Positions 1-62,827 of a stretch of DNA of 62,827 nucleotides are shown here, one piece after another. Where the stretch lies: contig PNAT01000133.1 in NCBI GenBank assembly GCA_003169675.1, forward strand, positions 1 through 62,827. The letters are read 5' to 3'. A model generated the notes under the pieces. That model did no database searches and was not told the DNA's origin. It worked only from the letters and a program-made list of their open reading frames with translations. This DNA is from Acidimicrobiaceae bacterium (lineage in GTDB: Bacteria; Actinomycetota; Acidimicrobiia; Acidimicrobiales; RAAP-2). Every line of letters starts with the position of its first letter. Within the stretch, counting starts at the first letter, position 1. A program made the translations under genes and the position numbers.

Positions 1-26
1 TCCGATGTCTTGCGACATCACAAGGT

Positions 27-99
27 GGGCGCTGAGGGACTCGAACCCCCGACCTGCTGGTTGTAAACCAGCTGCTCTAACCAACTGAGCTAAGCGCCC
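27..99 (-). tRNA. tRNA-Val (anticodon TAC)
   Basis: Minus-strand cloverleaf: acceptor GGGCGCT/AGCGCCC, D arm GCTC..GAGC, anticodon stem-loop GCTGG-TTTACAA-CCAGC, T arm GGGGG-TTCGAGT-CCCTC. Confidence 0.95.
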
Positions 100-456
100 C
101 GGATGCCCACGCGGGTGTGGGATCGCCCAGCGTAGGTGACCTTGCCCGGCCCCTTCAGCGGAACCGCACGCCGGTGAGGAACCGGCCGGAGAGGCGGACC
201 GGCGAAGGACAATCCCGGACCGCCATACAGCCTCCCCCTGTTCGGCCGATCAGGCGTACGATTACCGATGCGGAGGGCGCGCCCATCGGACACAGCCGCT
301 CAGGTCATGCGGAGCACAGGCCGAACCCGAACATGGGCCAGCCCCGAGAGTCAGCCCACGTTGATCCAGGGTGACACCGTGCCTCGGCTACGGCCTCGAA
401 TCGGCGTTGGCGGATCGGGCGCCAGCGGCACCAGCGCCGGTCGAAGAAGCGCCAGC

Positions 457-1269
457 TCAGTTGTTCGCCCCGACCCCCGTGCTTCCGGAACCGGATCCCC
501 TGCCCGACGGTGGGTTGCCGGCGCTGCCCAAGTTCGGCGTCGTCACCGTCGCGTGGGTAGAACCCGGGGTAGAGGGTGGTGGGCCGCCCTGGGCGCCGTT
601 GCCCGACGTGTCGCCAGAACTCGAAGTGCTCCCCGTACCCGACGTGTCGCCGGCATTCGAAGTGCCTGCGTTCCCGGGGTGCGCCACCGGGCAGCTGCTC
701 GGAGGTGTTGCGGCGTGGCTGTTGGGCTGGTGGCCCGAGGCGGCGTGTGCGGCGGCGGCGGTGCACTGGCCGAAGGCGGCGTTGGCGTTCGGGCCCGTGC
801 CCTTTCCGCCGTTGGCATTGGCGGAGTTGGTCGAGCCACCCGTCGGGTTCCCGGCTTTGTCCGCGGGAGCGTGACCGGTGCTGTGATCGTTCGGCACGGT
901 GATGCCCACCTTGGCCAGCACCATCGCGGCCGCGTTCTGGGCGCCCTGGGGCAGCGAATCTGTGGCGGCGGCGGCCGTGCCAGCCCCTAACAGGACGGCC
1001 GCCGACGCGGCGGCCGCCTTCATGGTGAGAGCTTTCGAGTTCATCCTCTTCCCCTTGTGGATCGTTGTCGGAGTGAGATGCCCAAGGGCGGCGGCCTGCA
1101 TCGCTGCCACCGTCGCCGCGTCCCGAGCCGACCCGTCTGCTCCGAGCCCCGTGGCGGCTGCTCCGAGCACGTGCGCGACCCCGACGTAGCCCGGAGGAGC
1201 GTCGTCAGGGCTCAACCCGCCGGAAAGCAACCGCTCTGCGGTGGAGGGATCAAGTCGGTGTGGTCGCAT
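457..1269 (-). CDS. Putative anti-sigma / single-pass membrane protein with Gly/Ser/Thr-rich extracytoplasmic tail
   Basis: ORF directly downstream of the ECF sigma gene; N-terminal soluble part, hydrophobic segment AAAASAAVLLGAGTAAAA, then low-complexity tail. Confidence 0.6.
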   Translation of the reverse strand: MRPHRLDPSTAERLLSGGLSPDDAPPGYVGVAHVLGAAATGLGADGSARDAATVAAMQAAALGHLTPTTIHKGKRMNSKALTMKAAAASAAVLLGAGTAAAATDSLPQGAQNAAAMVLAKVGITVPNDHSTGHAPADKAGNPTGGSTNSANANGGKGTGPNANAAFGQCTAAAAHAASGHQPNSHAATPPSSCPVAHPGNAGTSNAGDTSGTGSTSSSGDTSGNGAQGGPPPSTPGSTHATVTTPNLGSAGNPPSGRGSGSGSTGVGANN

Positions 1270-1314
1270 CTCACCTAACTGATCGCCCCAGGGGTGCCGG
1301 AGATTTCATGTTTC

Positions 1315-1902
1315 TCACCGTGGTTCGGAGTCCCGTGCCCAGCGGGCGGGGTCCCCGATCTTTGCCGCCAGGCGTTGGAGCCCCCGCGTCTGGAGCACGC
1401 TGACCGCTCCGGGGCTCTTGCCCACGATCTTGGCCACTTCGCTGACGCTCAGGCCTCCCACCACTCGCAGGAGGATCACCTCGGCCTGCGGGCGGGGAAT
1501 CAGCTGCGTGATCTGGCGCACGGCCCGATGTGAGGAGTCGAGCTCGGCGATGATCTCAGCCAGGTCCCCGCCTGCTTTGATTTCCGTGTGTCCGGACATA
1601 TCGGCCGGCTCTGTCCGGCGCCGCTGGCGCTTGCGACCGTGGTCGATGGCCCGGCGCCGGGCGATGGTGAAGAGCAGCCGGCGGAACTCCTGCTCGCCAC
1701 CCTCGAAGCTCCCCAGATTGCGGGAAAGGTCGATCCACGTGTCGGAAGCGAGATCTTCGGCCTCACCGGGTACCAGTCCGGCCAGGAAGCGGACCACGGA
1801 TGGCTGGTACGCCCGGTAGAGGGCGCCGAGCGCCGCTTCGTCACCCGCTGAGGCCGCGCTCAGGAGGGCGTCGAACTCGTCCTGGTCATCCACGCCCCTC
1901 AC
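1315..1902 (-). CDS. ECF-family RNA polymerase sigma-70 factor
   Basis: Region 2 (ALYRAYQPSVVRFLAGLVPGEAEDLASDTWIDLSRNL) and region 4 HTH (EVILLRVVGGLSVSEVAKIVGKSPGAVSVLQTRGLQRL). Confidence 0.9.
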   Translation of the reverse strand: MRGVDDQDEFDALLSAASAGDEAALGALYRAYQPSVVRFLAGLVPGEAEDLASDTWIDLSRNLGSFEGGEQEFRRLLFTIARRRAIDHGRKRQRRRTEPADMSGHTEIKAGGDLAEIIAELDSSHRAVRQITQLIPRPQAEVILLRVVGGLSVSEVAKIVGKSPGAVSVLQTRGLQRLAAKIGDPARWARDSEPR

Positions 1903-2184
1903 CGGACGGCGAACCCGTACCGCGGTGGAGTAGGGGGGCGATCGTTGCGTCGGAGCTCAGGGGTGTTGTGCCTTGTCATGCTGACCGCTCCCTCGGATCA
2001 AGAGCATGACAATTCAAGCAAACCAACTCAACGAAGCCCAGGAAACATCGGAGTACGCAGGATTCCCGGTCCGAGTCAATCCCTCGCCAGGAGACCTGCG
2101 GCCTACCTCGGTGTCGGCAGGGCGCCCAGAGGTCACGGGTGGGCTACCGACATGGCCCCATGGGGTAGGCCTGGACAAGTTCCA

Positions 2185-3033
2185 TCAACGGAAGAGCACG
2201 TCGGAGAAGATCCGGCTCCAGGGGCGCACCAGAGTGCGGAGCTCGGCACAGCCGTCCTCACCCAGGGCGACGTAGGGGGCCGCGGCCAGGACATCGGTCT
2301 GGTCCTCTATCGCCTGGCGCCGTTCCTGGCCCCACTCGGTGAACGAAAGGTCCCCGCCGCCCGCCAACCAACCACGCGAGCGCATCGAATCCGCCGCCGC
2401 CTCCCACGCGTCGGCAGACCAGCCGCGGGTGGCGCGCAGGAGGTGGATCGGCACGTCGCCCGCCGCTCCGTGGGTGATCAGTGCGTCAATCCCCGAGAGT
2501 CCATGGGTGACCAGCAGCGCGATGTGGCCGTCGCCTCTGAACTCGCGCAGGATCGACTGCGCGTGCCAGAGCACCAGGTGGGGCTCGTCCGGCCACGGCA
2601 CCTGGGCGTGGCCGCCGGCCAGGGGCCGGCCCTCGAGGTGGCCGGTGGCCACCTCGGCCGCCGTGCGTGCCAAGTCGGCCGCCCGCCGCATGGCCTCGGA
2701 ATCCACCACCGCTTCTCCGAGGAGGCGGCGGCAGGCCCCGTCCACCGCCGTGAAGCGCGCCCGCACCAGCGCGTCGGGCGTGGTGATGTCCCAGGCGCCG
2801 GGAATGGCGCCCCGCACCAGATCGGGATTGAAATTGAAGAAGGTGGAGATGACCACCTCGGCGGCCACGGCACCCATAGGGGCCGCCCGCGAAGCAAAGT
2901 AGCCGTCTTGCCCGATGAGGCCTAGTTTCTCGTAGGCCTCGGTCGCTTCGGGAATGAAATAGATCATTCCGTGCAGCGGCTCGACCGTGAGCCACGTCTT
3001 GCGCGCCAGCAAGGCCCCGTGGTCCGTGCTCAC
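2185..3033 (-). CDS. SCO6745-family conserved protein
   Basis: MIYFIPEATEAYEKLGL.. resembles the SCO6745 family; 4-bp overlap with the upstream inositol phosphatase gene. Confidence 0.7.
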   Translation of the reverse strand: MSTDHGALLARKTWLTVEPLHGMIYFIPEATEAYEKLGLIGQDGYFASRAAPMGAVAAEVVISTFFNFNPDLVRGAIPGAWDITTPDALVRARFTAVDGACRRLLGEAVVDSEAMRRAADLARTAAEVATGHLEGRPLAGGHAQVPWPDEPHLVLWHAQSILREFRGDGHIALLVTHGLSGIDALITHGAAGDVPIHLLRATRGWSADAWEAAADSMRSRGWLAGGGDLSFTEWGQERRQAIEDQTDVLAAAPYVALGEDGCAELRTLVRPWSRIFSDVLFR

Positions 3034-3770
3034 ACCGCGTCCTCCTCGTTCAATAGTTCGGCCAGTCGGCTGGTGGCGGCGGCGATCGGCCGCCGGCTGC
3101 TCTGGTCCCGTACGGCCAGTTCGGCTCCGCCACGCTCAATGGTGACCGCACCGGCCTCGGTGCAGATCAGCATGCCCGCCAGGTAGTCCCACCCGAAGAG
3201 TGTGCTCTGTCCCGCCACCATGTATGCGTCAATCATCCCTTCGGCCACCGCGCAGAATTCCAGCGCCGCCGAACCTAGGGCGCGGAACTGCGCCCAGCCC
3301 GGATGACGGCCCGGGAAGCCCGATATCCCCACAATGGCGGAACCGAGCTCCGTACAGCCCGACGGCGCAATGGTGTGGTCGTCGCGCTGGGCCCCTCCCC
3401 CGCGCACGGCGGCGAACCGGGTCCCGGTGGCCAAATTGACCACCAGGCCGACCAGAGGCCCTTCGACATCGAGGACACAGATGCTGGTGGCGTAGAAGGG
3501 AAGGCCACGATGGGCATTGGTGGAGCCATCCACCGGGTCGATCACGGCCAGGAGCCCGGAGGAGGTGTTCCCCGTCGGACCCGATTCCTCCGACAGGACC
3601 GCCAGGCCGGCGCCATGGAGGATGGGGAGTGCGGCGCCATCGGCGGCCAGGTCCAGCCGGTACTGACCCGGGCGGATCCCCGATGGTCCCCATTCCTCCA
3701 GTCCGTCGAGCGCGTGGAGGACGGCAGCGACCACGTCATCGAGCACCTGAAGCAGCCGGACCTCGTCCAC
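3030..3770 (-). CDS. Inositol monophosphatase family protein
   Basis: IDPVDGSTNAHRGLPFYATSI and GWDYLAGMLICTEAGA metal-binding motifs. Confidence 0.88.
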   Translation of the reverse strand: MDEVRLLQVLDDVVAAVLHALDGLEEWGPSGIRPGQYRLDLAADGAALPILHGAGLAVLSEESGPTGNTSSGLLAVIDPVDGSTNAHRGLPFYATSICVLDVEGPLVGLVVNLATGTRFAAVRGGGAQRDDHTIAPSGCTELGSAIVGISGFPGRHPGWAQFRALGSAALEFCAVAEGMIDAYMVAGQSTLFGWDYLAGMLICTEAGAVTIERGGAELAVRDQSSRRPIAAATSRLAELLNEEDAV

Positions 3771-3826
3771 GGGACTCAGACCCTACCGGCCGGGCCCACC
3801 TGCGAAGTCACTAGGCTGCCCAATCT

Positions 3827-4384
3827 GTGGCAGCTATAGACGTCGCCGGCTACGTGGCCGACCTGAAGGACCACTCGGTGGACCACGGGTTCCATGTCCA
3901 CGACGAGCGGCACTTTGTCGAGACCTATTCGCTGCGCCAGGTCTGGGAGGTCGACCTGCACCCCGAGGAGGGCTGCGGAGGACCACTCGACCTCCACCTG
4001 GCACTCGATGTCGACCCCCGTGTCCTGCTTTCTTTCGAAGACGCGGTCGTCCTGTTGTCCGAGGAGGAGGAGCCGCCCGACGAATTCCACTTTCCCCTGA
4101 CCTTCACCTGGGCCCTGCCTCCGCTTCATGGCGGACCTGACCTCCTGCGCCTGGCTATCGACCTGGCCGGGGTGGGGGGAATCGAGCTTCCGCTGGAGGT
4201 GTCGGCCATCGACTCCTTCGCCAATGCCACCGACGGCTCGGAGCGCCGCCTCAGTATCGTGGCCCGCCATCCGGTGTCGCTGGCCCGGGTGCTCGGTGGC
4301 GAAGAGCTCCTCTGCGACGTGTTCGACCGGGCCCTGGCGGTCAGCCGCCATCTCCTGGAGTCGGCCGAGGGCTGGCTCGGCTGA
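3827..4384 (+). CDS. Conserved hypothetical protein
   Basis: Long acidic ORF (HVHDERHFVETYSLRQVWEVDLHPEEG) with GTG start; fills the interval between annotated neighbours. Confidence 0.6.
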   Translation: MAAIDVAGYVADLKDHSVDHGFHVHDERHFVETYSLRQVWEVDLHPEEGCGGPLDLHLALDVDPRVLLSFEDAVVLLSEEEEPPDEFHFPLTFTWALPPLHGGPDLLRLAIDLAGVGGIELPLEVSAIDSFANATDGSERRLSIVARHPVSLARVLGGEELLCDVFDRALAVSRHLLESAEGWLG

Positions 4385-4385
4385 A

Positions 4386-4793
4386 ATGCGGCGGCCACTC
4401 CACTTCGGTGGCCGGTCGACGATGGCAATCACGGCATCACTCATCGGAGCGCTGTTGAGCCTCTCCGCCTGCAGCCAAAACGGCCAGGCCCTGGCGCAAG
4501 AGGCCTGCACCCATGTGCACCGCTCGTTGGCCGACTACACCCTCTCGCTCCGCACAGGCACGCCGGCGGCCACGGTGGCCATCCTGCAGAAGAAGGCGCA
4601 GAACGAGCTCCGTTCGGCCCTGCCCCTGGCGGCGGCGGCCAATTCAGATGACGGGTCCTGGAACTCCCTGATGACGACGATCTCGGAGAGCGCCACCATC
4701 GACGAGTCTCATCTCGTCGCCGCGCTCAGGGCGCAGTGCGTGGTGGCTGACACCAACCTGAACGTCAACCCGTCTCCGTCACCCGGCAGCTGA
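4386..4793 (+). CDS. Putative lipoprotein/secreted protein
   Basis: MAITASLIGALLSLSAC-S: signal peptide with lipobox-like LSAC; start inferred inside ORF 4128..4793. Confidence 0.6.
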   Translation: MRRPLHFGGRSTMAITASLIGALLSLSACSQNGQALAQEACTHVHRSLADYTLSLRTGTPAATVAILQKKAQNELRSALPLAAAANSDDGSWNSLMTTISESATIDESHLVAALRAQCVVADTNLNVNPSPSPGS

Positions 4794-6872
4794 GGTGGTG
4801 GTCGTGGTGCCGGCGCCGGCCATCTGGGCCCGTCCGGACGCCACGATGGGCGGCATTAACGATTGCGACATGAACAATCCGCCCGCATTCGTGAAGTGAA
4901 CACCGTCGGTTCGGCGGATCACCACCCCTTTCAAGCTGGTGGTGAATGTGTTCCCTGGGCAGGCCGCCGCGTTGAGGTCCACCACCGAGTCGGTCTGAGC
5001 ATGCTCCGCCGCCACTTCGCGGATCAGCTTGTTGAACTCCGCCAGGCGCGCCGGGTTGTCTTCCGGCCACGGCGCGCCATCTGGTTGCTCACCTTCGTTG
5101 GTGCACGGCGCGGTGAGGAAGACCAGGTGGGAGCCTGAAGTCACCACCAACTCGGACGTGAGCTCCAGCTGGTGCTTCACGTAGGCGGCGAATAGGGGGT
5201 TGAGGATGTTGGTCCATTTCCCCAGATACTCACGATCGACCACTTCCCAGCGGCCGGCCAGAAGAACCACCACACTGGGATGGGTCTGCGACATCGCATT
5301 GAGCCATTGGTAGGGCCACGGCTGTTTGTCCACCGGGGTCCCGCCCACCAACGGGGATCCGTTGCAGGCGGGCGGTGTGGCGTCACGGGCACCCATCAGA
5401 GTGACTTCGGGTCCCATCACCACGCCGCATCCGAGGATCCCCTTGTCGGAGAGTATGTAGTTGTACTTCGCCTGGGCCGACGGGTCGGCCAGGCCCACCC
5501 CGAGCGTCAGCGCCACCGAGTCGCCGAACAGCAGGACACGCACCGGCGGCAAGGAAGTGGGCGCCAGGGTCGACGAAGTCGTGGTCGACGAACCCCCCAG
5601 GGTGCCGATGGCGGGGGGCAGCGTGGTGCTGGCCACCGCTGACGTCCCCGCCGTGGCCGCCACCATGGACGCGATGACCATGCCCAATCCGGCGGGCACG
5701 GCCACCCATGCCTTCCACTGGCGCAGGAAGGATCCCCGCCGGATCGGCTGCTCGACCAGATGGTAGGACGCGCTCGAGACGGCGAAGGTGACCAACGCCC
5801 GGGCGGCGAAGAGCTCGTAGCCCACGAGACCGGTGCGGGCCTCGTCCACCCAGATGAAGAGCGGCCAGTGCCAGATGTAGAGCCCGTAGGAGATCTGGCC
5901 CACGTAACGGATCGGGGCCAGGGAGAGGGTGCGTGGGACCACGCTGCGGGGAGCGCCGACGGCCGAGGCAATGACGCCGGCCGTCCCCAGGCCGATGAGG
6001 AAGAACCCACCGGAATAGGGGAATGGCGAGGTCGTGCTGGTCACCACCCAGAAGACGAGCGGAATGACGGCACCGATCATGCCGGCCAGCCCGCAGATCA
6101 TGCGCCCGTTCCTACCGGCCGGGCTCCACAACTCGCCTTCCTTGAGGCGGCCCTCGGCATGGGAGCGCTTGGTCAACATGACCAGGCCGACGGCGAGAGC
6201 CGCCCCGATGAACAGGCACTGGGCCCGGGTGTCGGTGCCGAGATACACCCGGTTGATCGATATGGAGTCATGGAAGATCACGTACATCTCGACGGCGGAG
6301 CCCACCGCCGCCACGCAGCACACGACGAAGAGCACCCGCAAGCTCTTCGTGATGCGCAAGAGCCCGAGGACCACGAGCGGCCAAATCAGATAGAACTGCT
6401 CCTCGACAGCCAGCGACCACGTGTGGATCAGCGGTGACGCCGACGCCGTCTCATTGAAGTAGCTGGAGCCCACCAGCACGAAGTGCCAGTTGCTCACGTA
6501 GAGCAGGGTGGCCAATGCATCGAGCCGCAGCGCGCCGTAGGTTCCCTTCGGCACGATGACCGAGGCGAAGAACGCCACGAAGAGGAGCATGAGCAACAGG
6601 GCGGGAAGCAGGCGGCGGGCCCGCCGCGCCCAGAACTCACCCAATCGGATGGTCAGGGTCTCGCGCCACTCCGACACCAAGAGCGACGTGATGAGAAAGC
6701 CGGAGAGAACGAAGAACGAGTCGACCCCCATGAAGCCACCGGTGGTGATGGCCAGGCCACCGTGGTACATCATCACGGCTACCACGGCGAAGGCCCGCAC
6801 ACCGTCGAGAGCGGGGAGGTACGCCAACCGCCGATGGGGCGCCTGGCTCACCTCTTCCATCATCGCGGTCAT
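4779..6872 (-). CDS. OafA/YrhL-like acyltransferase-3 with C-terminal SGNH domain
   Basis: YLPALDGVRAFAVVAVMMYHGG, multiple TMs, C-terminal LLFGDSVALTLGVGL (SGNH block I). Confidence 0.92.
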   Translation of the reverse strand: MTAMMEEVSQAPHRRLAYLPALDGVRAFAVVAVMMYHGGLAITTGGFMGVDSFFVLSGFLITSLLVSEWRETLTIRLGEFWARRARRLLPALLLMLLFVAFFASVIVPKGTYGALRLDALATLLYVSNWHFVLVGSSYFNETASASPLIHTWSLAVEEQFYLIWPLVVLGLLRITKSLRVLFVVCCVAAVGSAVEMYVIFHDSISINRVYLGTDTRAQCLFIGAALAVGLVMLTKRSHAEGRLKEGELWSPAGRNGRMICGLAGMIGAVIPLVFWVVTSTTSPFPYSGGFFLIGLGTAGVIASAVGAPRSVVPRTLSLAPIRYVGQISYGLYIWHWPLFIWVDEARTGLVGYELFAARALVTFAVSSASYHLVEQPIRRGSFLRQWKAWVAVPAGLGMVIASMVAATAGTSAVASTTLPPAIGTLGGSSTTTSSTLAPTSLPPVRVLLFGDSVALTLGVGLADPSAQAKYNYILSDKGILGCGVVMGPEVTLMGARDATPPACNGSPLVGGTPVDKQPWPYQWLNAMSQTHPSVVVLLAGRWEVVDREYLGKWTNILNPLFAAYVKHQLELTSELVVTSGSHLVFLTAPCTNEGEQPDGAPWPEDNPARLAEFNKLIREVAAEHAQTDSVVDLNAAACPGNTFTTSLKGVVIRRTDGVHFTNAGGLFMSQSLMPPIVASGRAQMAGAGTTTTTSAAG

Positions 6873-7312
6873 CCTTCCTTCGTGACACCGTCGGGCCCGC
6901 ACACCTGGCCGCGGGGAACGGGTGCGTCATTCTCGCAGAATCTCACCGACATCCCGGGGAATCGCCGGTTGGCTTCCCTGATCCACCCCGACCCCCACCC
7001 GCCGGCTGGCCACAGCCCTCTCCCGGCGCACGCCACGCGCCAACCGGAGGCGCCGATTCACGACAAAGCTCCTGCTGGCGGCCCTCATGTCCGGCGCACC
7101 CCTGGTCGGGTCCATCTGTGGAACCGATCGACCAACAGGTCGGCCAGCACAGCGACCCCTCTGGCACCGCGTGCCACCGGTTCAGCGCCTCCCGGGGTAC
7201 CGGAGACAGCACCTGCGGCAACGGAAATTTCAGCGAAGTGGTGCGCCGACTTCGCGGCCTGGGCCCCGAAGCAAGCCGACACCGACGGCAAGGGGAAGGG
7301 CGGCCGTTCCGG

Positions 7313-8785
7313 TTACCTGTCGCCTTCGCCACCTCCCGGGCCGACGGCATCCCGAACGCCACCCGCCGCTGCCGCCTCGTGGGCTTGCTCCGCCGCCATT
7401 GCCATGACCACCGCCTCGAAGACCTTGGCCGCATCCGCCTCAATGTGCTTGCGAGCCAACATCAAGCATGAGGCGCCCAGGAACGCAATGGGCAGAATGA
7501 TCAGGAACGCCGTCCGGTAGTTACTGCCGAATTGCTCCGCGATGGCCGAGGTGACCAGTGGCGCCGCCGCCGAGCCGAAGACAACAGCGGCCAGATTGAA
7601 GGCACCGAATCCTGCCCCCCGCAGATGGGCCGGCGCCGCATCGGACAGACCGGCCCGCAGGGCCGGCACGCAAGCGGTGGCAGACATGAAGCCGACCAGC
7701 TGGACGGCAAAGACGAAGCCGAACGCCATCGGGATGAACGACACCATGAACAGGGCCGCACTGATCACGATGCAGACGGCCGGGATCACCACCCGGGCTC
7801 CGAGGAAGCGATTGACCCACCGATCGGCGATCCACCCGCCGATGATGGTCCCGGGGATCCCGCCCAGGATGGCCAGGGCGCCGAAGGCCCCGTTGGCCGC
7901 CTGCTGGGTCTGGTGCAGTTGGTTCTGGTAAAAGTTCGGCATCCAGGTGGCCACCGCAGTCACCACGAAGCCGACGGTGGATACGCCGACCAGCGCGTAA
8001 CGCATGGTCGGTATCTTGAGAATCGTCCCGACGTCCCGGCGCAGTCCGTCAACCATGTCGTAGGCGAAATGGCGGACACCGTGGGGGAAGAGGGGCGGGT
8101 GCGTGAGCTCGGCCATCTCCATCTGCGTGCTGCCCGTCACATGCGCCCGATCGGCCGTGCCCCGGCTGGGCTCGGGGAGCTTCCAGCACAGGTAGGCCAC
8201 CAGGAGACCGGGCAGGAGGGAGACGAAGAAGGCCAGTCGCCATCCGCCGCCGTGGAAGAGCGGGCCGAGGACGCCACCGATGCCTAATCCCAGGCCGAGC
8301 CCGATGTAGCTCAGGCACTGCTGGATGGAGAAGGCGCGGCCCCGGCGCTCCGTCCCGTAGTAGTCGGCGATGACGCTGCTTCCCGAGGGGTCGGTCACCG
8401 CCTGCCCGAAGCCCAGCGACGCCCGGATGACGATGAGGAGCGCGAAGGCTCCGGTGGGGACCAGCCCACCCAACGCGCTGATGACCGACCAGGCCACGAT
8501 GACCACTGCCATGGCCTTGGTCCGGTTCCACCGGTCACCCAGGAATCCGGCGGGCAACGTGATGATGCCGTTGACCAGGATGAAAGCCGAGAACAGCAGC
8601 CCGATCTGCCAGTCGTGCACATTGAAGGCGTGTTTGATCTGATTGCTGCTGCCCCGGACGATGTACTGGTCCATGCCGTCGACCATCAGGGTGAACCCGA
8701 TGACCCACATGGGCCAGTTGGATACCGCCATGAGGCGCGGCGCGGCGTCGGGGCCGATCGCCGCTCTCCCGCCCACCGTGCTCAT
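7313..8785 (-). CDS. MFS transporter
   Basis: 12-TM-like hydrophobic pattern; AGFLGDRWNRTKAMAV loop motif. Confidence 0.92.
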   Translation of the reverse strand: MSTVGGRAAIGPDAAPRLMAVSNWPMWVIGFTLMVDGMDQYIVRGSSNQIKHAFNVHDWQIGLLFSAFILVNGIITLPAGFLGDRWNRTKAMAVVIVAWSVISALGGLVPTGAFALLIVIRASLGFGQAVTDPSGSSVIADYYGTERRGRAFSIQQCLSYIGLGLGLGIGGVLGPLFHGGGWRLAFFVSLLPGLLVAYLCWKLPEPSRGTADRAHVTGSTQMEMAELTHPPLFPHGVRHFAYDMVDGLRRDVGTILKIPTMRYALVGVSTVGFVVTAVATWMPNFYQNQLHQTQQAANGAFGALAILGGIPGTIIGGWIADRWVNRFLGARVVIPAVCIVISAALFMVSFIPMAFGFVFAVQLVGFMSATACVPALRAGLSDAAPAHLRGAGFGAFNLAAVVFGSAAAPLVTSAIAEQFGSNYRTAFLIILPIAFLGASCLMLARKHIEADAAKVFEAVVMAMAAEQAHEAAAAGGVRDAVGPGGGEGDR

Positions 8786-8816
8786 GGTCGGTTCCGACCT
8801 ACCTGACGCCCCTGGC

Positions 8817-10283
8817 TCAGACCCCCGGATCGAATCCGGCCGGCAGAGCGATGGACTTCTTCTCCAAGAAGCTGTCCAGTCCCTCGGGGCCGAACTCCCG
8901 ACCGACGCCGGACTCTTTGAATCCGCCGAACGGCGTGGTGAAGTCGATGGGCACCGGCGAGTTGAGCATGTAGGTCCCCGTCCGCACCTGCCGGGCCAGG
9001 CCCAGACCGCGGTCGTTGTCGCCCGTCCACACTGAACCGCACAGCCCGTAATTGGAGTCGTTGGCGATCTCGACGGCCTGGTCGTCCCCGTCGTAGGGAA
9101 TCACCACCAGCACCGGTCCGAAGATCTCTTCCTGGGCGATCTTCATCTTGTTGTCGACGTTGGTGAACACCGTGGGCTCCACGTACCAGCCCTTGGACAT
9201 TGAGGCCGGGCGTCCGCCCCCGATGGCCACGGTCGCCCCCTCCTCACGCCCGCTGTCGAGATACCCCTCAATCCTGCTCCGCTGCCGCTCGGCCACCACC
9301 GGGCCGACCTCGGTGGCCGGGTCCATCGGGTCACCCACCTGCAGGGCGGCCACGCCGGCCACCAGGGCGTCCACCACTTCGTCGTAGCGCGCCCGGGGGG
9401 CCAGGATCCGCGTCTGGGCGATGCAGGCCTGGCCGTTGTTCATGATGGCGTTGGGAATGAGCGTCGGGATGGTGGTCGCCAGGTCAGCGTCATCGAGGAT
9501 GATGGCCGCGCTCTTGCCGCCCAACTCGAGCGTGCATCGCTTGAGGCGCTCGCCGCACAGTCCGCCGATGCGCTTGCCACCCACCCCGGAACCGGTGAAG
9601 CTGATTTTGTCCACGCCCGGGTGCTTCACCAGGTGCTCGCTGACCTCACGGCCGGCCGGGATCACCGAGAGCACGCCCTTGGGCAGGCCGGCCTCGGTGA
9701 AGATCTCGGCCAACCGGAAGGCGTCGAACGGCGTCTCGGGCGCCGGCTTGTAGACCACCGTGCAGCCGGCCAGCAACGACGGTGCCAGCTTGGCCGCGGC
9801 GATGAACAGCGGCACGTTCCACGGGGCGATGGCACCGACCACACCGACGGGCTCCTTGGTCACCAACACCTGCGGGTTCAACATCCCGGCCCGCACCTCG
9901 TCGAAGGCGAACGTCTGGGCCAACTCGGCGTAGTAGTTGAAGATCATCGTGGGGGCCAGGACCTGCCCCAGGGTGGCGAACGTGATGGGCGATCCCATCT
10001 CCTCGGTGATGATGGCGGCCATGTCGCCCATCTCGGCGGTGATCTGGGCCGCCACCTTGGCCAGGATTTCGCCCCGCTCGGCCGGCGTCATGCGTGGCCA
10101 CGGGCCGCGGTCGAATGCCGTGCGGGCGGCCGCCACCGCCTTGTCGATGTCGGCCTCGGTGCCGTCGGGTACCCGGGCGACCACCTCTTCGGTCGAAGGT
10201 GAGATCACCGAAATGGTGTCGGTCCCCTCGGGCGCCACCCAGTCGCCTCCGATGAACAAGCGGTCATAGTCGCGAATCGCCAT
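8817..10283 (-). CDS. Aldehyde dehydrogenase family protein
   Basis: CTLELGGKSAAIILDDADL, NNGQACIAQTRILAP (catalytic Cys), EEIFGPVLVVIPYD; start inferred at MAIRDYDRLFIGG. Confidence 0.95.
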   Translation of the reverse strand: MAIRDYDRLFIGGDWVAPEGTDTISVISPSTEEVVARVPDGTEADIDKAVAAARTAFDRGPWPRMTPAERGEILAKVAAQITAEMGDMAAIITEEMGSPITFATLGQVLAPTMIFNYYAELAQTFAFDEVRAGMLNPQVLVTKEPVGVVGAIAPWNVPLFIAAAKLAPSLLAGCTVVYKPAPETPFDAFRLAEIFTEAGLPKGVLSVIPAGREVSEHLVKHPGVDKISFTGSGVGGKRIGGLCGERLKRCTLELGGKSAAIILDDADLATTIPTLIPNAIMNNGQACIAQTRILAPRARYDEVVDALVAGVAALQVGDPMDPATEVGPVVAERQRSRIEGYLDSGREEGATVAIGGGRPASMSKGWYVEPTVFTNVDNKMKIAQEEIFGPVLVVIPYDGDDQAVEIANDSNYGLCGSVWTGDNDRGLGLARQVRTGTYMLNSPVPIDFTTPFGGFKESGVGREFGPEGLDSFLEKKSIALPAGFDPGV

Positions 10284-10390
10284 GCACCCTCCCAAGGTCA
10301 CCGGGACGCCTCGGCCCCCGCCGCACAGCTCCATGCGACCGGCCCAGGGTAGCGGGACCCGGCCGACCGGCGACAGCCCAGCCTGCTCGG

Positions 10391-10729
10391 TCAATCAGCC
10401 CCGTCGCGCCATTCGATATGGGCCAGGATGGCCCCGTCGGCTTCCACCCAGCCCTTCCCGGCGGCATACGCGCACATCCCGGCCAGCGCTTCGTCCCAAT
10501 CAGGCGTGGCCACCGCGCCGGCCAGGGCCCGCAAGGCGATGGGGTCGACGGCCACATGCCCCCCGTCGGGCTGCAGGCGCCCCAGTCCCGATGCGTGCAC
10601 CACCTGGGCCAACGACCCTTCCGCCCCTCCACCCTCGACGGCCACGGAGAAGCGGGTGAAATCGTCGGGCTGGGTGAGGAGCACCCGCTCCTCACCCGGA
10701 TCGATCACGATGATCACGTCCGGCGACAC
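10391..10729 (-). CDS. Conserved hypothetical protein
   Basis: In-frame GTG start (VSPDVIIVIDPGEERVLL...) gives a compact 112-aa protein divergent from the phosphotransferase gene. Confidence 0.5.
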   Translation of the reverse strand: MSPDVIIVIDPGEERVLLTQPDDFTRFSVAVEGGGAEGSLAQVVHASGLGRLQPDGGHVAVDPIALRALAGAVATPDWDEALAGMCAYAAGKGWVEADGAILAHIEWRDGAD

Positions 10730-10759
10730 TACCGGCTCCCCTCGATACACTCCGGCCCC

Positions 10760-11836
10760 ATGCCCGACATCGACCAGCGCGACCCTGACGAGGTCGGCGC
10801 CATCCTCTCTCGATGGCTGGCCACCAAGTCCGGCGACGGTACGGCGCCGGAGGTGTACGACGTGCAGGCCCCGGCCTCGAACGGGTTCTCCAACGAGACC
10901 ATCCTGTGCCGCACCCGCACCACCGTTGACGGGGTGATCGACGAGAAGCGCCTGGTGGTGCGCGTGGCGCCCACCAAGCACCTGCTGTTCCTGGGCGCCG
11001 AGTTCTCCACCCAGTACCGCGTCATGCGCACGCTGGCCGACGGTGCCGCCGGTGTCCCGCTCCCCACGCTCGGCTGGTATGAGGAAGATCCCCAGTATCT
11101 CGGGGTGCCCTTCTTCACCATGGATCATGTCGACGGGCAGGTGCCGGCAGACAATCTGCCCTACACCATGGAGGGGTGGGTGCTCGAGGCCACCCCCGAG
11201 CAGCAGCGCACCATGTGGTGGAGCGGGATCGACGCGCTGGCCTCGGTGCACCAGTCCGATTGGCGCGCCCTCGGACTGGGCTGGCTCACCCAACCGAGCC
11301 GAGGCAGACCGGGCATCGGGTACCAGATGTCGTACTACCGCGAGTTCCTCGACTGGGCGGCCCAGGGCACCCGGGTGCCCATCCTGGAATCAACTTGGAG
11401 TTGGCTGGTCGACCACCAGCCCACCGAGGAGGGCGACGTGGTCCTCAACTGGGGCGACAGCCGGATCGGCAACATCATCTGGGACGAGTTCCGTTGTGCC
11501 GCCGTGATCGACTGGGAAATGGCCACCCTGGGCCAGCCCGAGATGGACCTGGGGTGGTGGCTTTATTTCAACCGTCAATTCGCCGATGGTCTGGGCGTAC
11601 CCCGGCCCGCCGGCTTCGCGTCACATGAAGAGACCATTGAGCGCTACAGCGAGATCATGGGGCGACCCATGAAGAACATCTTCTTCTACGAGGTCTTCTC
11701 GGGGTTCCGCTTCGCCGTGATCATGCTGCGCCTGTCCGAGCTCCTCATGGGGAGCGACATCCTGCCCGGCGACTCCGACATGGGCACCAACAACCTGGCC
11801 ACCCAGCTCCTGGCCACCATGTTGGAGCTGCCCTGA
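10760..11836 (+). CDS. Phosphotransferase (aminoglycoside/choline kinase-like) family protein
   Basis: VVLNWGDSRIGNIIWDEFRCAAVIDWEMATLGQPEMDLGWW matches the APH HGDxxxxN..D catalytic/metal block. Confidence 0.9.
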   Translation: MPDIDQRDPDEVGAILSRWLATKSGDGTAPEVYDVQAPASNGFSNETILCRTRTTVDGVIDEKRLVVRVAPTKHLLFLGAEFSTQYRVMRTLADGAAGVPLPTLGWYEEDPQYLGVPFFTMDHVDGQVPADNLPYTMEGWVLEATPEQQRTMWWSGIDALASVHQSDWRALGLGWLTQPSRGRPGIGYQMSYYREFLDWAAQGTRVPILESTWSWLVDHQPTEEGDVVLNWGDSRIGNIIWDEFRCAAVIDWEMATLGQPEMDLGWWLYFNRQFADGLGVPRPAGFASHEETIERYSEIMGRPMKNIFFYEVFSGFRFAVIMLRLSELLMGSDILPGDSDMGTNNLATQLLATMLELP

Positions 11837-11839
11837 GGC

Positions 11840-12223
11840 CTAGTCCTCGATGGGGTCCCCGGGTGTGACCGCCACCCCGGCGGCCCGCAATCGATCGCCC
11901 AACCATTTGGCCCCCCCGGGGCCGGGCATGGCCTCCTGCCATCCCTTGAGGATCAGGTGGAGATTGTCCACGGTATCGATGTGGGCCACCACGTGGACCG
12001 TCATCTGCCTTTCGAAGCCCGGACCGGTCGACACATAGAGGCCGCCGAACGGGTCCTCGGTCACATGGGGCGCCGGCTCCCGCATCACGTAGAGCTCTCC
12101 GGTGTCCTCCACGTAGTTCAGTTCGTGGCGCACTCCACTGGTGTCCTGCCAATCCGAGCCCAGCTCGATCTCCGCCGAAGGCCGGCGCCGCGGGTCACCC
12201 TCATAGAACTGGTCGATATTCAT
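11840..12223 (-). CDS. Conserved hypothetical protein
   Basis: 127-aa ORF from internal ATG (MNIDQFYEGDPRRRPSAEIELG). Codon-count start used; my base-by-base reading placed it one nt away, so the exact start base is uncertain. Confidence 0.65.
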   Translation of the reverse strand: MNIDQFYEGDPRRRPSAEIELGSDWQDTSGVRHELNYVEDTGELYVMREPAPHVTEDPFGGLYVSTGPGFERQMTVHVVAHIDTVDNLHLILKGWQEAMPGPGGAKWLGDRLRAAGVAVTPGDPIED

Positions 12224-12237
12224 CCGGCGCAGACTAC

Positions 12238-12265
12238 CCCCCACCTGCGACGCCGCAGGTGGGGG
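12238..12265. promoter_or_regulatory. Perfect 12-bp inverted repeat between divergent genes
   Basis: CCCCCACCTGCG-acgc-CGCAGGTGGGGG read directly; lies upstream of both divergent start codons. Confidence 0.6.
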
Positions 12266-12332
12266 ACCATGGCCCCGGGCCGCCACTGCGGTGGGAGGGA
12301 TCGGGGGAGATGGGGCTGCGACCGTCCTTGCC

Positions 12333-13103
12333 ATGCCTACCGACCTTCGACAACGGATAGTTCCTATTGACCTGCTGAATGCCGAGTGGCGATCGCTCGG
12401 CCGTTCGCGCCCGGCCGTGCGGGCCCTGGAACGGGTGGCCGTGCGCGACCATGACCTATCCACCCTGGTCCTCGGGACGCCCGGGGCTCCCCCAAAATGC
12501 CCGACGCCATGTGATCTGGTCGACCACATGCGTCAGGCCACCGGTCGCCTCCAGCGTGAGGAGGCGGCCGCACTGGTTCGGGTGCTCCTGCGGGAGGCCC
12601 CGATTGATCCGTTCATCACCCGGATCCTGGTGCAGGCAATTCTTCCCGGATTGGTCTCGGTCGCGGGCAAGCTGCGGTGGGGTCAGGGCGGCGAATGGCA
12701 GGACGGGAGCGAATTTTTCGGAGAGTTGTTGTCTACCGCCTGGGTGGTTCTAGCGGAGTGGTCCGGTCAGGACTGGCCCTACGCGGTGCTGGACCTTCTC
12801 TCGGCCATTCGGTGCCGTGTGCGGCGTCAACTGTTTCGGGCCAAGGAGCGGCAGCGGGTCAGATCCTCGCTGACGGCCGAGGCTATGGCGGACCGGACCG
12901 TGCGCCCCGAGACGGACCTGGAGGAGCTCTCGCGACTTCTCATCGAACTGCGTCGGGAGGGTATGCGCTCCGATGAGGTCCAGGTTCTCTACGCCCACCA
13001 CGTCCTCGGCTATTCGATCGCCGAGTTGGCCGCAGTGACCGGCCGCGACCGACGGGCCCTCTACGCCCGTCGCGACCGCGGCCAGCGTCGGCTCTGCGCC
13101 TGA
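12333..13103 (+). CDS. Sigma-70-like/HTH DNA-binding protein
   Basis: C-terminal region-4-like HTH VLYAHHVLGYSIAELAAVTGRDRRALYARRDRGQRRL; large N-terminal helical part; start ATG inside ORF 12291..13103. Confidence 0.65.
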   Translation: MPTDLRQRIVPIDLLNAEWRSLGRSRPAVRALERVAVRDHDLSTLVLGTPGAPPKCPTPCDLVDHMRQATGRLQREEAAALVRVLLREAPIDPFITRILVQAILPGLVSVAGKLRWGQGGEWQDGSEFFGELLSTAWVVLAEWSGQDWPYAVLDLLSAIRCRVRRQLFRAKERQRVRSSLTAEAMADRTVRPETDLEELSRLLIELRREGMRSDEVQVLYAHHVLGYSIAELAAVTGRDRRALYARRDRGQRRLCA

Positions 13104-13147
13104 AATTCCCAGTTTTGTGGGGGATGATTCGTGCGTATCGTGGTGCC

Positions 13148-13810
13148 GTGGTTGAAGCGGGAAGTAAGGCCCCGGACCGTCCGCGGGCGCAGCCAACCCG
13201 CGGGCGACCGAATTGGTGGGTGATCCTGGCCGTGTCGCTCGCCCTCATGGCCTTGATGGCGGCCACATCAGCCGGGACACGGGGTTCAGAGACCTTCGGC
13301 CGCGGGGTCCGGACCCTCAATGCCGCCCGAGTGACCCCATCCCGGCATGCTCATGGCGCCGTCACCCCGCCATCCACCGTCCCGACCACCACCACCGTCC
13401 CGACGTCGCACGTGGGGGCGGGGTCTTCTGGCGCGATGACCACCACGGTGCCTCCAAGCGCCACCACGACCACCGTGACCGCGGCGGCCACCACGGGCAC
13501 GACCGCCGGCACGGGCTACGCCACGCCATCGGACCGGACGACGAACAGCGGGTACCTGCAACCGCCGGGGGACCCAACAAATAGTTACGGGTTCACGGGT
13601 AACGGACCGGTTCAGGTGTCAGTCACGTGGGGCGACACCACCTACCTCTCACTCACCGTGACCTGCCCCAACGTCAACCAGAGCAACGGAGGGACTTCGG
13701 CCATGACCGTCTCGCTCCCTGACGCCGAGGGCGCGTGCCGGGCCACCGTCAGTGAGCCCGCCTCGGAGAACACGATGGTCTCGTACTCCATCACGATCGG
13801 CCCCCCGTAA
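13148..13810 (+). CDS. Membrane-anchored protein with Thr/Pro-rich stalk
   Basis: N-terminal TM (WWVILAVSLALMALMAATSAG) followed by PPSTVPTTTTVPTS/TTTTVTAAATTGTT low-complexity stalk; overlaps the next gene by 1 nt. Confidence 0.65.
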   Translation: MVEAGSKAPDRPRAQPTRGRPNWWVILAVSLALMALMAATSAGTRGSETFGRGVRTLNAARVTPSRHAHGAVTPPSTVPTTTTVPTSHVGAGSSGAMTTTVPPSATTTTVTAAATTGTTAGTGYATPSDRTTNSGYLQPPGDPTNSYGFTGNGPVQVSVTWGDTTYLSLTVTCPNVNQSNGGTSAMTVSLPDAEGACRATVSEPASENTMVSYSITIGPP

Positions 13811-16293
13811 TGGCGCCCAGGTCCAAAGACGCAGGCCTTTGGAAGAAGGTTGCCGACGTGCTGGGTTCTGCCCTCACGACGCTCCTGGTCTTCGCCGCCA
13901 TCCCCGCTGTCCTGATCATGATTGTCGGTGATCCACTCTCCAGTGGTCTGGGCCACCATTGGAGCCACCTGGCCCGCGCTGCGCTGAGCGCGTTGACCGT
14001 GGTCGCTTGGGTGTCCTGGGTCGCGTGTTGCTCACAGCTGTTGCGGGCTGTCGTTCACCATGTCCGCCGTGGCGACGCCGGCGTGCCCCTCGGCGCGCCC
14101 TTGACGGAAAGGATCGCCGCCCAGATAGCCGTGGGCATCCTGGCTTTCACCAGCTTGGGGACGCCCCTTGTGCTGGCCTCGGGGACCGGGGCCGGTGCGG
14201 CCGTGGCCGTTCGTAGCCACGTCGGCGCGCCGCCACACCATGAGGGCCTGCCCGGTTCAGTCTTCGAAGCCGACAGCCCCTCAGCCTCTGACCATGTCGT
14301 CAGCCCCGGTGACTCGTTGTGGTCCATTGCCGACGAGCGAATGGGTGACGGCGCTGACTGGACGTCCATCGCCGCTTTGAACCTCGGCCGGACGATGCCC
14401 GACGGCCGCCGGATTGTCGACCCGGATCTGATGGTGCAGGGCTGGTCTCTCCACCTGCCCGCCGACTCGGAAATGACCGCCATCCGGCCCGATGTCAACG
14501 TACCGGTTGGCCCCCGTGGGAAACACACCTCTACCCTGCCCGAATTGTTGGTCCTCGGCATCGGTTCCATCGGTGGCGCGGCGCTGGCTCGACGTTCACG
14601 ACGGATCCGCCTTCTGCGCCAGTTCAACTCCGGACCGCAGGGCGACCACTTCGACCAATCCGACCTCGCCCTGGACACGGGCATTCTCCTGAGCCGCTTT
14701 GCGGGTGTCCCTGCCCTCACCGCTTTCGAGGCGGCAAACTGCCAGCTAGGACGGGCACTGGGCGCCGGAAACCACACGTCCGCCGACCCCGGGGTGCGGT
14801 CCATCTGCGTCGGTCCATCTGGCGTCACCTTCTGGCTCACCACGCCCGGACAGGAGCCGCCATCGGGCATCACTCTCTCGGCGGACGGCCGTTCGTGGCA
14901 TGTGCATCATGAAACGCTGGTGGAGAAGGACCTCTTCTGTCCCCAGTACCCCATCGTCCTGCCGGTCGGTGATGACGAGGAAGGCACGTGGTTGGTGCCC
15001 CTCCGAACCGGCACCGTGCTTCCCCTGCTGGGCGAAGCGGCCGAGGCGATGTGGCGGGCCGCTCGATCGGTGCAAGAGGCCTGGTCCTGGGCCGACATGG
15101 TGGTGGTGACGGACGACCCGGCCGTGGCAGGTATTCGGCTCCGGGAGCTGGGCAAGGGCGGGGCTGACGGGAAGAGCCGAATCCCGATCCTCTTTTTCGG
15201 TGATCCGACATCGTTGGCCCCTGGAGTGGCGGACCAGATCTCGGTGGTTACCACGTGTCCCGTCGTCGCCAGTGACGTCACCGTGCTGGTGGACCGGCAC
15301 GGCGCCTCCATCCATCCGCTCGGTCGGACCGTGCGCCCTCACCTCTTGACATCGGGCAGTGCCCGGTTGATTGACGAACTGATGGCCGCACCGGTTGTCC
15401 GTTCGGATACCTCGGATCTCCAGAGATCCCCTCACGAGTCCAACGTCTCAAGTCCTGGTGCGAGCGTCGATTCCCAGGCCATCGCATTCGGACGCGAGCC
15501 GGGCCTGGTCGAGGTGAAGCTCCTCACCATGTCACCGCGGATCGACGGGCTCCGGGAAGAGCTCGCTCCCAACCGCGCCCGCCGCGCCGTCGAATTGGTG
15601 GCCTATCTGGCCCTCCACCGTCCCGACGCCGTGACCAGCGATCGCCTTCGCACGCGGGTGTTGGGGTCATCGGATGCCGACGCGGCATCAAAGACCCTCT
15701 TCAACACGGCGACGGCGGCCAGGCGGGCCTTGGGCCTCGACGCCAGTGGCGAACCCCTTTTCCCGGCTGGAAGCCGCAACGGTCACTATCGGGTGTCCGA
15801 TGAAGTCACCGTCGATGTGCAGCGGGCAGCCGCCCTGGTGTCTTTCGGGAATGCGTGCGAGGACCCGAATCTGGCCATGGCACATCTGCGGGCCGCCCTC
15901 GACCTCGTTGAGGGAGAGCCACTGGCCAATGCACTCTCGGGTTACTCATGGTGGGAGGTTGAAGGGCACGGGGGGCGCATCGCGGCCATTTTTGTCAAGG
16001 CGGCGTGCAACTTGGCCGCGCTGGCGATCGAGGGGGGTTACTTCGAATTGGCCCAGCGGGGTCTCAACCAGGCGCGCCTGGTCGATCCCTACAGTGAGGC
16101 GCTGTCTCGGGCCGCCATGGAGGTGGCAGCAGCCGAGGGTGACGCCGACCGGTTGCGACGGGAATGGCGCGAGTGCCAACGCCGGGTCGACGAAGTCGAC
16201 CCCGGGAGCTCCCCGTCGTCTCGAACGGAACGACTGTACGGCGAGCTTTCCCGGAGGGTACCGGTGGTCGCGGGCGGCGCCGGCGAAACCTAG
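13810..16293 (+). CDS. Multi-pass membrane protein with LysM domain and C-terminal BTAD/SARP-type regulatory domain
   Basis: Three N-terminal TMs, LysM (HVVSPGDSLWSIADERMGDGADWTSIAALNLGRTMPDG..), a fourth TM (LPELLVLGIGSIGGAALA-RRSRR), C-terminal BTAD (LREELAPNRARRAVELVAYLALHRPDAVTSDRLRTRVLG...LVEGEPLANALSGYSWWEVEG). Confidence 0.85.
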   Translation: MAPRSKDAGLWKKVADVLGSALTTLLVFAAIPAVLIMIVGDPLSSGLGHHWSHLARAALSALTVVAWVSWVACCSQLLRAVVHHVRRGDAGVPLGAPLTERIAAQIAVGILAFTSLGTPLVLASGTGAGAAVAVRSHVGAPPHHEGLPGSVFEADSPSASDHVVSPGDSLWSIADERMGDGADWTSIAALNLGRTMPDGRRIVDPDLMVQGWSLHLPADSEMTAIRPDVNVPVGPRGKHTSTLPELLVLGIGSIGGAALARRSRRIRLLRQFNSGPQGDHFDQSDLALDTGILLSRFAGVPALTAFEAANCQLGRALGAGNHTSADPGVRSICVGPSGVTFWLTTPGQEPPSGITLSADGRSWHVHHETLVEKDLFCPQYPIVLPVGDDEEGTWLVPLRTGTVLPLLGEAAEAMWRAARSVQEAWSWADMVVVTDDPAVAGIRLRELGKGGADGKSRIPILFFGDPTSLAPGVADQISVVTTCPVVASDVTVLVDRHGASIHPLGRTVRPHLLTSGSARLIDELMAAPVVRSDTSDLQRSPHESNVSSPGASVDSQAIAFGREPGLVEVKLLTMSPRIDGLREELAPNRARRAVELVAYLALHRPDAVTSDRLRTRVLGSSDADAASKTLFNTATAARRALGLDASGEPLFPAGSRNGHYRVSDEVTVDVQRAAALVSFGNACEDPNLAMAHLRAALDLVEGEPLANALSGYSWWEVEGHGGRIAAIFVKAACNLAALAIEGGYFELAQRGLNQARLVDPYSEALSRAAMEVAAAEGDADRLRREWRECQRRVDEVDPGSSPSSRTERLYGELSRRVPVVAGGAGET

Positions 16294-17639
16294 GACAGGG
16301 GCGACGCTCCCGGCATGAGCGACTCCTCCCCGATGGACGTGCCGTAGGTATGCAGCACGTCTTCCAGCCGGGCCACGCGACTTCCCTTGATGAGGAGCGC
16401 GTCGGCGGACGACAATTCCTGCGCCAATCCGACCGCAGCTTGCATCGTGGTGACCTGAGTCGGACCGTACAGTGACGTGTGATAGCCCACGATCTCGATG
16501 CCCAGTTCCTGGGCCAGGGAGGCCATCCGTTGATGCTGGCCGGCGGTTTCGGCCCCCAGTTCCGCCATGACCCCCAACAGAGCCACTTTCCGGTTTGCTT
16601 TGAGCGCGTCCAACGCGCGAAGCGCCGCCTCGGTGGAGGCCGGGTTGGCGTTGTAGCAGTCGACCACCAGGACCGGGCCCCGGCTCGGTCGCCGAACCGC
16701 CATCCGCAGCGGAGGTCCCGCGACCTCGGCCAAAGACGAGGTGACCGCATCAAGCGGCACCCCACACCACAACGCCGTGGCTGCTGCCGCCAGCGCATTG
16801 GAGACCTGTTGCTCGCCGTGGAGTTGCAACGCGACGTCGCCGTTGCCCCAGGGGGTGACGAGCGAGAATCGAGGCTGCAGCGTTTCATTGAGCACCACCT
16901 TCTCGGCGGTGACATCGGCGGGCGCGTGGACGGCGTAGCCCAGGACCGCGCTGGAGCTGAGCTCACTCATCCGGCGGACCCGCGGGTCATCGAAGTTCAA
17001 CACGGCGGCACCGGACTCCGGCAAGGCCGTGACCAGTTCGCTCTTGGCGCGAAAAACCCCTTCGAGGTCCCCGAAGAACTCTATGTGGGCCATGGCGACG
17101 CTCGTCACGACGCCCACATTGGGTAGGGCAATTTCGGCCAGCTCGCGGATGTGCCCGAAGCCGCGGGCACCCATCTCGAGGATCACCCATTGCGCATCAT
17201 CGGGGGCGTTTACCAGCGTCAGCGGCACACCGAGTTCATTATTGTACGAGCGCACGCTGGCTGAGGTCTTGAACGTCGACGCCAGGCACCTCCACACGAG
17301 CTCTTTGGTCGTCGTCTTGCCGACCGAACCGGTGATCCCGATCACCCCAGCATTGAGCCGTGCGCGCGCCAGCCTCCCGAGCGTGGAAAGTGCCGAGCTG
17401 GTGTCAGGAATGACGATGGCCGTTCCGCCCGATGGTGGCTGTGACGTCAGATAGGCGGCGGCACCGGCGCTCCGGGCATGCGCCAAGAAGTCGTGACCAT
17501 CGCGCTCCGCAATGATCGGGATGAAGAGCTGGCCGCGCTCAGTCGTCCGCGAATCGATACTGGCCCCGTCAATGGTGACGTCCGGCCCAACCAGCGTCCC
17601 GCCTAGTTGGACAGCGAGTTCAGCTGTCGAGAATCGCAC
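16290..17639 (-). CDS. murF: UDP-N-acetylmuramoyl-tripeptide--D-alanyl-D-alanine ligase
   Basis: GVIGITGSVGKTTTKEL P-loop, NNELGVPLTL, VDCYNANPASTEAALRAL typical of MurF. Confidence 0.92.
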   Translation of the reverse strand: MRFSTAELAVQLGGTLVGPDVTIDGASIDSRTTERGQLFIPIIAERDGHDFLAHARSAGAAAYLTSQPPSGGTAIVIPDTSSALSTLGRLARARLNAGVIGITGSVGKTTTKELVWRCLASTFKTSASVRSYNNELGVPLTLVNAPDDAQWVILEMGARGFGHIRELAEIALPNVGVVTSVAMAHIEFFGDLEGVFRAKSELVTALPESGAAVLNFDDPRVRRMSELSSSAVLGYAVHAPADVTAEKVVLNETLQPRFSLVTPWGNGDVALQLHGEQQVSNALAAAATALWCGVPLDAVTSSLAEVAGPPLRMAVRRPSRGPVLVVDCYNANPASTEAALRALDALKANRKVALLGVMAELGAETAGQHQRMASLAQELGIEIVGYHTSLYGPTQVTTMQAAVGLAQELSSADALLIKGSRVARLEDVLHTYGTSIGEESLMPGASPLS

Positions 17640-17676
17640 GCATAGGCCTTTGCGACAGATTGTATAGCCTCAGGCG

Positions 17677-18750
17677 ATGACACCCCCTCGCGATCTGGTC
17701 GTGCTCTATGGAGGTCCCTCCGCCGAGCATGAGGTGTCGTGCATTTCGGCTTCACGTGTCGCTGTGGCCGCCCGGGACGGCGGTCACCGTGTGACGGCCA
17801 TTGGGCTCACCCACGACAAGCGATGGGTGAACGCGAATCGAACGCTCGAATCGCTGGCTGACGGGGACGCGCTGACATCACCCGATGTCCTCATCCGTCG
17901 GCACCCCGAGACGGAACTTCCCTATTTGCAGACCGAGCTTCGGCAAGATCCGGTCGTGTTCCCCCTTCTCCATGGTCCATTTGGAGAAGACGGGGTCATC
18001 CAAGGCCACCTCGAAACCATCGGGCTGCCCTACGTCGGTGCCGGTGTCCTCTCCTCCGCCATCTGCATGGACAAGGCACTGGCCAAGTCGGTGTTGCACG
18101 ATCACAGGCTGCCGGTGGCGGCGTGGCGGCTGGTTCGGCGAGCCGACATCACCGGGGACTCGTTGGAGGAAGCCGGGCGGACGTTGGGCTACCCGATCTT
18201 CGTCAAGCCGGCCAATCTCGGCTCCTCTATCGGCGTGACCAAGGTGCATGACTCGGCGACGATGCGGGATGCCATGGAGACGGCGTTCGAATTCGATGAC
18301 TACGTGATCCTGGAGGAATTCGTCGACGGACGCGAGCTCGAGCTGGCGTTGTTGGGCAATGAGGTCGTTCGCGTATCGAGAGCGGGCGAGATAGTGGCCA
18401 GCCGGGAGTTCTACGACTACCAGGATAAGTACGAGTTGGGCCTGGCCACCACGCTCGTGCCCTCTGTCCTGACGGAAAATCAACTGGCGAACGCTCAGGA
18501 CCTGGCGCTGAGGGCCTACCGAGCGCTGCGGGTCGAGGGACTGGCCCGGATCGACCTCTTCTTGAGGGGCGACGGCTCCCTGGTGGTCAACGAAGTCAAC
18601 ACCATGCCGGGCTTCACGCCGATATCGATGTATCCGATGCTGTGGGAATTGGACGGATTGCCGCTCGGAGCGCTCATTGACGACCTGGTCGACCTGGCGT
18701 TAGCTCGTCACCTGCGACGGCAGGGCCTTCGCACAACCCGCGTGGGGTGA
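17677..18750 (+). CDS. ddl: D-alanine--D-alanine ligase
   Basis: LYGGPSAEHEVSCISA, FPLLHGPFGEDGVIQG, FVKPANLGSSIGVTKV, VNEVNTMPGFTPISMYP. Confidence 0.97.
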   Translation: MTPPRDLVVLYGGPSAEHEVSCISASRVAVAARDGGHRVTAIGLTHDKRWVNANRTLESLADGDALTSPDVLIRRHPETELPYLQTELRQDPVVFPLLHGPFGEDGVIQGHLETIGLPYVGAGVLSSAICMDKALAKSVLHDHRLPVAAWRLVRRADITGDSLEEAGRTLGYPIFVKPANLGSSIGVTKVHDSATMRDAMETAFEFDDYVILEEFVDGRELELALLGNEVVRVSRAGEIVASREFYDYQDKYELGLATTLVPSVLTENQLANAQDLALRAYRALRVEGLARIDLFLRGDGSLVVNEVNTMPGFTPISMYPMLWELDGLPLGALIDDLVDLALARHLRRQGLRTTRVG

Positions 18751-18754
18751 CGCG

Positions 18755-20149
18755 TCACCGCACTGGGCGGCGCCGTGGCGTGGCGGCCCGTCGAGCCTCT
18801 TCCTTGGCCCGCACCCCGGGGAGGATGCGCAGGACATAGAAGGCGCTGAGGGCGGCACCGATGCCGATGATGATGAGCGGGGCCGGGTTGAAGTGGTTGT
18901 TGACCGAAACCGATGCGATGGCGGCCAACATGGCGAAGACGACCACGCCGACCGGGCCCAGGACAGGGAGGAGCCGCACGCGGAACGGGCGGGGCGTGTC
19001 GGGTTGGCGGGAGCGCAGGCGCAGCGCGCAGAAGGCGGCCACCGCATAAATCATGGTCTCGAGGGCGGCACCCACCGCGACCAGCACTTCCCAGGTGTGG
19101 GACAGCGCGACGGCGAGCGCCACGAGGAGGGAGGCCCCACCCAGGACGACCACCGGCACCCAGGGCACGGCGCGATCATTGAGCCGGGCCAGCTGTCGGG
19201 GCAACGAGCCCTCGCGCGCCGTGCCGTAGATGAACCGGGAGGCCGTGATGAATCCTCCGTTGAAGGTGTTGAGCGCGGTGACCGCGGTGACCCCGGCCAT
19301 CACCCACATCCCGCTGTGCCCGATGGCCGCCACCCCGAGGTAGAGCTGGGGATAGGCCGAGGAGAGCTCGTGGTGAGTCAGGGTATGGCTCATGGCCACG
19401 GTGGCCAGCGCGCAGACCACACAGAGGATCCCGATGGACATGAGCATGCCGCGATGGATCGACTCGGGACGCCGAACCTCCTCGGCGCTGGTGGTGACCC
19501 ACTCGAACGCGCTGTAGAGGAAGACGCCCAGAGCGATGGCCTCCACCAGGTCGGCCGCGCTGTGCCCGTGCAGGGGTTGGATTGGGTTGTGCAAGGCGTG
19601 GCCGCTGTGGAGGAGCGCCAGCGCTGAGATAACCAAGGTGGCCAGGACGACGATGGTGGTGGCCAGGTCCTGCAACAGGCCGGCCACGGTGACGCCGCGC
19701 AAGTTGGTGGTGACGGAGATCCCCAGGAGGCCGATGATCCAGAGGGAGGAGACCCAGGGCGGTTCCCCGAAGGCGCGGGCCAGCGCGGTGCCGACGATGA
19801 AGGCATCGGAGGCGATGACCAGGACGATGGTGCTCATGTAGGTGAAGGTGATCGTGAGCGCAATCCGGTCGTCCATGGCGCGCTGCATGTAGATGCGGAT
19901 GGCAGCCGCGGTGGGGAACATCCCGTTGAGCTCGCCGAAGAACCCGTAGGCCATGAGGGCGAGCAACCCCGCCACCCCGATGGGGATCCAGGCCGAGTCC
20001 CCCGCCACATAGGTCACGAGACCGGCCGCGGCCAGGTACTCCAGGGCGGCGAAGGCCAGCCCGGTGGAGGTGGTGACGATCGGGAATTGGCCCAGGGCGC
20101 GGCGAAGGGTGGCCTGGGCCGGCGGGGATGGTGCGGCGGGGGCCGTCAT
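18755..20149 (-). CDS. APC-family amino acid/polyamine permease
   Basis: ATLRRALGQFPIVTTSTGLAFAALEYLAAAGLV.. multi-TM; SAFEWVTTSAEEVRRPE. Confidence 0.9.
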   Translation of the reverse strand: MTAPAAPSPPAQATLRRALGQFPIVTTSTGLAFAALEYLAAAGLVTYVAGDSAWIPIGVAGLLALMAYGFFGELNGMFPTAAAIRIYMQRAMDDRIALTITFTYMSTIVLVIASDAFIVGTALARAFGEPPWVSSLWIIGLLGISVTTNLRGVTVAGLLQDLATTIVVLATLVISALALLHSGHALHNPIQPLHGHSAADLVEAIALGVFLYSAFEWVTTSAEEVRRPESIHRGMLMSIGILCVVCALATVAMSHTLTHHELSSAYPQLYLGVAAIGHSGMWVMAGVTAVTALNTFNGGFITASRFIYGTAREGSLPRQLARLNDRAVPWVPVVVLGGASLLVALAVALSHTWEVLVAVGAALETMIYAVAAFCALRLRSRQPDTPRPFRVRLLPVLGPVGVVVFAMLAAIASVSVNNHFNPAPLIIIGIGAALSAFYVLRILPGVRAKEEARRAATPRRRPVR

Positions 20150-20171
20150 GTCCGGGTGGGCGAAAGACCGG

Positions 20172-20531
20172 CTACTGGTCCAGGAACGCCACCATGGAGA
20201 TGGCGTCGATCCGCATCACGTCCTGCTGGGAGCCGGCCAGTTTGATCTCACCCGACATGTACTTCTCTGACGGGTTGAGGTCGCCCCAGAACATGTCGCA
20301 GAAGTCCTCGCTGCTCCCGGTCACGATGACGTCGGGTTGGTCGTGGTACCCCACCACGAGTTCTGACAGGAGCTGGTCCTTGACGAGCATGGTGAAGCCC
20401 TGGCCCATGTCCGAAGCGGTGAAGTGGATGACGCGGTCCCAGCCCTTGACCATCTTGGACAGGCGCGGGTTGTCGTTGCTGCGGGTGCGCCAGTCGGCGA
20501 AGGCCTCGCAGATCTCCTCAATCGACGCCAC
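20172..20531 (-). CDS. SCP2 sterol-binding-like domain protein
   Basis: VIHFTASDMGQGFTMLVKDQ..DVIVTGSSEDFCDMFWGDLNPSEKYMSGEIKLAGSQQDVMRIDAI is SCP2-like. Confidence 0.75.
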   Translation of the reverse strand: MASIEEICEAFADWRTRSNDNPRLSKMVKGWDRVIHFTASDMGQGFTMLVKDQLLSELVVGYHDQPDVIVTGSSEDFCDMFWGDLNPSEKYMSGEIKLAGSQQDVMRIDAISMVAFLDQ

Positions 20532-21948
20532 CGGTCACCCCCTCCAACTCGTGCATGACCTCGGCCGCGGCCCGGAGGCCAGAGGAAAGCGCGCCATCCA
20601 GATAGCCGCACCACTCCGTGGCGGTCTCGGTCCCGGCCCAGTGCAACGGCCCCACCGGCTGGCGCAAGGCAGTGCCGAATCCGCTCAGTGCGCCGGGGGC
20701 GCTGAGAGCCACCGGGCCTCCGAGCGTGAAGGGTTCCGCGGGCCAGTGCTGCTCCACCACCTCAATGGGACGGAGAGCCTTGGGGCCGAAGGCACGTTCA
20801 AGGTCACTCAGCACGGCCTGGCGCCGCCCTTCGGGTCCGGCACTTTCCATCCGGCGGCAATCGTCGCCGGCTATGAAGCCCACGATGGCGCCGTGCGATC
20901 CGTCCTCGGGTGAGTCGTCGAAGGTGCTGCTCATGGCGCCACCATTGGACACGATCTGCCCGTTGAGACCCTCGTCGCGCCAGAACGGACGGTCGTACAG
21001 CGCATGGATCTTGGTGACCGCCCCCATCGGCATGCCCACGTTGAGCTGATCGCGGGCAACCGGGAGCGGAGGCGCGTAGGACAGGCGGGCGGTCAGCGCG
21101 GGTGACATGGCGATGATGGCGCGGCGCGCGGTGACCTCCAGCGCTCCGTGCGCGGCCTGCGGGTCCGCCGGATCAGCGTCGGCGGCGACCAGGCGGGCGG
21201 CCACGGTGACGTGGGCCGCGCCGTGGGCGATGGAGGTGACGGGGGCGCCCAGGATCACTCGTGGGCCCATTTCGGCTGCCATGCCCAGGGCAAGTTGCTG
21301 CGAGCCTCCGTCGAAGCGGCGCTCCTGCGCCCCTCCGGTCGTGCGGGCCAGGTTGGTGATCCCCCCGCCGGCCCGCAGGTAGAAGAGCGTGTAGAGGAGC
21401 GAGAGCTCTCCGGGCTCGGCGCCGAAGATCGCCTTGATGGCCACGTCAAGAATGGAGCGAGCCGCGGCGGACTCCAGGTTGGCGTCCAGGTAGCCGGCCA
21501 GGGTCTGCGCGTCCAGGCCGGCGGCGCCCGGCGCGGTCCAGGGGGCCTCGAGCGGGACGTCGAAACTGGCCATATCGAGGTCGAGCATGCAGGCGATGCC
21601 ATCGGCAGCGCCGTGCGGATCGGACGTCGGGATCAGGCCGGCGTAGGGCGTGCGCACACCGTCGCGTAACTCCACCCCATGGCCGGCAATGTAAGTAGGA
21701 AAGGTCTTGACACCCAGCTCCGCGGCCAGGGAGGCCAGGTGGTCCTGGGTGGGGCCGATCCACTGCCCGCCCCGGTCGATGCGGAACCCGGCCTCCGACG
21801 TGTCGGTAAAGGACCTGCCCCCCACCCGGTGGCGGGCCTCAAGGACCACCACGTCGACCCCGGCTCGGGCCAGGTGCCGCGCCGCGGCGAGTCCGGAGAA
21901 CCCGGCGCCGACCACCACGACCTCGCACTCCCGTTCCTCTGTCGCCAT
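20518..21948 (-). CDS. Flavin monoamine oxidase family protein
   Basis: VVVVGAGFSGLAAARHLARAGVDVVVLEARHRVGGRSFT FAD motif; LHWAGTETATEWCGYLDGALSSGLRAA. Confidence 0.93.
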   Translation of the reverse strand: MATEERECEVVVVGAGFSGLAAARHLARAGVDVVVLEARHRVGGRSFTDTSEAGFRIDRGGQWIGPTQDHLASLAAELGVKTFPTYIAGHGVELRDGVRTPYAGLIPTSDPHGAADGIACMLDLDMASFDVPLEAPWTAPGAAGLDAQTLAGYLDANLESAAARSILDVAIKAIFGAEPGELSLLYTLFYLRAGGGITNLARTTGGAQERRFDGGSQQLALGMAAEMGPRVILGAPVTSIAHGAAHVTVAARLVAADADPADPQAAHGALEVTARRAIIAMSPALTARLSYAPPLPVARDQLNVGMPMGAVTKIHALYDRPFWRDEGLNGQIVSNGGAMSSTFDDSPEDGSHGAIVGFIAGDDCRRMESAGPEGRRQAVLSDLERAFGPKALRPIEVVEQHWPAEPFTLGGPVALSAPGALSGFGTALRQPVGPLHWAGTETATEWCGYLDGALSSGLRAAAEVMHELEGVTGGVD

Positions 21949-22057
21949 CTGCGACTCCTTGCGTCCGCGCCCTGCCCAACCGTGTGGGGGTCACCCTAGA
22001 TCGACCCGGCGCCAGGTCCGGCGAGCAGCCCTTCGGTACGCTGCGCCTGTGGTGACC

Positions 22058-23686
22058 ATGTTCGAGGGCGACGCCTGGGAGACTCTCCCGGGAGCCAGCC
22101 GGCTGACCATGGCGCAGCGGTCGGCCATTGAGTCGGAGGAGCCGCTGTTGTGCGTCATGGCAGGGGCCGGCGCCGGCAAGACCAGGGTGCTCACCTTGCG
22201 GGTGGCGCGCCGGGTCCGCGACGGCTCCATTGAAGCCGACCGGACCCTCGTCACCACCTTCAGTCGCAAGGCAGCCGAGGAGCTTCGTACCCGGTTGTGG
22301 TCGCTCGGCGTGTCCGGAGTCAAGGCGGGCACCTTCCACCGCACCGCCCTCGGATTACTGCGTGAACACCGGGAACAGCGGGGTCGCCCTCTCCCCCAGC
22401 TCATGCCCGATCGCCGGCGGTTGCTAGCCGAAGTGGCCACGGGCGACCCCCGGAGGGTGCGGGCGCTCGATGGTGAGATCGGGTGGGCCAAGGCCCGGCT
22501 GGTGGCGCCCGAGCACTACGAGGCCGAAGCCCACCGGGCGAAGCGGCGAAGCGGGATCAACCCCGAGCAGGTGGCAGATGTGTACACCCGCTATGAGGCC
22601 GAACGTACCCGCCGGCGGTTGCTCGACTTCGACGACCTCATCGTGGCCTGCGCCGACAGCCTGGCCGGGGACGCCGCGTTCGCCGACGCCGTGCGTTGGC
22701 GCACCCGGCACCTCTTCGTCGACGAGATGCAGGACGTCAATCCGGCCCAGTTCCGGCTCCTGACCACGCTTCTCTCCGACGAACCCGACCTGTTCGTGGT
22801 GGGTGACCCGAACCAGTCCGTCTACGGGTTCAACGGCGCTGATCCGACCTTGCTGGACCGGCTGCCCGAACTGTTGCGGGGCACCAAGGTGATCCGCCTG
22901 GACGAGAATCACCGGTGCACCCCACAGGTCGTGGCGGTGGCGACCGCCGTCCTGCGCGAGAACGACGGGATCGGCGGCGTGGTGGGCGAGATCGTGTTTC
23001 CCGCCACCTCGCGCATCGACGGTCCGGTGCCCAAGGTCATCGGGCACGCGAGCGACGCCGACGAAGCGGCGTGGGCGGCCGGGTGCGCCAAAATGTCGCG
23101 GACGCCGGGCCGGAAGTGGTCGAGCATTGCCGTCCTGACCCGTACCAACGCCCAGTTGGTGGAGGTGCAGACGGCCATGGAAGCGGCCCACGTGCCGTGC
23201 CTGTTGGCCGGAGCCGATCTGGGCCCTGCCAGTGATCTGCGCAGCGACGGAGCGCACAGGGCTGACGTGGACGAGGAACGGACCGGCCACGTGGAACAGG
23301 ACCGTGACCGGGTGGTCCTCACCACCTTCCACCGAGCCAAGGGGTTGCAGTGGCCGACGGTCCTGATCCTCGGGCTGAGTGCCGGACTCATGCCGATTGC
23401 CTCGGCCCAGACACGCGAGGCCATCGACGAGGAGCGCCGCCTCTTCTACGTCGCCCTCACGCGGGCCGAGGAGGAGTTGTGGTGTAGTTGGTCGGAGGGT
23501 GGCAGGACCGCTCAGGAAACCGGATCCCCCAAGCTCCGCCAACCGAGTCCGTGGCTGGCACCGATTGAGCGGACCATCGTCGGATTGGAGAAGTTGGCCG
23601 CCCCGACGGCCGCGGCTGAGGTCTCGGCCCGCGTGGCCGAACTGCGCAAGCGCCTCGAAGGGGGTGGTGACGGTTCGAGACAGTAA
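22058..23686 (+). CDS. UvrD/Rep-family ATP-dependent DNA helicase
   Basis: AGAGAGKTRVLTLRVARRV Walker A, HLFVDEMQDVNPAQ Walker B, VVGDPNQSVYGFNGA, VVLTTFHRAKGLQWPTVLI, RRLFYVALTRAEEEL. Confidence 0.95.
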   Translation: MFEGDAWETLPGASRLTMAQRSAIESEEPLLCVMAGAGAGKTRVLTLRVARRVRDGSIEADRTLVTTFSRKAAEELRTRLWSLGVSGVKAGTFHRTALGLLREHREQRGRPLPQLMPDRRRLLAEVATGDPRRVRALDGEIGWAKARLVAPEHYEAEAHRAKRRSGINPEQVADVYTRYEAERTRRRLLDFDDLIVACADSLAGDAAFADAVRWRTRHLFVDEMQDVNPAQFRLLTTLLSDEPDLFVVGDPNQSVYGFNGADPTLLDRLPELLRGTKVIRLDENHRCTPQVVAVATAVLRENDGIGGVVGEIVFPATSRIDGPVPKVIGHASDADEAAWAAGCAKMSRTPGRKWSSIAVLTRTNAQLVEVQTAMEAAHVPCLLAGADLGPASDLRSDGAHRADVDEERTGHVEQDRDRVVLTTFHRAKGLQWPTVLILGLSAGLMPIASAQTREAIDEERRLFYVALTRAEEELWCSWSEGGRTAQETGSPKLRQPSPWLAPIERTIVGLEKLAAPTAAAEVSARVAELRKRLEGGGDGSRQ

Positions 23687-25119
23687 TGTCGGCTGGCCCT
23701 GGTCAACCAACGACGGGAGCAACCCGCGTGTCTGACATTCTCGATCAGCTTCGCTACTCCGTCGGTGACGCCCATGTGGTGACCGGCGATGCGGTGCACT
23801 CCGACTATGCGCACGATGAGGCGCTGACTGCACACCCGGTGATGCCGCTGGCCCTCGTTCTCCCGAGCTGCACCGACGACGTGTCCGCCATCCTGGCCAT
23901 CGCCAGTGCGCACCGGGTCCCGGTGGTGGCCCGTGGCAGCGGGACCGGCCTGTCGGGCGGTTGCCGGCCCGTGGCCGATGGCATCCTCATCGCCTTCGAT
24001 CGGATGCGCGCTATCCGAGACATCGATACCGAGAACCAAGTGGCGGTGGTCGAGCCTGGTGTCACCCTCGAACAGCTCGATGCGGCACTGGCCCCGTTCG
24101 GCCTCATCTACCCGGTGCTCCCCGGTGAGCAGAGCGCGTCGCTCGGGGGCAACGTGGCCACCAATGCCGGCGGCATGCGGGCCGTGCGGGACGGGGTGAC
24201 CCGCCACCACGTGCTCGGCCTCGAGGTGGTCCTGGCCGATGGCACAGTGACGCGGACGGGAGGGAAGTACGCCAAATGCTCGTCGGGCTACGACCTGACC
24301 CAGCTCCTGATCGGCTCGGAAGGGACGCTCGCCATCACCACCGAGATCACCGTGAAGGTGCAACCCAGGCGACCGGTGTCGGCCACCGTCCTGGCGCCGT
24401 TCTCCACCTTGGCCGAGGTGGCGCATACCGTGCCCCACATCGTGAACAGCGGCATCGATCCCGCCATCCTCGAGTACATCGACGTGCTGGCCATGGCGAG
24501 CATCACCCGGAGTGCCGGACTCGACCTGGGCATTCCCGAAGAGACCCAGGCCGCGGCACAGGCCTACCTGGTCGTGGTCATTGAAGGGACCCGGGAGAAC
24601 CGGGTGGACGAGGACGTCGAACGTCTCGCCACGTTGCTGAGCGAACAGGGTGCACTCGAGGTCTACGTCCTCCCCGCATCGGCCGGGGCGAACTTGATCG
24701 CGGCGCGGGAGAAAGTCTTCTTCGTGGCCAAGGCGGCCGGCTCCGATGACATCATCGACGCCGTGCTCCCACGCGCCGCCATCCCGGACTACCTGGCCGA
24801 AGTGGCCCTCCTGGGCAGCCGGTACGGCGCGCTGGTGACGGGTTGCGGGCACGTTGGTGACGGCAACGTGCACCTTTCGGTCTTCCAGCCCGACGACGAG
24901 CTGCGACATGGGCTCATCGGCGCCATCTTCGGTGTAGCGATCGCCGCCGGGGGCGCCATCTCGGGAGAACATGGGATCGGCACCGAAAAACTGCCCTATT
25001 TCTTGGAGTTGGCGGATCCGGTGGCCCTGTCCCTCATGCGCTCCATCAAGTCCGTCTTCGATCCACTGGGGATCCTCGGACCCGACCGCCTCCTTGCCAT
25101 GAGAGGGGACACGTCATGA
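23686..25119 (+). CDS. FAD-binding oxidase, glycolate oxidase GlcD/D-lactate dehydrogenase-like
   Basis: PVVARGSGTGLSGGCRPV, GGNVATNAGGMRAVRDGVTRHHVLGLEVVLADG, CGHVGDGNVHL, SGEHGIGTEKL. Confidence 0.95.
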   Translation: MSAGPGQPTTGATRVSDILDQLRYSVGDAHVVTGDAVHSDYAHDEALTAHPVMPLALVLPSCTDDVSAILAIASAHRVPVVARGSGTGLSGGCRPVADGILIAFDRMRAIRDIDTENQVAVVEPGVTLEQLDAALAPFGLIYPVLPGEQSASLGGNVATNAGGMRAVRDGVTRHHVLGLEVVLADGTVTRTGGKYAKCSSGYDLTQLLIGSEGTLAITTEITVKVQPRRPVSATVLAPFSTLAEVAHTVPHIVNSGIDPAILEYIDVLAMASITRSAGLDLGIPEETQAAAQAYLVVVIEGTRENRVDEDVERLATLLSEQGALEVYVLPASAGANLIAAREKVFFVAKAAGSDDIIDAVLPRAAIPDYLAEVALLGSRYGALVTGCGHVGDGNVHLSVFQPDDELRHGLIGAIFGVAIAAGGAISGEHGIGTEKLPYFLELADPVALSLMRSIKSVFDPLGILGPDRLLAMRGDTS

Positions 25120-26678
25120 ACGGTGCCCGCGCCCTGCTGTCCACCCTGGTCGAGAGCGGGGTGGACGTCTGCTTCGCCAATCCGGGGACATCGGAGATGC
25201 ACTTCGTGGCCGCCCTCGACGAGGTGCCCCAGATGCGCGGCATCCTCACCCTCTTCGAGGGCGTGGCCACCGGTGCGGCCGACGGCTACGGGCGCATGAC
25301 CGGGCGACCGGCGGCCACCCTGCTGCACCTTGGCCCCGGGCTGGGCAATGGGTTGGCCAACCTGCACAACGCCCGCCGGGCCCGCACGCCGGTGGTCAAC
25401 ATCGTCGGCGATCACGCCACGTACCACACCCGCTACGACGCCCCATTGGAGTCGGACATCGCATCCATCGCCGGATCGGTGTCCGGGTGGTACCGGGTGA
25501 CGGCCCGGGCCGACGACGTCGGGGCCGATGCCGCCGACGCGGTGGCCGCGGCAACCGGTCCTCCCGGGTGCGTGGCCACACTGGTCCTGCCGGCCGATGC
25601 GTCGTGGTCCGAGTCGGACACCGGTCCGTGCGCCACCCGGCCGAAGGTGCGGCCGTCTCCCGCACCCACCGAATTGGTCGACCAGCTGGCTCAGGTGCTC
25701 CGTTCAGGGGAGAAGACCGCCCTGCTCCTCGGCGGCACCTCGGTGCGGGCCCGCGGCCTCCACGCCGCCAGCCGGGTGTGTGCCACCACCGGGGCCATGC
25801 TGCTCGGGGAGACCTTCCCGGCCAACCTCGAGCGCGGCGCCGGCATCCCGGCCCTCGACCGCTTGGGCTACCTGGCTGAATTCGCCCAAGCCCAACTGGA
25901 CGGCGTGCAGCACCTCATCCTGGTCGACGCCAAGGCTCCGGTCTCGTTCTTCGCCTATCCCGGGAAAGCAAGTGACCTGGTGCCCGCGGGATGCACGGTC
26001 CACACCCTGGCCTGGCCGGGCCAGGATGCACCCGGCGCCCTCGAGACCCTCGCCGAAGCCGTCGGGGCGGCACAGGGCAGCGCCATTCCGGCGCCGGCGG
26101 CGCGCCCGGACCGGCCCACCGGCCCGCTGAGCCCGGCGACTCTGGCGGCTGCCCTGGGCGCCGCCCTCCCCGAGGGAGCGATCGTGGTGGATGAGGGCAA
26201 CACCTCTGGACTCTTCGTCGCCGGGGCCACCGCCGGTGCACCCCCCCACGACTGGCTCACGCTCACCGGGGGGGCCATCGGCATCGGTCTCCCGGCCGCC
26301 ACCGGGGCCGCCGTGGCGGCACCCGATCGACCGGTGCTCTGCCTTCAGGCCGACGGCAGCGCCATGTACACGTTGCAGGCCCTGTGGACCCAGGCCCGGG
26401 AAGACCTCAATGTCACCACGGTGGTCCTGGCCAATCGGAGCTACGCCATCTTGAACATGGAACTCCAGCGGGTCGGGGCCGATGCCGGCGGCCCGGCGGC
26501 CCGCCGTCTGCTCGACCTCACCGAACCGGATCTCGATTTCACAGCCCTCTCCCAGGGCCTGGGGGTCCCGGCCCGTCGGGTGGAGTCGGCCGAGGAATTG
26601 ACGAAGGCCCTGGAGGCCAGCTTCGCCGAGCCCGGTCCCTCGCTCATTGAGGTCCCGCTTCCCCAGAGCTTGGGTTAA
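25116..26678 (+). CDS. TPP-dependent enzyme (acetolactate synthase large subunit-like)
   Basis: CFANPGTSEMHFVAALDEV..GADGYGRMTGRPAATLLHLGPGLGNGLANLHNARRARTPVVNIVGDHA; TPP motif ADGSAMYTLQALWTQAREDLNVTTVVLANRSY. Confidence 0.9.
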   Translation: MNGARALLSTLVESGVDVCFANPGTSEMHFVAALDEVPQMRGILTLFEGVATGAADGYGRMTGRPAATLLHLGPGLGNGLANLHNARRARTPVVNIVGDHATYHTRYDAPLESDIASIAGSVSGWYRVTARADDVGADAADAVAAATGPPGCVATLVLPADASWSESDTGPCATRPKVRPSPAPTELVDQLAQVLRSGEKTALLLGGTSVRARGLHAASRVCATTGAMLLGETFPANLERGAGIPALDRLGYLAEFAQAQLDGVQHLILVDAKAPVSFFAYPGKASDLVPAGCTVHTLAWPGQDAPGALETLAEAVGAAQGSAIPAPAARPDRPTGPLSPATLAAALGAALPEGAIVVDEGNTSGLFVAGATAGAPPHDWLTLTGGAIGIGLPAATGAAVAAPDRPVLCLQADGSAMYTLQALWTQAREDLNVTTVVLANRSYAILNMELQRVGADAGGPAARRLLDLTEPDLDFTALSQGLGVPARRVESAEELTKALEASFAEPGPSLIEVPLPQSLG

Positions 26679-27445
26679 GGGTTGGCGAGGTCGACCACGA
26701 CCGGTGCGTGGTCCGACGGTTTCTCGCCCTTCCGGGCCTCGCGGTCCACAAAGGCACCGGTGGCCCGAACCGCCAGGTCTTCGCTAACCAGGAGCAGGTC
26801 GATCCGCATGCCGCGGCCCTGGTGGAAGTCCCCACCCCGGTAGTCCCACCAACTGAACACCCCGGGATCGTTGAAGCGACGGAAGACATCCTCCAACCCC
26901 CACGCCTCCACCTGGCGCAAGGCCTGGCGTTCCGGCTCGCTGACGTGGGTCATCCCGACGAAGTGCGCCGGGTCCCAGACGTCGCCGTCGTCGGGAGCGA
27001 CGTTGAAGTCGCCGCACACCGCCACCGAGTCCCCCGGCGCGCACGTTTCGTCCAACATCGACCGCAACCGGGCCAGCCAGGCCAACTTGATGCCGTAGAA
27101 CTCGTTGTCCAGGCTACGACCGTTGGGCACATAGACCGAATGCACCCGCACGCCCCCGCAGGTTCCGGCCACACAACGCGTTCCATGGTCGTCCTCCGGA
27201 GAGCCGAATCCCCGGACCACATCGACCAATCCCAACCGGCTGATCAGGGCCACGCCGTTCCAGCGGCCGTCACCATGGTGTGCCGCCTCGTATCCCAGTC
27301 CGGCGAAGACCTCGAAAGGGAACCTGCCGTCGGCCTGCTTGGTCTCCTGCAGGCACAGGACATCGGGTTGGTGTGCGGCAATCCACTCGGTCACTCTGGG
27401 CAGCCGAGCCGTCAGTGAGTTGACGTTCCAGGTGACCAGGCGCAT
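26675..27445 (-). CDS. xth: Exodeoxyribonuclease III
   Basis: MRLVTWNVNSLTARLPRVTEWIAAHQPDVLCLQETK, GDFNVAPDDGDVWDP, MRIDLLLVSEDLA, SDHAPVVVDL. Confidence 0.95.
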   Translation of the reverse strand: MRLVTWNVNSLTARLPRVTEWIAAHQPDVLCLQETKQADGRFPFEVFAGLGYEAAHHGDGRWNGVALISRLGLVDVVRGFGSPEDDHGTRCVAGTCGGVRVHSVYVPNGRSLDNEFYGIKLAWLARLRSMLDETCAPGDSVAVCGDFNVAPDDGDVWDPAHFVGMTHVSEPERQALRQVEAWGLEDVFRRFNDPGVFSWWDYRGGDFHQGRGMRIDLLLVSEDLAVRATGAFVDREARKGEKPSDHAPVVVDLANP

Positions 27446-27885
27446 CAATCCGCCACGGCATCGACGATGACGAAGAGGAGATCCGCTTCGCACGCTTTCT
27501 GCCCGTCCACCGAGGCCACTCCGTGACCCTTGCCGGCACGGGCCGACATCCGATCCATCGTGACCGCCAGTTCGAGGGTGTCCCCGGGGATGACCTGTCG
27601 GCGGAAGCGGGCCCGTTCGATGCCACCGAAGAGAGGCAGCTTGCCCGCATAGCGTGGATCGAGAAGGACGGCGATGCCACCCATCTGGGCCAGCGACTCC
27701 ACCATCAGCACCCCCGGGAGAGTGGGGCGTCCGGGGAAGTGGCCGCCGAAGAAGTCCTCCTCGCCCGTGAGCTCCCATCGTCCCGTCGCCGACACGCCGG
27801 GTTCAACACTGGTCACGGACGTGACGAGGAGAAAGGGTGGCCGGTGCGGCAGCACGTCGACAGGCTCGGGCATGGGCATGGGCAT
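27445..27885 (-). CDS. fabZ: 3-hydroxyacyl-ACP dehydratase
   Basis: VLPHRPPFLLVTSV, GHFPGRPTLPGVLMVESLAQMGGI hotdog-fold FabZ motif. Confidence 0.92.
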   Translation of the reverse strand: MPMPMPEPVDVLPHRPPFLLVTSVTSVEPGVSATGRWELTGEEDFFGGHFPGRPTLPGVLMVESLAQMGGIAVLLDPRYAGKLPLFGGIERARFRRQVIPGDTLELAVTMDRMSARAGKGHGVASVDGQKACEADLLFVIVDAVAD

Positions 27886-27916
27886 GGCGCCGAGATTACC
27901 GACCGGCGCACTGCAC

Positions 27917-29170
27917 TCACCGGGATGTCTTGGCGGCCCTCTTCACCGGAGCACGGCGCTTCTTGGCCGGCGCCCTGGGGAGCGCCAGTTCGGCCACGCG
28001 ACGGGGCGGGTCCAGTCCGGCCAGGACGAACGGGCGCATCTCTCCCTTTTTCAAGAGCTCGCGAGCCTTGATGGGCGGAGGGGACCCCATCGCACCGAGC
28101 GGGATGTAGCAGTGCAGGACACCGCCGTCAGGCAGCGCGACGTCAACCATCGCCCCGTGCGAGGTGAAGGAGGCGACTTCTCCTTCGACGGTGCTCCCCA
28201 CTTTGAAGGCGGCCACGAAGTGGATGAACGCAAGGGGCTCGTTCACTGCCGGAGGCGGGGTCGTGGAGCGCCTCTTCTTGACCGGAGGCGAGACGGCCAG
28301 CTGGGCATCGGGCTTTGTGGCGGCCCGTTTGTTGGCCGGGGACTTCTTCGATGTCGCCCTGCCCGGGGTGGGCGCCGCTCCGGCCTTCTGCGGCTCCTTC
28401 TTCTTCGAGGCCTTGACGCTCTTCGGGCCAGCCACCTTCTTGGACGCCACCGCGCTCTTCCTTTCCGGCGTCCGGGTGGCCTCCCGGGGCTTCGGCGGAT
28501 GGAGGGCCTCGGCCACCGCATCGCTGATGGCACTCGAGAGAGCTGGGTCGACTTTGGCCCGGGCCGGCGGCGTGGCCGGCGTGAGGGGCCAGGACGAATC
28601 CACCGGTGGGGAGATCTTCTTGGCCGCCTTCTTTGGTGATTTCTTAGCCGCCTTCTTGGCTGCCTTGGCCAGCTCCGCGGCCTTGGCGGCCGCCGACGTC
28701 GGATCACGGCGCGACTTGCCTTCGGCCGTGGCCGCCCGGCTCTTGGGGCCTCGAATGGGCAGGCGAGGGGTGAAGATCCAGCCCACGCCGGGCACCGGCT
28801 TGCCGCCGATCAGCCGACCATCTTCGAAGAGCCACGGGTGCTCACCGTGGAACTCCTGGAACGAGTCGTTGGAGAGGACCACGGCTCCCGTTCGTTGGGC
28901 GATGCGCAACACGAAGGCGTCCCCCCGGCCTATGGCACCGGCCGGGGGCGAGACCACTTCACCATCCAGCATGGCCTGGCGGAGTGCCTCGCGTTCGGCC
29001 TCATCGATACGGTGTTCGAACGAGGCGTCGACCACGACGATGATGGTGCTGCCGGGGTCATCCTCGGCGAACGTCCGTACCGCGTCATTGAGCTGCGCCA
29101 GGCTGGGGAGCGTCCGCCCTTCGGTGGCCAGGTTGGACCCGTCCACCACGACGTGATGTGGATCAGCCAA
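27917..29170 (-). CDS. Predicted NYN/Zc3h12a-like ribonuclease + Lys/Ala-rich linker + S1 RNA-binding domain
   Basis: HHVVVDGSNLATEGR, VVVDASFEHRID, GRGDAFVLRIAQRTGAVVLSNDSFQEF (PIN-like acidic residues); AAKAAELAKAAKKAAKKSPKKAAKK linker; VGSTVEGEVASFTSHGAMVDVALPDGGVLHCYIPLG S1 domain. TTG start overlapping the upstream stop is inferred. Confidence 0.78.
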   Translation of the reverse strand: MADPHHVVVDGSNLATEGRTLPSLAQLNDAVRTFAEDDPGSTIIVVVDASFEHRIDEAEREALRQAMLDGEVVSPPAGAIGRGDAFVLRIAQRTGAVVLSNDSFQEFHGEHPWLFEDGRLIGGKPVPGVGWIFTPRLPIRGPKSRAATAEGKSRRDPTSAAAKAAELAKAAKKAAKKSPKKAAKKISPPVDSSWPLTPATPPARAKVDPALSSAISDAVAEALHPPKPREATRTPERKSAVASKKVAGPKSVKASKKKEPQKAGAAPTPGRATSKKSPANKRAATKPDAQLAVSPPVKKRRSTTPPPAVNEPLAFIHFVAAFKVGSTVEGEVASFTSHGAMVDVALPDGGVLHCYIPLGAMGSPPPIKARELLKKGEMRPFVLAGLDPPRRVAELALPRAPAKKRRAPVKRAAKTSR

Positions 29171-32100
29171 TGGCGCGCTGCAACAGATCGGCCTGCTCCA
29201 ACTGATGAAGGGCAGCACTTCCAATGGCCGGACTGGCCGACTCGGGGCGGCTCACGTGACGGAGTCGGATTCGAGGGGGCAAGGCGGCATGGAGACGAGC
29301 GTGGACGAACGACCAGGCACCCATGTTCTCCGGCTCCTCTTGCAGCCACACCAATTCGTCGGCTTCGCCATAGCGCCCGAAGATATTGCCCAGGGGCGCG
29401 ATGGGCCATGGGTAGAGTTGCTCCACCCGCACGAGGGCGACCTGACCTGCCCCATCCGGGCTCAGTTCGGCCCGTCGCTGCTCGGCGTCGTGGGCGACCT
29501 TCCCGCTGCAGAGCACCAATCGCCGGATGGCTGACGGATCGGCCACGGCGGCATCATCGATCACCGGCTCAAAGGATCCCGACTCCAGGTCGCTGAAGGC
29601 CGAACGCGACGCCGGTGCCCTCAGCATCGATTTGGGTGTGACCACGATCAGAGGACGCTTGGGGGTCCGGAGGGCCTGGGATCGGAGCAGGTGGAAGTAC
29701 TGCGCCGATGTGGAGGGGACGGCCACCCGCAAGTTGTTCCGGGCACAGAGGGAGAGAAACCGCTCAAGGCGCGAGGAAGAGTGCTCGGGACCCTGTCCCT
29801 CGTACCCGTGGGGAAGCAGCATGACCAGGCCGGCATGCTGGCCCCACTTGATTTCGGCCGCCACCAAGAAATTGTCGATGATGATCTGTGCGCCGTTGCC
29901 GAAATCGCCGAATTGCGCCTCCCATGCCACCAGTGCCTCCGGCGCTTCGACCGAGTAGCCGTACTCGAAGCCGACGGCGGCGTACTCGGAGAGCAGCGAG
30001 TCCCGCACGGTGAAGCTTCCGACTCCTCCGGAGGCCGGCACCAGCGACGAGGCACCCACTCGGTTCAGCCCCTCGGTGAGGTGGGCCAGGGGAATGAATT
30101 CCTCGGCGTTGGAATAGTCCACCAGGACGGCATGGCGATGGCTGAAGGTGCCACGCCGGGTGTCCTGGCCGGTCAGGCGCACGTTCACCCCTTCCTGGAG
30201 CAGGGATCCGATGGCCAGGGCCTCGCTCAGGGCCCAGTCGACCTGGCCGTTGGCGATCAACTCATCGCGCTGGGCGAACTGCCGTTCCAACTTGGGGTGA
30301 ATGGTGAATCCGTCCGGAACGGTGCGGACCACCGCGGCCAGTGCGCGAAGGACCTCGGAACTGACTCCCGTTTCCTCTCGTTGGAGATCCGTCTCTTCTT
30401 GATACGCCGCCGGAAGTTGCTTCGGGGCCAGGGATGGTTCGCCACGCACCTCATCGAGCACGGTTTGCAGCTTGGAATTGAAGTCGTCGAGCGCCGACTC
30501 GGCGGCTTCGAGGGTGAAATCACCTCGGCGCACCAGTGTCTCGGTGTAGAGCTTCCTCACCGATCGCTTGGCGTCAATGCGCTGATACATCAGGGGTTGG
30601 GTGTAGCTCGGGTCGTCCCCCTCGTTGTGGCCGTGCTTGCGGTAGCAGACGAGGTCGATGACGACGTCCTTGTGGAAGGTTTGCCGGAACGAGAAGGCCA
30701 GCCGGGCCGCTCGAACACACGCTTCGGGATCATCACCGTTCACATGGAAGATAGGCGCCTGCACCATTTTGGCCACATCGGTCGGATACACCGACGTGCG
30801 GGCCGAGGCCGGAGCGGTGGTGAAGCCGAGCTGGTTGTTGATGACGACGTGCACCGTCCCCCCGGTGCGATAGCCCGAGAGGCCCGAGAGATTGAGCGTC
30901 TCGGCCACCACGCCCTGTCCGGCGAAGGCGGCATCACCATGGACCAGGACGGACATGCAGGGGAAGCCGAAGGTGCCCTCCGACATGGCCTTGGGAGTTC
31001 CATCGGTGGGTGGCGAGAGTCGGTCCTGCTTGGCCCGGGTCATCCCCTCGACCACGGGATCCACCGCTTCGAGGTGCGATGGGTTGGAGGCCAGGGTGAT
31101 GGGGAGCTCCTCACCGGAGCTGCCCAGGAAGATGCCCCGGGCACCTTTGTGGTACTTCACGTCACCCGAACCCTGTACCGACTCGGGGTCGAGATTGCCC
31201 TCGAACTCCTCGAAAATCTCCTTGTAAGACTTCCCGACGATATTGGCCAGCACGTTGAGGCGACCGCGGTGGGCCGTGCCCATCACGACCTCTGACACTC
31301 CGGCACCAGCGGCGGCATCCAACAAGGCGTCCAGCAGCACGATGGTCGACTCGGCACCCTCGAGGCCGAACCTCTTCTGACCCACGTAGCGAGTGTGCAG
31401 GAATTTCTCGAACACCTCGGCCGCATTCAGACGGTCGAGGATGTGGCGCTGCTCTTCCTGGTTCAACAGGCTGGGCTGACCTTCGACGTGCTGTTGAATC
31501 CACCGTTTCTGTTCAGGATCCTGAATGTGCATGTACTCAATCCCGAGCGTCCGGCAGTAGGCGTCTCGGAGGACATGGAGGATCTCGTCGAGCGTGGCGA
31601 CCTCACGCCCCGCCAACCCATCGGCCACGAAAGGACGCGGGAGGTCCCAGATGGTCAGCCCGTAGGTGAGGGGGTCGAGCTCGGCGTGAATGTGCGGAGG
31701 TTCTGCATCGAGCGGGTCGAGATGCGCGATGAGGTGGCCACGCACGCGGTACATGTTGATGAGGGTCTGGACATGAACCTGCTTGACCAGCCGCTGATGC
31801 TCGCCCTCTTCGGTGCCTTCACCGGCGTTGGTGTCGACCATCCAACGGACCGGCTCGTAGGGCACTCCCATCGACTCGAAAACGTCGTCGTAGAAGCCGT
31901 CCGCACCGGTGAGGAGTGCGGCCATGCGGCCCAGGAAGATGCCCGATTCCGCCCCTTGGATGATCCGGTGGTCATAGGTGGAGGTGAGCGTGACCACCTT
32001 GCCCAGGCCGAGTTGGGCCAGGACCCTGGGGTCGGCCGCCTCGAATCCCGCCGGATATCCGAGGGCTCCGACGCCGATGATGGCCCCCTGGCCCGGCATG

Positions 32101-32846
32101 AGCCGAGGGACTGACTGCACCGTGCCCAGCGTTCCCGGGTTGGTCAAGGTCACCGTGGTCCCGGCGAAGTCGTCCGGGGAGATCTTGTTGGTGTGAATCT
32201 TTCGGATGAGGTCTTCGTAGGCCACCACGAAGGCCCGGAAATCGAGTGTGTCGGCGTTCCTGATGCAGGGCACCAGCAGCGTACGGGTGCCATCGCGCTT
32301 CTCCTGGTCGACCGCCAGGCCCAGACCCACGTGCTTGCGATGGATCACGCCGGGCTTTTCTTCTCCATCGACGTGGTCCACGAAGGCGGCATTGAGCGCC
32401 GGCACATCATTCAAGGCCCGGACCACGGCATATCCGATCAGGTGGGTGAAGCTGACCTTGGCCCCGGTGGTGCGGGCCAGTTGATTGTTGAGGACCTGGC
32501 GATTCACCTCCAGCAAGCGGGCCGGCACGGTGCGCACGCTCGTTGCGGTCGGCACCGCCAAGCTCTCCACCATGTTGGCCACGATCCGCGAGGCTGCTCC
32601 GCGGAGCACCGTGGCCTCATCGGAACCTGTCCCGACTTTCGGTGCCGCCTCGGGAGCGGCCGGGGAGGGAACGGCGGCCGCCTGGGGGGCCGGAGGAGCA
32701 GGGGCTGGGGCCGGACTGTAGTCGGCGAAGAATTCCCGCCAGCTCTCGCTGACGGAGTTCGGATCCACCAGGAACCGGTCGTACATGTCGTCGACCAGCC
32801 ACGCATTGGGCCCGAAAGAGCCCGTCGCGTTCGTCGGCTGAGTCAT
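29163..32846 (-). CDS. kgd: Multifunctional 2-oxoglutarate decarboxylase/dehydrogenase E1 + dihydrolipoyl succinyltransferase-like domain (KGD type)
   Basis: N-terminal [32 protein letters not shown], E2 catalytic core ([13 protein letters not shown]), E1 ([28 protein letters not shown] type). Confidence 0.95.
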   Translation of the reverse strand: [1227 protein letters not shown]

Positions 32847-32906
32847 GGGACCACCCTACCGGCGGCGATCAGGGTAAAGGGGCGGAGCGATATCGTCACG
32901 TCGCCC

Positions 32907-33698
32907 ATGATCCATCCGTCCGGACTCCATCTCATCGCCCAGCGGGCCACTGCGCCTGACGCGCCCACCGTGATCTTCGTGCATGGCTCCCTCGACCGTG
33001 CCGAGAGCTTCCGCCGGGTCATGCGGCGGCTGCCCGACGTGGACATCGTCGCCTACGACCGGCGGGGCTACCAGCGGTCCCGGGCCGCCGGAGTGGTGGA
33101 CGTCGATGGCCACATCGCCGACCTGGTGGAGCTGGCCACCGAGCTGGGTTCCCGGTCCAGGGGTGAAGTATTCGCCATCGGCCACAGTCTGGGGGGCGTG
33201 GTGGTCGTCGGTGCTGCGCTCTCCGAACCTCGGATATTCGATGCCATCGGAGCCTTTGAACCCCCCATGCCCTGGCTGGGGTTCCGCCCCGTCCCCCCCG
33301 GTGATGCCAAGCCGAGGGAATGGGCCCCCCTGGCCGAAGACCCCGGGGAGGAGGCCGAGCGGTTCTTCTGCCGCATGATGAGCCCGACGGCCTGGCAGAG
33401 GCTCACCGACGAGGGGCGGGCTGATCGCCGAGCCGATGGTCCGGCCTTGGTGGCCGATCTGCGGAGCATGCGCGGTGGCAAACCCTTCGAGGTCACTGAC
33501 CTGAGCGTCCCAGCCGTGTTCGGCATGGGAGGCCCCCATTCGCAGCCTCACCACCGCCAGAGCGTGGTCTGGTTGGGTGCCCACGTCCCCGGCGCCATCG
33601 ACTACGAGATCGAAGGTGCCCAGCATGGGGCCCACCTGTCGCACCCCGACCACTTCGTCACCTTCACGCGCGCGGTGATGGAGCGGCCCGCTCGCTAG
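32907..33698 (+). CDS. Alpha/beta hydrolase
   Basis: VIFVHGSLDRAESF, VFAIGHSLGGVVVVGAAL (GHSLGG nucleophile elbow), C-terminal GAQHGAHLSHPDHF. Confidence 0.9.
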   Translation: MIHPSGLHLIAQRATAPDAPTVIFVHGSLDRAESFRRVMRRLPDVDIVAYDRRGYQRSRAAGVVDVDGHIADLVELATELGSRSRGEVFAIGHSLGGVVVVGAALSEPRIFDAIGAFEPPMPWLGFRPVPPGDAKPREWAPLAEDPGEEAERFFCRMMSPTAWQRLTDEGRADRRADGPALVADLRSMRGGKPFEVTDLSVPAVFGMGGPHSQPHHRQSVVWLGAHVPGAIDYEIEGAQHGAHLSHPDHFVTFTRAVMERPAR

Positions 33699-34657
33699 AC
33701 CGAGGAGAACGGTGGCAGCCCTCCTTCGGGCAATGGTGCGTCGTTGAAATTGTGACCGAAGTGCCGCGTGCGGCGGCCCAGCATTTCCTCGTACTCGGCT
33801 CCCTTGCCTTCGCTCTTGATCCCGGCTACCAGAGGTGAATGTGACAGGAATATGGCGCCACTGAACATGACCAAGAGGGAGATCGCCTCCATGGGGCCCC
33901 AGGCACCCGACGTGCGCAGGCTGTCGCCGAACAAGGAGATGCCGATGATGATGCTGACCAGCGGGTCGACCAGCACCAGCGTGGATTGCGAGGCGGCCAG
34001 CGGACCGGCGTGAAAGGCGTTCTGCGTCAGGAACAGGCCGGCCAGACCGAACACCATCAACCCGTATGTCTGCCAATGTCCCAGCACGGTGACCCAGTCT
34101 TTCGCCGCATAGTTGCTGACCACCTTGATGAGGGCGGCCGTGAAGGCGAATGTGACGGCAGCGGCCGTGCCGAACATGGCGGCCTTCCACCAGCGTGGAC
34201 CCCAGCGGGTCGCCACCACGGACAGCGCGATCACGAAGGTGGCGCTGCCGCCCACCACGATCCACCCGAGATTCGTGGGCACCCGGTTGCCCTCTCCGGG
34301 GTTGGCGAAAGCCAGGAACCCCGAGAGACCGAAGACAATGCCCGATGCGCCAACCCATTCCCGCAGGGTGATCCGATAGCCGAAGTAGGTCCCCAGAATG
34401 AAGACCAGGAAGAGCAACTCCATGGTCAGGATCGGCTGGGCCACCGAGAGGCGTCCGAAATGAAGGGCAAAGGCCTGGAGTAGGAATGAGCAGACCATGA
34501 AGAAGAAACCCAGGAGCCAGATGCCCCGACGCAGCGCATGGGCGATCAGGCTGAGGCGCATAGAGGATTCCGGGGGGGCGTCTTCGACGCCCATCCGCTG
34601 AAACACGCTGGTCAGCGCATTCGAAAGTGCTGCCGCTACAGCAAGAACGTAGACCAT
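33695..34657 (-). CDS. DMT-family (EamA-like) transporter
   Basis: MVYVLAVAAALSNALTSVFQRMG.. multi-TM; QPILTMELLFLVFILGTYF. Confidence 0.85.
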   Translation of the reverse strand: MVYVLAVAAALSNALTSVFQRMGVEDAPPESSMRLSLIAHALRRGIWLLGFFFMVCSFLLQAFALHFGRLSVAQPILTMELLFLVFILGTYFGYRITLREWVGASGIVFGLSGFLAFANPGEGNRVPTNLGWIVVGGSATFVIALSVVATRWGPRWWKAAMFGTAAAVTFAFTAALIKVVSNYAAKDWVTVLGHWQTYGLMVFGLAGLFLTQNAFHAGPLAASQSTLVLVDPLVSIIIGISLFGDSLRTSGAWGPMEAISLLVMFSGAIFLSHSPLVAGIKSEGKGAEYEEMLGRRTRHFGHNFNDAPLPEGGLPPFSSV

Positions 34658-34948
34658 TGACCTGCCCTTATCGTACCGGTGTCCCGTGTCCGGCCACGCA
34701 TCCGACGCACAGCTGGGGATGAGATTGCGCAATTAGGCGTGCACAGAAGCGAGGACGTAGAAATCGTGTGCCACCTGGGCGCCTGCACCGTTGCGGATCG
34801 TCATCCGTTGCGAAAGTGGCGAAAAATTGAGAATCCGCCCTACACGGAATGTGGCAGTTGCGTTACGTTTAGGGAAACTTCCAACACTGGGGTGGGGGAA
34901 GGCGGGGTACTGGTCGTCAGTGGGGCGATCAATGAGCAAGGGAGAGCC

Positions 34949-36694
34949 ATGGGATTGAAGGGGTTTCTGAAGCGGTCGGCCTGTGCCGGCTTGGCCGCAG
35001 GAGCATTGACCGGGGGGCTCGTCATCGCCTCGCCCGCCACGAGCGGGGCCGCCAGTAGTCCGTCGAGTGGGACCCTCACCATGGCCATCGACCAGACGCT
35101 CGCCGGCTTCAACGTCAACACCTCCGCGGCATCCGAGTACGTGCTGCAGGAAATCCTCGATGTCGTCTGGCCCCAACCTTTCATCATCACTTCCAAGCTC
35201 AAGGCAGCTCTGAATTCGGACCTTCTCACCAGCGCCACATCAACAGGTACCAGCCCTCAGACGGTGACCTACACCCTCAACCCCAAGGCCGTGTGGCAGG
35301 ACGGTGTGGGAATCACAGCCGACGACTTCATCTACAACTGGCAGGCCCAGAGTGCCAACAAGGCCTTCACTGACGTTGGTGGCGCCACGTATGACGCGGC
35401 ATCGAGCTCCGGCTACAACCAGATCCTGTCGATCAAGGGCTCGCACCCCTCTGGCGGCGCGGCCTGTGACCCCGGCTCAGCCGCCAATCGCAACCTCGGC
35501 CTATGCCCGAACGGTCGCACCGTCACCGTGACGTTCAAGCCCGCCTACGCAGACTGGCAATCACTTTTCGGTAACCTGGTGCCGGCGCACATCTCCCGCA
35601 CGGCGGGATGGAATACCGGTCTCAACAACTTCACCAAGGTCCTCTCGGGCAGCTGGTACGAGATCAAAAGCTACACGGAAGGCCAGTCTCTGGTCCTTCA
35701 GCAGAACCCCTCCTACTGGGGCACCCCGGGACATCTGAAGACAATCGTCTTCCAGTTCATCACCGACGACACCCAAGAGACGCCTGCACTCCAGAACAAC
35801 GAGGTGCAGATCATCAATCCGGCCACGGTGAACCTCTCAATCGTGCAGAACACCAGCCAATTGTCGAACATCAACAAGGTAATTACGCCAGGACTTGAAT
35901 TCGAGCACTTCGACTTCAACGAAGCCAACCCGTACCTGGCCAAGCTTCCGATCCGTCAAGCCATTGCCTTGGGCACGGACCGCAAGCAGCTCATCGCCCG
36001 AACGGTCGGCGAAGTGTCCAAGGGCATCAAGCCTCTGGGCAACCGCATGTACGTGTCCTCCCAGCCGCAATACGTCGACCACGGCAAGGCGTACGCCAAG
36101 GTGAACACATCCGCGGCGACCAAACTGCTAAAGGCGCAGGGATTCAAGAAGGGCTCGGACGGGTACTTCCAGCCGAACTACGGACCGGAGAAGAACCAGG
36201 ATCTGGCCTTCACCATCTCCACCACGACGGGGAACACGACCAGAGCCTCCACCGAGCAGCTCTTCCAGGCTCAGATGAAGTCCATCGGCATCAAGATCAA
36301 TATTCAGAACTACGCCGCCGGCACGTTCTTCGGAACGAACCTGCCGCAGGGCTTGTTCGATATCGCCGAGTTTGCCTGGGTGCCGACACCGTTCGTCTCG
36401 GCCAACGAGTCCATCTACTGCTCCTACACCAGCTCGGCCTGTGGCCAGAACTGGAACCACTTCGCCAGCAAGGCCGTGGACAAGCTCGTGATCGCCGGGG
36501 CATCAGCCTCCAGCCCGGCAGCAGAGACGTCCGATTACAACAAGGCCGACGCGTTGCTGTGGTCCAACATGGTGACGTTGCCGCTCTACCAGAAGCCGCA
36601 GTTCTTCGCCTGGGCCAAGACGGCCAAGAACATCGTCCCGAACATCGCCAGCGTCGGTCTGCCGTGGAACGGCAATCTCTGGACGGCGAGCTAG
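34949..36694 (+). CDS. Peptide/solute ABC transporter substrate-binding protein (family 5)
   Basis: Signal peptide MGLKGFLKRSACAGLAAGALTGGLVIASPATSGAA; VTYTLNPKAVWQDGVGITADDFIYNWQAQ; LPIRQAIALGTDRKQLI. Confidence 0.93.
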   Translation: MGLKGFLKRSACAGLAAGALTGGLVIASPATSGAASSPSSGTLTMAIDQTLAGFNVNTSAASEYVLQEILDVVWPQPFIITSKLKAALNSDLLTSATSTGTSPQTVTYTLNPKAVWQDGVGITADDFIYNWQAQSANKAFTDVGGATYDAASSSGYNQILSIKGSHPSGGAACDPGSAANRNLGLCPNGRTVTVTFKPAYADWQSLFGNLVPAHISRTAGWNTGLNNFTKVLSGSWYEIKSYTEGQSLVLQQNPSYWGTPGHLKTIVFQFITDDTQETPALQNNEVQIINPATVNLSIVQNTSQLSNINKVITPGLEFEHFDFNEANPYLAKLPIRQAIALGTDRKQLIARTVGEVSKGIKPLGNRMYVSSQPQYVDHGKAYAKVNTSAATKLLKAQGFKKGSDGYFQPNYGPEKNQDLAFTISTTTGNTTRASTEQLFQAQMKSIGIKINIQNYAAGTFFGTNLPQGLFDIAEFAWVPTPFVSANESIYCSYTSSACGQNWNHFASKAVDKLVIAGASASSPAAETSDYNKADALLWSNMVTLPLYQKPQFFAWAKTAKNIVPNIASVGLPWNGNLWTAS

Positions 36695-36714
36695 TCCCGG
36701 ACGGTTTGTGACGG

Positions 36715-36748
36715 AAGCGGGGACAGACCAGCCGGTCTGTCCCCGCTT
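36715..36748 (+). terminator. 15-bp perfect hairpin in the SBP-permease intergenic gap (possible attenuator or mRNA-stabilising element)
   Basis: AAGCGGGGACAGACC-agcc-GGTCTGTCCCCGCTT followed by TT; 20 nt after the SBP stop and 30 nt before the permease ATG. Confidence 0.85.
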
Positions 36749-36777
36749 TTCGTACGACCGATCCGTACTCTGTTGAC

Positions 36778-37755
36778 ATGCTTGCCTACGTATCGAGGCG
36801 CCTTCTCGTCAGCGTTGTCGTGCTGCTCCTGGCCACGATCTTGGTCTTCCTTCTGGTGGCGAATTCGGGTGATCCACTTGCCCTCCTCAAGACGAACCCC
36901 CATATTTCGCCCCTGGTGGTGGCCGCTCGGGAACATCTCTTGCATCTCAATGATCCGCTCTACCAGCGCTATTGGATTTGGTTCTCCCACGCCATCCGCG
37001 GGGATCTCGGCACCTCCATCACAGGACAGAACGTGGCCAGCGAGGCAACGTCACACTTGTTCGTCACCATGCGGATGGTGATCTTGGCGACGGTCATCGC
37101 CATCTTCCTGGCCGTCTTCGTGGGGATGTACGCCGCCGTGCACCAAGATCGCTTCTCCGATCACGCCGCTACCTTGGCCAATTTCTTATTCCTGGCCGCT
37201 CCCACCTTCGTCATCGGTCTCTTGTTGAAGGAGTTCGTCGCCATACCGGTCAATCAGCACCTCGGTCATACCCTCTTCTACACAAACGGCGAGCAGAGCC
37301 CGACCCTCAGTGGGCCATTCCTCAGCCGCCTGCCGGACTACGCCGCGCACACTGTCCTGCCGACGCTGACGTTGGTCCTGGTGAGTTACTCCTCCTGGGC
37401 CATCTACCAACGATCATCCATGCTGGAGACGCTCGACAACGACTACGTGCGCATGGCCCGCGCCAAGGGACTGTCCCCGCGGCGTGTCCTGATCCGTCAT
37501 GTCTTGCGCAATGCCCTCATCCCGGTGGTGACCGTTGTTGCGCTCGACTTTGCCGCCGTGCTGGGCGGCGCCCTCGTGACCGAAATCGTGTTCGGCTGGC
37601 AAGGGCTGGGCCAGTGGTTCTTCACCGGGGTGACCGACCTCGACGTCAATATCGTCCTGGCTTTTCTCCTCATCACCGCCACCTTTGTGATTCTCTTCAA
37701 CCTGCTGGCCGACATCCTCTATGCCTTCCTCGATCCGCGGATCCGCTATGCCTGA
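36778..37755 (+). CDS. ABC transporter permease (DppB/OppB-like)
   Basis: MLAYVSRRLLVSVVVLLLATILVFLLV; YVRMARAKGLSPRRVLIRHVLRNALIPVVTV EAA loop. Confidence 0.93.
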   Translation: MLAYVSRRLLVSVVVLLLATILVFLLVANSGDPLALLKTNPHISPLVVAAREHLLHLNDPLYQRYWIWFSHAIRGDLGTSITGQNVASEATSHLFVTMRMVILATVIAIFLAVFVGMYAAVHQDRFSDHAATLANFLFLAAPTFVIGLLLKEFVAIPVNQHLGHTLFYTNGEQSPTLSGPFLSRLPDYAAHTVLPTLTLVLVSYSSWAIYQRSSMLETLDNDYVRMARAKGLSPRRVLIRHVLRNALIPVVTVVALDFAAVLGGALVTEIVFGWQGLGQWFFTGVTDLDVNIVLAFLLITATFVILFNLLADILYAFLDPRIRYA

Positions 37756-38734
37756 CGACACCTCCTTGTCGGAAGCCGAAACGACCGGTAGCCAAGAGGT
37801 GGGACAACACTCCCTTCCCATGCCGCCGCCGGGCGGCCATCTCTCTCCGCTGGACGAGCACGGAATGACGGGCGACGCCAAGAGCCAGGCGCGCATTGTC
37901 CTGGGTCGCTTCTTCCATCAGCGGTTGGCCGTCATCGGCGTGTGCACATTCGCCACCCTGGGAGTCAGCGCCCTCTTGGTCGGAATCTTCTGGACCTACA
38001 GCTATACGGACATCACCAACAATCTGAACACGCCCCCCTCGTGGTCCGACCCGTTTGGGACCAACTCCATTGGGAGCGACATGTTCTCGCTCGTCATGCA
38101 CGGGACGATCAAGGACATTCAGATCGCCTTGCTCGTGGCGGCCATGGCCACCTTGGTGGGGTCCACGATCGGCGCCGTGGCCGGCTTCTATCGTGGTTGG
38201 GTCGACAGCCTGTTGATGAGACTGGTGGACCTGATTCTGGTGGTCCCGATTCTCGCCGTCCTCATCGTGCTGGCCCACATTGTCGCCAAGCAGGCCAACA
38301 ACTGGTTCTTCCTGGCCATCATCATCGGCGCCCTCTCGTGGACATATGTGGCACGCCTGGTGCGGGCCGACTTCTTGTCGCTCCGCGAGCGGGACTTCGT
38401 CGAGGCGTCACGGGCCTTGGGCGCCAGCAACACCCGGCTCATCGTGCGGCATATGCTGCCCAACGCGATCGGGCCAATTCTGGTCAATGCGACGATCACC
38501 GTCGCCCAGAGCATCGTGCTCGAATCCACCCTTTCCTTTCTCGGTCTCGGCATACAGGCACCGGACGTATCGTTGGGGCTCCTGGTCAGCCAGGGCCAGG
38601 ACTCGGCGACGACGGAATGGTGGCTCTTTGTGTTTCCCGTGGTGTTCCTCGTAATCCTGATCTTGTCGATCTTCCTCATGGGCGATGGCCTGCGGGAAGC
38701 CTTCGACCCCAAGAAGGTCAAGACGAGGGCCTGA
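37748..38734 (+). CDS. ABC transporter permease (DppC/OppC-like)
   Basis: [57 protein letters not shown]. Confidence 0.93.
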
Positions 38735-39787
38735 GTGACCTCCCCGTCGCTTGAGTTCGAAGATCTGGAAGTGGACTTCCCCACCAAAGACGGGATCGTG
38801 CGCGCCGTGCGGGGCGTGAGCTGCTCACTCGAATCGGGACAGGTCCTCGGCATTGTGGGCGAGTCGGGATCCGGCAAGTCCGTCACCGCTCTGGCCGCCA
38901 TGGGTCTCCTGCCCCGCAACGCGATCGTGCGGGGATCCGTCCGCTTCAAGGGTCGCGAGCTGCTTGGCCTAAAGGAAAAGGAGTATTCGGATGTGCGGGG
39001 CACCGGGATCGGGATGATCTTCCAGGATCCGATGACCTCACTCAATCCCGTGTACTCCATTGGATGGCAGATTGCCGAAGCGGTGCGGGCGCATCAGTCC
39101 GTGTCCAAGGAGGAAGCTCTGCTCGAAGCCGTCCGCCTCCTCAAGACCGTGGGCATCCCGAATCCGGAGGATCGGGTGACCGACTATCCCCACGAGTTCT
39201 CCGGCGGTATGCGGCAACGGGTCGTCATCGCCATCGCCATGGCGAACAATCCGGACGTCATCCTCGCTGACGAGCCCACCACCGCACTTGATGTGACGGT
39301 CCAGGCACAGGTGCTGGCCTCGCTCAAATTGGCGCTGACCGAGACGCACGCTGCACTGCTCCTCATTACACACGACCTCGGAGTGATTGCCGGATTGGCC
39401 GACCGCGTCCTTGTCATGTACGCCGGCCGCTCCGTCGAGATGGGTTCCGTCGATGACATCTTCTATCGCCCGGCGATGCCCTACACGCACGGCCTCCTGG
39501 GATCCCTGCCGAGACTCGACAGTGATGGGAGCGAGCGGTTGCGGCCCATCCCGGGCTCGCCGCCGGCAAACGCAGGTGAGCACCAGGGATGTCCTTTTGC
39601 CCCGCGTTGTCCGAGGCGAGCTGCCATCTGCGAGGAGCAAGAGCCGGAGCTCACCCTGGTCCCTGGACCCGAAGGCGCCGAACCTCACCGCGCGGCATGT
39701 CACTTCGCCGAAGAAGTCAGCCAGGCGGAGCCGGGCAAACTCTTTGCCATTTCCTCCGGTGATCCTGAAGCGGGGCCGGTCAGGTGA
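38735..39787 (+). CDS. ABC transporter ATP-binding protein (DppD/OppD-like)
   Basis: [61 protein letters not shown]. Confidence 0.95.
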
Positions 39788-40827
39788 CGATCCCCGGATC
39801 CGGACTCCCAGAGCGACGCCATGAGGTGTCGCGGCCTTCGGGCACTCCCCTGCTCGAGGTACGGGACCTGGTGAAGCACTTTCCCCTCCGGGGCGGGAAG
39901 TTCGTGCGACGACGTGTCGGGGATGTCCATGCCGTCTGTGGGGTCTCTCTCGATATCCACCCGGGCGAGACGCTCGGCCTGGTCGGTGAGTCTGGATGTG
40001 GGAAGTCCACCATGGGACGGACCATCCTGCAGTTGCTCCGTCCCACCTCAGGATCGGTCACTTTTGAGGGAAGGGACCTCACGAAGGTGGACGGCAAGGA
40101 GCTGAGGAGCATCCGACGAGAGATCCAAGTGGTCTTTCAGGATCCCTATGCGTCGCTCGATCCGCGCATTCCGGTGGGGCAGTCGATCGCCGAACCACTG
40201 CACATTCATGGCCTGTGGGACGCCTCGGGAAGTCGGAAGGTAGCCGACGTGCTGCACCTGGTCGGCTTGGAACCGTCGCACTTCAACCGCTATCCAAACG
40301 AATTCTCCGGAGGGCAGCGCCAACGAATAGGCATCGCGCGGGCGCTCATATTGGAACCGAAGCTCCTCGTCCTCGATGAGCCTGTCTCCGCCCTCGATGT
40401 GTCCATTCAGGCCGGAGTGGTGAACCTCCTCGAAGAGATCCAGATACTCAAGAAGGTGTCGTACCTGTTCATCGCCCACGATCTCTCCGTCGTCCGGCAC
40501 ATTTCAGACCGGGTGGCCGTCATGTACCTGGGCAAGATCGTCGAGATCGGAACTCGTGACGACATCTACAGTCGGCCTTCACATCCCTACACCCAGGCGC
40601 TCCTCTCGGCAGTTCCCATCCCCGATCCGCGCCGCGAGCGGGCCCGTCAGCACATTGTGCTCGAAGGTGACGTTCCCAGCCCGCACGACCCCCCCAGTGG
40701 ATGCCGGTTCCGGACCCGCTGCTGGAAGGCCCAGAACATCTGCGCGCAGGAGGAGCCGCAGCTCATGGACCGCGGCCAGGAACATCCTGTGGCCTGCCAT
40801 TTTGCCGAGCCGGCCCAGGTGGTGTGA
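39784..40827 (+). CDS. ABC transporter ATP-binding protein (DppF/OppF-like)
   Basis: [61 protein letters not shown]. Confidence 0.95.
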
Positions 40828-40834
40828 AAGGCCG

Positions 40835-41509
40835 TCAGTTCCAGGGAAGACCTTCGGTGAAGGACCAGCTCCGGCGATGGATGGCCGAGAGCCCATAACC
40901 TCGGAGCGCCCGCTGGTGGGCCGGTGAGGGGTAGCCCTTGTTGCGCTCGAACTCGTAGGCGGGGAAGTGAGGCGACTCGCCGCGCATGAGGCGGTCCCGT
41001 GTCACTTTGGCCAGCACCGAGGCGGCGGCGATAGAGGCGCACATGGCGTCACCACCCTTGACCGGGCGGACGGCGCCGATGGCCCACTCGGACCGGCGCA
41101 GCAGGTCGACCGGCCCGTCGACCAAGAGGGCGTCCGGCGGTCGCTGCAGGCCCGCCAGGGCGCGCTCCGCAGCCAGCCGGAGTGCAGCGGTCATGCCCCA
41201 CTCGTCACACTCCTGGTGGGAGGCGTGCCCCACGGCCCAGTCGTCGCACCAGGCACCGACCGACTCGAAGATCTGCTCGCGCCGCTGCTCGCTCAGCTGC
41301 TTGGAATCGCGCAGCCAGAGTGGCATCGACCGCTCATCGGCCTCGGGGCGCACGACGGCCACACCGACCGATACCGGACCGGCCCAGGCGCCGCGGCCCA
41401 CCTCGTCCAACCCGGCCACCCTGGAGTGGCCTTGGGCGTGGAAGGTGTGCTCGTGGGAGAGATCGGGCCCGGGCACCGGTGTCCTCGTCAGAGGGTCACC
41501 GACCCGCAC
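40835..41509 (-). CDS. rnhB: Ribonuclease HII
   Basis: VAGLDEVGRGAWAGPVSVGVAV, DSKQLSEQRREQIFE, ASVLAKVTRDRLM. Confidence 0.95.
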   Translation of the reverse strand: MRVGDPLTRTPVPGPDLSHEHTFHAQGHSRVAGLDEVGRGAWAGPVSVGVAVVRPEADERSMPLWLRDSKQLSEQRREQIFESVGAWCDDWAVGHASHQECDEWGMTAALRLAAERALAGLQRPPDALLVDGPVDLLRRSEWAIGAVRPVKGGDAMCASIAAASVLAKVTRDRLMRGESPHFPAYEFERNKGYPSPAHQRALRGYGLSAIHRRSWSFTEGLPWN

Positions 41510-41531
41510 CGGGCATCAATACGATGGTGGG

Positions 41532-41771
41532 GTGAGTACTGGCGGGGGGACGGCACCTGATCCGAACGCACGGTCCCCGCTCGCCCCGGGAATCCAGGTC
41601 GATGTGCGGAACCGGTATCAAGGGACGTGGGTCCGCGGCTTTGAGATCGTTGAGGCCACCAGCGAGGGATACCGCATACGCCGTCTTTCCGACGGCAGCA
41701 TCCTGGGCGAGCTGTTCTCCCGGGACGATGTCCGCCGCGAGCGGAAGCGCCAGGGGTTTTGGTGGCACTAA
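41532..41771 (+). CDS. Small conserved hypothetical protein
   Basis: GTG start (VSTGGGTAPDPN..GIQVDVRNRYQGTWVRGFEIVEATSEGYRIRRLSDGSILGELFSRDDVRRE); divergent from rnhB. Confidence 0.6.
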   Translation: MSTGGGTAPDPNARSPLAPGIQVDVRNRYQGTWVRGFEIVEATSEGYRIRRLSDGSILGELFSRDDVRRERKRQGFWWH

Positions 41772-41777
41772 GGGAGG

Positions 41778-42086
41778 TCAGACTCCTGGGGCCTGTCGCA
41801 CCGAATTGATGTACTCGTCGATTGGAATGGCCGAGAGCGTGAGGGTCTTGAGCGTTCCCCTCGCCCCGAGGACGAGAGCCACCCGAGCCATGATCTTCTC
41901 GTCTGGCGCATCAAGCACGGTGCAAAAGTCGAATTGGCCCAGGAGCGCCCACTGCGCCAGAACGCGGACGCCCATGGTTTCGACTTCGGCGTTGACGGCG
42001 AGGAGACGGTCCGGGTTCTCGGCCAGGGTGGCCGCTCCGTCGGGTCCCACGGTCGAGAGCATGAGGAAGGTGGGCATGGGTCTCAC
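41778..42086 (-). CDS. GYD-domain protein
   Basis: PTFLMLSTVGPDGAATL..RLLAVNAEVETMGVRVLAQWALLGQFDFCTVLDAPDEKIMARVAL GYD-like pattern. Confidence 0.8.
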   Translation of the reverse strand: MRPMPTFLMLSTVGPDGAATLAENPDRLLAVNAEVETMGVRVLAQWALLGQFDFCTVLDAPDEKIMARVALVLGARGTLKTLTLSAIPIDEYINSVRQAPGV

Positions 42087-42122
42087 GCTACCGCAGGCGC
42101 TTCGTCAGTGAGCGCTCTTTCC

Positions 42123-43649
42123 TTACTCCTGCAGGGCTCTGCGCACGACCTTGCCCATGGCATTGCGAGGTAATGCACCACGCACGTTGAATTCCCGGGG
42201 CCGCTTGAATGGCGCGAGTTCCTCTGCCGCCAGCGCCCTCAATGCAGCGACGTCGGGATCCCCGCCCGCACCGACCACGAAGGCCACCACAGATTCGCCC
42301 CACTCTGCCGACGGTACGCCGACAACCGCCACCTCGGCCACCGACGGATGACGGGCCAGTATCGCTTCCACCTCGGCCGGGTAGACGTTATGTCCCCCGC
42401 TGATGATCAACTCTGTCGTTCGTCCCCGTATGGATACATAGCCGTCTGCGTCCACTGACACCAGGTCCCCGGTGGCGAACCACCCGTCGGCGAACATGTC
42501 CCTGGTGGCATCGGGACGGTCCCAATAGCCTCGGCACACCGACGGTCCCCGCACCACCAACTCACCCACACCCTCCTGGTCCGTACCCTCAATGGCCGCC
42601 TCGACCCCGGGGAGGGGCACCCCGACCGATCCCGGTCGTCGCTCCCCGATCAGTGGATTGGACAATGTCAGCAGGGTTTCCGTCATCCCGTAACGCTCCA
42701 AGACGGGAACTCCGTCGTCGTTGAGCCGCTTCCACAGATCGGCGGCCAGGGGAGCCGATCCCGAGACGCAGAGGCGGAGGGCCGAGAGCTCGCCGGCTCT
42801 CCCCGTCTCGGCCAATCGGTGGTACATGGTCGGGACCCCGAAGAACATTGTGCTTCCGGGAACGGCGTCGAGCACCTGGTCTTCCAAGAACCGCGTGAAC
42901 ACCACGGCAGACGCTCCCGCAGTCAAGGTCCCGAAAAGGCCGGCGCAGAGGCCGTGTACGTGGAAGAGAGGGAGGGCGAGAATGAGGCGGTCCTCGGGCC
43001 CCCACTCCCAGGCCAGGCGCAGGGCATGGACACCGGCGAGAAGGGATCGGTGGGTGTGCACTGCCCCCTTGGCTTTTCCGGTGGTGCCAGACGTGTAGAC
43101 GATGAGTGCGTCGTCACCGGGTAGCGCCCGATCGAGCGTGGGACCGGCGTCCATGTGGTCGGCTTCTCCACGTCCATCGGCGCGCACCACGGTGACCTCA
43201 CCGTCGACCGAGCTAATCCACTCCTCCTGCTCGTCCCGTTCCACCATGGCGGCCGACGGCCGCGCATCACCGATGATGTAGGTCAACTCGCTCCTGGTGG
43301 ATGACGGACTGACCGGTACCACCACGGCGCCCAGGCGCATGGCACCCAGGAGTCCCCCAATTGTCCTTAGTGAGGCCCCACAGCTCCACAGCACCCGATC
43401 TCCTGGTGCCACGCCGTGCGCAGCCAAAGAGGCGGCTGCCTCAGCCGTCGCCCGAAGCATGAGCCCACCGTTGAGATGGGTCGTGGCGTCGGCGCCGTCA
43501 ATAAGTACGGGCCGATCGCGTTGCGACTCCCAATGGTCGCACCACGCGCTGAGGAGGGTCCGCCCCAATTCCTGGCCGGAGCCCGGGTGGGTGCTTTTGG
43601 GGTGCCCCGACCCCGCGGGAACCTCCACCCTCACCATCGGCCGCCCCAC
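42123..43649 (-). CDS. AMP-dependent acyl-CoA synthetase/ligase (malonyl-CoA synthetase-like)
   Basis: DALIVYTSGTTGKAKGAVHTHRSLLAG, GYWDRPDATRDMFADGWFATGDLVSVDADGYVSIRGRTTELIISGGHNVYPAEVE, PRNAMGKVVRR. Confidence 0.93.
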   Translation of the reverse strand: MGRPMVRVEVPAGSGHPKSTHPGSGQELGRTLLSAWCDHWESQRDRPVLIDGADATTHLNGGLMLRATAEAAASLAAHGVAPGDRVLWSCGASLRTIGGLLGAMRLGAVVVPVSPSSTRSELTYIIGDARPSAAMVERDEQEEWISSVDGEVTVVRADGRGEADHMDAGPTLDRALPGDDALIVYTSGTTGKAKGAVHTHRSLLAGVHALRLAWEWGPEDRLILALPLFHVHGLCAGLFGTLTAGASAVVFTRFLEDQVLDAVPGSTMFFGVPTMYHRLAETGRAGELSALRLCVSGSAPLAADLWKRLNDDGVPVLERYGMTETLLTLSNPLIGERRPGSVGVPLPGVEAAIEGTDQEGVGELVVRGPSVCRGYWDRPDATRDMFADGWFATGDLVSVDADGYVSIRGRTTELIISGGHNVYPAEVEAILARHPSVAEVAVVGVPSAEWGESVVAFVVGAGGDPDVAALRALAAEELAPFKRPREFNVRGALPRNAMGKVVRRALQE

Positions 43650-43666
43650 GTCATAGTCTGACGATC

Positions 43667-46336
43667 ATGCCCGCTCGCCGTATTGCCATTGTGCCTCATA
43701 CCCATTGGGACCGTGAATGGTACAAGTCCTACCAGGACTTCCGCCTGGGCCTAGTTGACCTGCTCGACAGCTTGGTCCCCATGCTGGAGTCAGACGCCAG
43801 TTACCCCCACTTCATGTTGGACGGGCAGATGGCGGCGGTGGACGACTACCTGGAAGTCCGACCCGAAGCCGAAACGCGCTTGCGTGCGCTGGCGGCGGCG
43901 GGCCGCATCAGCTTGGGTCCCTGGTACGTCCTGATGGACGAGTTCCTGTCCTCTGGCGAGACCATCATCCGAAATCTCCAGATGGGATTGGTGCGGGGGG
44001 CCGCCTTCGGGGGCACCATGGAGGTCGGTTATCTGCCTGACATGTTCGGCCACATCGCCCAGATGCCTCAGATCCTTCGTGAGGCCGGGTTCGCCCATGC
44101 CGTGGTCTGGCGCGGTGTGCCATCGGGCGTGACCAGGAACGCCTTCTTCTGGGAGAGCCCTGACGGTTCGGCCGTGCGGGCCGAGTACCTCCCTGTCGGG
44201 TACGGGAACGGGGCTGCCCTGCCTGACGACGCCAAGGCACTGGTGCGACGGACGGCCGACCACGTGAAGGAGGTGGAGGAATTCCTCCTTGACGGTCTGC
44301 TCTGCATGAATGGGTCGGACCACATGATGCCGCAGCCTGGGCTGGGACGGGTGGTGGCCGAGGCGAACGACCTTCAGGACGAATTCACCTTCGAAATTAC
44401 CTCGCTCGCCAGCTATCTGGCCACGGCACCCATAGAAGGGCTCGAGGTGGTACAGGGCGAGCTGCGCTCGGGGTGCCGCTCCAACATGTTGATGGGCGTC
44501 ACCTCGAACCGGGTCGACGTGAAGCGCATGGGGGCCCTGGCCGAACGAGAGCTGGAGCGGCGAGCCGAACCATTGGCCGCGCTCTTCGGGTACCCGGGAG
44601 GATATCCGACGCAACTCCTCCACCTGGCCTGGAAGGAGATGGTCCGCAATTCCGCCCACGACTCCATCTGCGCCTGCTCGGTGGACGATGTGGTCGACGC
44701 CGTCCTCCATCGCTATGCCGAAGCCAGGACGATTGCCAGCGGGGTGGCGGGCCGGGCGATCAAGTCGTTTGCCCGCTCGCTGGCCGAACCGGGCACCTTC
44801 GTCCTGAACCCGGTACGCCGTCCGCGCTCCGGTGTCGTTGAGTTGGTGGTCCCGGCCACCGGTCCGGCCTCGGCCAACGAGCAGGTCCTTTCCGAACGCC
44901 TCGGCCTGCCCGGGTCCATGGTCCTCAACGCCGACACGGTGCGTACCGTCCTCGGCATGCTGCAGGGCCCGAAGATCAGCGACGACGCCTGGGTGCACCA
45001 GATCACCATCGAAGAGAACGACGAGGGCATCGACATCACGTTGACCGTCGGTACCCAGGAGCGCCCCAATGTCCCCATAGCGGAGGCCAAGCAGGACATC
45101 TTCACCAAGCTCGGTGCTCGACCGGACGCCGTCGTGCGGGTGGCCATGGACCAACCTTCGACCAGGCGCATCGCCGCCCGTGTGTGCCAGGTGCCCGGCT
45201 ATGGGTGGCAGCGCTTTGAGGCGGCAGACCTGGAGCATCCCACCGAGACCACGAGCGGAGGACCCTCGGCGTCATTGTCCAACGGCCTGGTGAACGTGGA
45301 GATCGACCGCACGTTGGGGACCTTCGCCCTCAACGGGTTGGCCGGCTACGGCAGGCTGGTCGACGGTGGTGACTACGGGGACTCCTACAACTACTCCCCT
45401 CCGGTCCAAGACACCATCGTCGATACGCCGACGGCGGTCGAGGTGCTCGTCCTCGAATCGGGGCCCGTCCGTGCCCGGGCCAAGATCGCAGCCGACTACC
45501 TGTGGCCGGACCATGTGGACAGCACATCGCAGGCCCGTGTCGGGGAGCAGCGGGTTCAGGTGGTCACTGAAATAGAACTGCGGGCGGATGACCCGGTGGT
45601 GCGGGTAACGACCACCTTCGTGAATCCGAGCCGCGATCACCGATTGCGGGTCCATGTGCCGTTGCCCGAACCGGCACGGTACTCATTGGCCGAGAGCGCA
45701 TTCGCCACCGTCCAGCGAGGGCTGACCGCCGAAGGCCGATTCGATGAATTCGGCTTGCCCACGGCGCCGTCCTGCCGCTTCATCAGTGCTGGGCCGTTGA
45801 CCATCGTGCACGAGGGCGTGTGCGAGTACGAGCTGGTGGATATTCAGCCCGGACCCGAGGGAGATGCCGCTTCGGCCGTGGCGCTGACGGTCCTGCGGTC
45901 CACCGGCATGCTCTCGAGACTGGGAATGGCCTATCGGCCCTTCCCGGCCGGCCCACTCACACCAGTCGACGGACTGCAGATGACGGGACGGCCTATCACG
46001 TTGCGCTATGCCCTGTGTGTCGGGTGCGACGACCCGTATGCGATGGCCGACGACGTGCTCCTCCCGCTTGAGGTAGTGGCCACTCTGGGCGGCGGCACCC
46101 GACCGGATGCGGGCTCCGAATTGAGCGTCGATGGCGCTGAAGTGAGCGCCCTACACCGCCAGGACGGCGTGCTTGAGCTTCGGGTCTTCAACCCCGCGGG
46201 CCAGAGTTCGACCGTTTCGATCGCCGGACACTCAGGATGGCTCGTCGACCTCCGGGGCTATCCGGTACGGGCATTTGAAGGCTCGTTCGAACTACGTCCC
46301 TTCGGCATCGCCACGGCCCGACTCCGCTCCAACTGA
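43667..46336 (+). CDS. Glycoside hydrolase family 38 alpha-mannosidase
   Basis: IAIVPHTHWDREWYKSYQDFR, DGQMAAVDDYLEVRPE, GPWYVLMDEFLSSGETIIRNLQMG, NSAHDSICACSVDDV. Confidence 0.94.
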   Translation: MPARRIAIVPHTHWDREWYKSYQDFRLGLVDLLDSLVPMLESDASYPHFMLDGQMAAVDDYLEVRPEAETRLRALAAAGRISLGPWYVLMDEFLSSGETIIRNLQMGLVRGAAFGGTMEVGYLPDMFGHIAQMPQILREAGFAHAVVWRGVPSGVTRNAFFWESPDGSAVRAEYLPVGYGNGAALPDDAKALVRRTADHVKEVEEFLLDGLLCMNGSDHMMPQPGLGRVVAEANDLQDEFTFEITSLASYLATAPIEGLEVVQGELRSGCRSNMLMGVTSNRVDVKRMGALAERELERRAEPLAALFGYPGGYPTQLLHLAWKEMVRNSAHDSICACSVDDVVDAVLHRYAEARTIASGVAGRAIKSFARSLAEPGTFVLNPVRRPRSGVVELVVPATGPASANEQVLSERLGLPGSMVLNADTVRTVLGMLQGPKISDDAWVHQITIEENDEGIDITLTVGTQERPNVPIAEAKQDIFTKLGARPDAVVRVAMDQPSTRRIAARVCQVPGYGWQRFEAADLEHPTETTSGGPSASLSNGLVNVEIDRTLGTFALNGLAGYGRLVDGGDYGDSYNYSPPVQDTIVDTPTAVEVLVLESGPVRARAKIAADYLWPDHVDSTSQARVGEQRVQVVTEIELRADDPVVRVTTTFVNPSRDHRLRVHVPLPEPARYSLAESAFATVQRGLTAEGRFDEFGLPTAPSCRFISAGPLTIVHEGVCEYELVDIQPGPEGDAASAVALTVLRSTGMLSRLGMAYRPFPAGPLTPVDGLQMTGRPITLRYALCVGCDDPYAMADDVLLPLEVVATLGGGTRPDAGSELSVDGAEVSALHRQDGVLELRVFNPAGQSSTVSIAGHSGWLVDLRGYPVRAFEGSFELRPFGIATARLRSN

Positions 46337-47587
46337 CCCGGGGGCACGACTCCCGGACAGGAGTCGCTCACCCACTCCGCGCAATTCTTCCAGATCACGG
46401 AGCACTTCCGATAAGCGCTCCCAGCGCACATTGCGCCGGCGGTCGGCGGCCACGCCCGTGCCGTCAGCTTCGTGCCCCACCCGTCCGCACCACCACAGCT
46501 GCACCCGGCCCAAGTCCTTGAGGAGTCGTGGTCGCAAGGCCTGGCCGCTGAATTCGTCGGCGGCCACCTCCATGAGCGCGGTGTGGAACTCATCAGAAAC
46601 GAGCACCGTTCCAGGGTTGCCGATGTTGACGATGCGGTGGGCCAGGTTGACCGTCGCCCCGAAGTAGTCACCGTCGTGCAGCAAGACGGGACCGGAAGCC
46701 AGCCCCACCCGGACATCTGAGAGAAGGTCGTCGTCCGCATACGCATCAGCCAGGTCCAGTCCGATCCGAGCAGCATCGGTCACGCTTTCGACGACGAACA
46801 TGACCTCGTCGCCGATCATCTTGACCACCCGCCCACCGAGGCCGGTCACTATGTCGTGGGAGATCTCCTCGAAGCGTCGGACGACGGCGGCCAGCTCCTG
46901 GTCGCTGAGGTGCTGGCTCAGCATGGTGAAACCGACCATGTCGGCAAAACCAACGGCCAGGACGGGGCTTTCGCCCGGCCCCGCACCACGGCTCCGCAGC
47001 ATCATGCTGCGTTGGATCCCCGCCGCCACCTGCCGCCGCCAGACGAATTCCAGCAGGCGGGCCATGGCCGGAACGGTGACGTCCGCCACGCTGGCGAAGG
47101 CGGCCGCGGCCAAGACCGTGTCCATGTCCGTGCTGAACATGCCCCCGGGGACAAGCTCCGCTTCAGCAATACGCGACATGGAAGACCCGATGACCCGAGC
47201 CAACTGCAGCGCCGTGTCCCTGCTCGTGGTCCCGAGCGCTTGCATGCCCTGGAAGAGGCGGACCGCCTCAAGGTCGAGGTCAGTGAACGTTCGATCCCCA
47301 TCGTCCACATTGGGGAAGCCGAGTGCCCGCCAGAATTGCGCCAGCATCTCGGAATCGACGCCGGTGAGCTCAGCGACCTCGTGGCGGGTATACCGGCGGC
47401 GCGAAGGGACGAGCATCCGATCAACTACAAAGAGATCCAGTACGTCATCGGCAATGGCCTGGTCGATTTCTTCATTGGTGGCCCCGTTCATCACAAGGAC
47501 GTCGCGCACGCTGGCCAGTGCCGCCTCACGCTGAGACTGATCGATGGAGCCCGCAAGATTTCCGTTGTCCGCGCCAGGATCGCTCAC
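46292..47587 (-). CDS. Class III adenylate/guanylate cyclase with N-terminal regulatory domain
   Basis: VGFADMVGFTMLSQ and GDEVMFV metal-binding Asp motifs, ATVNLAHRIVN catalytic N/R; N-terminal domain resembles Rv1264-type cyclases. GTG start overlaps the gpsA stop. Confidence 0.9.
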   Translation of the reverse strand: MSDPGADNGNLAGSIDQSQREAALASVRDVLVMNGATNEEIDQAIADDVLDLFVVDRMLVPSRRRYTRHEVAELTGVDSEMLAQFWRALGFPNVDDGDRTFTDLDLEAVRLFQGMQALGTTSRDTALQLARVIGSSMSRIAEAELVPGGMFSTDMDTVLAAAAFASVADVTVPAMARLLEFVWRRQVAAGIQRSMMLRSRGAGPGESPVLAVGFADMVGFTMLSQHLSDQELAAVVRRFEEISHDIVTGLGGRVVKMIGDEVMFVVESVTDAARIGLDLADAYADDDLLSDVRVGLASGPVLLHDGDYFGATVNLAHRIVNIGNPGTVLVSDEFHTALMEVAADEFSGQALRPRLLKDLGRVQLWWCGRVGHEADGTGVAADRRRNVRWERLSEVLRDLEELRGVGERLLSGSRAPGSVGAESGRGDAEGT

Positions 47588-48606
47588 GTCGCCATTCCCC
47601 GGAGGAGCGCCTCGTCCCACTCAGGGCGTGAGGGTCGGTCCATGAGGGACATCAGGGCCTGACGAGGTGAGCAACGACCATCGACGATCGCCTCCACCTG
47701 CTCGGCGATGGGCATCTCCACTCCCTGGGCCCGGGCCAATCCGACCAGGGGTCCGGCGCTCTTGACCCCTTCGGCCACCATATGCATGCCATTCACGATC
47801 TCGTCGAGGGTCCGACCTTGTCCGAGCTCGAATCCGACGGTCCGATTCCGGCTCTTCGGGCTGGCACAGGTGGCCACCAGGTCGCCCACCCCGGCCAGAC
47901 CTCCAAAGGTGAGGACCTGACCACCCAGAGAGATGCCGAGGCGGCCCAGTTCGGCCAGGCCACGGGTGATCAGCACGGCACGGGTGTTCTCACCGAATCC
48001 CAGCCCGTCACAGATGCCGGCCGCGATGGCCATCACATTCTTCGACGCTCCGGCGATTTCGCAGCCGATGACATCGGTGCCCATGTAGACCCGGAACGTA
48101 CGTGTGTGGATCAGATTCTGCACTCTTCTCGCCAAGGCCTCGTCCGGCAGCGCCACCACACTGGCGGCCGGTTGCCCCTGGGCCACTTCCCGAGCCAGGT
48201 TCGGTCCGGACAGGACACCGGCCGGCACGTCGGGCAGGATCTCAGCAATCACTTGCGACATTCTGAGATTGGTCCCGATCTCAATCCCCTTGGCCAGACT
48301 GATGATCGCTTCAAATTCGGCCGCATAAGGCACCAGGGCACCCAATACAGATCGGAACCCGTGCGAGGGAACGGCCATGAAGACCACTCCGACACCATCG
48401 ACGGCCTCTTCCAATGACGAGGTGGCCAGAAGGCCGTCGGGAAGCTCTATGCCCGGCAGGTAGGTCTCGTTCTCTCGCTTGTCCCTGATGCTGGCCGCGA
48501 GCTCAGGCGACCTCACCCAGAGCGAGGAGGGGTTGGTCGCACCGACCAGGGCCGCCATCGCCGTACCCCATGAACCCCCACCGATAACTGCCACCCGATC
48601 GCTCAT
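47584..48606 (-). CDS. gpsA: NAD(P)-dependent glycerol-3-phosphate dehydrogenase
   Basis: VAVIGGGSWGTAMAALVG, SLAKGIEIGTNLRMSQVI, GCEIAGASKNVMAIAAGICDGLGFGENTRAVLITRGLAE, GLAGVGDLVATCASPKSRNRTVG. Confidence 0.97.
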   Translation of the reverse strand: MSDRVAVIGGGSWGTAMAALVGATNPSSLWVRSPELAASIRDKRENETYLPGIELPDGLLATSSLEEAVDGVGVVFMAVPSHGFRSVLGALVPYAAEFEAIISLAKGIEIGTNLRMSQVIAEILPDVPAGVLSGPNLAREVAQGQPAASVVALPDEALARRVQNLIHTRTFRVYMGTDVIGCEIAGASKNVMAIAAGICDGLGFGENTRAVLITRGLAELGRLGISLGGQVLTFGGLAGVGDLVATCASPKSRNRTVGFELGQGRTLDEIVNGMHMVAEGVKSAGPLVGLARAQGVEMPIAEQVEAIVDGRCSPRQALMSLMDRPSRPEWDEALLRGMAT

Positions 48607-48663
48607 CCCGAAAGCCTACGGCGACCGGGAAGGCCGGCGGCCGGCGCCCGTACACTGTCCCCG

Positions 48664-49293
48664 ATGGCAGCCGCAGTCTCTAGCGTGACGCAAGCCATGC
48701 CAGTGCATGGAGAGGCCGGACTGGGACGTGAGGTGGTACTCGTTCCGGTCAAGGGCTTCCAGCAGGCCAAACGACGGCTGGGGACCATTCTGACCGATGC
48801 CAGGCGAGTAGCGCTGGTTCGGTCAATGGCTGAATGCGTGGTGGCCGCCAGCGCGCCCTTGCCGGTGGCGGTGGTGTGTGACGATGTCGAAGTGGCTGAG
48901 TGGGCCGCCGAGCTGGGCGCCACGGTGATGTGGGAGCCCGGGCAAGGGCTCAACGGAGCTGTGCGGTCCGGAGTCGATCAGCTCGCGGCAGCCGGGGTCG
49001 AGTGGGTGATCGTGGCCCATGGCGATCTTCCGCGCGCGCGCGGGTTGGGCTCGTTGGCTCCTTTCGAAGGGGTCATCTTGGTGCCCGACCGGCGCGACGA
49101 TGGCACCAACGTCCTTCGCATACCGGTGGCCTGCGACTTTCAGTTCGCCTACGGACCGGGGTCATTCCGCGCCCATCGGGCCGAAGCAACGCGCCTCGGC
49201 CTCCCGGTCCGCGTGCAACGGATTCCGGCCTTGGCCTATGACGTGGACTGGCCGGCCGATGTAGCAGAGCTGCACGCCGCACCGCAGAGGTAA
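48664..49293 (+). CDS. cofC: 2-phospho-L-lactate guanylyltransferase (coenzyme F420 biosynthesis)
   Basis: VVLVPVKGFQQAKRRLGTILTDARRVALVRSMAECVV; VIVAHGDLPRARGL; VPDRRDDGTNVLRIP; FAYGPGSFRAHRAEA. Confidence 0.92.
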   Translation: MAAAVSSVTQAMPVHGEAGLGREVVLVPVKGFQQAKRRLGTILTDARRVALVRSMAECVVAASAPLPVAVVCDDVEVAEWAAELGATVMWEPGQGLNGAVRSGVDQLAAAGVEWVIVAHGDLPRARGLGSLAPFEGVILVPDRRDDGTNVLRIPVACDFQFAYGPGSFRAHRAEATRLGLPVRVQRIPALAYDVDWPADVAELHAAPQR

Positions 49294-49310
49294 GAAGGCT
49301 CTCAATTGCA

Positions 49311-49338
49311 AAGCCGGGGGCCCTCAAGCCCCCGGCTT
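49311..49338. terminator. Bidirectional intrinsic terminator-like hairpin between convergent genes
   Basis: AAGCCGGGGG-ccctcaag-CCCCCGGCTT, perfect 10-bp stem between cofC (+) and the histone-like gene (-). Confidence 0.85.
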
Positions 49339-49364
49339 CACAAGTTCCAGAAGGAACGAACTGC

Positions 49365-49619
49365 TTAGCGCCGACGCGCTGCCTTGCGGGCTGGTGCACG
49401 ACGCACAGCCTTCTTGGCCGGAGCCCGCTTGACCGCCTTCTTGGCTGCCGGGCGCTTCTTGGCCGGAGCCTTCTTGACGGCCTTCTTGGCTGCCGGGCGC
49501 TTCTTCGCCGGAGCCTTCTTGACGGCCTTCTTGGCTGGGGTCCGCTTGACTGCTTTCTTTGCTGGGGCCCGCTTGACGGCCTTTTTGGCCGGAGCCCTTC
49601 TTTTCGCGGCTACTGCCAC
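49365..49619 (-). CDS. Histone H1-like Lys/Ala/Pro-rich repeat protein
   Basis: 84 aa almost wholly AKKAVKRAPAKKAVKRTPAKKAVKKAPAKKRPAAKK repeats; GTG start with AGGGAGG ribosome-binding site. Confidence 0.85.
   Translation of the reverse strand: MAVAAKRRAPAKKAVKRAPAKKAVKRTPAKKAVKKAPAKKRPAAKKAVKKAPAKKRPAAKKAVKRAPAKKAVRRAPARKAARRR
49400..49600. repeat. Degenerate tandem coding repeats (PAKKAVK / RPAAKKAVKKAPAKK units)
   Basis: Recurring ttcttggccggagcc..cttgacggccttcttggc blocks in the sequence. Confidence 0.85.
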
Positions 49620-50073
49620 AGGTGCACCTCCCTAGGAGCATTGTCACTGCATAGAGGTGAAGCCTGCGCCACGCCAATGTTGGACACCCATCGCCGTGCG
49701 CACTGCCGCACCGATTTCATTTGCACTTGCAACGGCTGACGTCCACGCGGTGAGGTCATCGACTTCCCCTCATTGAGCCAACTCGTTGTATTCACCCGAA
49801 TTGCTTCGTTTGATTGATGTGACTGGACGCCTGATGCCGCGCACATTTGACGATCCGACATCTTCGCCGTGCGCGCTGCACATCTTTGTGTCGCAGCACA
49901 TATCAACCCTCCCAAACACTTCAGGTATGCACATTCTTGGTGGTGAACATGCTCAGGTCAAGCATCCTCTTCGAATGCCGCCATTTTCCCCTCAATCGCG
50001 CGCATCAATGCAAGGAGTTCTCAACATGCAATTGATGCTCAAATTGTTCGCCTGCAAGGACAGCTTTGTCTAC

Positions 50074-50094
50074 TTGTCGCACGAATAGCGACAA
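50074..50094. promoter_or_regulatory. Perfect 7-bp inverted repeat upstream of the VirD4-like gene
   Basis: TTGTCGC-acgaata-GCGACAA read directly. Confidence 0.55.
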
Positions 50095-50109
50095 TGTCCT
50101 ATGGAAATC

Positions 50110-50127
50110 TTGACTCATCACAGTCAA
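50110..50127. promoter_or_regulatory. Perfect 6-bp inverted repeat immediately 5' of the VirD4-like start codon
   Basis: TTGACT-catcac-AGTCAA, 10 nt before the ATG at 50138. Confidence 0.45.
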
Positions 50128-50137
50128 CATCGCGCGT

Positions 50138-51556
50138 ATGGAAGAAGCTCTTCATTCTGAAGTGACACCTGTTGATGCACGCGTGAGTTCAACCAGTTCT
50201 TTGCGCCGGGTCCATCGATATGCGGCACATAGCATTTACTTGGGAACGGGAGCCCAAGGTTGGGCCTGGGCCGGCGCGCAACGCTCAGCCCTCGTGCTCG
50301 GACCATCACGCTCAGGAAAGACATCGTCCCTGGTCATACCCAATATTTTGCTGTCCGATGGCCCCGTTGTTTCTACGTCAACCAAGCCGGACGTCATGCA
50401 CGCCACCGCATCATCACGCCGTCGAGAAGGTTGGGCCTTTCTCTACGATCCGAGCGGAGAGATCGATTGCCCCCGAGATGTGGAACGGATCGGGTGGTCC
50501 CCCCTGACCACGGCGACTGACTGGGATGCCGCGGTGCAGACAGCTGACGCAATGGTGGGGGCGAGCCGTCTGAGTGGAGGATCGCTCTCCATCTCCGCCG
50601 GAGAACACCACTGGACCGAACGGTCCGCCGCGTTGCTCTCACCCCTCCTCCATGCGGCCGCAATTGAGGGTCTGCCCTTGCGGACCCTTTTGCGGTGGAT
50701 TGATCGCCATAATGGCTCCACTCCGTTGCAGATCCTCAATTCGACGATTGGGGAGGATGCCACGGCAACCGACCTTTTGGCCGGCATCGTGAGCACGGAC
50801 GCCCGGGAACAGTCTGGTATCTGGTCCACCGCATCGGGCGTGATGGCCGCCTATCGATCAGAGGGCGCCATGGCATCGACCGTGGCGCCTCCGCTCAATC
50901 TCAGCGAATTCTGTCGCGGTCCGAATACCATGTACATCTGCTCGCCGGGACGGCGGCAACAGCAATTCGCACCGCTGGTGGTGGCCTCGATCGGCGATGT
51001 GAGAGACGCTACGTATGTGCGTGAGCGCGAAGGCGAGCCAATGGCGCCCACCCTCTTCGCTCTCGACGAGGTCGCCAATATTGCACCCATTCCGGATCTC
51101 CCGGCCATGGTGAGTGAGGGAGCCGGACAGGGGCTGTTGGTGCTGGCGTGCCTCCAGGATCTCTCCCAGGCCCGCGGCCGGTGGGGATCCGCGGCGAACG
51201 GCTTCCTGTCGCTCTTCGGCACCACAGTGGTGCTGCCCGGGATTGCCGACACCGCCACGCTGCGGGACCTCAGCGCGCTGGGAGGCGATCATGAAGTGGC
51301 GACGACGACGGTGGGACGTTCGGTGGGCGAGCGGGGCCGCATCCGCCCCTCAAGTTCGGTCGGCACCGTGCGTCTACCCCGCTTCCCCGTCGAGACAATC
51401 GCCCACGGCGCGCCCGGTCAGGCTCTCGTCCTGGGTCCGGACAAAGCCATGGGATCGGTCACCCTCACCCCATCGTTTTCCCACCGCCCGTGGCGCGACT
51501 TGCTGCCTCCGGCGCGTGCGCTTCCGACACGTGAAACGATGGGGCGCGGGCGATGA
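50138..51556 (+). CDS. VirD4/TraG/TraM-recognition-type coupling ATPase
   Basis: Walker A LVLGPSRSGKTSSLVIPNIL, VVSTSTKPDVMHAT, Walker B APTLFALDEVANIAPIPDLP, DLSQARGRWG; no obvious N-terminal TM. Confidence 0.87.
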   Translation: MEEALHSEVTPVDARVSSTSSLRRVHRYAAHSIYLGTGAQGWAWAGAQRSALVLGPSRSGKTSSLVIPNILLSDGPVVSTSTKPDVMHATASSRRREGWAFLYDPSGEIDCPRDVERIGWSPLTTATDWDAAVQTADAMVGASRLSGGSLSISAGEHHWTERSAALLSPLLHAAAIEGLPLRTLLRWIDRHNGSTPLQILNSTIGEDATATDLLAGIVSTDAREQSGIWSTASGVMAAYRSEGAMASTVAPPLNLSEFCRGPNTMYICSPGRRQQQFAPLVVASIGDVRDATYVREREGEPMAPTLFALDEVANIAPIPDLPAMVSEGAGQGLLVLACLQDLSQARGRWGSAANGFLSLFGTTVVLPGIADTATLRDLSALGGDHEVATTTVGRSVGERGRIRPSSSVGTVRLPRFPVETIAHGAPGQALVLGPDKAMGSVTLTPSFSHRPWRDLLPPARALPTRETMGRGR

Positions 51557-51557
51557 G

Positions 51558-52961
51558 TCAACGACCGCGGTCGAGTTCCATGGTCTGTGGTCCCCCTCGA
51601 CCCAACAGCGCACGCGCGGCTTCCACCTGGTGGGCCGTGCGCACGTGGTCGACCAAACGACTGGTAGGGAGTGCGGCAAGACCGCTCGGCCCGTTCCCCA
51701 CGCCGAGTGTGTCCGGTGCCCTCGTGACACCCCATCGTTGTCGGTAGTCATCGATCTCCCGGGCGGCGGCACGCCAGACCGCGTGAGCTCGGGGGTCCAC
51801 CGGCCGCGGTCCGAGTGCGCGCAAGAGGTAACTTCCAGGCACGATAAGACGCCGTTGGAGGACATCTTCGGACACGCCAACCTGAATGGCGTTGGTCGGC
51901 GGCACCCACATATCGGACAATTTCTCCAGGTCATCAGCCGACACGCCATCGCGCGCCGCGGTACCGAAGGCGGTGATCACGTCTCGCCGCCGCGCCCCTC
52001 CGTCCGGCGCCACCGAGAGCGCTGCCGCGAAGTGATGTTCGTTGAAGGACTGCGCTTCCACCTTCCGGCCGAGCACTTCTGTCAGTTCGGACCGCTCCAC
52101 CCCGATGGCGCGGGCACGGTACTCCCACCGCGCGGTGAGGTCCTCGTAGCGGGCGCCAACCTCTTTCGGGGTCCGGGTCACGGCCCAGGCAATGTGGTTG
52201 CCCCGGGCCGAATGCGCCCCCATTTCGGCCATGTGCCGGCGGATATCAGCCGAGCGGGAGGAGAATTCGCCCCGCAGGAGGGGGGACACACCACAGACTT
52301 CGGCGCGTTCTTGGGGGGCCTGGGTCCAGTGGACCCCCAGGCGCGCCGTCATGCCCACACGCAAGTGCGCGTCGTACACCGCCGACGCCGCTTCCCGATG
52401 GGCCGAGATCCCTCGTTGATCACAGGCGCTCCAGCGGCCATCGCCACCGTGCACCAAGCTCGCCATCACGACGTGGCTGTGCAGGTGGGGATCAAGGTTG
52501 CGACTCACTCCATGGGTGAACCAACCTGCCACCGCACCACTCGTCGGCACCACCTCGCGCTGGCCCCCCGCACGCCGGGCCGCCGAGATCCCATGGGCCT
52601 CCATGTACGCCACCGCGCCCCTGACAGCATCAGCGTGCGCCGCCATGATGTGGTGCGCCACGTCCTCACCGCCCAGGGCGAACAGCACGCTGGCCGACTT
52701 CGGCGCGCTGAAGGTCAGGTCGTAGCCGAGCACCGTGGCCCGGTTCGATCGCATCTGCCGCCCGGAGTCCGGGTGGCACCCCTCGAGCACGTTGCGGAAC
52801 TGCAGTGGATCCACCGTGCCACCAAGGCCGAGGCCTTGGGCCGCCTGGCCGATCCACACGCCTTGGCCCGGGAGGGGCGCGAGGGGCACCGGAAGCTCCT
52901 GGGCCAGATCGGTGAGGTAATAGTCCGCCCGGTTCGAGGTGAGGCGGTGGATCCCCAGCAT
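51558..52961 (-). CDS. TrwC/MobF-type conjugative relaxase, relaxase domain only
   Basis: Tyr pair (LTSNRADYYLTDLA), YDLTFSAPKSASVLFALG, His triad NLDPHLHSHVVMASL; no helicase Walker A found in the 467 aa. Confidence 0.9.
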   Translation of the reverse strand: MLGIHRLTSNRADYYLTDLAQELPVPLAPLPGQGVWIGQAAQGLGLGGTVDPLQFRNVLEGCHPDSGRQMRSNRATVLGYDLTFSAPKSASVLFALGGEDVAHHIMAAHADAVRGAVAYMEAHGISAARRAGGQREVVPTSGAVAGWFTHGVSRNLDPHLHSHVVMASLVHGGDGRWSACDQRGISAHREAASAVYDAHLRVGMTARLGVHWTQAPQERAEVCGVSPLLRGEFSSRSADIRRHMAEMGAHSARGNHIAWAVTRTPKEVGARYEDLTARWEYRARAIGVERSELTEVLGRKVEAQSFNEHHFAAALSVAPDGGARRRDVITAFGTAARDGVSADDLEKLSDMWVPPTNAIQVGVSEDVLQRRLIVPGSYLLRALGPRPVDPRAHAVWRAAAREIDDYRQRWGVTRAPDTLGVGNGPSGLAALPTSRLVDHVRTAHQVEAARALLGRGGPQTMELDRGR

Positions 52962-52991
52962 CGAACTCCTCGCTCTAAACTGACTTTTATA

Positions 52992-54941
52992 TCATTCTAT
53001 GTCTTTCTGATAAATCTTCAATACCCTTGAGGCGGCCTGCCCAGCCAGGGCGATCAGTTCGAGCGGGCTCACCACATAGGCCTCTGTCCCCAATTGGAGG
53101 AGCAGGCGCTCGAACCACGCCATGCCGGCCACGTCCAGGACCACGTCGGTGACCATGCCATCGGAGGACCGGCGCACGGCACGCACCGGGACCGATTCGG
53201 CCACCCACTGGGCCCCTAGGCCCGCGTGGAGATGGACTTCTTGGGCACCTGGTCCCGGGATGAAGGCGCCCGCGGCGGGGCGGGTCGTCCGGGGAGCGCC
53301 GGCGCTCGGTCCGTCGTGGGGGCGTACCTCATTGATCCGGTCCACCCGGAAACGCCGCATGTCTCCCGCCCGGTGGCAGTAGGCGTCGAGATACCAGTGC
53401 CCATCCATGGTGATGACCTGGGCCGGCTCGACGACCCGGCTGGTCAACTCGTCCCGCGAGGCGGAGAGGTAGGCGATCTCCAGAAGCCGCCCGGCGTCGG
53501 TGGCCTGGCGGACGGCGGCGAGGTGCTGTGGCGTGTCGACATCGACCCCGACCGCCTCGCGGGAGCCCAGGGCGGCGTCGAGCTTGGCCAGGGCACGGCG
53601 CAGGGAATCATCGTCCGAGCCCGGCACGGCCAGGATGAGACGAGCCGATGCGGCAACGGCAAAACCCTCGGCCGCAGTGAGGCGACGAGGGCGGGCGTAG
53701 TCGGCCGGGAGGAAGGCCCGCACCGAAGTTTCAGACACCTCAATCTCCATCAACGTGTCCGGGGTGTAGGGAGGGACGCCGCAGCACGCCGCCAACTCGA
53801 GCTCCGCCACCAGCTCCTGATCACTCATGCCGAATCGCTGCGCCACCTCGGCAATCGGTGCCTCACCGACCTGAGCCAACCAGCCGACCACCGCCAGCAG
53901 TCGACGCAGGCGGTTGCTCGTGGCGCGGCCGGGAACCGCCCTGACGTCCCCGCCGGGCGATTCAGCATCCAGGGGTGAGGGGAAGGGGGTGGCCTCGTGG
54001 CGCGGCACCGTCATGGTGGCCAGCGCCGTGAGCCACGCCTCCAGGTCGGCCCGGAAATCAGGGGGGGCGAGGATCTCGGCGTGATCGAGCAGCCCGAGGA
54101 CCCATGACCGGATGGCCGGGAACGAGGCCACGGCGAGGGTGAGGTCGACGGATCCGTCGTCGTAGCGGCGATCGACCTTGTCGTGGCCCACCTCTTCGGC
54201 CACGCGAGGACCTTCGAGGGCGTCGACGTGGATCCGCATGACGATGTAGTCCTCACCCCCTGGGCGCCATGGTTCGTCGGGCAACGCCGCGCGCACGTCA
54301 ATCCCCTCCGGGACCGCCGCGCGCCCAGTGGCACCCAGCGTCACGTCACCATCGATGCGGTCGACCCGGAACGTGCGTACGGCGGCGCGGTCCAGATCCC
54401 ACGCCACCAGGTACCAGTGGCCGAAACGGAACCAAAGTCCGACGGGCACCACCCGGCGATCGTCGCCCCGGTAGGCAAAGGTGGCCTCGGTGCGCGTGCG
54501 GACCGCCTCGAAGAGGTCGATGAGAGCGCGTGGCGGTACCAGCGTGGCAATCGGTCGCACGTCGTGCAGGCCGGTGGCGCCCAACTTCAGAAGTGCATCG
54601 CGGCCACTAGGATCGCCCAGGTGAACCCCGGCCACGGCCAGGTGAAGCGCAACCTGCTCATCGGATTCGAGGGCCAGATCCGGCAGGTAAAACGCCTCGC
54701 GATCGATCAAGTACCCGTACTGCTCACGCCCGCTCAGCCTCTGCGTCGTGACGGGGATGCCCTCGTCGCGCAGGAGGCGCTTGTCCCGCTCGAAGGCTTG
54801 GCGCCTCGCTCCAAGGTCGACTGGATAGCCCGGCACCTGAAGGGCGATCGCATCGAGGGTCATGGGAACTGTGGTGTCCAGCAGAACCAAGACGAGGTCC
54901 GTCACCCGCTCGAGCCGGTCAAGTCTGGAGGGTCCGATCAT
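52992..54941 (-). CDS. Fused PafB-PafC-like WYL-domain transcriptional regulator
   Basis: Two successive HTH + WYL-like halves: RLDRLERVTDLVLVLLDT..FRFGHWYLVAWDLDRAAVRTFRVDRI and NRLRRLLAVVGWLAQVGEAPIAEVAQRFGMSDQELVAELELAACCGVPPYTPDTLMEIEV..MDGHWYLDAYCHRAGDMRRFRVDRI. Confidence 0.85.
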   Translation of the reverse strand: MIGPSRLDRLERVTDLVLVLLDTTVPMTLDAIALQVPGYPVDLGARRQAFERDKRLLRDEGIPVTTQRLSGREQYGYLIDREAFYLPDLALESDEQVALHLAVAGVHLGDPSGRDALLKLGATGLHDVRPIATLVPPRALIDLFEAVRTRTEATFAYRGDDRRVVPVGLWFRFGHWYLVAWDLDRAAVRTFRVDRIDGDVTLGATGRAAVPEGIDVRAALPDEPWRPGGEDYIVMRIHVDALEGPRVAEEVGHDKVDRRYDDGSVDLTLAVASFPAIRSWVLGLLDHAEILAPPDFRADLEAWLTALATMTVPRHEATPFPSPLDAESPGGDVRAVPGRATSNRLRRLLAVVGWLAQVGEAPIAEVAQRFGMSDQELVAELELAACCGVPPYTPDTLMEIEVSETSVRAFLPADYARPRRLTAAEGFAVAASARLILAVPGSDDDSLRRALAKLDAALGSREAVGVDVDTPQHLAAVRQATDAGRLLEIAYLSASRDELTSRVVEPAQVITMDGHWYLDAYCHRAGDMRRFRVDRINEVRPHDGPSAGAPRTTRPAAGAFIPGPGAQEVHLHAGLGAQWVAESVPVRAVRRSSDGMVTDVVLDVAGMAWFERLLLQLGTEAYVVSPLELIALAGQAASRVLKIYQKDIE

Positions 54942-54970
54942 CGGGCAGAGCCTACGGCGGTACGTCTTTC

Positions 54971-55843
54971 GTGACCGCACTGGCTCTCGCCTTCGGCTGG
55001 CATCTCCACCTGGCGTGGCTTCTGGTCGTGATCGCCGTCGGTACCGCATACATCCGGGCGACGCAGCGCGTGGGGTGGGAGGCCACCCCACGCCAACGCG
55101 TCCTCTTCCTCGTCGCCGTGGCGCTCCTGTGCATTGCCGTCACGTGGCCATTGGGCGATCTGGCGGCCCACTGGTCGCTCGTGGCCCTGGTGCTCCAGCG
55201 TCTGCTGTTACTCCTGGCCGTGCCTCCGCTGGTCGTGGCCGGGACGCCTCGCCCCATCCTTGCCCGGCTCACCCGCCCGGCCGCGGTCGACGTCTTCCTG
55301 CGCATTGCCGTCAAACCGATACCGGCGATCGCTGTGGTCACCGTGGTGGCGGTTGGCACGTTGACGACCGGGGCCGTCAATCTGGCCTCTCATTCCGACC
55401 TGGCCCGGGTGATCTTTCAGCTTCTCGTCCTGGCCTCGGGTGTGGTCCTCTGGGCCCCCGTCCTCACCGAATTGCCGGGTGTCCGAAGGTTGTCCTCCTT
55501 GGGGCGCGGTGGTTACTTGATCGTCCAGTCGATCGTCCCGAGCTTCCTCTCGGTGGTCTGGATCTTCGCCCGGCGATCGCTCTATCCGTCGTACAGCAAG
55601 GCGGGAACCGTGGCCGGGATGTCGCCCGTGCTCGACCAACAGCTGGCCGGATTCCTGGCCAAGTTCAGCACCATTGCCGTGTTGTGGACCGTGGCCTTCA
55701 TCATCATCCGCCGGTCCCCGGAATTTTCCGGCGGCGAGGACGAGGCCGGGCCGCTCCTGTGGTCCGATGTCGAGCGCGAAATCGAGCGCGCTGATCGCCG
55801 CGAGCGCCGCGGTGGGTCGCCCGGACCTCCCAGCGCAGCATGA
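54971..55843 (+). CDS. Cytochrome c oxidase assembly factor, CtaG/caa3 family
   Basis: Multi-TM; FGWHLHLAWLLVVIAVGTAYIRATQRVGW, AHWSLVALVLQRLLLLLAVPPLVVAGTP. Confidence 0.8.
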   Translation: MTALALAFGWHLHLAWLLVVIAVGTAYIRATQRVGWEATPRQRVLFLVAVALLCIAVTWPLGDLAAHWSLVALVLQRLLLLLAVPPLVVAGTPRPILARLTRPAAVDVFLRIAVKPIPAIAVVTVVAVGTLTTGAVNLASHSDLARVIFQLLVLASGVVLWAPVLTELPGVRRLSSLGRGGYLIVQSIVPSFLSVVWIFARRSLYPSYSKAGTVAGMSPVLDQQLAGFLAKFSTIAVLWTVAFIIIRRSPEFSGGEDEAGPLLWSDVEREIERADRRERRGGSPGPPSAA

Positions 55844-55889
55844 GCGTGGCGCCCTGCTCCAGCCCGCGCCTCTCCGGCGCTCTCGGGCA

Positions 55890-56372
55890 ATGGAAGTAGC
55901 GTTCCATCCTCTTATGCCGTCGGTGAAGGATTCGGAGGAAGCGTGGAGCATCCCCGACGTCTATCTCCTGACGAAACGAAATGCGGGAAGCGTGGCCATA
56001 CCCCATCTGGCCCTCACCTTCGGCACCCGGGGTATTGAGCTGGCCAAGCTTGACGGCGAGGTGGTGTGGCGCTGCACCTGGTCCAAACTGGACGAGCTGT
56101 CAACGGCGGAGCGGACCATCCTTCCCGGCGGGAGACAGGGTGTCGTCGTGGTGATTGCCGAAAACGGCGGTCGCCGGCACCGCCTCGTGCTTCCCACCTA
56201 CGAACCCGATGCTATGGAGGCCAGTGTCCGGGCTCGGGCCGACGCCCACCACGTGAGAACCCACGTCCCTCCGCCTGCCGTGTCGCGCCGGCTCACTTTG
56301 GCCGTGGTGGTGGCTACGATCGCCACCTTGGCGGTGTTGTTCCTCTCCGCCGCCCACGTGCTTCATTTCTGA
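55890..56372 (+). CDS. Conserved hypothetical protein with C-terminal TM helix
   Basis: PH-like soluble region and C-terminal RRLTLAVVVATIATLAVLFLSAAHVL. Confidence 0.6.
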   Translation: MEVAFHPLMPSVKDSEEAWSIPDVYLLTKRNAGSVAIPHLALTFGTRGIELAKLDGEVVWRCTWSKLDELSTAERTILPGGRQGVVVVIAENGGRRHRLVLPTYEPDAMEASVRARADAHHVRTHVPPPAVSRRLTLAVVVATIATLAVLFLSAAHVLHF

Positions 56373-56404
56373 AACGGATCACACCGACTGATCCGGTGGA
56401 AGCC

Positions 56405-56731
56405 TCAGGCGAGTGCGGCGCTCCTGAGTTCGTCAATTGAGAGCTCGGCGGTCTGGTTGCCTCCGCACTGAGGGCATTGCTCGACGTGGCGCCATGAACG
56501 GAGCAGTCGGGATCCTTCGGGGTTCAACAGCACGACGAACGACTCGGATACCGGATCGGTCTCGAGCTCGAAATAGGGCCGCCACGCCGTCGTGGCGGCA
56601 TGGACATCGATGGCCAGGCCTTTCAGGACGCGACGGAACCTGCGCCGATCTGTGTCGAAGATCCAGGTGCTGTGACAGGACTCAAGGATGAAGAGCCCGT
56701 CATCTGTGGGGGGGGCCACAGCAGTGATCAT
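56405..56731 (-). CDS. Conserved hypothetical protein with CPQCGG motif
   Basis: FILESCHSTWIFDTDRRRFRRV... WRHVEQCPQCGGNQT; plausible coding bias. Confidence 0.55.
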   Translation of the reverse strand: MITAVAPPTDDGLFILESCHSTWIFDTDRRRFRRVLKGLAIDVHAATTAWRPYFELETDPVSESFVVLLNPEGSRLLRSWRHVEQCPQCGGNQTAELSIDELRSAALA

Positions 56732-56817
56732 GCCCGATCCGTCGCCCGCTTCGGCGTCGAATTCGGCTCAGGTTCGTTGCGAATTGATGACATTTGGAAC
56801 ATGCCCTGTTTACACGG

Positions 56818-58164
56818 CTATTGCGGTCCGGCATCGTGCTTTCGACCGGCCAGGAGTTCACGCTTCGTGCACAGCTGGCGCAGCACGGAGCACAGGACGA
56901 TCCGGGTGTCTGACGGGTCGATGACCATGTCGACCAACCCCCTCTCCGAAGCTGGCCAGGGGTTCAAGAATGACGTCTCGTACTCGGACTCCCGATCGGC
57001 GCGCGCCGCCGGCCCCAGGCCACGGTGCAGGATCTGCACCGCGCCCGACGCTCCCATGACGGCGATTTCGGCCGCGGGCCAGGCCAGGCAGACGTCATTG
57101 CCGATGCCGCGTGAATCCATGACGATGTAGGCACCGCCGAAGGCCTTGCGAAGAATGAGGCAGATCCGGGGCACCGTCGCCTGCGCGTAGGCGAACGCCA
57201 GCTCCGCTCCATGCCGGATCATGCCCCGCCACTCGAGGTCCTTGCCGGGAAGGAAGCCCGGCGTGTCCACCAAGGTCACAATCGGAAGGTTCACGGAATC
57301 ACAGAACCGCACGAACCGAGCCGCCTTCTGGGATGCCGCGATGTCGAGGGTTCCCGCCAGTATCCGGGGCTGGTTGGCCACGACGCCGACCGGCATGCCT
57401 CCAATCCGGGAGAGCCCGGTGACGATCTGGCCCGCCCAGCGAGGCCAGAGCTCACTCATGCCGCCTTCGTCGGCCACCGACCGGATGACATCGCGTACGT
57501 CATAGGAGGCGGACTTGCGATCCGGAATGATCTCCCTGAGCTCGGGTGTCGCCCGCAACACCGGATCGTTCATGCTCGAGAGCGGGGGCATCTCATCGGT
57601 ATGCGAGGGCAGGTACTCCAGCAACTCGGCGACGGCGCCCTCGACGTCATCGGCCTCCATGGCGCATAGACCGCTGGACCGGGCGTGGGCGGTCACGCCT
57701 CCCAGTTCCCGCAGTCCGATCTCAACGCCGGTGAATTCGGCCACCATCTGCGGCCCTGAGACGAAGGCCACTGCCTCCGAATTCATGACCACCAGGTCCG
57801 CCAGCCCGAGGAGCAGCGCCGGCCCCGATACCACGGGGCCCGTGGCGGCGGCGATCACGGGGACAACCCCGCTGCACCGCGAGATGGCCTCGGCCGCCCG
57901 CCCCCACCCATGGAGCGCGGCGATGCCGTCGAGCACGTCGGCGCCACTCGATGCCACGAAGAAGACAAAGGGGATGCGCAGGTTGCGGGCCTGATCAGCG
58001 GCCTCAGCGAGGCGCACTCCGTCCGCATGGGTCATGGCGCCGCGCCGCATGGTCCCCAACGATCGGGCGATGACGGCATTGCGTCCACCGATCCGTCCGA
58101 CGACTGAGGTGACGGCCCCGACGATGCCCTTGCCGACATCGGGTGGATCCACCACGCGCGTCAT
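56818..58164 (-). CDS. Acyl-CoA carboxylase carboxyltransferase subunit-like
   Basis: GGMPVGVVANQPRILAGTLDIAASQKAARFVRFCDSVNLPIVTLVDTPGFLPGKDLEWRGMIRHGAELAFAYAQATVPRICLILRKAFGGAYIVMDSRGIGNDVCLAWPAAEIAVMG. Confidence 0.93.
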   Translation of the reverse strand: MTRVVDPPDVGKGIVGAVTSVVGRIGGRNAVIARSLGTMRRGAMTHADGVRLAEAADQARNLRIPFVFFVASSGADVLDGIAALHGWGRAAEAISRCSGVVPVIAAATGPVVSGPALLLGLADLVVMNSEAVAFVSGPQMVAEFTGVEIGLRELGGVTAHARSSGLCAMEADDVEGAVAELLEYLPSHTDEMPPLSSMNDPVLRATPELREIIPDRKSASYDVRDVIRSVADEGGMSELWPRWAGQIVTGLSRIGGMPVGVVANQPRILAGTLDIAASQKAARFVRFCDSVNLPIVTLVDTPGFLPGKDLEWRGMIRHGAELAFAYAQATVPRICLILRKAFGGAYIVMDSRGIGNDVCLAWPAAEIAVMGASGAVQILHRGLGPAARADRESEYETSFLNPWPASERGLVDMVIDPSDTRIVLCSVLRQLCTKRELLAGRKHDAGPQ

Positions 58165-58208
58165 CGACCCTGAATCTAGACACCGCCGGTCAAGGCCGCA
58201 GCGGGAAC

Positions 58209-58697
58209 TTACAGCTGGACCTCTGATCGCCGCCACGGACCGGAGCGCCCGCCCGACTTCTCCCACAGCGACAGGTGCTCAATGGTCATTGTCCGGTCCG
58301 ATGACTTGCACATGTCGTACACAGTGAGCGCGGCGATGGTGCAGGCCGTCATGGCCTCCATCTCGACGCCAGTCCGGTCGACGGTCTCGACCTGGGCTTC
58401 CACCTCGACGTAGTCATCGCCGATGGAGAAGTTCACCGCAATAGAGCCCACCAGCACCGGATGGCACATGGGGATGAGCTCGGCGGTCCGCTTGGCCGCC
58501 TGAATTCCGGCAATGCGGGCTGCAGCGAGAACGTCCCCCTTCCTGATGGCGTTATTGGCGACCTGGGTGGTGGTCTCGGGCAGCATGGAGACCCGGCAAC
58601 GGGCCAGGGCCCGGCGGTGGGTGGGTTCCCGCGGGGTCACATCGACCATGCGGGCGCCGCCTAGCGGATCGAGATGGGCCAGGCTGCGGTCGGACAC
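58209..58697 (-). CDS. moaC: Cyclic pyranopterin monophosphate synthase
   Basis: MVDVTPREPTHRRALARCRV, GIQAAKRTAELIPMCHPVLV, VETVDRTGVEMEAMTACTIAALTVYDMCKS. Confidence 0.96.
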   Translation of the reverse strand: MSDRSLAHLDPLGGARMVDVTPREPTHRRALARCRVSMLPETTTQVANNAIRKGDVLAAARIAGIQAAKRTAELIPMCHPVLVGSIAVNFSIGDDYVEVEAQVETVDRTGVEMEAMTACTIAALTVYDMCKSSDRTMTIEHLSLWEKSGGRSGPWRRSEVQL

Positions 58698-58805
58698 GAA
58701 GCAACAGTGTATGACCCCCGGAGACCGGGGATGGTCGGTGAGCCCAAGTGGGCGTCGGATAGACTTGGCAGTCGCAAGGAGCGAGTGCTAATCCGAGGAG
58801 GGCCA

Positions 58806-59183
58806 TTGCCGACCTATGAATACGCCTGCACGGCGTGTGGGCACCGGCTCGAGGCTGTGCAGAAGTTCACTGACGACGCGCTGACCGTCTGCCCTGAGTG
58901 CGCCGGTGCGCTGCGCAAGGTCTACGGGGCGGTGGGCATCGTCCTGAAGGGAAGCGGCTTCTACAAGAACGATTCTCGCGCCGGTGCCGGCAAGGCGAAC
59001 GGCGACCGGTCGTCTACCTCGGACTCCACCCCCAGTGAGTCCAAGAGCTCCGACTCCGCCACGACCACCACCGACACGGCCAAAGCCAGCCCAGGCGCTG
59101 ACAAGGCGACCAAGGAGTCCACGGGGTCCAAAGAGACCAAAGTGCCGAAGGAGTCCAAGACGCCGGCCGCCGCCGCCAGCTGA
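58806..59183 (+). CDS. FmdB-family zinc-ribbon protein
   Basis: TTG start; PTYEYACTACGHRLEAVQKFTDDALTVCPECAGALRKVYGAVGIVLKGSGFYKND; Ser/Thr/Lys-rich tail. Confidence 0.92.
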   Translation: MPTYEYACTACGHRLEAVQKFTDDALTVCPECAGALRKVYGAVGIVLKGSGFYKNDSRAGAGKANGDRSSTSDSTPSESKSSDSATTTTDTAKASPGADKATKESTGSKETKVPKESKTPAAAAS

Positions 59184-59188
59184 GGGAG

Positions 59189-60532
59189 TCAGTCCCCGCT
59201 GAGTTGCATGTCGGCGATGGCCAGGGTCTGCCCGGCGGCCAGCCCGGGGAGCCATTGCAGGTCGCTGCCGATTTCCACCACAGCCTGGAGCATCCGCTGC
59301 AGGGTGGAGGCCACCGTGACCTCGCGCACCGGTTCGGCCAGGTGTCCCCCCCGGATCATGAGTCCTTCGGCCCCGACCGAGAAGTCCCCACTCACCGGGT
59401 TCACGCCGGAATGGATACCCGTCACCGATTGCACGTAAAGCCCATCGCCGACCGTGGCCAGGATCTCCTCTGGACCTTTTGACCCTGGGGCGAGGACGAT
59501 CGCCCGGCATCCCGCCGTTGGTGTCCCGGCGTAACCGCCCCGCACCGCTGAGCCGGTTGACGTCGTCTTGGCCCTCCGGGCCGAGACCGTGTCGAAGACG
59601 AACATGCGGAGCATGCCGTCGGAAATGAGCACGTTGCGCCGGCAGGCCAGGCCCTCGCCATCGTGCGACGACGCGCTGTAGGCCCGGACGTCGGTGGGGT
59701 CGTCCACCAGAGTGACGGCGCCGTGGGCCACCGACTCACCGATCCGTCCGGCGAAGAACGAGCGCCCCTTGACCACGGCCTCACCCGAGAGGGCCGCCGC
59801 CACGACCGAGAGCACGGTGGAGACGACGCGAGGGTCGAAGACCACGGTGCAGCGCCCCGATCGTGCCTTCTGGGCTCCCAGGAGGCGGGTGGACCGCAGC
59901 ACGGCATCGACCATCGCCTCCTCGGGGTTGAGGTCGCCCGGTGCCCGGCCCACACTGAAACCGGTGCCGGTCTGCGTGTCCGCTCCCTCCCCGGCGATGG
60001 CGTCGACCGACACAAAGGCACTGGTGCGGCGCGCCGTTGACCTGATGCCGGCCGTTGAGGCCAACGCCACTTCCACCCTCCCGTCGGAGTAGTCCGCCGA
60101 GGAAACCTGGCGTACCCGGGGGTCGGCGGCGCGGGTGGCCCGTTCGAGGTCGATGGCGAGTGCGATCTTTTCGTCCATGGGCGTCGACGCCACCCGCTCG
60201 TCCCACAGGTCAAGGTCGACACCGGCGATCCCGTCTGGTGCGGCCAGGACGACATCGGCGTCAGGGGTGGCGTAGCGCGCGTTGTCCCGGGCGTCCGCCA
60301 GGGTGGCATCGATCACCGCGGGGTCGAGCGACCCGGCGTATGCGAAGCCCACCTGGTTGCCCAGCACTACGCGGATCCCGACACCCGATGAGTCGGCTGA
60401 GGTCAGCGACTCGATCGCCCCCTCGTAGGCGCGCACCTCGGTTTCGGTACCCCTGGTGACGTAGACCTCCATCCCCTCGCCCTCCCGGGCCCGGTCGACC
60501 ACCGACGTGGCCAGTTCCATGAGATCAGGCAC
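59189..60532 (-). CDS. tldE: Metallopeptidase-associated protein TldE/PmbA family
   Basis: EGMEVYVTRGTETEVRAYEGAIESLTSADSSGVGIRVV; ICSGVNPVSGDFSVGAEGLMIRGG-type C-terminus. Confidence 0.92.
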   Translation of the reverse strand: MPDLMELATSVVDRAREGEGMEVYVTRGTETEVRAYEGAIESLTSADSSGVGIRVVLGNQVGFAYAGSLDPAVIDATLADARDNARYATPDADVVLAAPDGIAGVDLDLWDERVASTPMDEKIALAIDLERATRAADPRVRQVSSADYSDGRVEVALASTAGIRSTARRTSAFVSVDAIAGEGADTQTGTGFSVGRAPGDLNPEEAMVDAVLRSTRLLGAQKARSGRCTVVFDPRVVSTVLSVVAAALSGEAVVKGRSFFAGRIGESVAHGAVTLVDDPTDVRAYSASSHDGEGLACRRNVLISDGMLRMFVFDTVSARRAKTTSTGSAVRGGYAGTPTAGCRAIVLAPGSKGPEEILATVGDGLYVQSVTGIHSGVNPVSGDFSVGAEGLMIRGGHLAEPVREVTVASTLQRMLQAVVEIGSDLQWLPGLAAGQTLAIADMQLSGD

Positions 60533-61930
60533 CTAGGCCGTCCCCCCGAGCGTGACACCCGTGATGCGCAGGGTGGCCTGGCCGCAGCCGACCGGGACGC
60601 TCTGGCCGTCTTTCCCGCACGTTCCAGGGGTCATGTCGAAGTCGTCCGCCACGGCGTCAATGCGGCGCAGGACCTCGGGTCCGTTCCCGATCAGATTGGC
60701 ATCACGCAGCGGCTCGGTGATGTGGCCGTCCTCAATGAGATAGGCCTCGGTGGTCCCGAAGACGAAGTCACCGGTGGCAGTGTTGACCTGTCCCCCGCCC
60801 AATTTCTTGACGTACACCCCGGAGGGGGTCTGGGCCACGATCTCGTCAGCGTTCTCGGAGCCGGCAAGCAGGTAGGTATTGGTCATGCGGACCATCGGGA
60901 GGTGCTGGTAGCTCTGGCGGCGCCCGTTCCCCGATGACGTCCTCCCTTCCTGGCGCGCCCGCAGCCAGTCCCACATGTAGTCCGTCAGGACGCCGTTCTC
61001 TATCAGCACGTTGCGGCCGGGGGCACAGCCCTCGTCATCGAACGCGAAGTTGCCCCACTCACCCAGCACGGTCCCGTCATCGACCAGCGTGACCAGGGGA
61101 CTGGCCACCAGCTGGCCCACCTGGCCCGTGTACACCGAGGCGTCCTTGACGATGTGGTCAGCCTCGAGCCCGTGGCCGCAGGCCTCATGGAACAAGATGC
61201 CCCCACTGCCGCCCGCCAGGACGATCGGCACTTCACCCGAGGGCGCGGGACGGGCGGAGAGCTTGACCAGGGCGCGGGCGGCCGCCGTCCGCGCGATGTC
61301 CTCCACGCCGTAGCGCTCGAAGATCTCGTAGCCTTCGGTGCGGGCCAGCGACTCGTGCCCGGTCTGCATCCCGGTGTCACCATTGGCCACGCAGATCACG
61401 TTGAAGCGGGTGCGGACCTGGTCGTCCTCGGCCAGCAGGCCGTCCGAGTTGGCGATGAGCACGCGCCGCCGAGAGTCACCGCAACCCACCTGGACCTGGC
61501 TGACGGCGTCGCCCATGGCCCGGGCCGCCTCGTCGGCGCGCCTGAGCAGGTCGAGCTTTCTCGCTTTGTCGACCGAGTCGGGCAGCATGCGATCACCCCG
61601 GTCGTGTATCGAGCCCGGACCGAGTGCGACCGTGCGCACCTTCCCACCGCCCTGTTGGGCCACGGCCGCCGCCGCAGCGGCGGCCGCCAGCAAGCCCGCC
61701 TCGCTCAGGTCGGACGTGTGGGCGAATCCGGTCGTCTTGCCGTCCACCACGCGGATCCCCGCTCCCCGGGAACGACCGGAAGAGAGCTCTTCCACCCGGC
61801 GGTCGTCGAGCATGGCGCCAGCCGAGGTGCTGTCCTCGGCGAAGACTTCTGCCATGTCCCCCCCACGGACAAGAGCAGCCGAGAGCACGCGCTCAAGGAC
61901 GGCCGGTTCGATCAGGGAAGTGTCAGTCAC
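60533..61930 (-). CDS. tldD: Metallopeptidase TldD family
   Basis: GGSGGILFHEACGHGLEADHIVKDASVYTG (HExxxH) and MRMTNTYLLAGSE.; GTG start VTDTSLIEPAVLERVL inferred within the longer ORF. Confidence 0.95.
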   Translation of the reverse strand: MTDTSLIEPAVLERVLSAALVRGGDMAEVFAEDSTSAGAMLDDRRVEELSSGRSRGAGIRVVDGKTTGFAHTSDLSEAGLLAAAAAAAAVAQQGGGKVRTVALGPGSIHDRGDRMLPDSVDKARKLDLLRRADEAARAMGDAVSQVQVGCGDSRRRVLIANSDGLLAEDDQVRTRFNVICVANGDTGMQTGHESLARTEGYEIFERYGVEDIARTAAARALVKLSARPAPSGEVPIVLAGGSGGILFHEACGHGLEADHIVKDASVYTGQVGQLVASPLVTLVDDGTVLGEWGNFAFDDEGCAPGRNVLIENGVLTDYMWDWLRARQEGRTSSGNGRRQSYQHLPMVRMTNTYLLAGSENADEIVAQTPSGVYVKKLGGGQVNTATGDFVFGTTEAYLIEDGHITEPLRDANLIGNGPEVLRRIDAVADDFDMTPGTCGKDGQSVPVGCGQATLRITGVTLGGTA

Positions 61931-61949
61931 GAGCGGTATCGTAATCGTC

Positions 61950-62393
61950 GTGCCAAAATCTCCTCCCGGCTCCGCCAAGACTGCCGGGCACGGCCCCCAC
62001 GCGGGATTGACCGCTCGCCTCGAGCTGACCATCCGCCCCGAGGACACGGCGGAGCATTTCCACTCGGGCGACGTACCGGTGCTCGCCACGCCACGTCTGA
62101 TCGCACTGTGCGAGGAGGCGACGTGCCGTGCCACCGACGGGCACCTGGCCGACGCGCAGTCCAGCGTCGCCACCCGGGTGCAATTCGACCACCTGGCACC
62201 CGTGGGTGTCGGAACGATGGTCGTGGCCGAAGCCACGCTGGTCAAAGTGGAAGGCCGGCGCCTGACGTTCACCGTGTCGGCGGCTCGTACCGAGGGCGAT
62301 AGTGGTGGCCTCGTCGGGGCTGGACGGGTGACCCGGGTGATGGTCGATCGGTCCGTGTTCTTGGCCAAGGCGGGCCCCGGCGGCGGGCCCTGA
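61950..62393 (+). CDS. Thioesterase-like hotdog protein (fluoroacetyl-CoA thioesterase-like)
   Basis: EDTAEHFHSGDVPVLATPRLIALCEEATCRATDGHLADAQSSVATRVQFDHLAPVGVGTMVVAEATLVKVEGRRLTFTVSA. Confidence 0.88.
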   Translation: MPKSPPGSAKTAGHGPHAGLTARLELTIRPEDTAEHFHSGDVPVLATPRLIALCEEATCRATDGHLADAQSSVATRVQFDHLAPVGVGTMVVAEATLVKVEGRRLTFTVSAARTEGDSGGLVGAGRVTRVMVDRSVFLAKAGPGGGP

Positions 62394-62450
62394 GCACCAC
62401 GCCAGCATCGGCGACCGGCCGGCAGGCGCTCGAGGGCGCCGGTCCGGTCG

Positions 62451-62827
62451 TGGCGGCGTTCGTCACCTTTGGCCTCTTCTGGGGGAGCTGGGCTGTCATG
62501 TTGTTCAACATCCAGCACGCCTTCTCTCTCTCTGACTCGGCCGTGGGGGTCTTGCTGGCCATCGCGGTCGCCGTCGCCGGCGCCTCGAGTGCCGTCATGG
62601 CACACCTGGCCGACCGGGTCGGAGCCCGCCGCTTGTTGTGGATCGCCCTCTTCGCGTGGTCGGGCCTCCTGATGATCATGGCCACCATCCATCAGCGGTG
62701 GCCCTTCACCGTTGCCCTGGTCCTGGTCGAGATCGCCGGCGGGAGCATCGACACCGCCATGAACGCCGATGCGTCCCATCGGCTCGTCGACAACCCGGCC
62801 GGCCTGGTCCGCTTCCATGCCCTGTTC
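62451..62827 (+). CDS. MFS-like transporter, N-terminal part truncated by the window edge
   Basis: Open frame to window end: VVAAFVTFGLFWGSWAVMLFNIQHAFSLSDSAVGVLLAIAVAVAGASSAVMAHLADRVGARRLLWIALFAW; not in the ORF track because it has no stop. Confidence 0.75.

Follow-up and report, generated by a model that had tools for sequence, protein, structure and literature searches.

SARPs are known as activators of antibiotic gene clusters, and CadC and ToxR are one-component membrane regulators with an N-terminal winged helix, one membrane helix and no BTAD domain. AfsR is described as forming dimers that bind two direct repeats centred on -29.5 and overlapping the -35 region, and that dock sigma region 4, the -10 element of the promoter being the weak CACTGT (PMC10936776). 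The sites of SARPs in general are direct repeats; the usual distance is 11 bp, and others have also been reported (PMC10972967). LysM and BTAD were found together in PAGK_2369, a protein of a C. acnes Tad locus that was named TadB (PMC3666418). This layout is common at the ends of actinobacterial Tad operons and is annotated there, so the architecture as such is not new. A search of the open-access literature found no functional study of these LysM/BTAD relatives, and no description of a Tad-free operon with a sigma-like partner and a SARP-type promoter. An operon of this kind was analyzed here in a soil actinobacterium with a genome of 3.56 Mb in 211 contigs, one of which (C67) is the window, that is, the whole stretch of 62,827 nucleotides under analysis. 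The nearest named relatives of this genome are Acidimicrobiaceae and other actinobacterial metagenome-assembled genomes.

The protein of interest, a LysM/SARP membrane regulator designated LysB and called the regulator below, is encoded by the third gene of a conserved run, sig, ext and regulator. The 827-aa ORF proposed in the preliminary description (13810..16293, + strand, as for all parts of the protein given below) was borne out by homologs, alignment and a structural model. Homologs with E ≤ 1e-30 were present in 28 of the 37 family genomes, so the ORF is not due to chance. Among the 26 regulator loci, L028 (fragmented), L033 and L040 were left out of alignment A1, which holds 24 sequences; alignment A4 combines 39 of the 40 ORF references with the window protein, omitting L099 (Acidobacteria), and alignment A5 contains 39 of 40 rows, the missing row having only 63 aa in the region. 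The full-length AlphaFold2 model had a mean pLDDT of 81.3 and a pTM of 0.54.

The domain layout was also as previously described, with three N-terminal hydrophobic helices, a LysM domain, a fourth helix followed by RRSRRIRLLR, and a large inside part with a BTAD domain at its end. Hydropathy gave four hydrophobic stretches, the basic sequence coming directly after the fourth. Helices 1-3 (13867..14172) lie at about aa 20-39, 57-75 and 98-121 by hydropathy and at 8-39, 53-87 and 98-121 in the model, and helix 4 (14533..14589) was placed at about aa 242-260 by hydropathy and charge. The LysM domain (14290..14460, about aa 161-217; Pfam, homologs and PDB profile matches) belongs to the extended type known from Kbp and TsaP, and its profile matched PDB LysM chains including 7pvc (E 0.0017) and 3jc8 (E 0.011). 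The BTAD domain passed its HMM threshold (26.7 bits, cut-off 22.1), while the LysM assignment depended on the scan, scoring 17.7 bits on the single protein, below the cut-off of 20.9, and 22.6 bits in the genome scan, above it. A LysM match at E ≤ 0.1 was obtained in 19 of 24 homologs; it was not detected in the other orthologs, and LysM is therefore not essential in all of them.

An outside LysM and an inside BTAD, as first proposed from the positive-inside rule, agreed with hydropathy, with the charge pattern of the family and with the model. In the 40-row family alignment, the mean number of K+R was 3.3 at the N-terminus, 4.9 in loop 2 and 7.4 after helix 4, all predicted to be inside, versus 0.9 in loop 1. 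The net charge per residue was 0.108, 0.116 and 0.119 in the same three segments, versus 0.028 in loop 1 and 0.003 in the LysM part.

The C-terminal part was compared with known SARP structures. The preliminary description had seen no clear winged helix before the BTAD and had regarded partner binding as possible instead. The first point did not hold, since a winged helix of the OmpR/SARP type (15496..15810, aa 563-667), supported by Trans_reg_C in homologs, a fold match and conservation, was found in front of the BTAD domain (15811..16248, aa 668-813; PF03704, fold match). Pfam Trans_reg_C was detected in 9 of 24 homologs, directly before the BTAD. The model of aa 563-819 was matched in VIA to AfsR (8k60) with a Z of 15.8 and an rmsd of 3.7 over 237 aligned residues (Foldseek E 4.9e-7), and to EmbR (2fez) with a Z of 15.8 and an rmsd of 3.4 over 242 aligned residues. 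The matches to AfsR (8k60, 8hvr) and EmbR together spanned Z values of 15.4-15.8 and rmsd values of 3.4-3.8, and were followed by TPR proteins with a Z of at most 10.3; the absence of other folds from the fold-search lists is uninformative. Conservation was also highest here: among 39 relatives, blocks 581-640 in the winged helix showed a mean identity to the window protein of 0.67-0.75, versus 0.39-0.52 in the LysM and 0.08-0.45 in the middle part. On the model, aa 563-819 is thus a whole SARP domain, winged helix plus BTAD, and the regulator is predicted to be able to act on DNA itself, not solely via a partner. The protein differs from AfsR and EmbR in that their SARP part is N-terminal, whereas in the regulator it follows four membrane helices and a LysM, at the C-terminus. 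It shares with CadC and ToxR an outside sensor and an inside winged helix in a single chain, but not their N-terminal placement of the winged helix, their single membrane helix or their lack of a BTAD.

Between the membrane and the SARP part, a further domain (14656..15405, aa 283-532) was modeled on its own with a pLDDT of 88.7. The best 21 VIA rows for this model were FtsK, TcpA, EccC, EssC and related ATPases, with Z values of 7.7-6.4 that are middling and reached by chance arrangements too; other RecA-like folds ranked below them, and Foldseek returned no match under 0.001. The domain resembles the motor domains of FtsK, EccC and TcpA in fold, but is shorter and lacks their Walker A motif, which occurred in none of the 40 rows; it is therefore probably no ATPase. 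The models suggest a degenerate, probably dead FtsK/EccC-like P-loop-type domain. AfsR also carries an NTPase-type domain in one chain with its SARP part, although the one in the regulator is FtsK-like and without Walker A.

The first gene of the operon, sig (12333..13103, + strand; alignment A2), most likely starts at ATG 12333, encodes a sigma-factor-like protein and is probably leaderless. Sigma70_r4_2 was matched by 11 of 23 sig members at E ≤ 0.1 (best E 1.3e-4), ECF sigma models by 2 of 23, and the window protein itself reached 14.1 bits against a cut-off of 25.7, a weak match. The PDB profile search gave a sigma-D match with an E of only 0.25. These weak profile matches hint that sig may be a true sigma factor. 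The second gene, ext (13124..13810, + strand; alignment A3), encodes a predicted exported protein with a short basic N-terminus, one membrane helix, a Ser/Thr/Pro linker and a small two-Cys domain. C184 and C208 were invariant in the 15 rows of its alignment, and a Pfam search gave no match. On the other side, a small conserved divergent ORF (11840..12223, - strand) shares the intergenic region, and its start is kept in most of 23 upstream regions. An APH-type phosphotransferase gene (window 10418-11836, + strand) was found beyond it, and lies upstream in 11 of the 26 loci.

The gene sig was found within 9 kb in 22 of the 26 regulator loci and ext in 14; the four loci without sig were L021 and L025, both at contig ends, L038 and L040. 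Among the 37 family genomes, 27 contained both regulator and sig, 8 neither, one only the regulator (at a contig edge) and one only sig (Fisher p 2e-6, uncorrected for kinship). Additionally, lone multi-copy paralogs of sig were observed (L157, L158, L159, L160, L161 and L162), those of L160 and L162 near ORFs that by eye resemble serine recombinases, which suggests mobile-element cargo.

Upstream of the operon, a direct repeat TGGGAG-N6-GGGGAG with a 12-bp period (12292..12309, + strand; EM motif and PWM) was found, and is proposed as the operator of the regulator. All 23 loci with sig had a KGGGAG direct repeat of this period upstream of the ATG, at a distance of 21, 22 and 23 nt in 3, 11 and 9 loci, respectively. 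As the three distances correspond to three reading frames, the repeat does not code for protein. The EM motif reached a log-likelihood of 193.3 in the 23 upstream regions versus 63.5 (sd 2.6, maximum 68.5) in 20 dinucleotide shuffles, a null that overstates the significance because the upstream sequences are related. When 140 nt were searched for motifs, nothing but the coding start of the divergent ORF was recovered, and a version of the repeat scored with the wrong spacing was rejected as near the null (mean 10.5 versus 8.9), with no match for that spacing in the window. The repeat is followed by a -10-like element, GACCGT in the window (12320..12325, + strand; SANNNT in the family), at a fixed distance: of the 23 loci, 18 have an xANNNT sequence separated from the repeat by exactly 10 nt and 4 have one separated by 9 nt, the bases in between being barely conserved. 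The element and the ATG are 5-7 nt apart, suggesting that the transcript is leaderless.

If ATG 12333 is taken as +1, the two 12-bp units of the repeat centre on -29.5, as in the target promoter of AfsR, and the direct repeats overlapping the -35 and the weak CANNNT -10 would be shared as well; in L036 the -10-like element is CACTGT itself. The period of 12 instead of 11 bp sets the promoter apart from that of AfsR. By analogy, this geometry leads to the proposal of positive autoregulation by a membrane-held SARP.

Another reading is that this is an ECF-type promoter recognized by sig, with the repeat as its -35 region, and that the LysM/SARP protein is not the binder. GGAAC is an ECF -35 element, and the second repeat takes the similar form GGGGAA(C) in L033, L035 and L039; furthermore, the sigma-like gene lies within the operon. 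The distribution of the motif speaks otherwise. It was missing from all six loci where an intact sig paralog stands alone (PWM score of at most 8.7 anywhere), including L161, which shares its genome and contig with a G004 operon. By contrast, it was present (PWM 16.7) at L040 (G004:C168), where a 6.3-kb contig carries a regulator gene but no sig, and where the regulator keeps the KTL[FY]N helix. The motif was absent at L038, where the regulator has a different helix, and L057-L060 combine altered helices with weak or altered repeats, these four loci also looking like close kin. Both repeats are conserved, and four tandem copies lie at one other gene of G019, which does not favor a -35 element either. 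Presence of the motif therefore tracks the regulator and not sig, making the regulator the likely binder as judged from these sequences, and we regard the ECF-type reading as unlikely. The second regulator gene, at L040, lies downstream of an ORF that by eye resembles a VirB4-type conjugation ATPase, and the family may ride conjugative elements.

The strict promoter pattern GGGAGN5GKGGGARN9-10SANNNT was used to look for further targets. In 27 genomes it gave 15 matches, comprising 12 sig operons, the second regulator gene in G004:C168 and 2 elsewhere, and the reversed pattern gave 5. The operon was matched in only 12 of the 27 genomes, as those of the other genomes deviate from the strict form. 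No regulon beyond the operon emerged from this search, most other strict-pattern matches lying inside long open frames without a fitting start. Within the window, the repeat at 12292..12309 was the one PWM match above 13. There were exceptions among the matches in other genomes. In G019, the four tandem 12-bp copies (L115, G019:C134, about 40043-40084) are located upstream of a gene encoding an exported surface protein of very large size with repeats of the SpaA (prealbumin-like) type (PF17802, E 1.8e-52, 6 stretches), and this adhesin may belong to the regulon there. The other exception is a similar repeat in G021 and G034 (L146 1679-1696 and L147 1141-1158), located 22 nt upstream of the GTG of what by eye resembles a gene for the replication initiator of an integrative element.

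The genes next to the regulator, murF (16290-17639, - strand; TIGR01143, 334 bits) and ddl (17677-18750, + strand; TIGR01205, 312 bits), suggest a link to the cell wall and raise the question of a dedicated regulator of this pair that would tune the D-Ala-D-Ala supply to wall damage. Neighbors of the murF/ddl type were found in 23 of the 26 regulator loci, and in the host genome these are the only copies over the cut-off. The synteny first looked strong, but it was weakened by a family-type murF-ddl pair in 8 of 9 examined genomes without the regulator at that place; seven of these pairs lie beside uvrD in the usual order and the eighth at a contig end. Inherited order thus explains the adjacency at least in part. 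Of the eight genomes, G027 carries a regulator gene at another locus (L038), and the ninth genome (G033) carries window-type murF and ddl in another context. Moreover, the PWM scan of the window gave no repeat motif before murF or ddl, and the G019 operon has no murF-ddl pair beside it. Control of murF and ddl by the regulator therefore appears very unlikely, and the two genes are candidate targets without support. Independently of this, the murF of the host lies outside the dcw cluster and is paired with ddl; in that cluster, an ORF matching murE is followed directly by one that is mraY-like by eye, with no murF between. In G000, G002 and G003, the murF-ddl pair (window 16290-18750; L114 5981-8593) differs in type and orientation from the pair that the other family members have at this position, as though it had been exchanged in situ.

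Relatives of the regulator are widespread and include proteins on plasmids of Streptomyces, Embleya, Microbacterium and others. Around Embleya WP_331738758, the order is SAF, ATPase, two T2SSF, TadE, TadG and then a 'BTAD domain-containing putative transcriptional regulator', and in Microbacterium a LysM protein occupies the matching place at the end of the Tad operon. The homologs at L041 and L045 lie beside T2SSE or T2SSF genes, and a paralog in the host itself (L053, on C164) accompanies TadE, T2SSF and T2SSE, the family profile aligning at both its ends. A TIR-domain gene (L053 5966-6919, - strand; PF13676) adjoins this Tad locus and its LysM protein. Profile A4 aligned to the Tad-operon LysM/BTAD proteins along most of their length, and those of Embleya and C. 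acnes share with the regulator a membrane/LysM N-terminus, a middle domain and a C-terminal winged helix/BTAD.

These relatives, together with the name TadB given to the C. acnes protein, would fit a role in the structure or assembly of a Tad-type pilus or surface machine, with the winged helix and BTAD serving for protein contacts. The window copy differs in that it sits with sig and ext behind a conserved repeat promoter, without Tad genes: the 20 window ORFs scanned contained no Tad families, and T2SSF matches occurred only on C24, C69 and C164, none on C67. The winged helix, in addition, is the best conserved part and co-varies with the DNA motif, so a role as a pilus factor is considered distinctly unlikely for this protein.

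Taken together, the regulator is probably a SARP-type transcription activator that is tethered to the membrane and controls its own operon. The four helices would anchor it with the LysM toward the wall, and the probably dead FtsK/EccC-like domain would link the membrane to the winged helix and BTAD. Most likely, two adjacent copies would occupy the TGGGAG direct repeat (-41 to -24) and, by sigma adaptation as in AfsR, bring RNA polymerase to the operon's weak -10 element. Transcription of the operon would then yield more regulator, more of its exported partner and more sig, a likely relay to further genes. An outside signal, perhaps the state of the wall or surface read by LysM and ext, would switch the operon on. 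Against this model stand the need for a membrane protein to reach its promoter, the period of 12 bp instead of the usual 11, and the L038 regulator without the motif. The fuller version, in which a SARP activator at the membrane joins a wall-facing LysM to DNA binding by sigma adaptation through a dead FtsK-like relay, controls almost only its own operon and leaves sig to carry the signal on, is put forward more tentatively, as a possibility.

The regulator is a real and unusual member of a known domain family with a candidate target site, and the promoter repeat, as a concrete candidate DNA target, makes its function directly testable. A wall-facing, membrane-held SARP would be a one-step route from the cell surface to a promoter. 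If this is true, the large LysM/BTAD family that closes actinobacterial Tad operons would consist of wall- or pilus-coupled transcription switches.

Follow-up and report, generated by a model that had tools for sequence, protein, structure and literature searches.

A relaxase and a VirD4-type coupling ATPase (T4CP1), encoded side by side on the chromosome of an Acidimicrobiaceae bacterium, appear on balance to form the half that processes DNA in a conjugation-type DNA-export system, one that has been domesticated and is inherited vertically in a large clade of Acidimicrobiales. The window analysed here spans the whole of contig C67 (62.8 kb), which belongs to a 3.56-Mb MAG (G000). Read from sequence, the case is built on a locus that is conserved and under purifying selection, with intact active sites, on the protein folds, on a co-occurring channel, and on three genomes in which T4CP1 is the sole coupling protein while the channel is kept.

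Relaxase and coupling ATPase retain their active sites

We assigned the relaxase by its matches to PF08751 (E 9e-68, 229 bits; cut-off 25) and to the NCBIfam MobF family (196 bits; cut-off 100). The protein carries both motifs expected of MobF relaxases, at least two motif-I tyrosines (DYYL) and an HxHxH triad (HLHSH), as an earlier note made from the letters alone had stated. Its AlphaFold model (pLDDT 87) matched TrwC-oriT structures with a TM-score of 0.86 by target length. The SF1 helicase domain found at the C-terminus of MobF proteins gave no match in a domain search of the 467 aa, in agreement with the same note. Some sister-family relaxases are longer (800-1060 aa), and one at the equivalent locus (L302) has a clear AAA_30 helicase; the short window-type relaxase has therefore probably lost its helicase half. 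In reduced genomes, motif I often holds a single tyrosine of the pair, the second being replaced. Efficient transfer by MobF relaxases is reported to require two tyrosines (PMC12857230), which counts against the DNA-export reading.

T4CP1 matched PF02534 (E 8e-22) and PF12696 (E 6e-19), both over the curated cut-offs, and combines the T4SS-DNA_transf/TraG-D C-terminal domain with Walker A and B motifs, as VirD4/TrwB proteins do. The Walker motifs had been noticed earlier as retained, and we found them intact and nearly invariant across 21 orthologues. The AlphaFold model (pLDDT 84) gave Cag-beta and TrwB-deltaN70 as top PDB matches (TM-score about 0.6-0.69). Hydropathy revealed no N-terminal membrane helix of the kind that anchors VirD4/TrwB, again as the first reading had it. 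A paralogue, T4CP2, has an N-terminal membrane anchor in locus L118.

Table 1. Features of the relaxase-T4CP1 locus in the window and of the channel locus at serS-PhoPR
Feature	Position	Strand	Description	Evidence
cofC	48664..49293	+	left syntenic anchor	in 18/20 loci read
KA gene	49365..49619	-	Lys/Ala/Pro-rich, histone-H1-like (KAPAKK repeats)	transcribed divergently from T4CP1 in nearly all orthologous loci
Conserved noncoding site	49950..49965	-	TGCTCAGGTCAAGCAT; promoter-like towards KA gene	-35-like (TTGACC)
T4CP1	50138..51556	+	soluble VirD4/TrwB-type coupling ATPase, 472 aa	PF02534/PF12696; TrwB + Cag-beta fold; no TM helix
Walker A of T4CP1	50300..50323	+	GPSRSGKT	nearly invariant among 21 orthologues
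Walker B of T4CP1	51062..51079	+	LDEVAN	conserved among 21 orthologues, invariant at L, D, E, A and N
Relaxase	51558..52961	-	short MobF/TrwC-type HUH, 467 aa, without helicase domain	PF08751; NCBIfam MobF; TrwC fold
Metal-binding triad of relaxase	52473..52487	-	HLHSH	HxHxH invariant in alignments and in 73/73 further loci
Catalytic Tyr pair of relaxase	52917..52922	-	Y14 Y15 (motif I, DYYL)	Y14 invariant in alignments
pafBC	52992..55091	-	fused WYL/PafC regulators, right syntenic anchor	adjoins relaxase in loci read and in sister families
c8			DUF6112, VirB2-like pilin	two TM; weak VirB2 match
c2			VirB6-like	about six TM; weak TrbL/VirB6 match
c1			VirB3/VirB4-N-like (VirB4 N-half)	two N-terminal TM; EccE-like match (one relative, separate cluster)
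c0			VirB4-type ATPase	
c4			T4CP2, membrane-anchored coupling protein	

The pair is a core chromosomal locus

The T4CP1 and relaxase genes are convergent, tail to tail, and 1 bp apart. Within the family, the relaxase was present in 96 of 100 genomes and T4CP1 in 99 of 100, each in all 21 genera; among the high-quality genomes, each protein was found in 68 of 69. We read 20 loci (11-18 kb), and the order mannosidase-cyclase-gpsA-cofC-(KA-rich gene)-T4CP1 followed by the convergent relaxase and pafBC recurred with minor losses. A wider set joined 7 checks to 80 loci taken from named public MAGs. The relaxase was found in 73 of these loci, and in all 73 it was convergent with T4CP1 and kept HxHxH and a motif-I tyrosine; of the remaining 14, five end within 1.2 kb. 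In reduced genomes the 3' ends of the two genes often overlap (40-140 bp). The dN/dS values over close pairs were 0.21-0.43 for the relaxase and 0.11-0.26 for T4CP1, and both genes are under purifying selection.

The near flanks, read from 43 to 60 kb, hold housekeeping genes (mannosidase, cyclase, gpsA and cofC; pafBC, ctaG, carboxylase, moaC and tldD), as the earlier note had said of both flanks. No tRNA or att-like repeats flank the pair, and the marks of an integrative element (integrase, att sites, sporadic distribution) were not found there. That note had left two alternatives standing, a remnant of a mobilisable element and a conserved chromosomal system. The second is favoured and the first rejected because synteny that covers 21 genera also reaches sister families, and because of the conserved catalytic residues and the purifying selection. 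Neither sign that it had named against a conserved module was seen: in place of a sporadic recent island we found a near-universal, syntenic distribution, and no catalytic residue was lost in the 73 loci holding both genes. These results indicate that the pair forms a core chromosomal locus passed on vertically.

The gap upstream of T4CP1 contains a conserved 16-mer (Table 1), and its 10-mer GGTCAAGCAT, with one mismatch allowed, occurred in 18 of 21 upstream regions compared with at most 11 in shuffles. As a candidate oriT of the intergenic region (49.6-50.1 kb), this 16-mer was considered and dropped, since its reverse strand reads as a promoter towards the KA gene, with TTGACC and, about 17 bp further along, a hexamer richer in AT. 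In the window, the site lies about 330 bp upstream of the KA gene start. In relatives, the KA-rich gene was mostly seen as antisense or K/A-rich ORFs within the gap. No oriT was identified, no clearly distinct motif was found between the relaxase and pafBC, and Rfam gave no match within 49300-53100.

Beyond the family, strong T4CP1 matches (at least 300 bits) were present in 50 of 148 genomes of the order, covering 18 families besides the window's own, and no match exceeded 310 bits in 297 genomes of the phylum outside the order. Several sister families still have T4CP1 after cofC and the relaxase beside pafBC, even when the two genes are separated. In the relaxase tree, the syntenic copies did not form a single clean clade; some long copies grouped with mobile relaxases, and the relaxases of family f14 sat on a long branch with unsure placement. 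Acidimicrobium ferrooxidans, whose genome is a single replicon of 2,158,157 bp (PMC3035218), has one TrwC relaxase (YY, HLHTH), one T4CP1 and the cluster PhoPR-c8-c1-c0-c4.

Channel genes occupy a second fixed locus

The earlier note had described a pair with no transfer channel. This holds for the window but not for the genome, in which a VirB2/VirB6/VirB4/T4CP cluster lies on two other contigs (C41 and C196). Across the family, the T4SS whose search that note had proposed is near-universal at a second fixed locus with the order serS-PhoP-PhoR-c8-c2-c1-c0-c4-P450-ROK. Profile searches of the family genomes detected c0 in 93 of 100 and c2 in 91 of 100. Channel genes were also present in genomes of 1.4-2.3 Mb, and in the four that we read they had an equivalent address. 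The VirB2 and VirB6 assignments combine weak Pfam matches (E 0.003) with topology and gene order. With VirB2 and VirB6 homologues that are weak by Pfam, a VirB4 homologue, a fixed chromosomal locus and a clade-wide distribution, the cluster has the features of a domesticated T4SS.

The cluster of the window's own MAG is divided between two contigs: C41 has c8, c2, c1 and c0 up to its position 302, and C196 has the remainder of c0 together with c4. This genome's channel may be off, because an insertion splits its VirB4 gene (c0). Across three genera, c0 is interrupted just 3' of Walker B (VVDEAWAIL) in five or six genomes, including this MAG (junctions at L160 ~6474, G000:C41, and L113 ~3955, G000:C196; also L162-L170). 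At the G062 junction there is a large serine recombinase (Resolvase and Recombinase domains), similar ORFs lie nearby in G050 and G037, and the right junctions of G000, G004 and G044 have in common GAGAC(A/G)TGGGTTAGCTGAAT. The core T4SS gene c0 seems to serve as an attachment site for mobile elements. In genus g1 and family f14, an additional 2.4-3.4 kb of DNA separates c1 from c0 (L160 7400-10770; L360 9351-11790; L361 4622-7028). The window's MAG also contains a separate ICE-like unit (L114, G000:C164:1-20000) with its own T4SS genes, a T4CP and a relaxase frame of more than 1100 aa.

Pair and channel co-occur across the order

A VirB4 match (E at most 1e-26) was found in 49 of the 50 order genomes with strong T4CP1 and in 16 of the 98 without, counts that are uncorrected for phylogeny. 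In G074, G065 and G083 (96% complete; reduced), T4CP1 is the only TraG-D-type coupling protein and the channel genes are kept. In family f14 (G112, G193), the relaxase gene directly adjoins c8-c2. Evidence against the export reading comes from G026, a 4-contig MAG in which the pair is intact and the T4SS cluster has been deleted between PhoR and P450, leaving a 33-codon c8 remnant (L332, G026:C1:815001-834000). Co-loss of pair and channel in G022 was rejected because its contig stops within c8. Distance correlations between relaxase and channel did not exceed those obtained with pafBC, a housekeeping gene; specific coevolution was therefore rejected, and the correlations point to co-inheritance.

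Alternatively, the pair could have a role independent of the channel, such as restarting replication, handling incoming plasmid or phage DNA, or repairing DNA, with the T4SS co-occurring only by descent. We regard this as unlikely. It would accommodate the pair retained in G026 after channel loss, the unlinked position of the two loci in most genomes, the missing membrane anchor of T4CP1 and the unspecific partial correlations. However, VirD4-type ATPases that accompany relaxases are known substrate couplers, and near-complete co-occurrence across the order, T4CP1 as sole coupler beside retained channel genes in three genomes, and the adjoining f14 genes all argue for a connection. Domesticated DNA export, with the pair probably loading chromosomal DNA into the channel encoded at the second locus, remains the preferred reading.

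Discussion

From the data above we infer nicking by the relaxase, coupling to the serS-PhoPR channel, DNA transport and cell-to-cell transfer. In the proposed mechanism, the relaxase would nick one chromosomal strand at a transfer origin, and the 5' end would stay bound via Tyr14. T4CP1 would dock this relaxase-ssDNA complex and pump it into a type IV channel of the minimal monoderm kind, encoded at serS-PhoPR, feeding VirB4/VirB6 at the membrane either alone or with T4CP2, and another helicase would do the work lost from the relaxase. Chromosomal DNA would then be donated to neighbouring cells, which is a simpler expectation than mere release. The bolder proposal, that this clade has conjugation as a core function, with relaxase, coupling protein and channel at two fixed loci donating its own chromosome instead of a mobile element, we put at slightly under an even chance; the system would then be retained even in genomes of 1.4-2 Mb.

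It is rather improbable that the chromosomal T4SS mainly moves protein effectors, with the relaxase as either a vestigial passenger or one of the proteins secreted. A genome with two coupling proteins could handle two substrate classes, and the T4SS of Patescibacteria is ubiquitous and mostly lacks a relaxase (PMC12102498). Against this, the relaxase active site is kept in all orthologues read, including those from 1.4-2 Mb genomes, and some reduced genomes lose T4CP2 but not T4CP1. DNA import, as by archaeal Ced or Helicobacter ComB, is very improbable: Ced, the closest domesticated analogue, does import DNA (PMC9905601), but neither Ced nor Ted has a relaxase (PMC9905601), and a nicking relaxase with a coupling ATPase is a donor-side device. 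That the pair is left over from a mobilisable or conjugative element that once integrated is hardly credible, for although its proteins belong to families typical of plasmids and ICEs, long mobile TrwC relaxases abound in the order and the window's genome has the ICE-like unit on C164, the address is identical in 20 family loci and in sister families, att repeats or a tRNA were not found at the pair, the viral contigs searched held no relative, dN/dS indicates purifying selection, and the long mobile relaxases are mostly separate from the syntenic relaxase in the tree.

The domesticated export system that we favour shares the HUH relaxase fold and active site, and the coupling ATPase fold, with R388 TrwC/TrwB (also F TraI/TraD). 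Compared with R388 TrwC, the window's family lacks the helicase half and often has one tyrosine in reduced genomes; compared with TrwB, T4CP1 lacks the membrane anchor. The pair is also chromosomal rather than plasmid-borne, with convergent genes, and is vertically inherited. The gonococcal genetic island combines a chromosomal relaxase with a T4SS that exports the cell's own ssDNA. Its T4SS is F-type and lies on a horizontally acquired island of one species group. Ced and Ted of Sulfolobales and Thermoproteales are domesticated archaeal T4SSs without a relaxase, with DNA import shown for Ced, and share chromosomal VirB2-, VirB4- and VirB6-like parts (PMC9905601); the Acidimicrobiales system, in contrast, is bacterial and conserves a relaxase and VirD4-type couplers. 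The Patescibacteria T4SS is likewise clade-wide, chromosomal and monoderm, but the relaxase is absent from most (PMC12102498), whereas in Acidimicrobiales relaxase and T4CP are near-universal. Actinobacterial T4SS-type ICEs are mobile elements with an integrase, a TrwC relaxase, a VirD4 T4CP and VirB4 homologues (PMC3218068); the Acidimicrobiales set is similar, but the pair has no integrase and the system sits at two fixed core loci. The component families are thus known, and in the literature searched we found no description of this locus, or of a bacterial clade that inherits relaxase, T4CP and T4SS vertically as core genes.

Conjugation machinery is usually regarded as a property of plasmids and ICEs. 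Acidimicrobium ferrooxidans, a cultured type strain with a single-copy relaxase, T4CP1 and the channel cluster, makes the proposal directly testable. Here the genes for the relaxase, the coupling protein and the channel have the character of core genes, and a mostly uncultured lineage of soil, peat and freshwater could therefore have the donation of chromosomal DNA as a permanent trait.

Follow-up and report, generated by a model that had tools for sequence, protein, structure and literature searches.

A relaxase gene paired with pafBC in Acidimicrobiales: candidate part of a chromosomal DNA-transfer machine

Described relatives of the locus

Conjugation systems of bacteria are regarded as a property of mobile elements (PMC9905601), and the T4SS-type ICEs of actinobacteria carry VirD4, VirB4 and TrwC components (PMC3218068). 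Two described systems place related machinery on the chromosome. The archaeal Ced/Ted systems import DNA by means of chromosomal, domesticated VirB4 and VirB6 conjugation machinery with a tie to DNA damage; they possess pilins, lack a relaxase, and in the case of Ced the UV induction and the role in repair are experimental (PMC9905601). In Streptomyces, the cmdABCDEF and SCO6871-6884 clusters include chromosomal relatives of VirB4, SCO6880 and the VirB6-like SCO6881, with the cmd set comprising five membrane proteins and one ATPase (PMC2782261). Such VirB4/SCO6880/SCO6881 clusters serve sporulation and chromosome segregation and not conjugation (PMC2782261), which counts against reading their relatives as a transfer machine.

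Here, a stretch of 62,827 nucleotides from an Acidimicrobiaceae bacterium (contig PNAT01000133.1; hereafter the window) was analysed together with the genomes of its relatives. The genes concerned share components with each of the above systems. However, unlike the ICEs, the set is not mobile and is spread over two fixed chromosomal loci; unlike cmd, it includes VirD4 proteins and an intact relaxase; and, in contrast to Ced, its induction by damage and its role in repair are putative. The two loci hold fixed positions, occur together and diverge in step; their active sites are intact, selection on them is purifying, and they adjoin genes of the DNA-damage response. On this basis, the chances are judged to be about even that the relaxase, a soluble coupling ATPase and the second locus are parts of a domesticated, vertically inherited conjugation-type DNA-transfer machine fixed in several Acidimicrobiales families. 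A literature search found no paper joining PafBC with a relaxase, and returned few papers on Acidimicrobia and relaxases or type IV secretion, the titles and abstracts of which describe no such system.

The pafBC-relaxase pair and the convergent coupling ATPase

The features at the centre of the locus are as follows.

52992 to 54941, minus strand: pafBC, fused PafB-PafC WYL regulator; 649 codons, ATG at 54941, stop TGA at 52994-52992
52962 to 52991, minus strand: pafBC-relaxase spacer of 30 bp, with ribosome-binding site GCGAGGAG at 52973-52966
51558 to 52961, minus strand: relaxase, stand-alone MobF (TrwC/TraI-type); 467 codons, ATG at 52961, stop ending at 51558
52917 to 52922, minus strand: codons of the catalytic tyrosine pair Y14-Y15, invariant in 20 relatives (alignment A1)
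52473 to 52487, minus strand: HLHSH metal-binding histidine motif, residues 159-163, aligning with LHTH of TrwC
50138 to 51556, plus strand: soluble VirD4/TrwB-type coupling ATPase (T4CP), 472 aa, ending beside the relaxase stop
50300 to 50323, plus strand: Walker A of the coupling ATPase, GPSRSGKT, nearly every position invariant in alignment A2
51059 to 51070, plus strand: Walker B of the coupling ATPase, ALDE, invariant in A2

The sequence-only reading had placed the relaxase 30 bp behind pafBC on the same strand, with a ribosome-binding site and no hairpin between them, and this is borne out both by the sequence and by folding, which revealed no notable hairpin in the spacer (z 0.16). Nor is the adjacency unique to this genome, the circumstance named beforehand as speaking against the proposal. 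Indeed, the two genes are neighbours in the window's family, in eight or more further families of the Acidimicrobiales (f9, f21, f28, f32, f33, f38, f39 and f45), and also in Aciditerrimonas ferrireducens. They lie on the same strand in all 41 extracted relatives, with a median gap of approximately 50 bp where the relaxase start could be placed, indicating that the adjacency exceeds chance; in one genome (G091) the two are separated by approximately 8 kb.

The regulator gene is the only one encoding an HTH_PafC domain found in the window's genome. Its product has the duplicated HTH/WYL/WCX architecture (Pfam WYL twice, WCX twice, and HTH_PafC), with FRVDR readable in both WYL halves, and its closest solved structure is the fused Arthrobacter PafBC (6sj9). 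The protein resembles mycobacterial and Arthrobacter PafBC in joining PafB to PafC, as 6sj9 does, and in the FRVDR-type arginines of both WYL domains. The difference lies in the neighbouring gene, which here encodes a relaxase; pafBC of other actinobacteria is linked to proteasome genes.

Assignment of the relaxase draws on several comparisons (Pfam PF08751 TrwC relaxase, 8.7e-68; NCBIfam MobF, 9.2e-58; profile comparison with TrwC 1omh, 1.9e-49), and homologues are present across the whole family. The AlphaFold model (pLDDT 85.6) has the TrwC/TraI fold, matching TrwC (1zm5) in Foldseek with E 7e-18 and TMt 0.87. In common with TrwC (R388) and TraI (F), to which identity is approximately 29% over 300 aa, the protein has tandem tyrosines near the N-terminus and the histidine triad of HUH enzymes, with H150, H159, H161 and H163 invariant among the 20 sequences of A1. 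In contrast to TrwC and TraI, it is chromosomal, vertically inherited and linked to pafBC, and no match to a C-terminal helicase domain was found in its 467 residues, which counts against its working in a transfer machine; in the pafBC-linked locus L026 and in L030, the relaxase domain is followed on its C-terminal side by a partial match of TraA type. Similarly, examination of conserved noncoding blocks upstream of the coupling ATPase found no oriT, which also tells against a transfer machine. Those at 49891-49965 were rejected as an oriT, appearing rather to be the promoter and leader of a divergent histone-like/HU gene.

The coupling ATPase gene, which runs convergently with the relaxase, had gone unmentioned in the earlier reading. 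Its product, conserved in the family, has a RecA-like core with Walker A and B motifs according to Pfam (PF02534, 8.1e-22; PF12696, 6.4e-19), the alignment and the predicted fold (pLDDT 76.6), the best Foldseek matches being Cag-beta and TrwB-deltaN70, a TrwB without its anchor. VirD4/TrwB coupling proteins share this hexameric-ATPase fold and the Walker motifs, but the protein here lacks their N-terminal transmembrane domain: the alignment and the AlphaFold model show no N-terminal anchor, only a short low-confidence N-terminus followed by the soluble core. The genome encodes another VirD4 at a separate site, and that one does have a membrane anchor.

Chromosomal position and the second locus

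The module lies between genes that are themselves fixed in position.

48664 to 49293, plus strand: cofC (PF01983), fixed flank, syntenic in relatives
54971 to 55843, plus strand: ctaG-like gene (PF09678), divergent flank on the pafBC side, syntenic in near relatives
59189 to 60532, minus strand: tldD/pmbA-type protease gene (PF19289/PF01523), outer fixed flank, syntenic in distant relatives

The order cofC-T4CP-relaxase-pafBC-...-tldD is maintained in relatives, and relaxase, T4CP and pafBC share a single contig in approximately 50 of 61 family genomes, with the exceptions mostly at contig ends. Lineages with the proposed machine often occupy acidic habitats.

TrwC-type relaxases and VirD4 proteins are characteristic components of mobile elements, and a genuinely mobile set is present on contig C164 of the same genome (a 1162-aa relaxase ORF, VirB6, VirB4 and VirD4), so that the module could be conceived of as what is left of a conjugative element or plasmid that integrated and is now decaying in place. 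Against this, the hallmarks of an ICE or plasmid (integrase, variable site, patchy spread) are replaced by fixed synteny across genera and families and near-universal presence in the family; no integrase family was found among the flanking window proteins tested. Moreover, the active sites are invariant and selection is purifying (dN/dS 0.11-0.36 for the relaxase, 0.11-0.19 for the T4CP), while a single branch of the relaxase tree (91/65; 91% of bootstraps) divides the pafBC-linked relaxases from those of mobile elements. Synteny, selection and tree together render a decaying element most improbable, and it was discarded. The true mobile sets in the same genomes might alternatively give a chromosomal relaxase something to mobilise, or to interfere with, in trans. 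However, the module is also found in small genomes in which the search shows a single relaxase gene, and is linked to damage genes as opposed to defence genes; retention for the sake of resident plasmids or integrative elements is accordingly considered improbable.

The second locus has the order serS-RR-HK-VirB6-SCO6880-VirB4-VirD4, fixed across family f1 and other families, with a VirD4 of the membrane type and a multi-TM VirB6. It thus comprises VirB4-, SCO6880- and SCO6881-type proteins in a single chromosomal operon, as in the Streptomyces cmd cluster (NCBIfam SCO6880, 1e-42 to 3e-74; SCO6881, 3e-17), and, as in Ced, its VirB4 and VirB6 homologues are chromosomal and vertically inherited (VirB4 dN/dS 0.08-0.13). 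The two loci tend to occur together: outside the family, 9 of 10 carriers have VirB4 as well as the soluble T4CP, and both are absent in 28 of 39, counts that are uncorrected for kinship. Evolutionary distances are also correlated (VirB4-pafBC, r = 0.86; VirD4-T4CP, 0.78; relaxase-T4CP, 0.79; p 0.001 each). The chromosomal virB4 of the window's genome is interrupted at the Walker B region, its two parts lying on different contigs. The channel may therefore be broken in this genome, a further point against the transfer machine. An Rfam search at the break gave no match, leaving it unexplained by known group I/II intron models; Rfam likewise gave no match at the relaxase-T4CP-pafBC module.

DNA-damage linkage, transcription and function

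Association of the wider module with DNA damage gains independent support from sister lineages, in which the soluble T4CP instead lies ahead of LexA-boxed imuA'-imuB-dnaE2. These genes adjoin the T4CP in seven loci, with a perfect LexA box in six of the seven, and the imuABC-linked lineages also carry VirB4. The recA promoters in the relatives' genomes have both LexA and PafBC-type sites, including a RecA-NDp-like element, TTGTCACAC-N8-TAGGGT, which suggests that a PafBC regulon exists in the lineage.

At the module itself, the promoters of the relaxase, pafBC, T4CP and T4SS genes have no PafBC-type or LexA site, which again counts against a damage-linked transfer machine. When 25 recA promoters were used to derive a PafBC-type matrix for the lineage, nothing in the window scored above 15 and 2 Mb of the relatives' loci yielded one match, none near the relaxase or T4SS. 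The mycobacterial motif TTGTCRGTG-N8-TANNNT has six matches in the window with up to two mismatches (2.2 expected), none at the module. For the window's family, LexA-box candidates at the module were dismissed as scattered single-mismatch matches, mostly inside genes. A different element lies before the relaxase.

52994 to 53021, minus strand: promoter-like TTGAAG-16-TAGAAT, sigma70-like, at the pafBC 3' end

This element, which the earlier reading did not record, is one of two promoter-like elements in the region (0.2 expected), and 12 of 41 relatives show such a match ahead of the relaxase gene, as against 6 of 287 control windows. Relaxase transcription probably proceeds in part by read-through from pafBC and in part from its own promoter. 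The earlier reading is thus supported only in part: the conserved adjacency and the damage linkage of the wider module favour an association with DNA damage, but a single transcript that ties the relaxase to the damage response stays putative, being weakened by the lack of PafBC and LexA sites and by the predicted promoter. In any case, since mycobacterial PafBC is activated by binding single-stranded DNA (PMC11804915), a shared transcript alone would not make the relaxase damage-inducible. It is a substantial possibility, short of even, that the machine is real and the association one of gene order only, with the relaxase expressed from the promoter at 53021-52994 and no regulatory tie to damage; the enrichment of such sites in relatives, and the absence of PafBC or LexA sites from the module when recA has both, point this way. 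Conversely, the short spacing and common strand are kept over at least nine families, and the coupling ATPase has its second, separate linkage to damage genes.

The same damage neighbours, pafBC and imuA'BC-dnaE2, would also suit an intracellular function in which no DNA is exported: the relaxase would make or resolve nicks at replication or repair intermediates, the soluble ATPase would pump DNA inside the cell in the manner of HerA or FtsK, and the serS cluster would act in segregation or at the envelope. The unanchored T4CP, the helicase-free relaxase and the ability of the cmd relatives of VirB4, SCO6880 and SCO6881 to work in segregation (PMC2782261) are consistent with such domestication. 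However, membrane VirD4, VirB4 and multi-TM VirB6 co-occur with the relaxase and soluble ATPase as a transfer-channel set, and the relaxase has an active site like that of conjugative enzymes, making a purely intracellular role somewhat unlikely.

If the genes do form a transfer machine, the relaxase would nick a chromosomal site and stay on the strand, which the two coupling ATPases would deliver to the channel formed by VirB4 and VirB6. Single-stranded chromosomal DNA could then move between kin cells in the service of repair and recombination, with PafBC placed to sense single-stranded DNA made or received. In its full form, as a bacterial counterpart of Ced in which a housekeeping conjugation machine with its own relaxase swaps chromosomal single strands among kin after damage and PafBC senses the transferred or displaced strand, the scheme is offered tentatively and is on balance doubtful. 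The gene content nonetheless suggests a housekeeping DNA-exchange machine tied to DNA repair in the acid-loving soil Acidimicrobiales. If true, the exchange of chromosomal DNA would be, in some bacteria, a trait of the cell itself. Sex-like DNA exchange with a link to repair could then be tested directly in a bacterium, and the single-stranded DNA sensor PafBC would gain a new context.

The three-gene module in the window

Domain searches assigned three adjacent genes in the window as follows.

54941 to 52992, minus strand: fused pafBC, with two WYL and two WCX domains
52961 to 51558, minus strand: relaxase of the TrwC/MobF type, without a helicase
50138-51556, plus strand: coupling ATPase of the VirD4/TrwB type

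The positions of pafBC and the relaxase gene, their shared strand and the 30 bp gap between them, as described in the sequence-only reading, were borne out, and the spacer contains GCGAGGAG. The coupling ATPase gene, which that reading had overlooked, is convergent with the relaxase gene, with the stop codons abutting. The GC content of the module is that of its flanks. The window pafBC is the only gene with a PafC helix-turn-helix found in the 3.56-Mb draft genome, and its product has the fused Arthrobacter PafBC (6sj9) as its best solved relative.

Both conjugation-type proteins appear intact. Alignment of relatives revealed that relaxase residues Y14-Y15, H150, H159, H161 and H163 are invariant, as are the active-site residues of the Walker motifs in the coupling ATPase. 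The nearest fold to the relaxase structure model is TrwC (TM 0.87), while the coupling ATPase model is nearest to Cag-beta and TrwB-deltaN70, with the TrwB core present and the membrane anchor absent. For close pairs, dN/dS values were 0.11-0.36 (relaxase) and 0.11-0.19 (coupling ATPase). A single branch (91/65) divides the pafBC-linked from the mobile-element types in the tree built from 52 relaxase domains; for this split none of 500 label shuffles scored as low, though the deeper forks are weak.

The relaxase and coupling ATPase end in short arginine/glycine tails (DRGR and MGRGR, respectively), present also in many relatives and resembling the basic C-terminal signals of type IV secretion. 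A small lysine/alanine-rich, histone-H1-like ORF (49324-49677, minus strand) lies in the interval from cofC to the coupling ATPase gene, is found at the same place in near relatives and matches nothing in Pfam or NCBIfam; related loci carry an HU-like gene at this position. Two conserved noncoding blocks within 49870-49965, upstream of the coupling ATPase gene, resemble, when read on the minus strand, a TTGACC promoter and short leader ORF (ATG TGC TGC GAC) for the histone-like gene.

Conservation of the module

The relaxase was detected in 83 of 100 relatives searched. When the same genomes were searched with the ATPase and pafBC and coordinates compared, all three genes lay on one contig in ∼50 of the 61 genomes of the family, adjacency being read from coordinate tables of mostly draft genomes with start codons placed by rule. 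The exceptions mostly reflect contig ends or strongly diverged pafBC; two incomplete genomes have no module, and G058 shows a mobile-type set only. In 80 named genome loci retrieved by means of the ATPase, the prevailing order was cofC, coupling ATPase, relaxase and pafBC, then ctaG and/or tldD-tldE, and it extended over large sequence divergence. These records are for the most part MAGs of Acidimicrobiaceae/Acidimicrobiales, and many bear the label palsa, bog or fen.

The sequence-only reading would have been refuted by an adjacency unique to this genome; instead, the pafBC-relaxase pair is conserved in the family and in at least eight other families of the order (f9, f21, f28, f32, f33, f38, f39 and f45), and is adjacent also in cultured Aciditerrimonas ferrireducens MV1. 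In G091 the two genes are ∼8 kb apart, with the coupling ATPase gene ∼20 kb further. High-scoring relatives of the soluble ATPase were confined to Acidimicrobiales in a phylum-wide sample. Some relaxases outside the family are 650-1050 aa long, and L026, which is pafBC-linked, and L030 have a partial TraA-type match C-terminal to the relaxase domain; these data suggest that the family's short relaxase is a form that has lost a helicase part.

A second locus beside serS

A further VirD4-like gene occurs in the majority of the family's genomes. It belongs to a fixed cluster that adjoins serS and the genes of a two-component system and encodes, in order, a VirB6-like protein of the SCO6881 family with about seven membrane helices, a member of the SCO6880 family, a VirB4-like ATPase and a membrane VirD4; P450 and ROK genes follow. 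The order serS-RR-HK-VirB6-SCO6880-VirB4-VirD4 is kept, with small losses, in f28, f33, f38 and f39. Of 39 genomes of the order outside the family, 9 have both the soluble coupling ATPase and VirB4, 2 have one of them alone and 28 have neither (Fisher 5e-7, ignoring kinship). Across 25 genomes the protein distances of VirB4 are correlated with the distances of pafBC, which lies at the other locus (r = 0.86), and the remaining tested pairs among the two loci gave r of 0.36-0.79 (p ≤0.018). Taken together, the fixed second locus, this co-occurrence and the correlated distances show a gene set of conjugation type that is inherited vertically and distributed over two chromosomal loci.

The chromosomal virB4-like gene is split in at least four genomes (G000, which is that of the window, and G002, G008 and G045), always at the same place, residue ∼291-302, just past Walker B, with the parts on different contigs.

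G000, cut near the Walker B region: contigs C41 and C196 (L139 ∼6480, L131 ∼3955)
Further splits: L142/L143; L140/L144; L141/L134

In G002 an ORF reading like a large serine recombinase adjoins the junction, which suggests an element integrating into the virB4-like gene. Contig C164 of G000 (L132) bears a separate mobile-type conjugation set, comprising VirB6, SCO6880-like, VirB4, VirD4 and a 1162-aa relaxase ORF. Since the chromosomal virB4 is cut in G000, the channel of the window organism may no longer be whole, or the one of the mobile element on C164 may have taken its place.

Damage-response neighbours and possible role

In seven sister-lineage loci, Aciditerrimonas included, the soluble ATPase gene stands before imuA'-imuB-dnaE2.

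L058, 9533-14710: soluble ATPase, then imuA'-imuB-dnaE2
Same arrangement: L060, L061, L062, L107, L108, L116

NCBIfam identifies ImuA' and DnaE2 clearly; ImuB is named from its position and a weak match to polymerase IV. A perfect LexA box lies between the ATPase gene and the cassette in six of the seven, and in the sister lineages checked (G317, G320, G322) the relaxase gene remains beside pafBC. Two different parts of the set thus adjoin two different damage-response units. At L100 and L104, dnaE2 also lies 4-7 kb from the soluble ATPase gene.

The recA promoters of 25 family genomes (L179-L203) contain a perfect LexA box in 24 cases. Almost all of them also have a further element, TTGTCACAC-N8-TAGGGT, laid out as the mycobacterial PafBC promoter and probably a lineage-specific PafBC-type motif. 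In the same genomes, the relaxase, pafBC, coupling ATPase and T4SS genes showed neither the LexA box nor the PafBC-type element. Additionally, a sigma70-like promoter match at 53021-52994 would allow independent transcription of the relaxase gene, which the sequence-only reading had placed on one transcript with pafBC and tied to the damage response. The neighbouring damage genes support an association of the wider gene set with the damage response, and the negative result for LexA- and PafBC-type elements speaks against a direct regulatory tie. In mycobacteria it is ssDNA that activates PafBC (PMC11804915); a relaxase gene read from the pafBC transcript would thus not be damage-inducible for that reason alone.

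In the literature searched, no paper joined PafBC with a relaxase, and those that paired Acidimicrobia with a relaxase or with type IV secretion were surveys devoted to other questions. Among published ideas the closest is the archaeal Ced/Ted system, a domesticated conjugation machinery for DNA exchange and repair, which, however, is without a relaxase (PMC9905601). Among bacteria, the serS channel cluster has its nearest relative in the cmd cluster of Streptomyces, and because the latter functions in sporulation and segregation (PMC2782261), an intracellular role of the gene set is a serious rival. The whole account is based on comparative evidence, and the putative functional link preferred here is that the relaxase and coupling ATPases would make or handle ssDNA, the ligand of PafBC.
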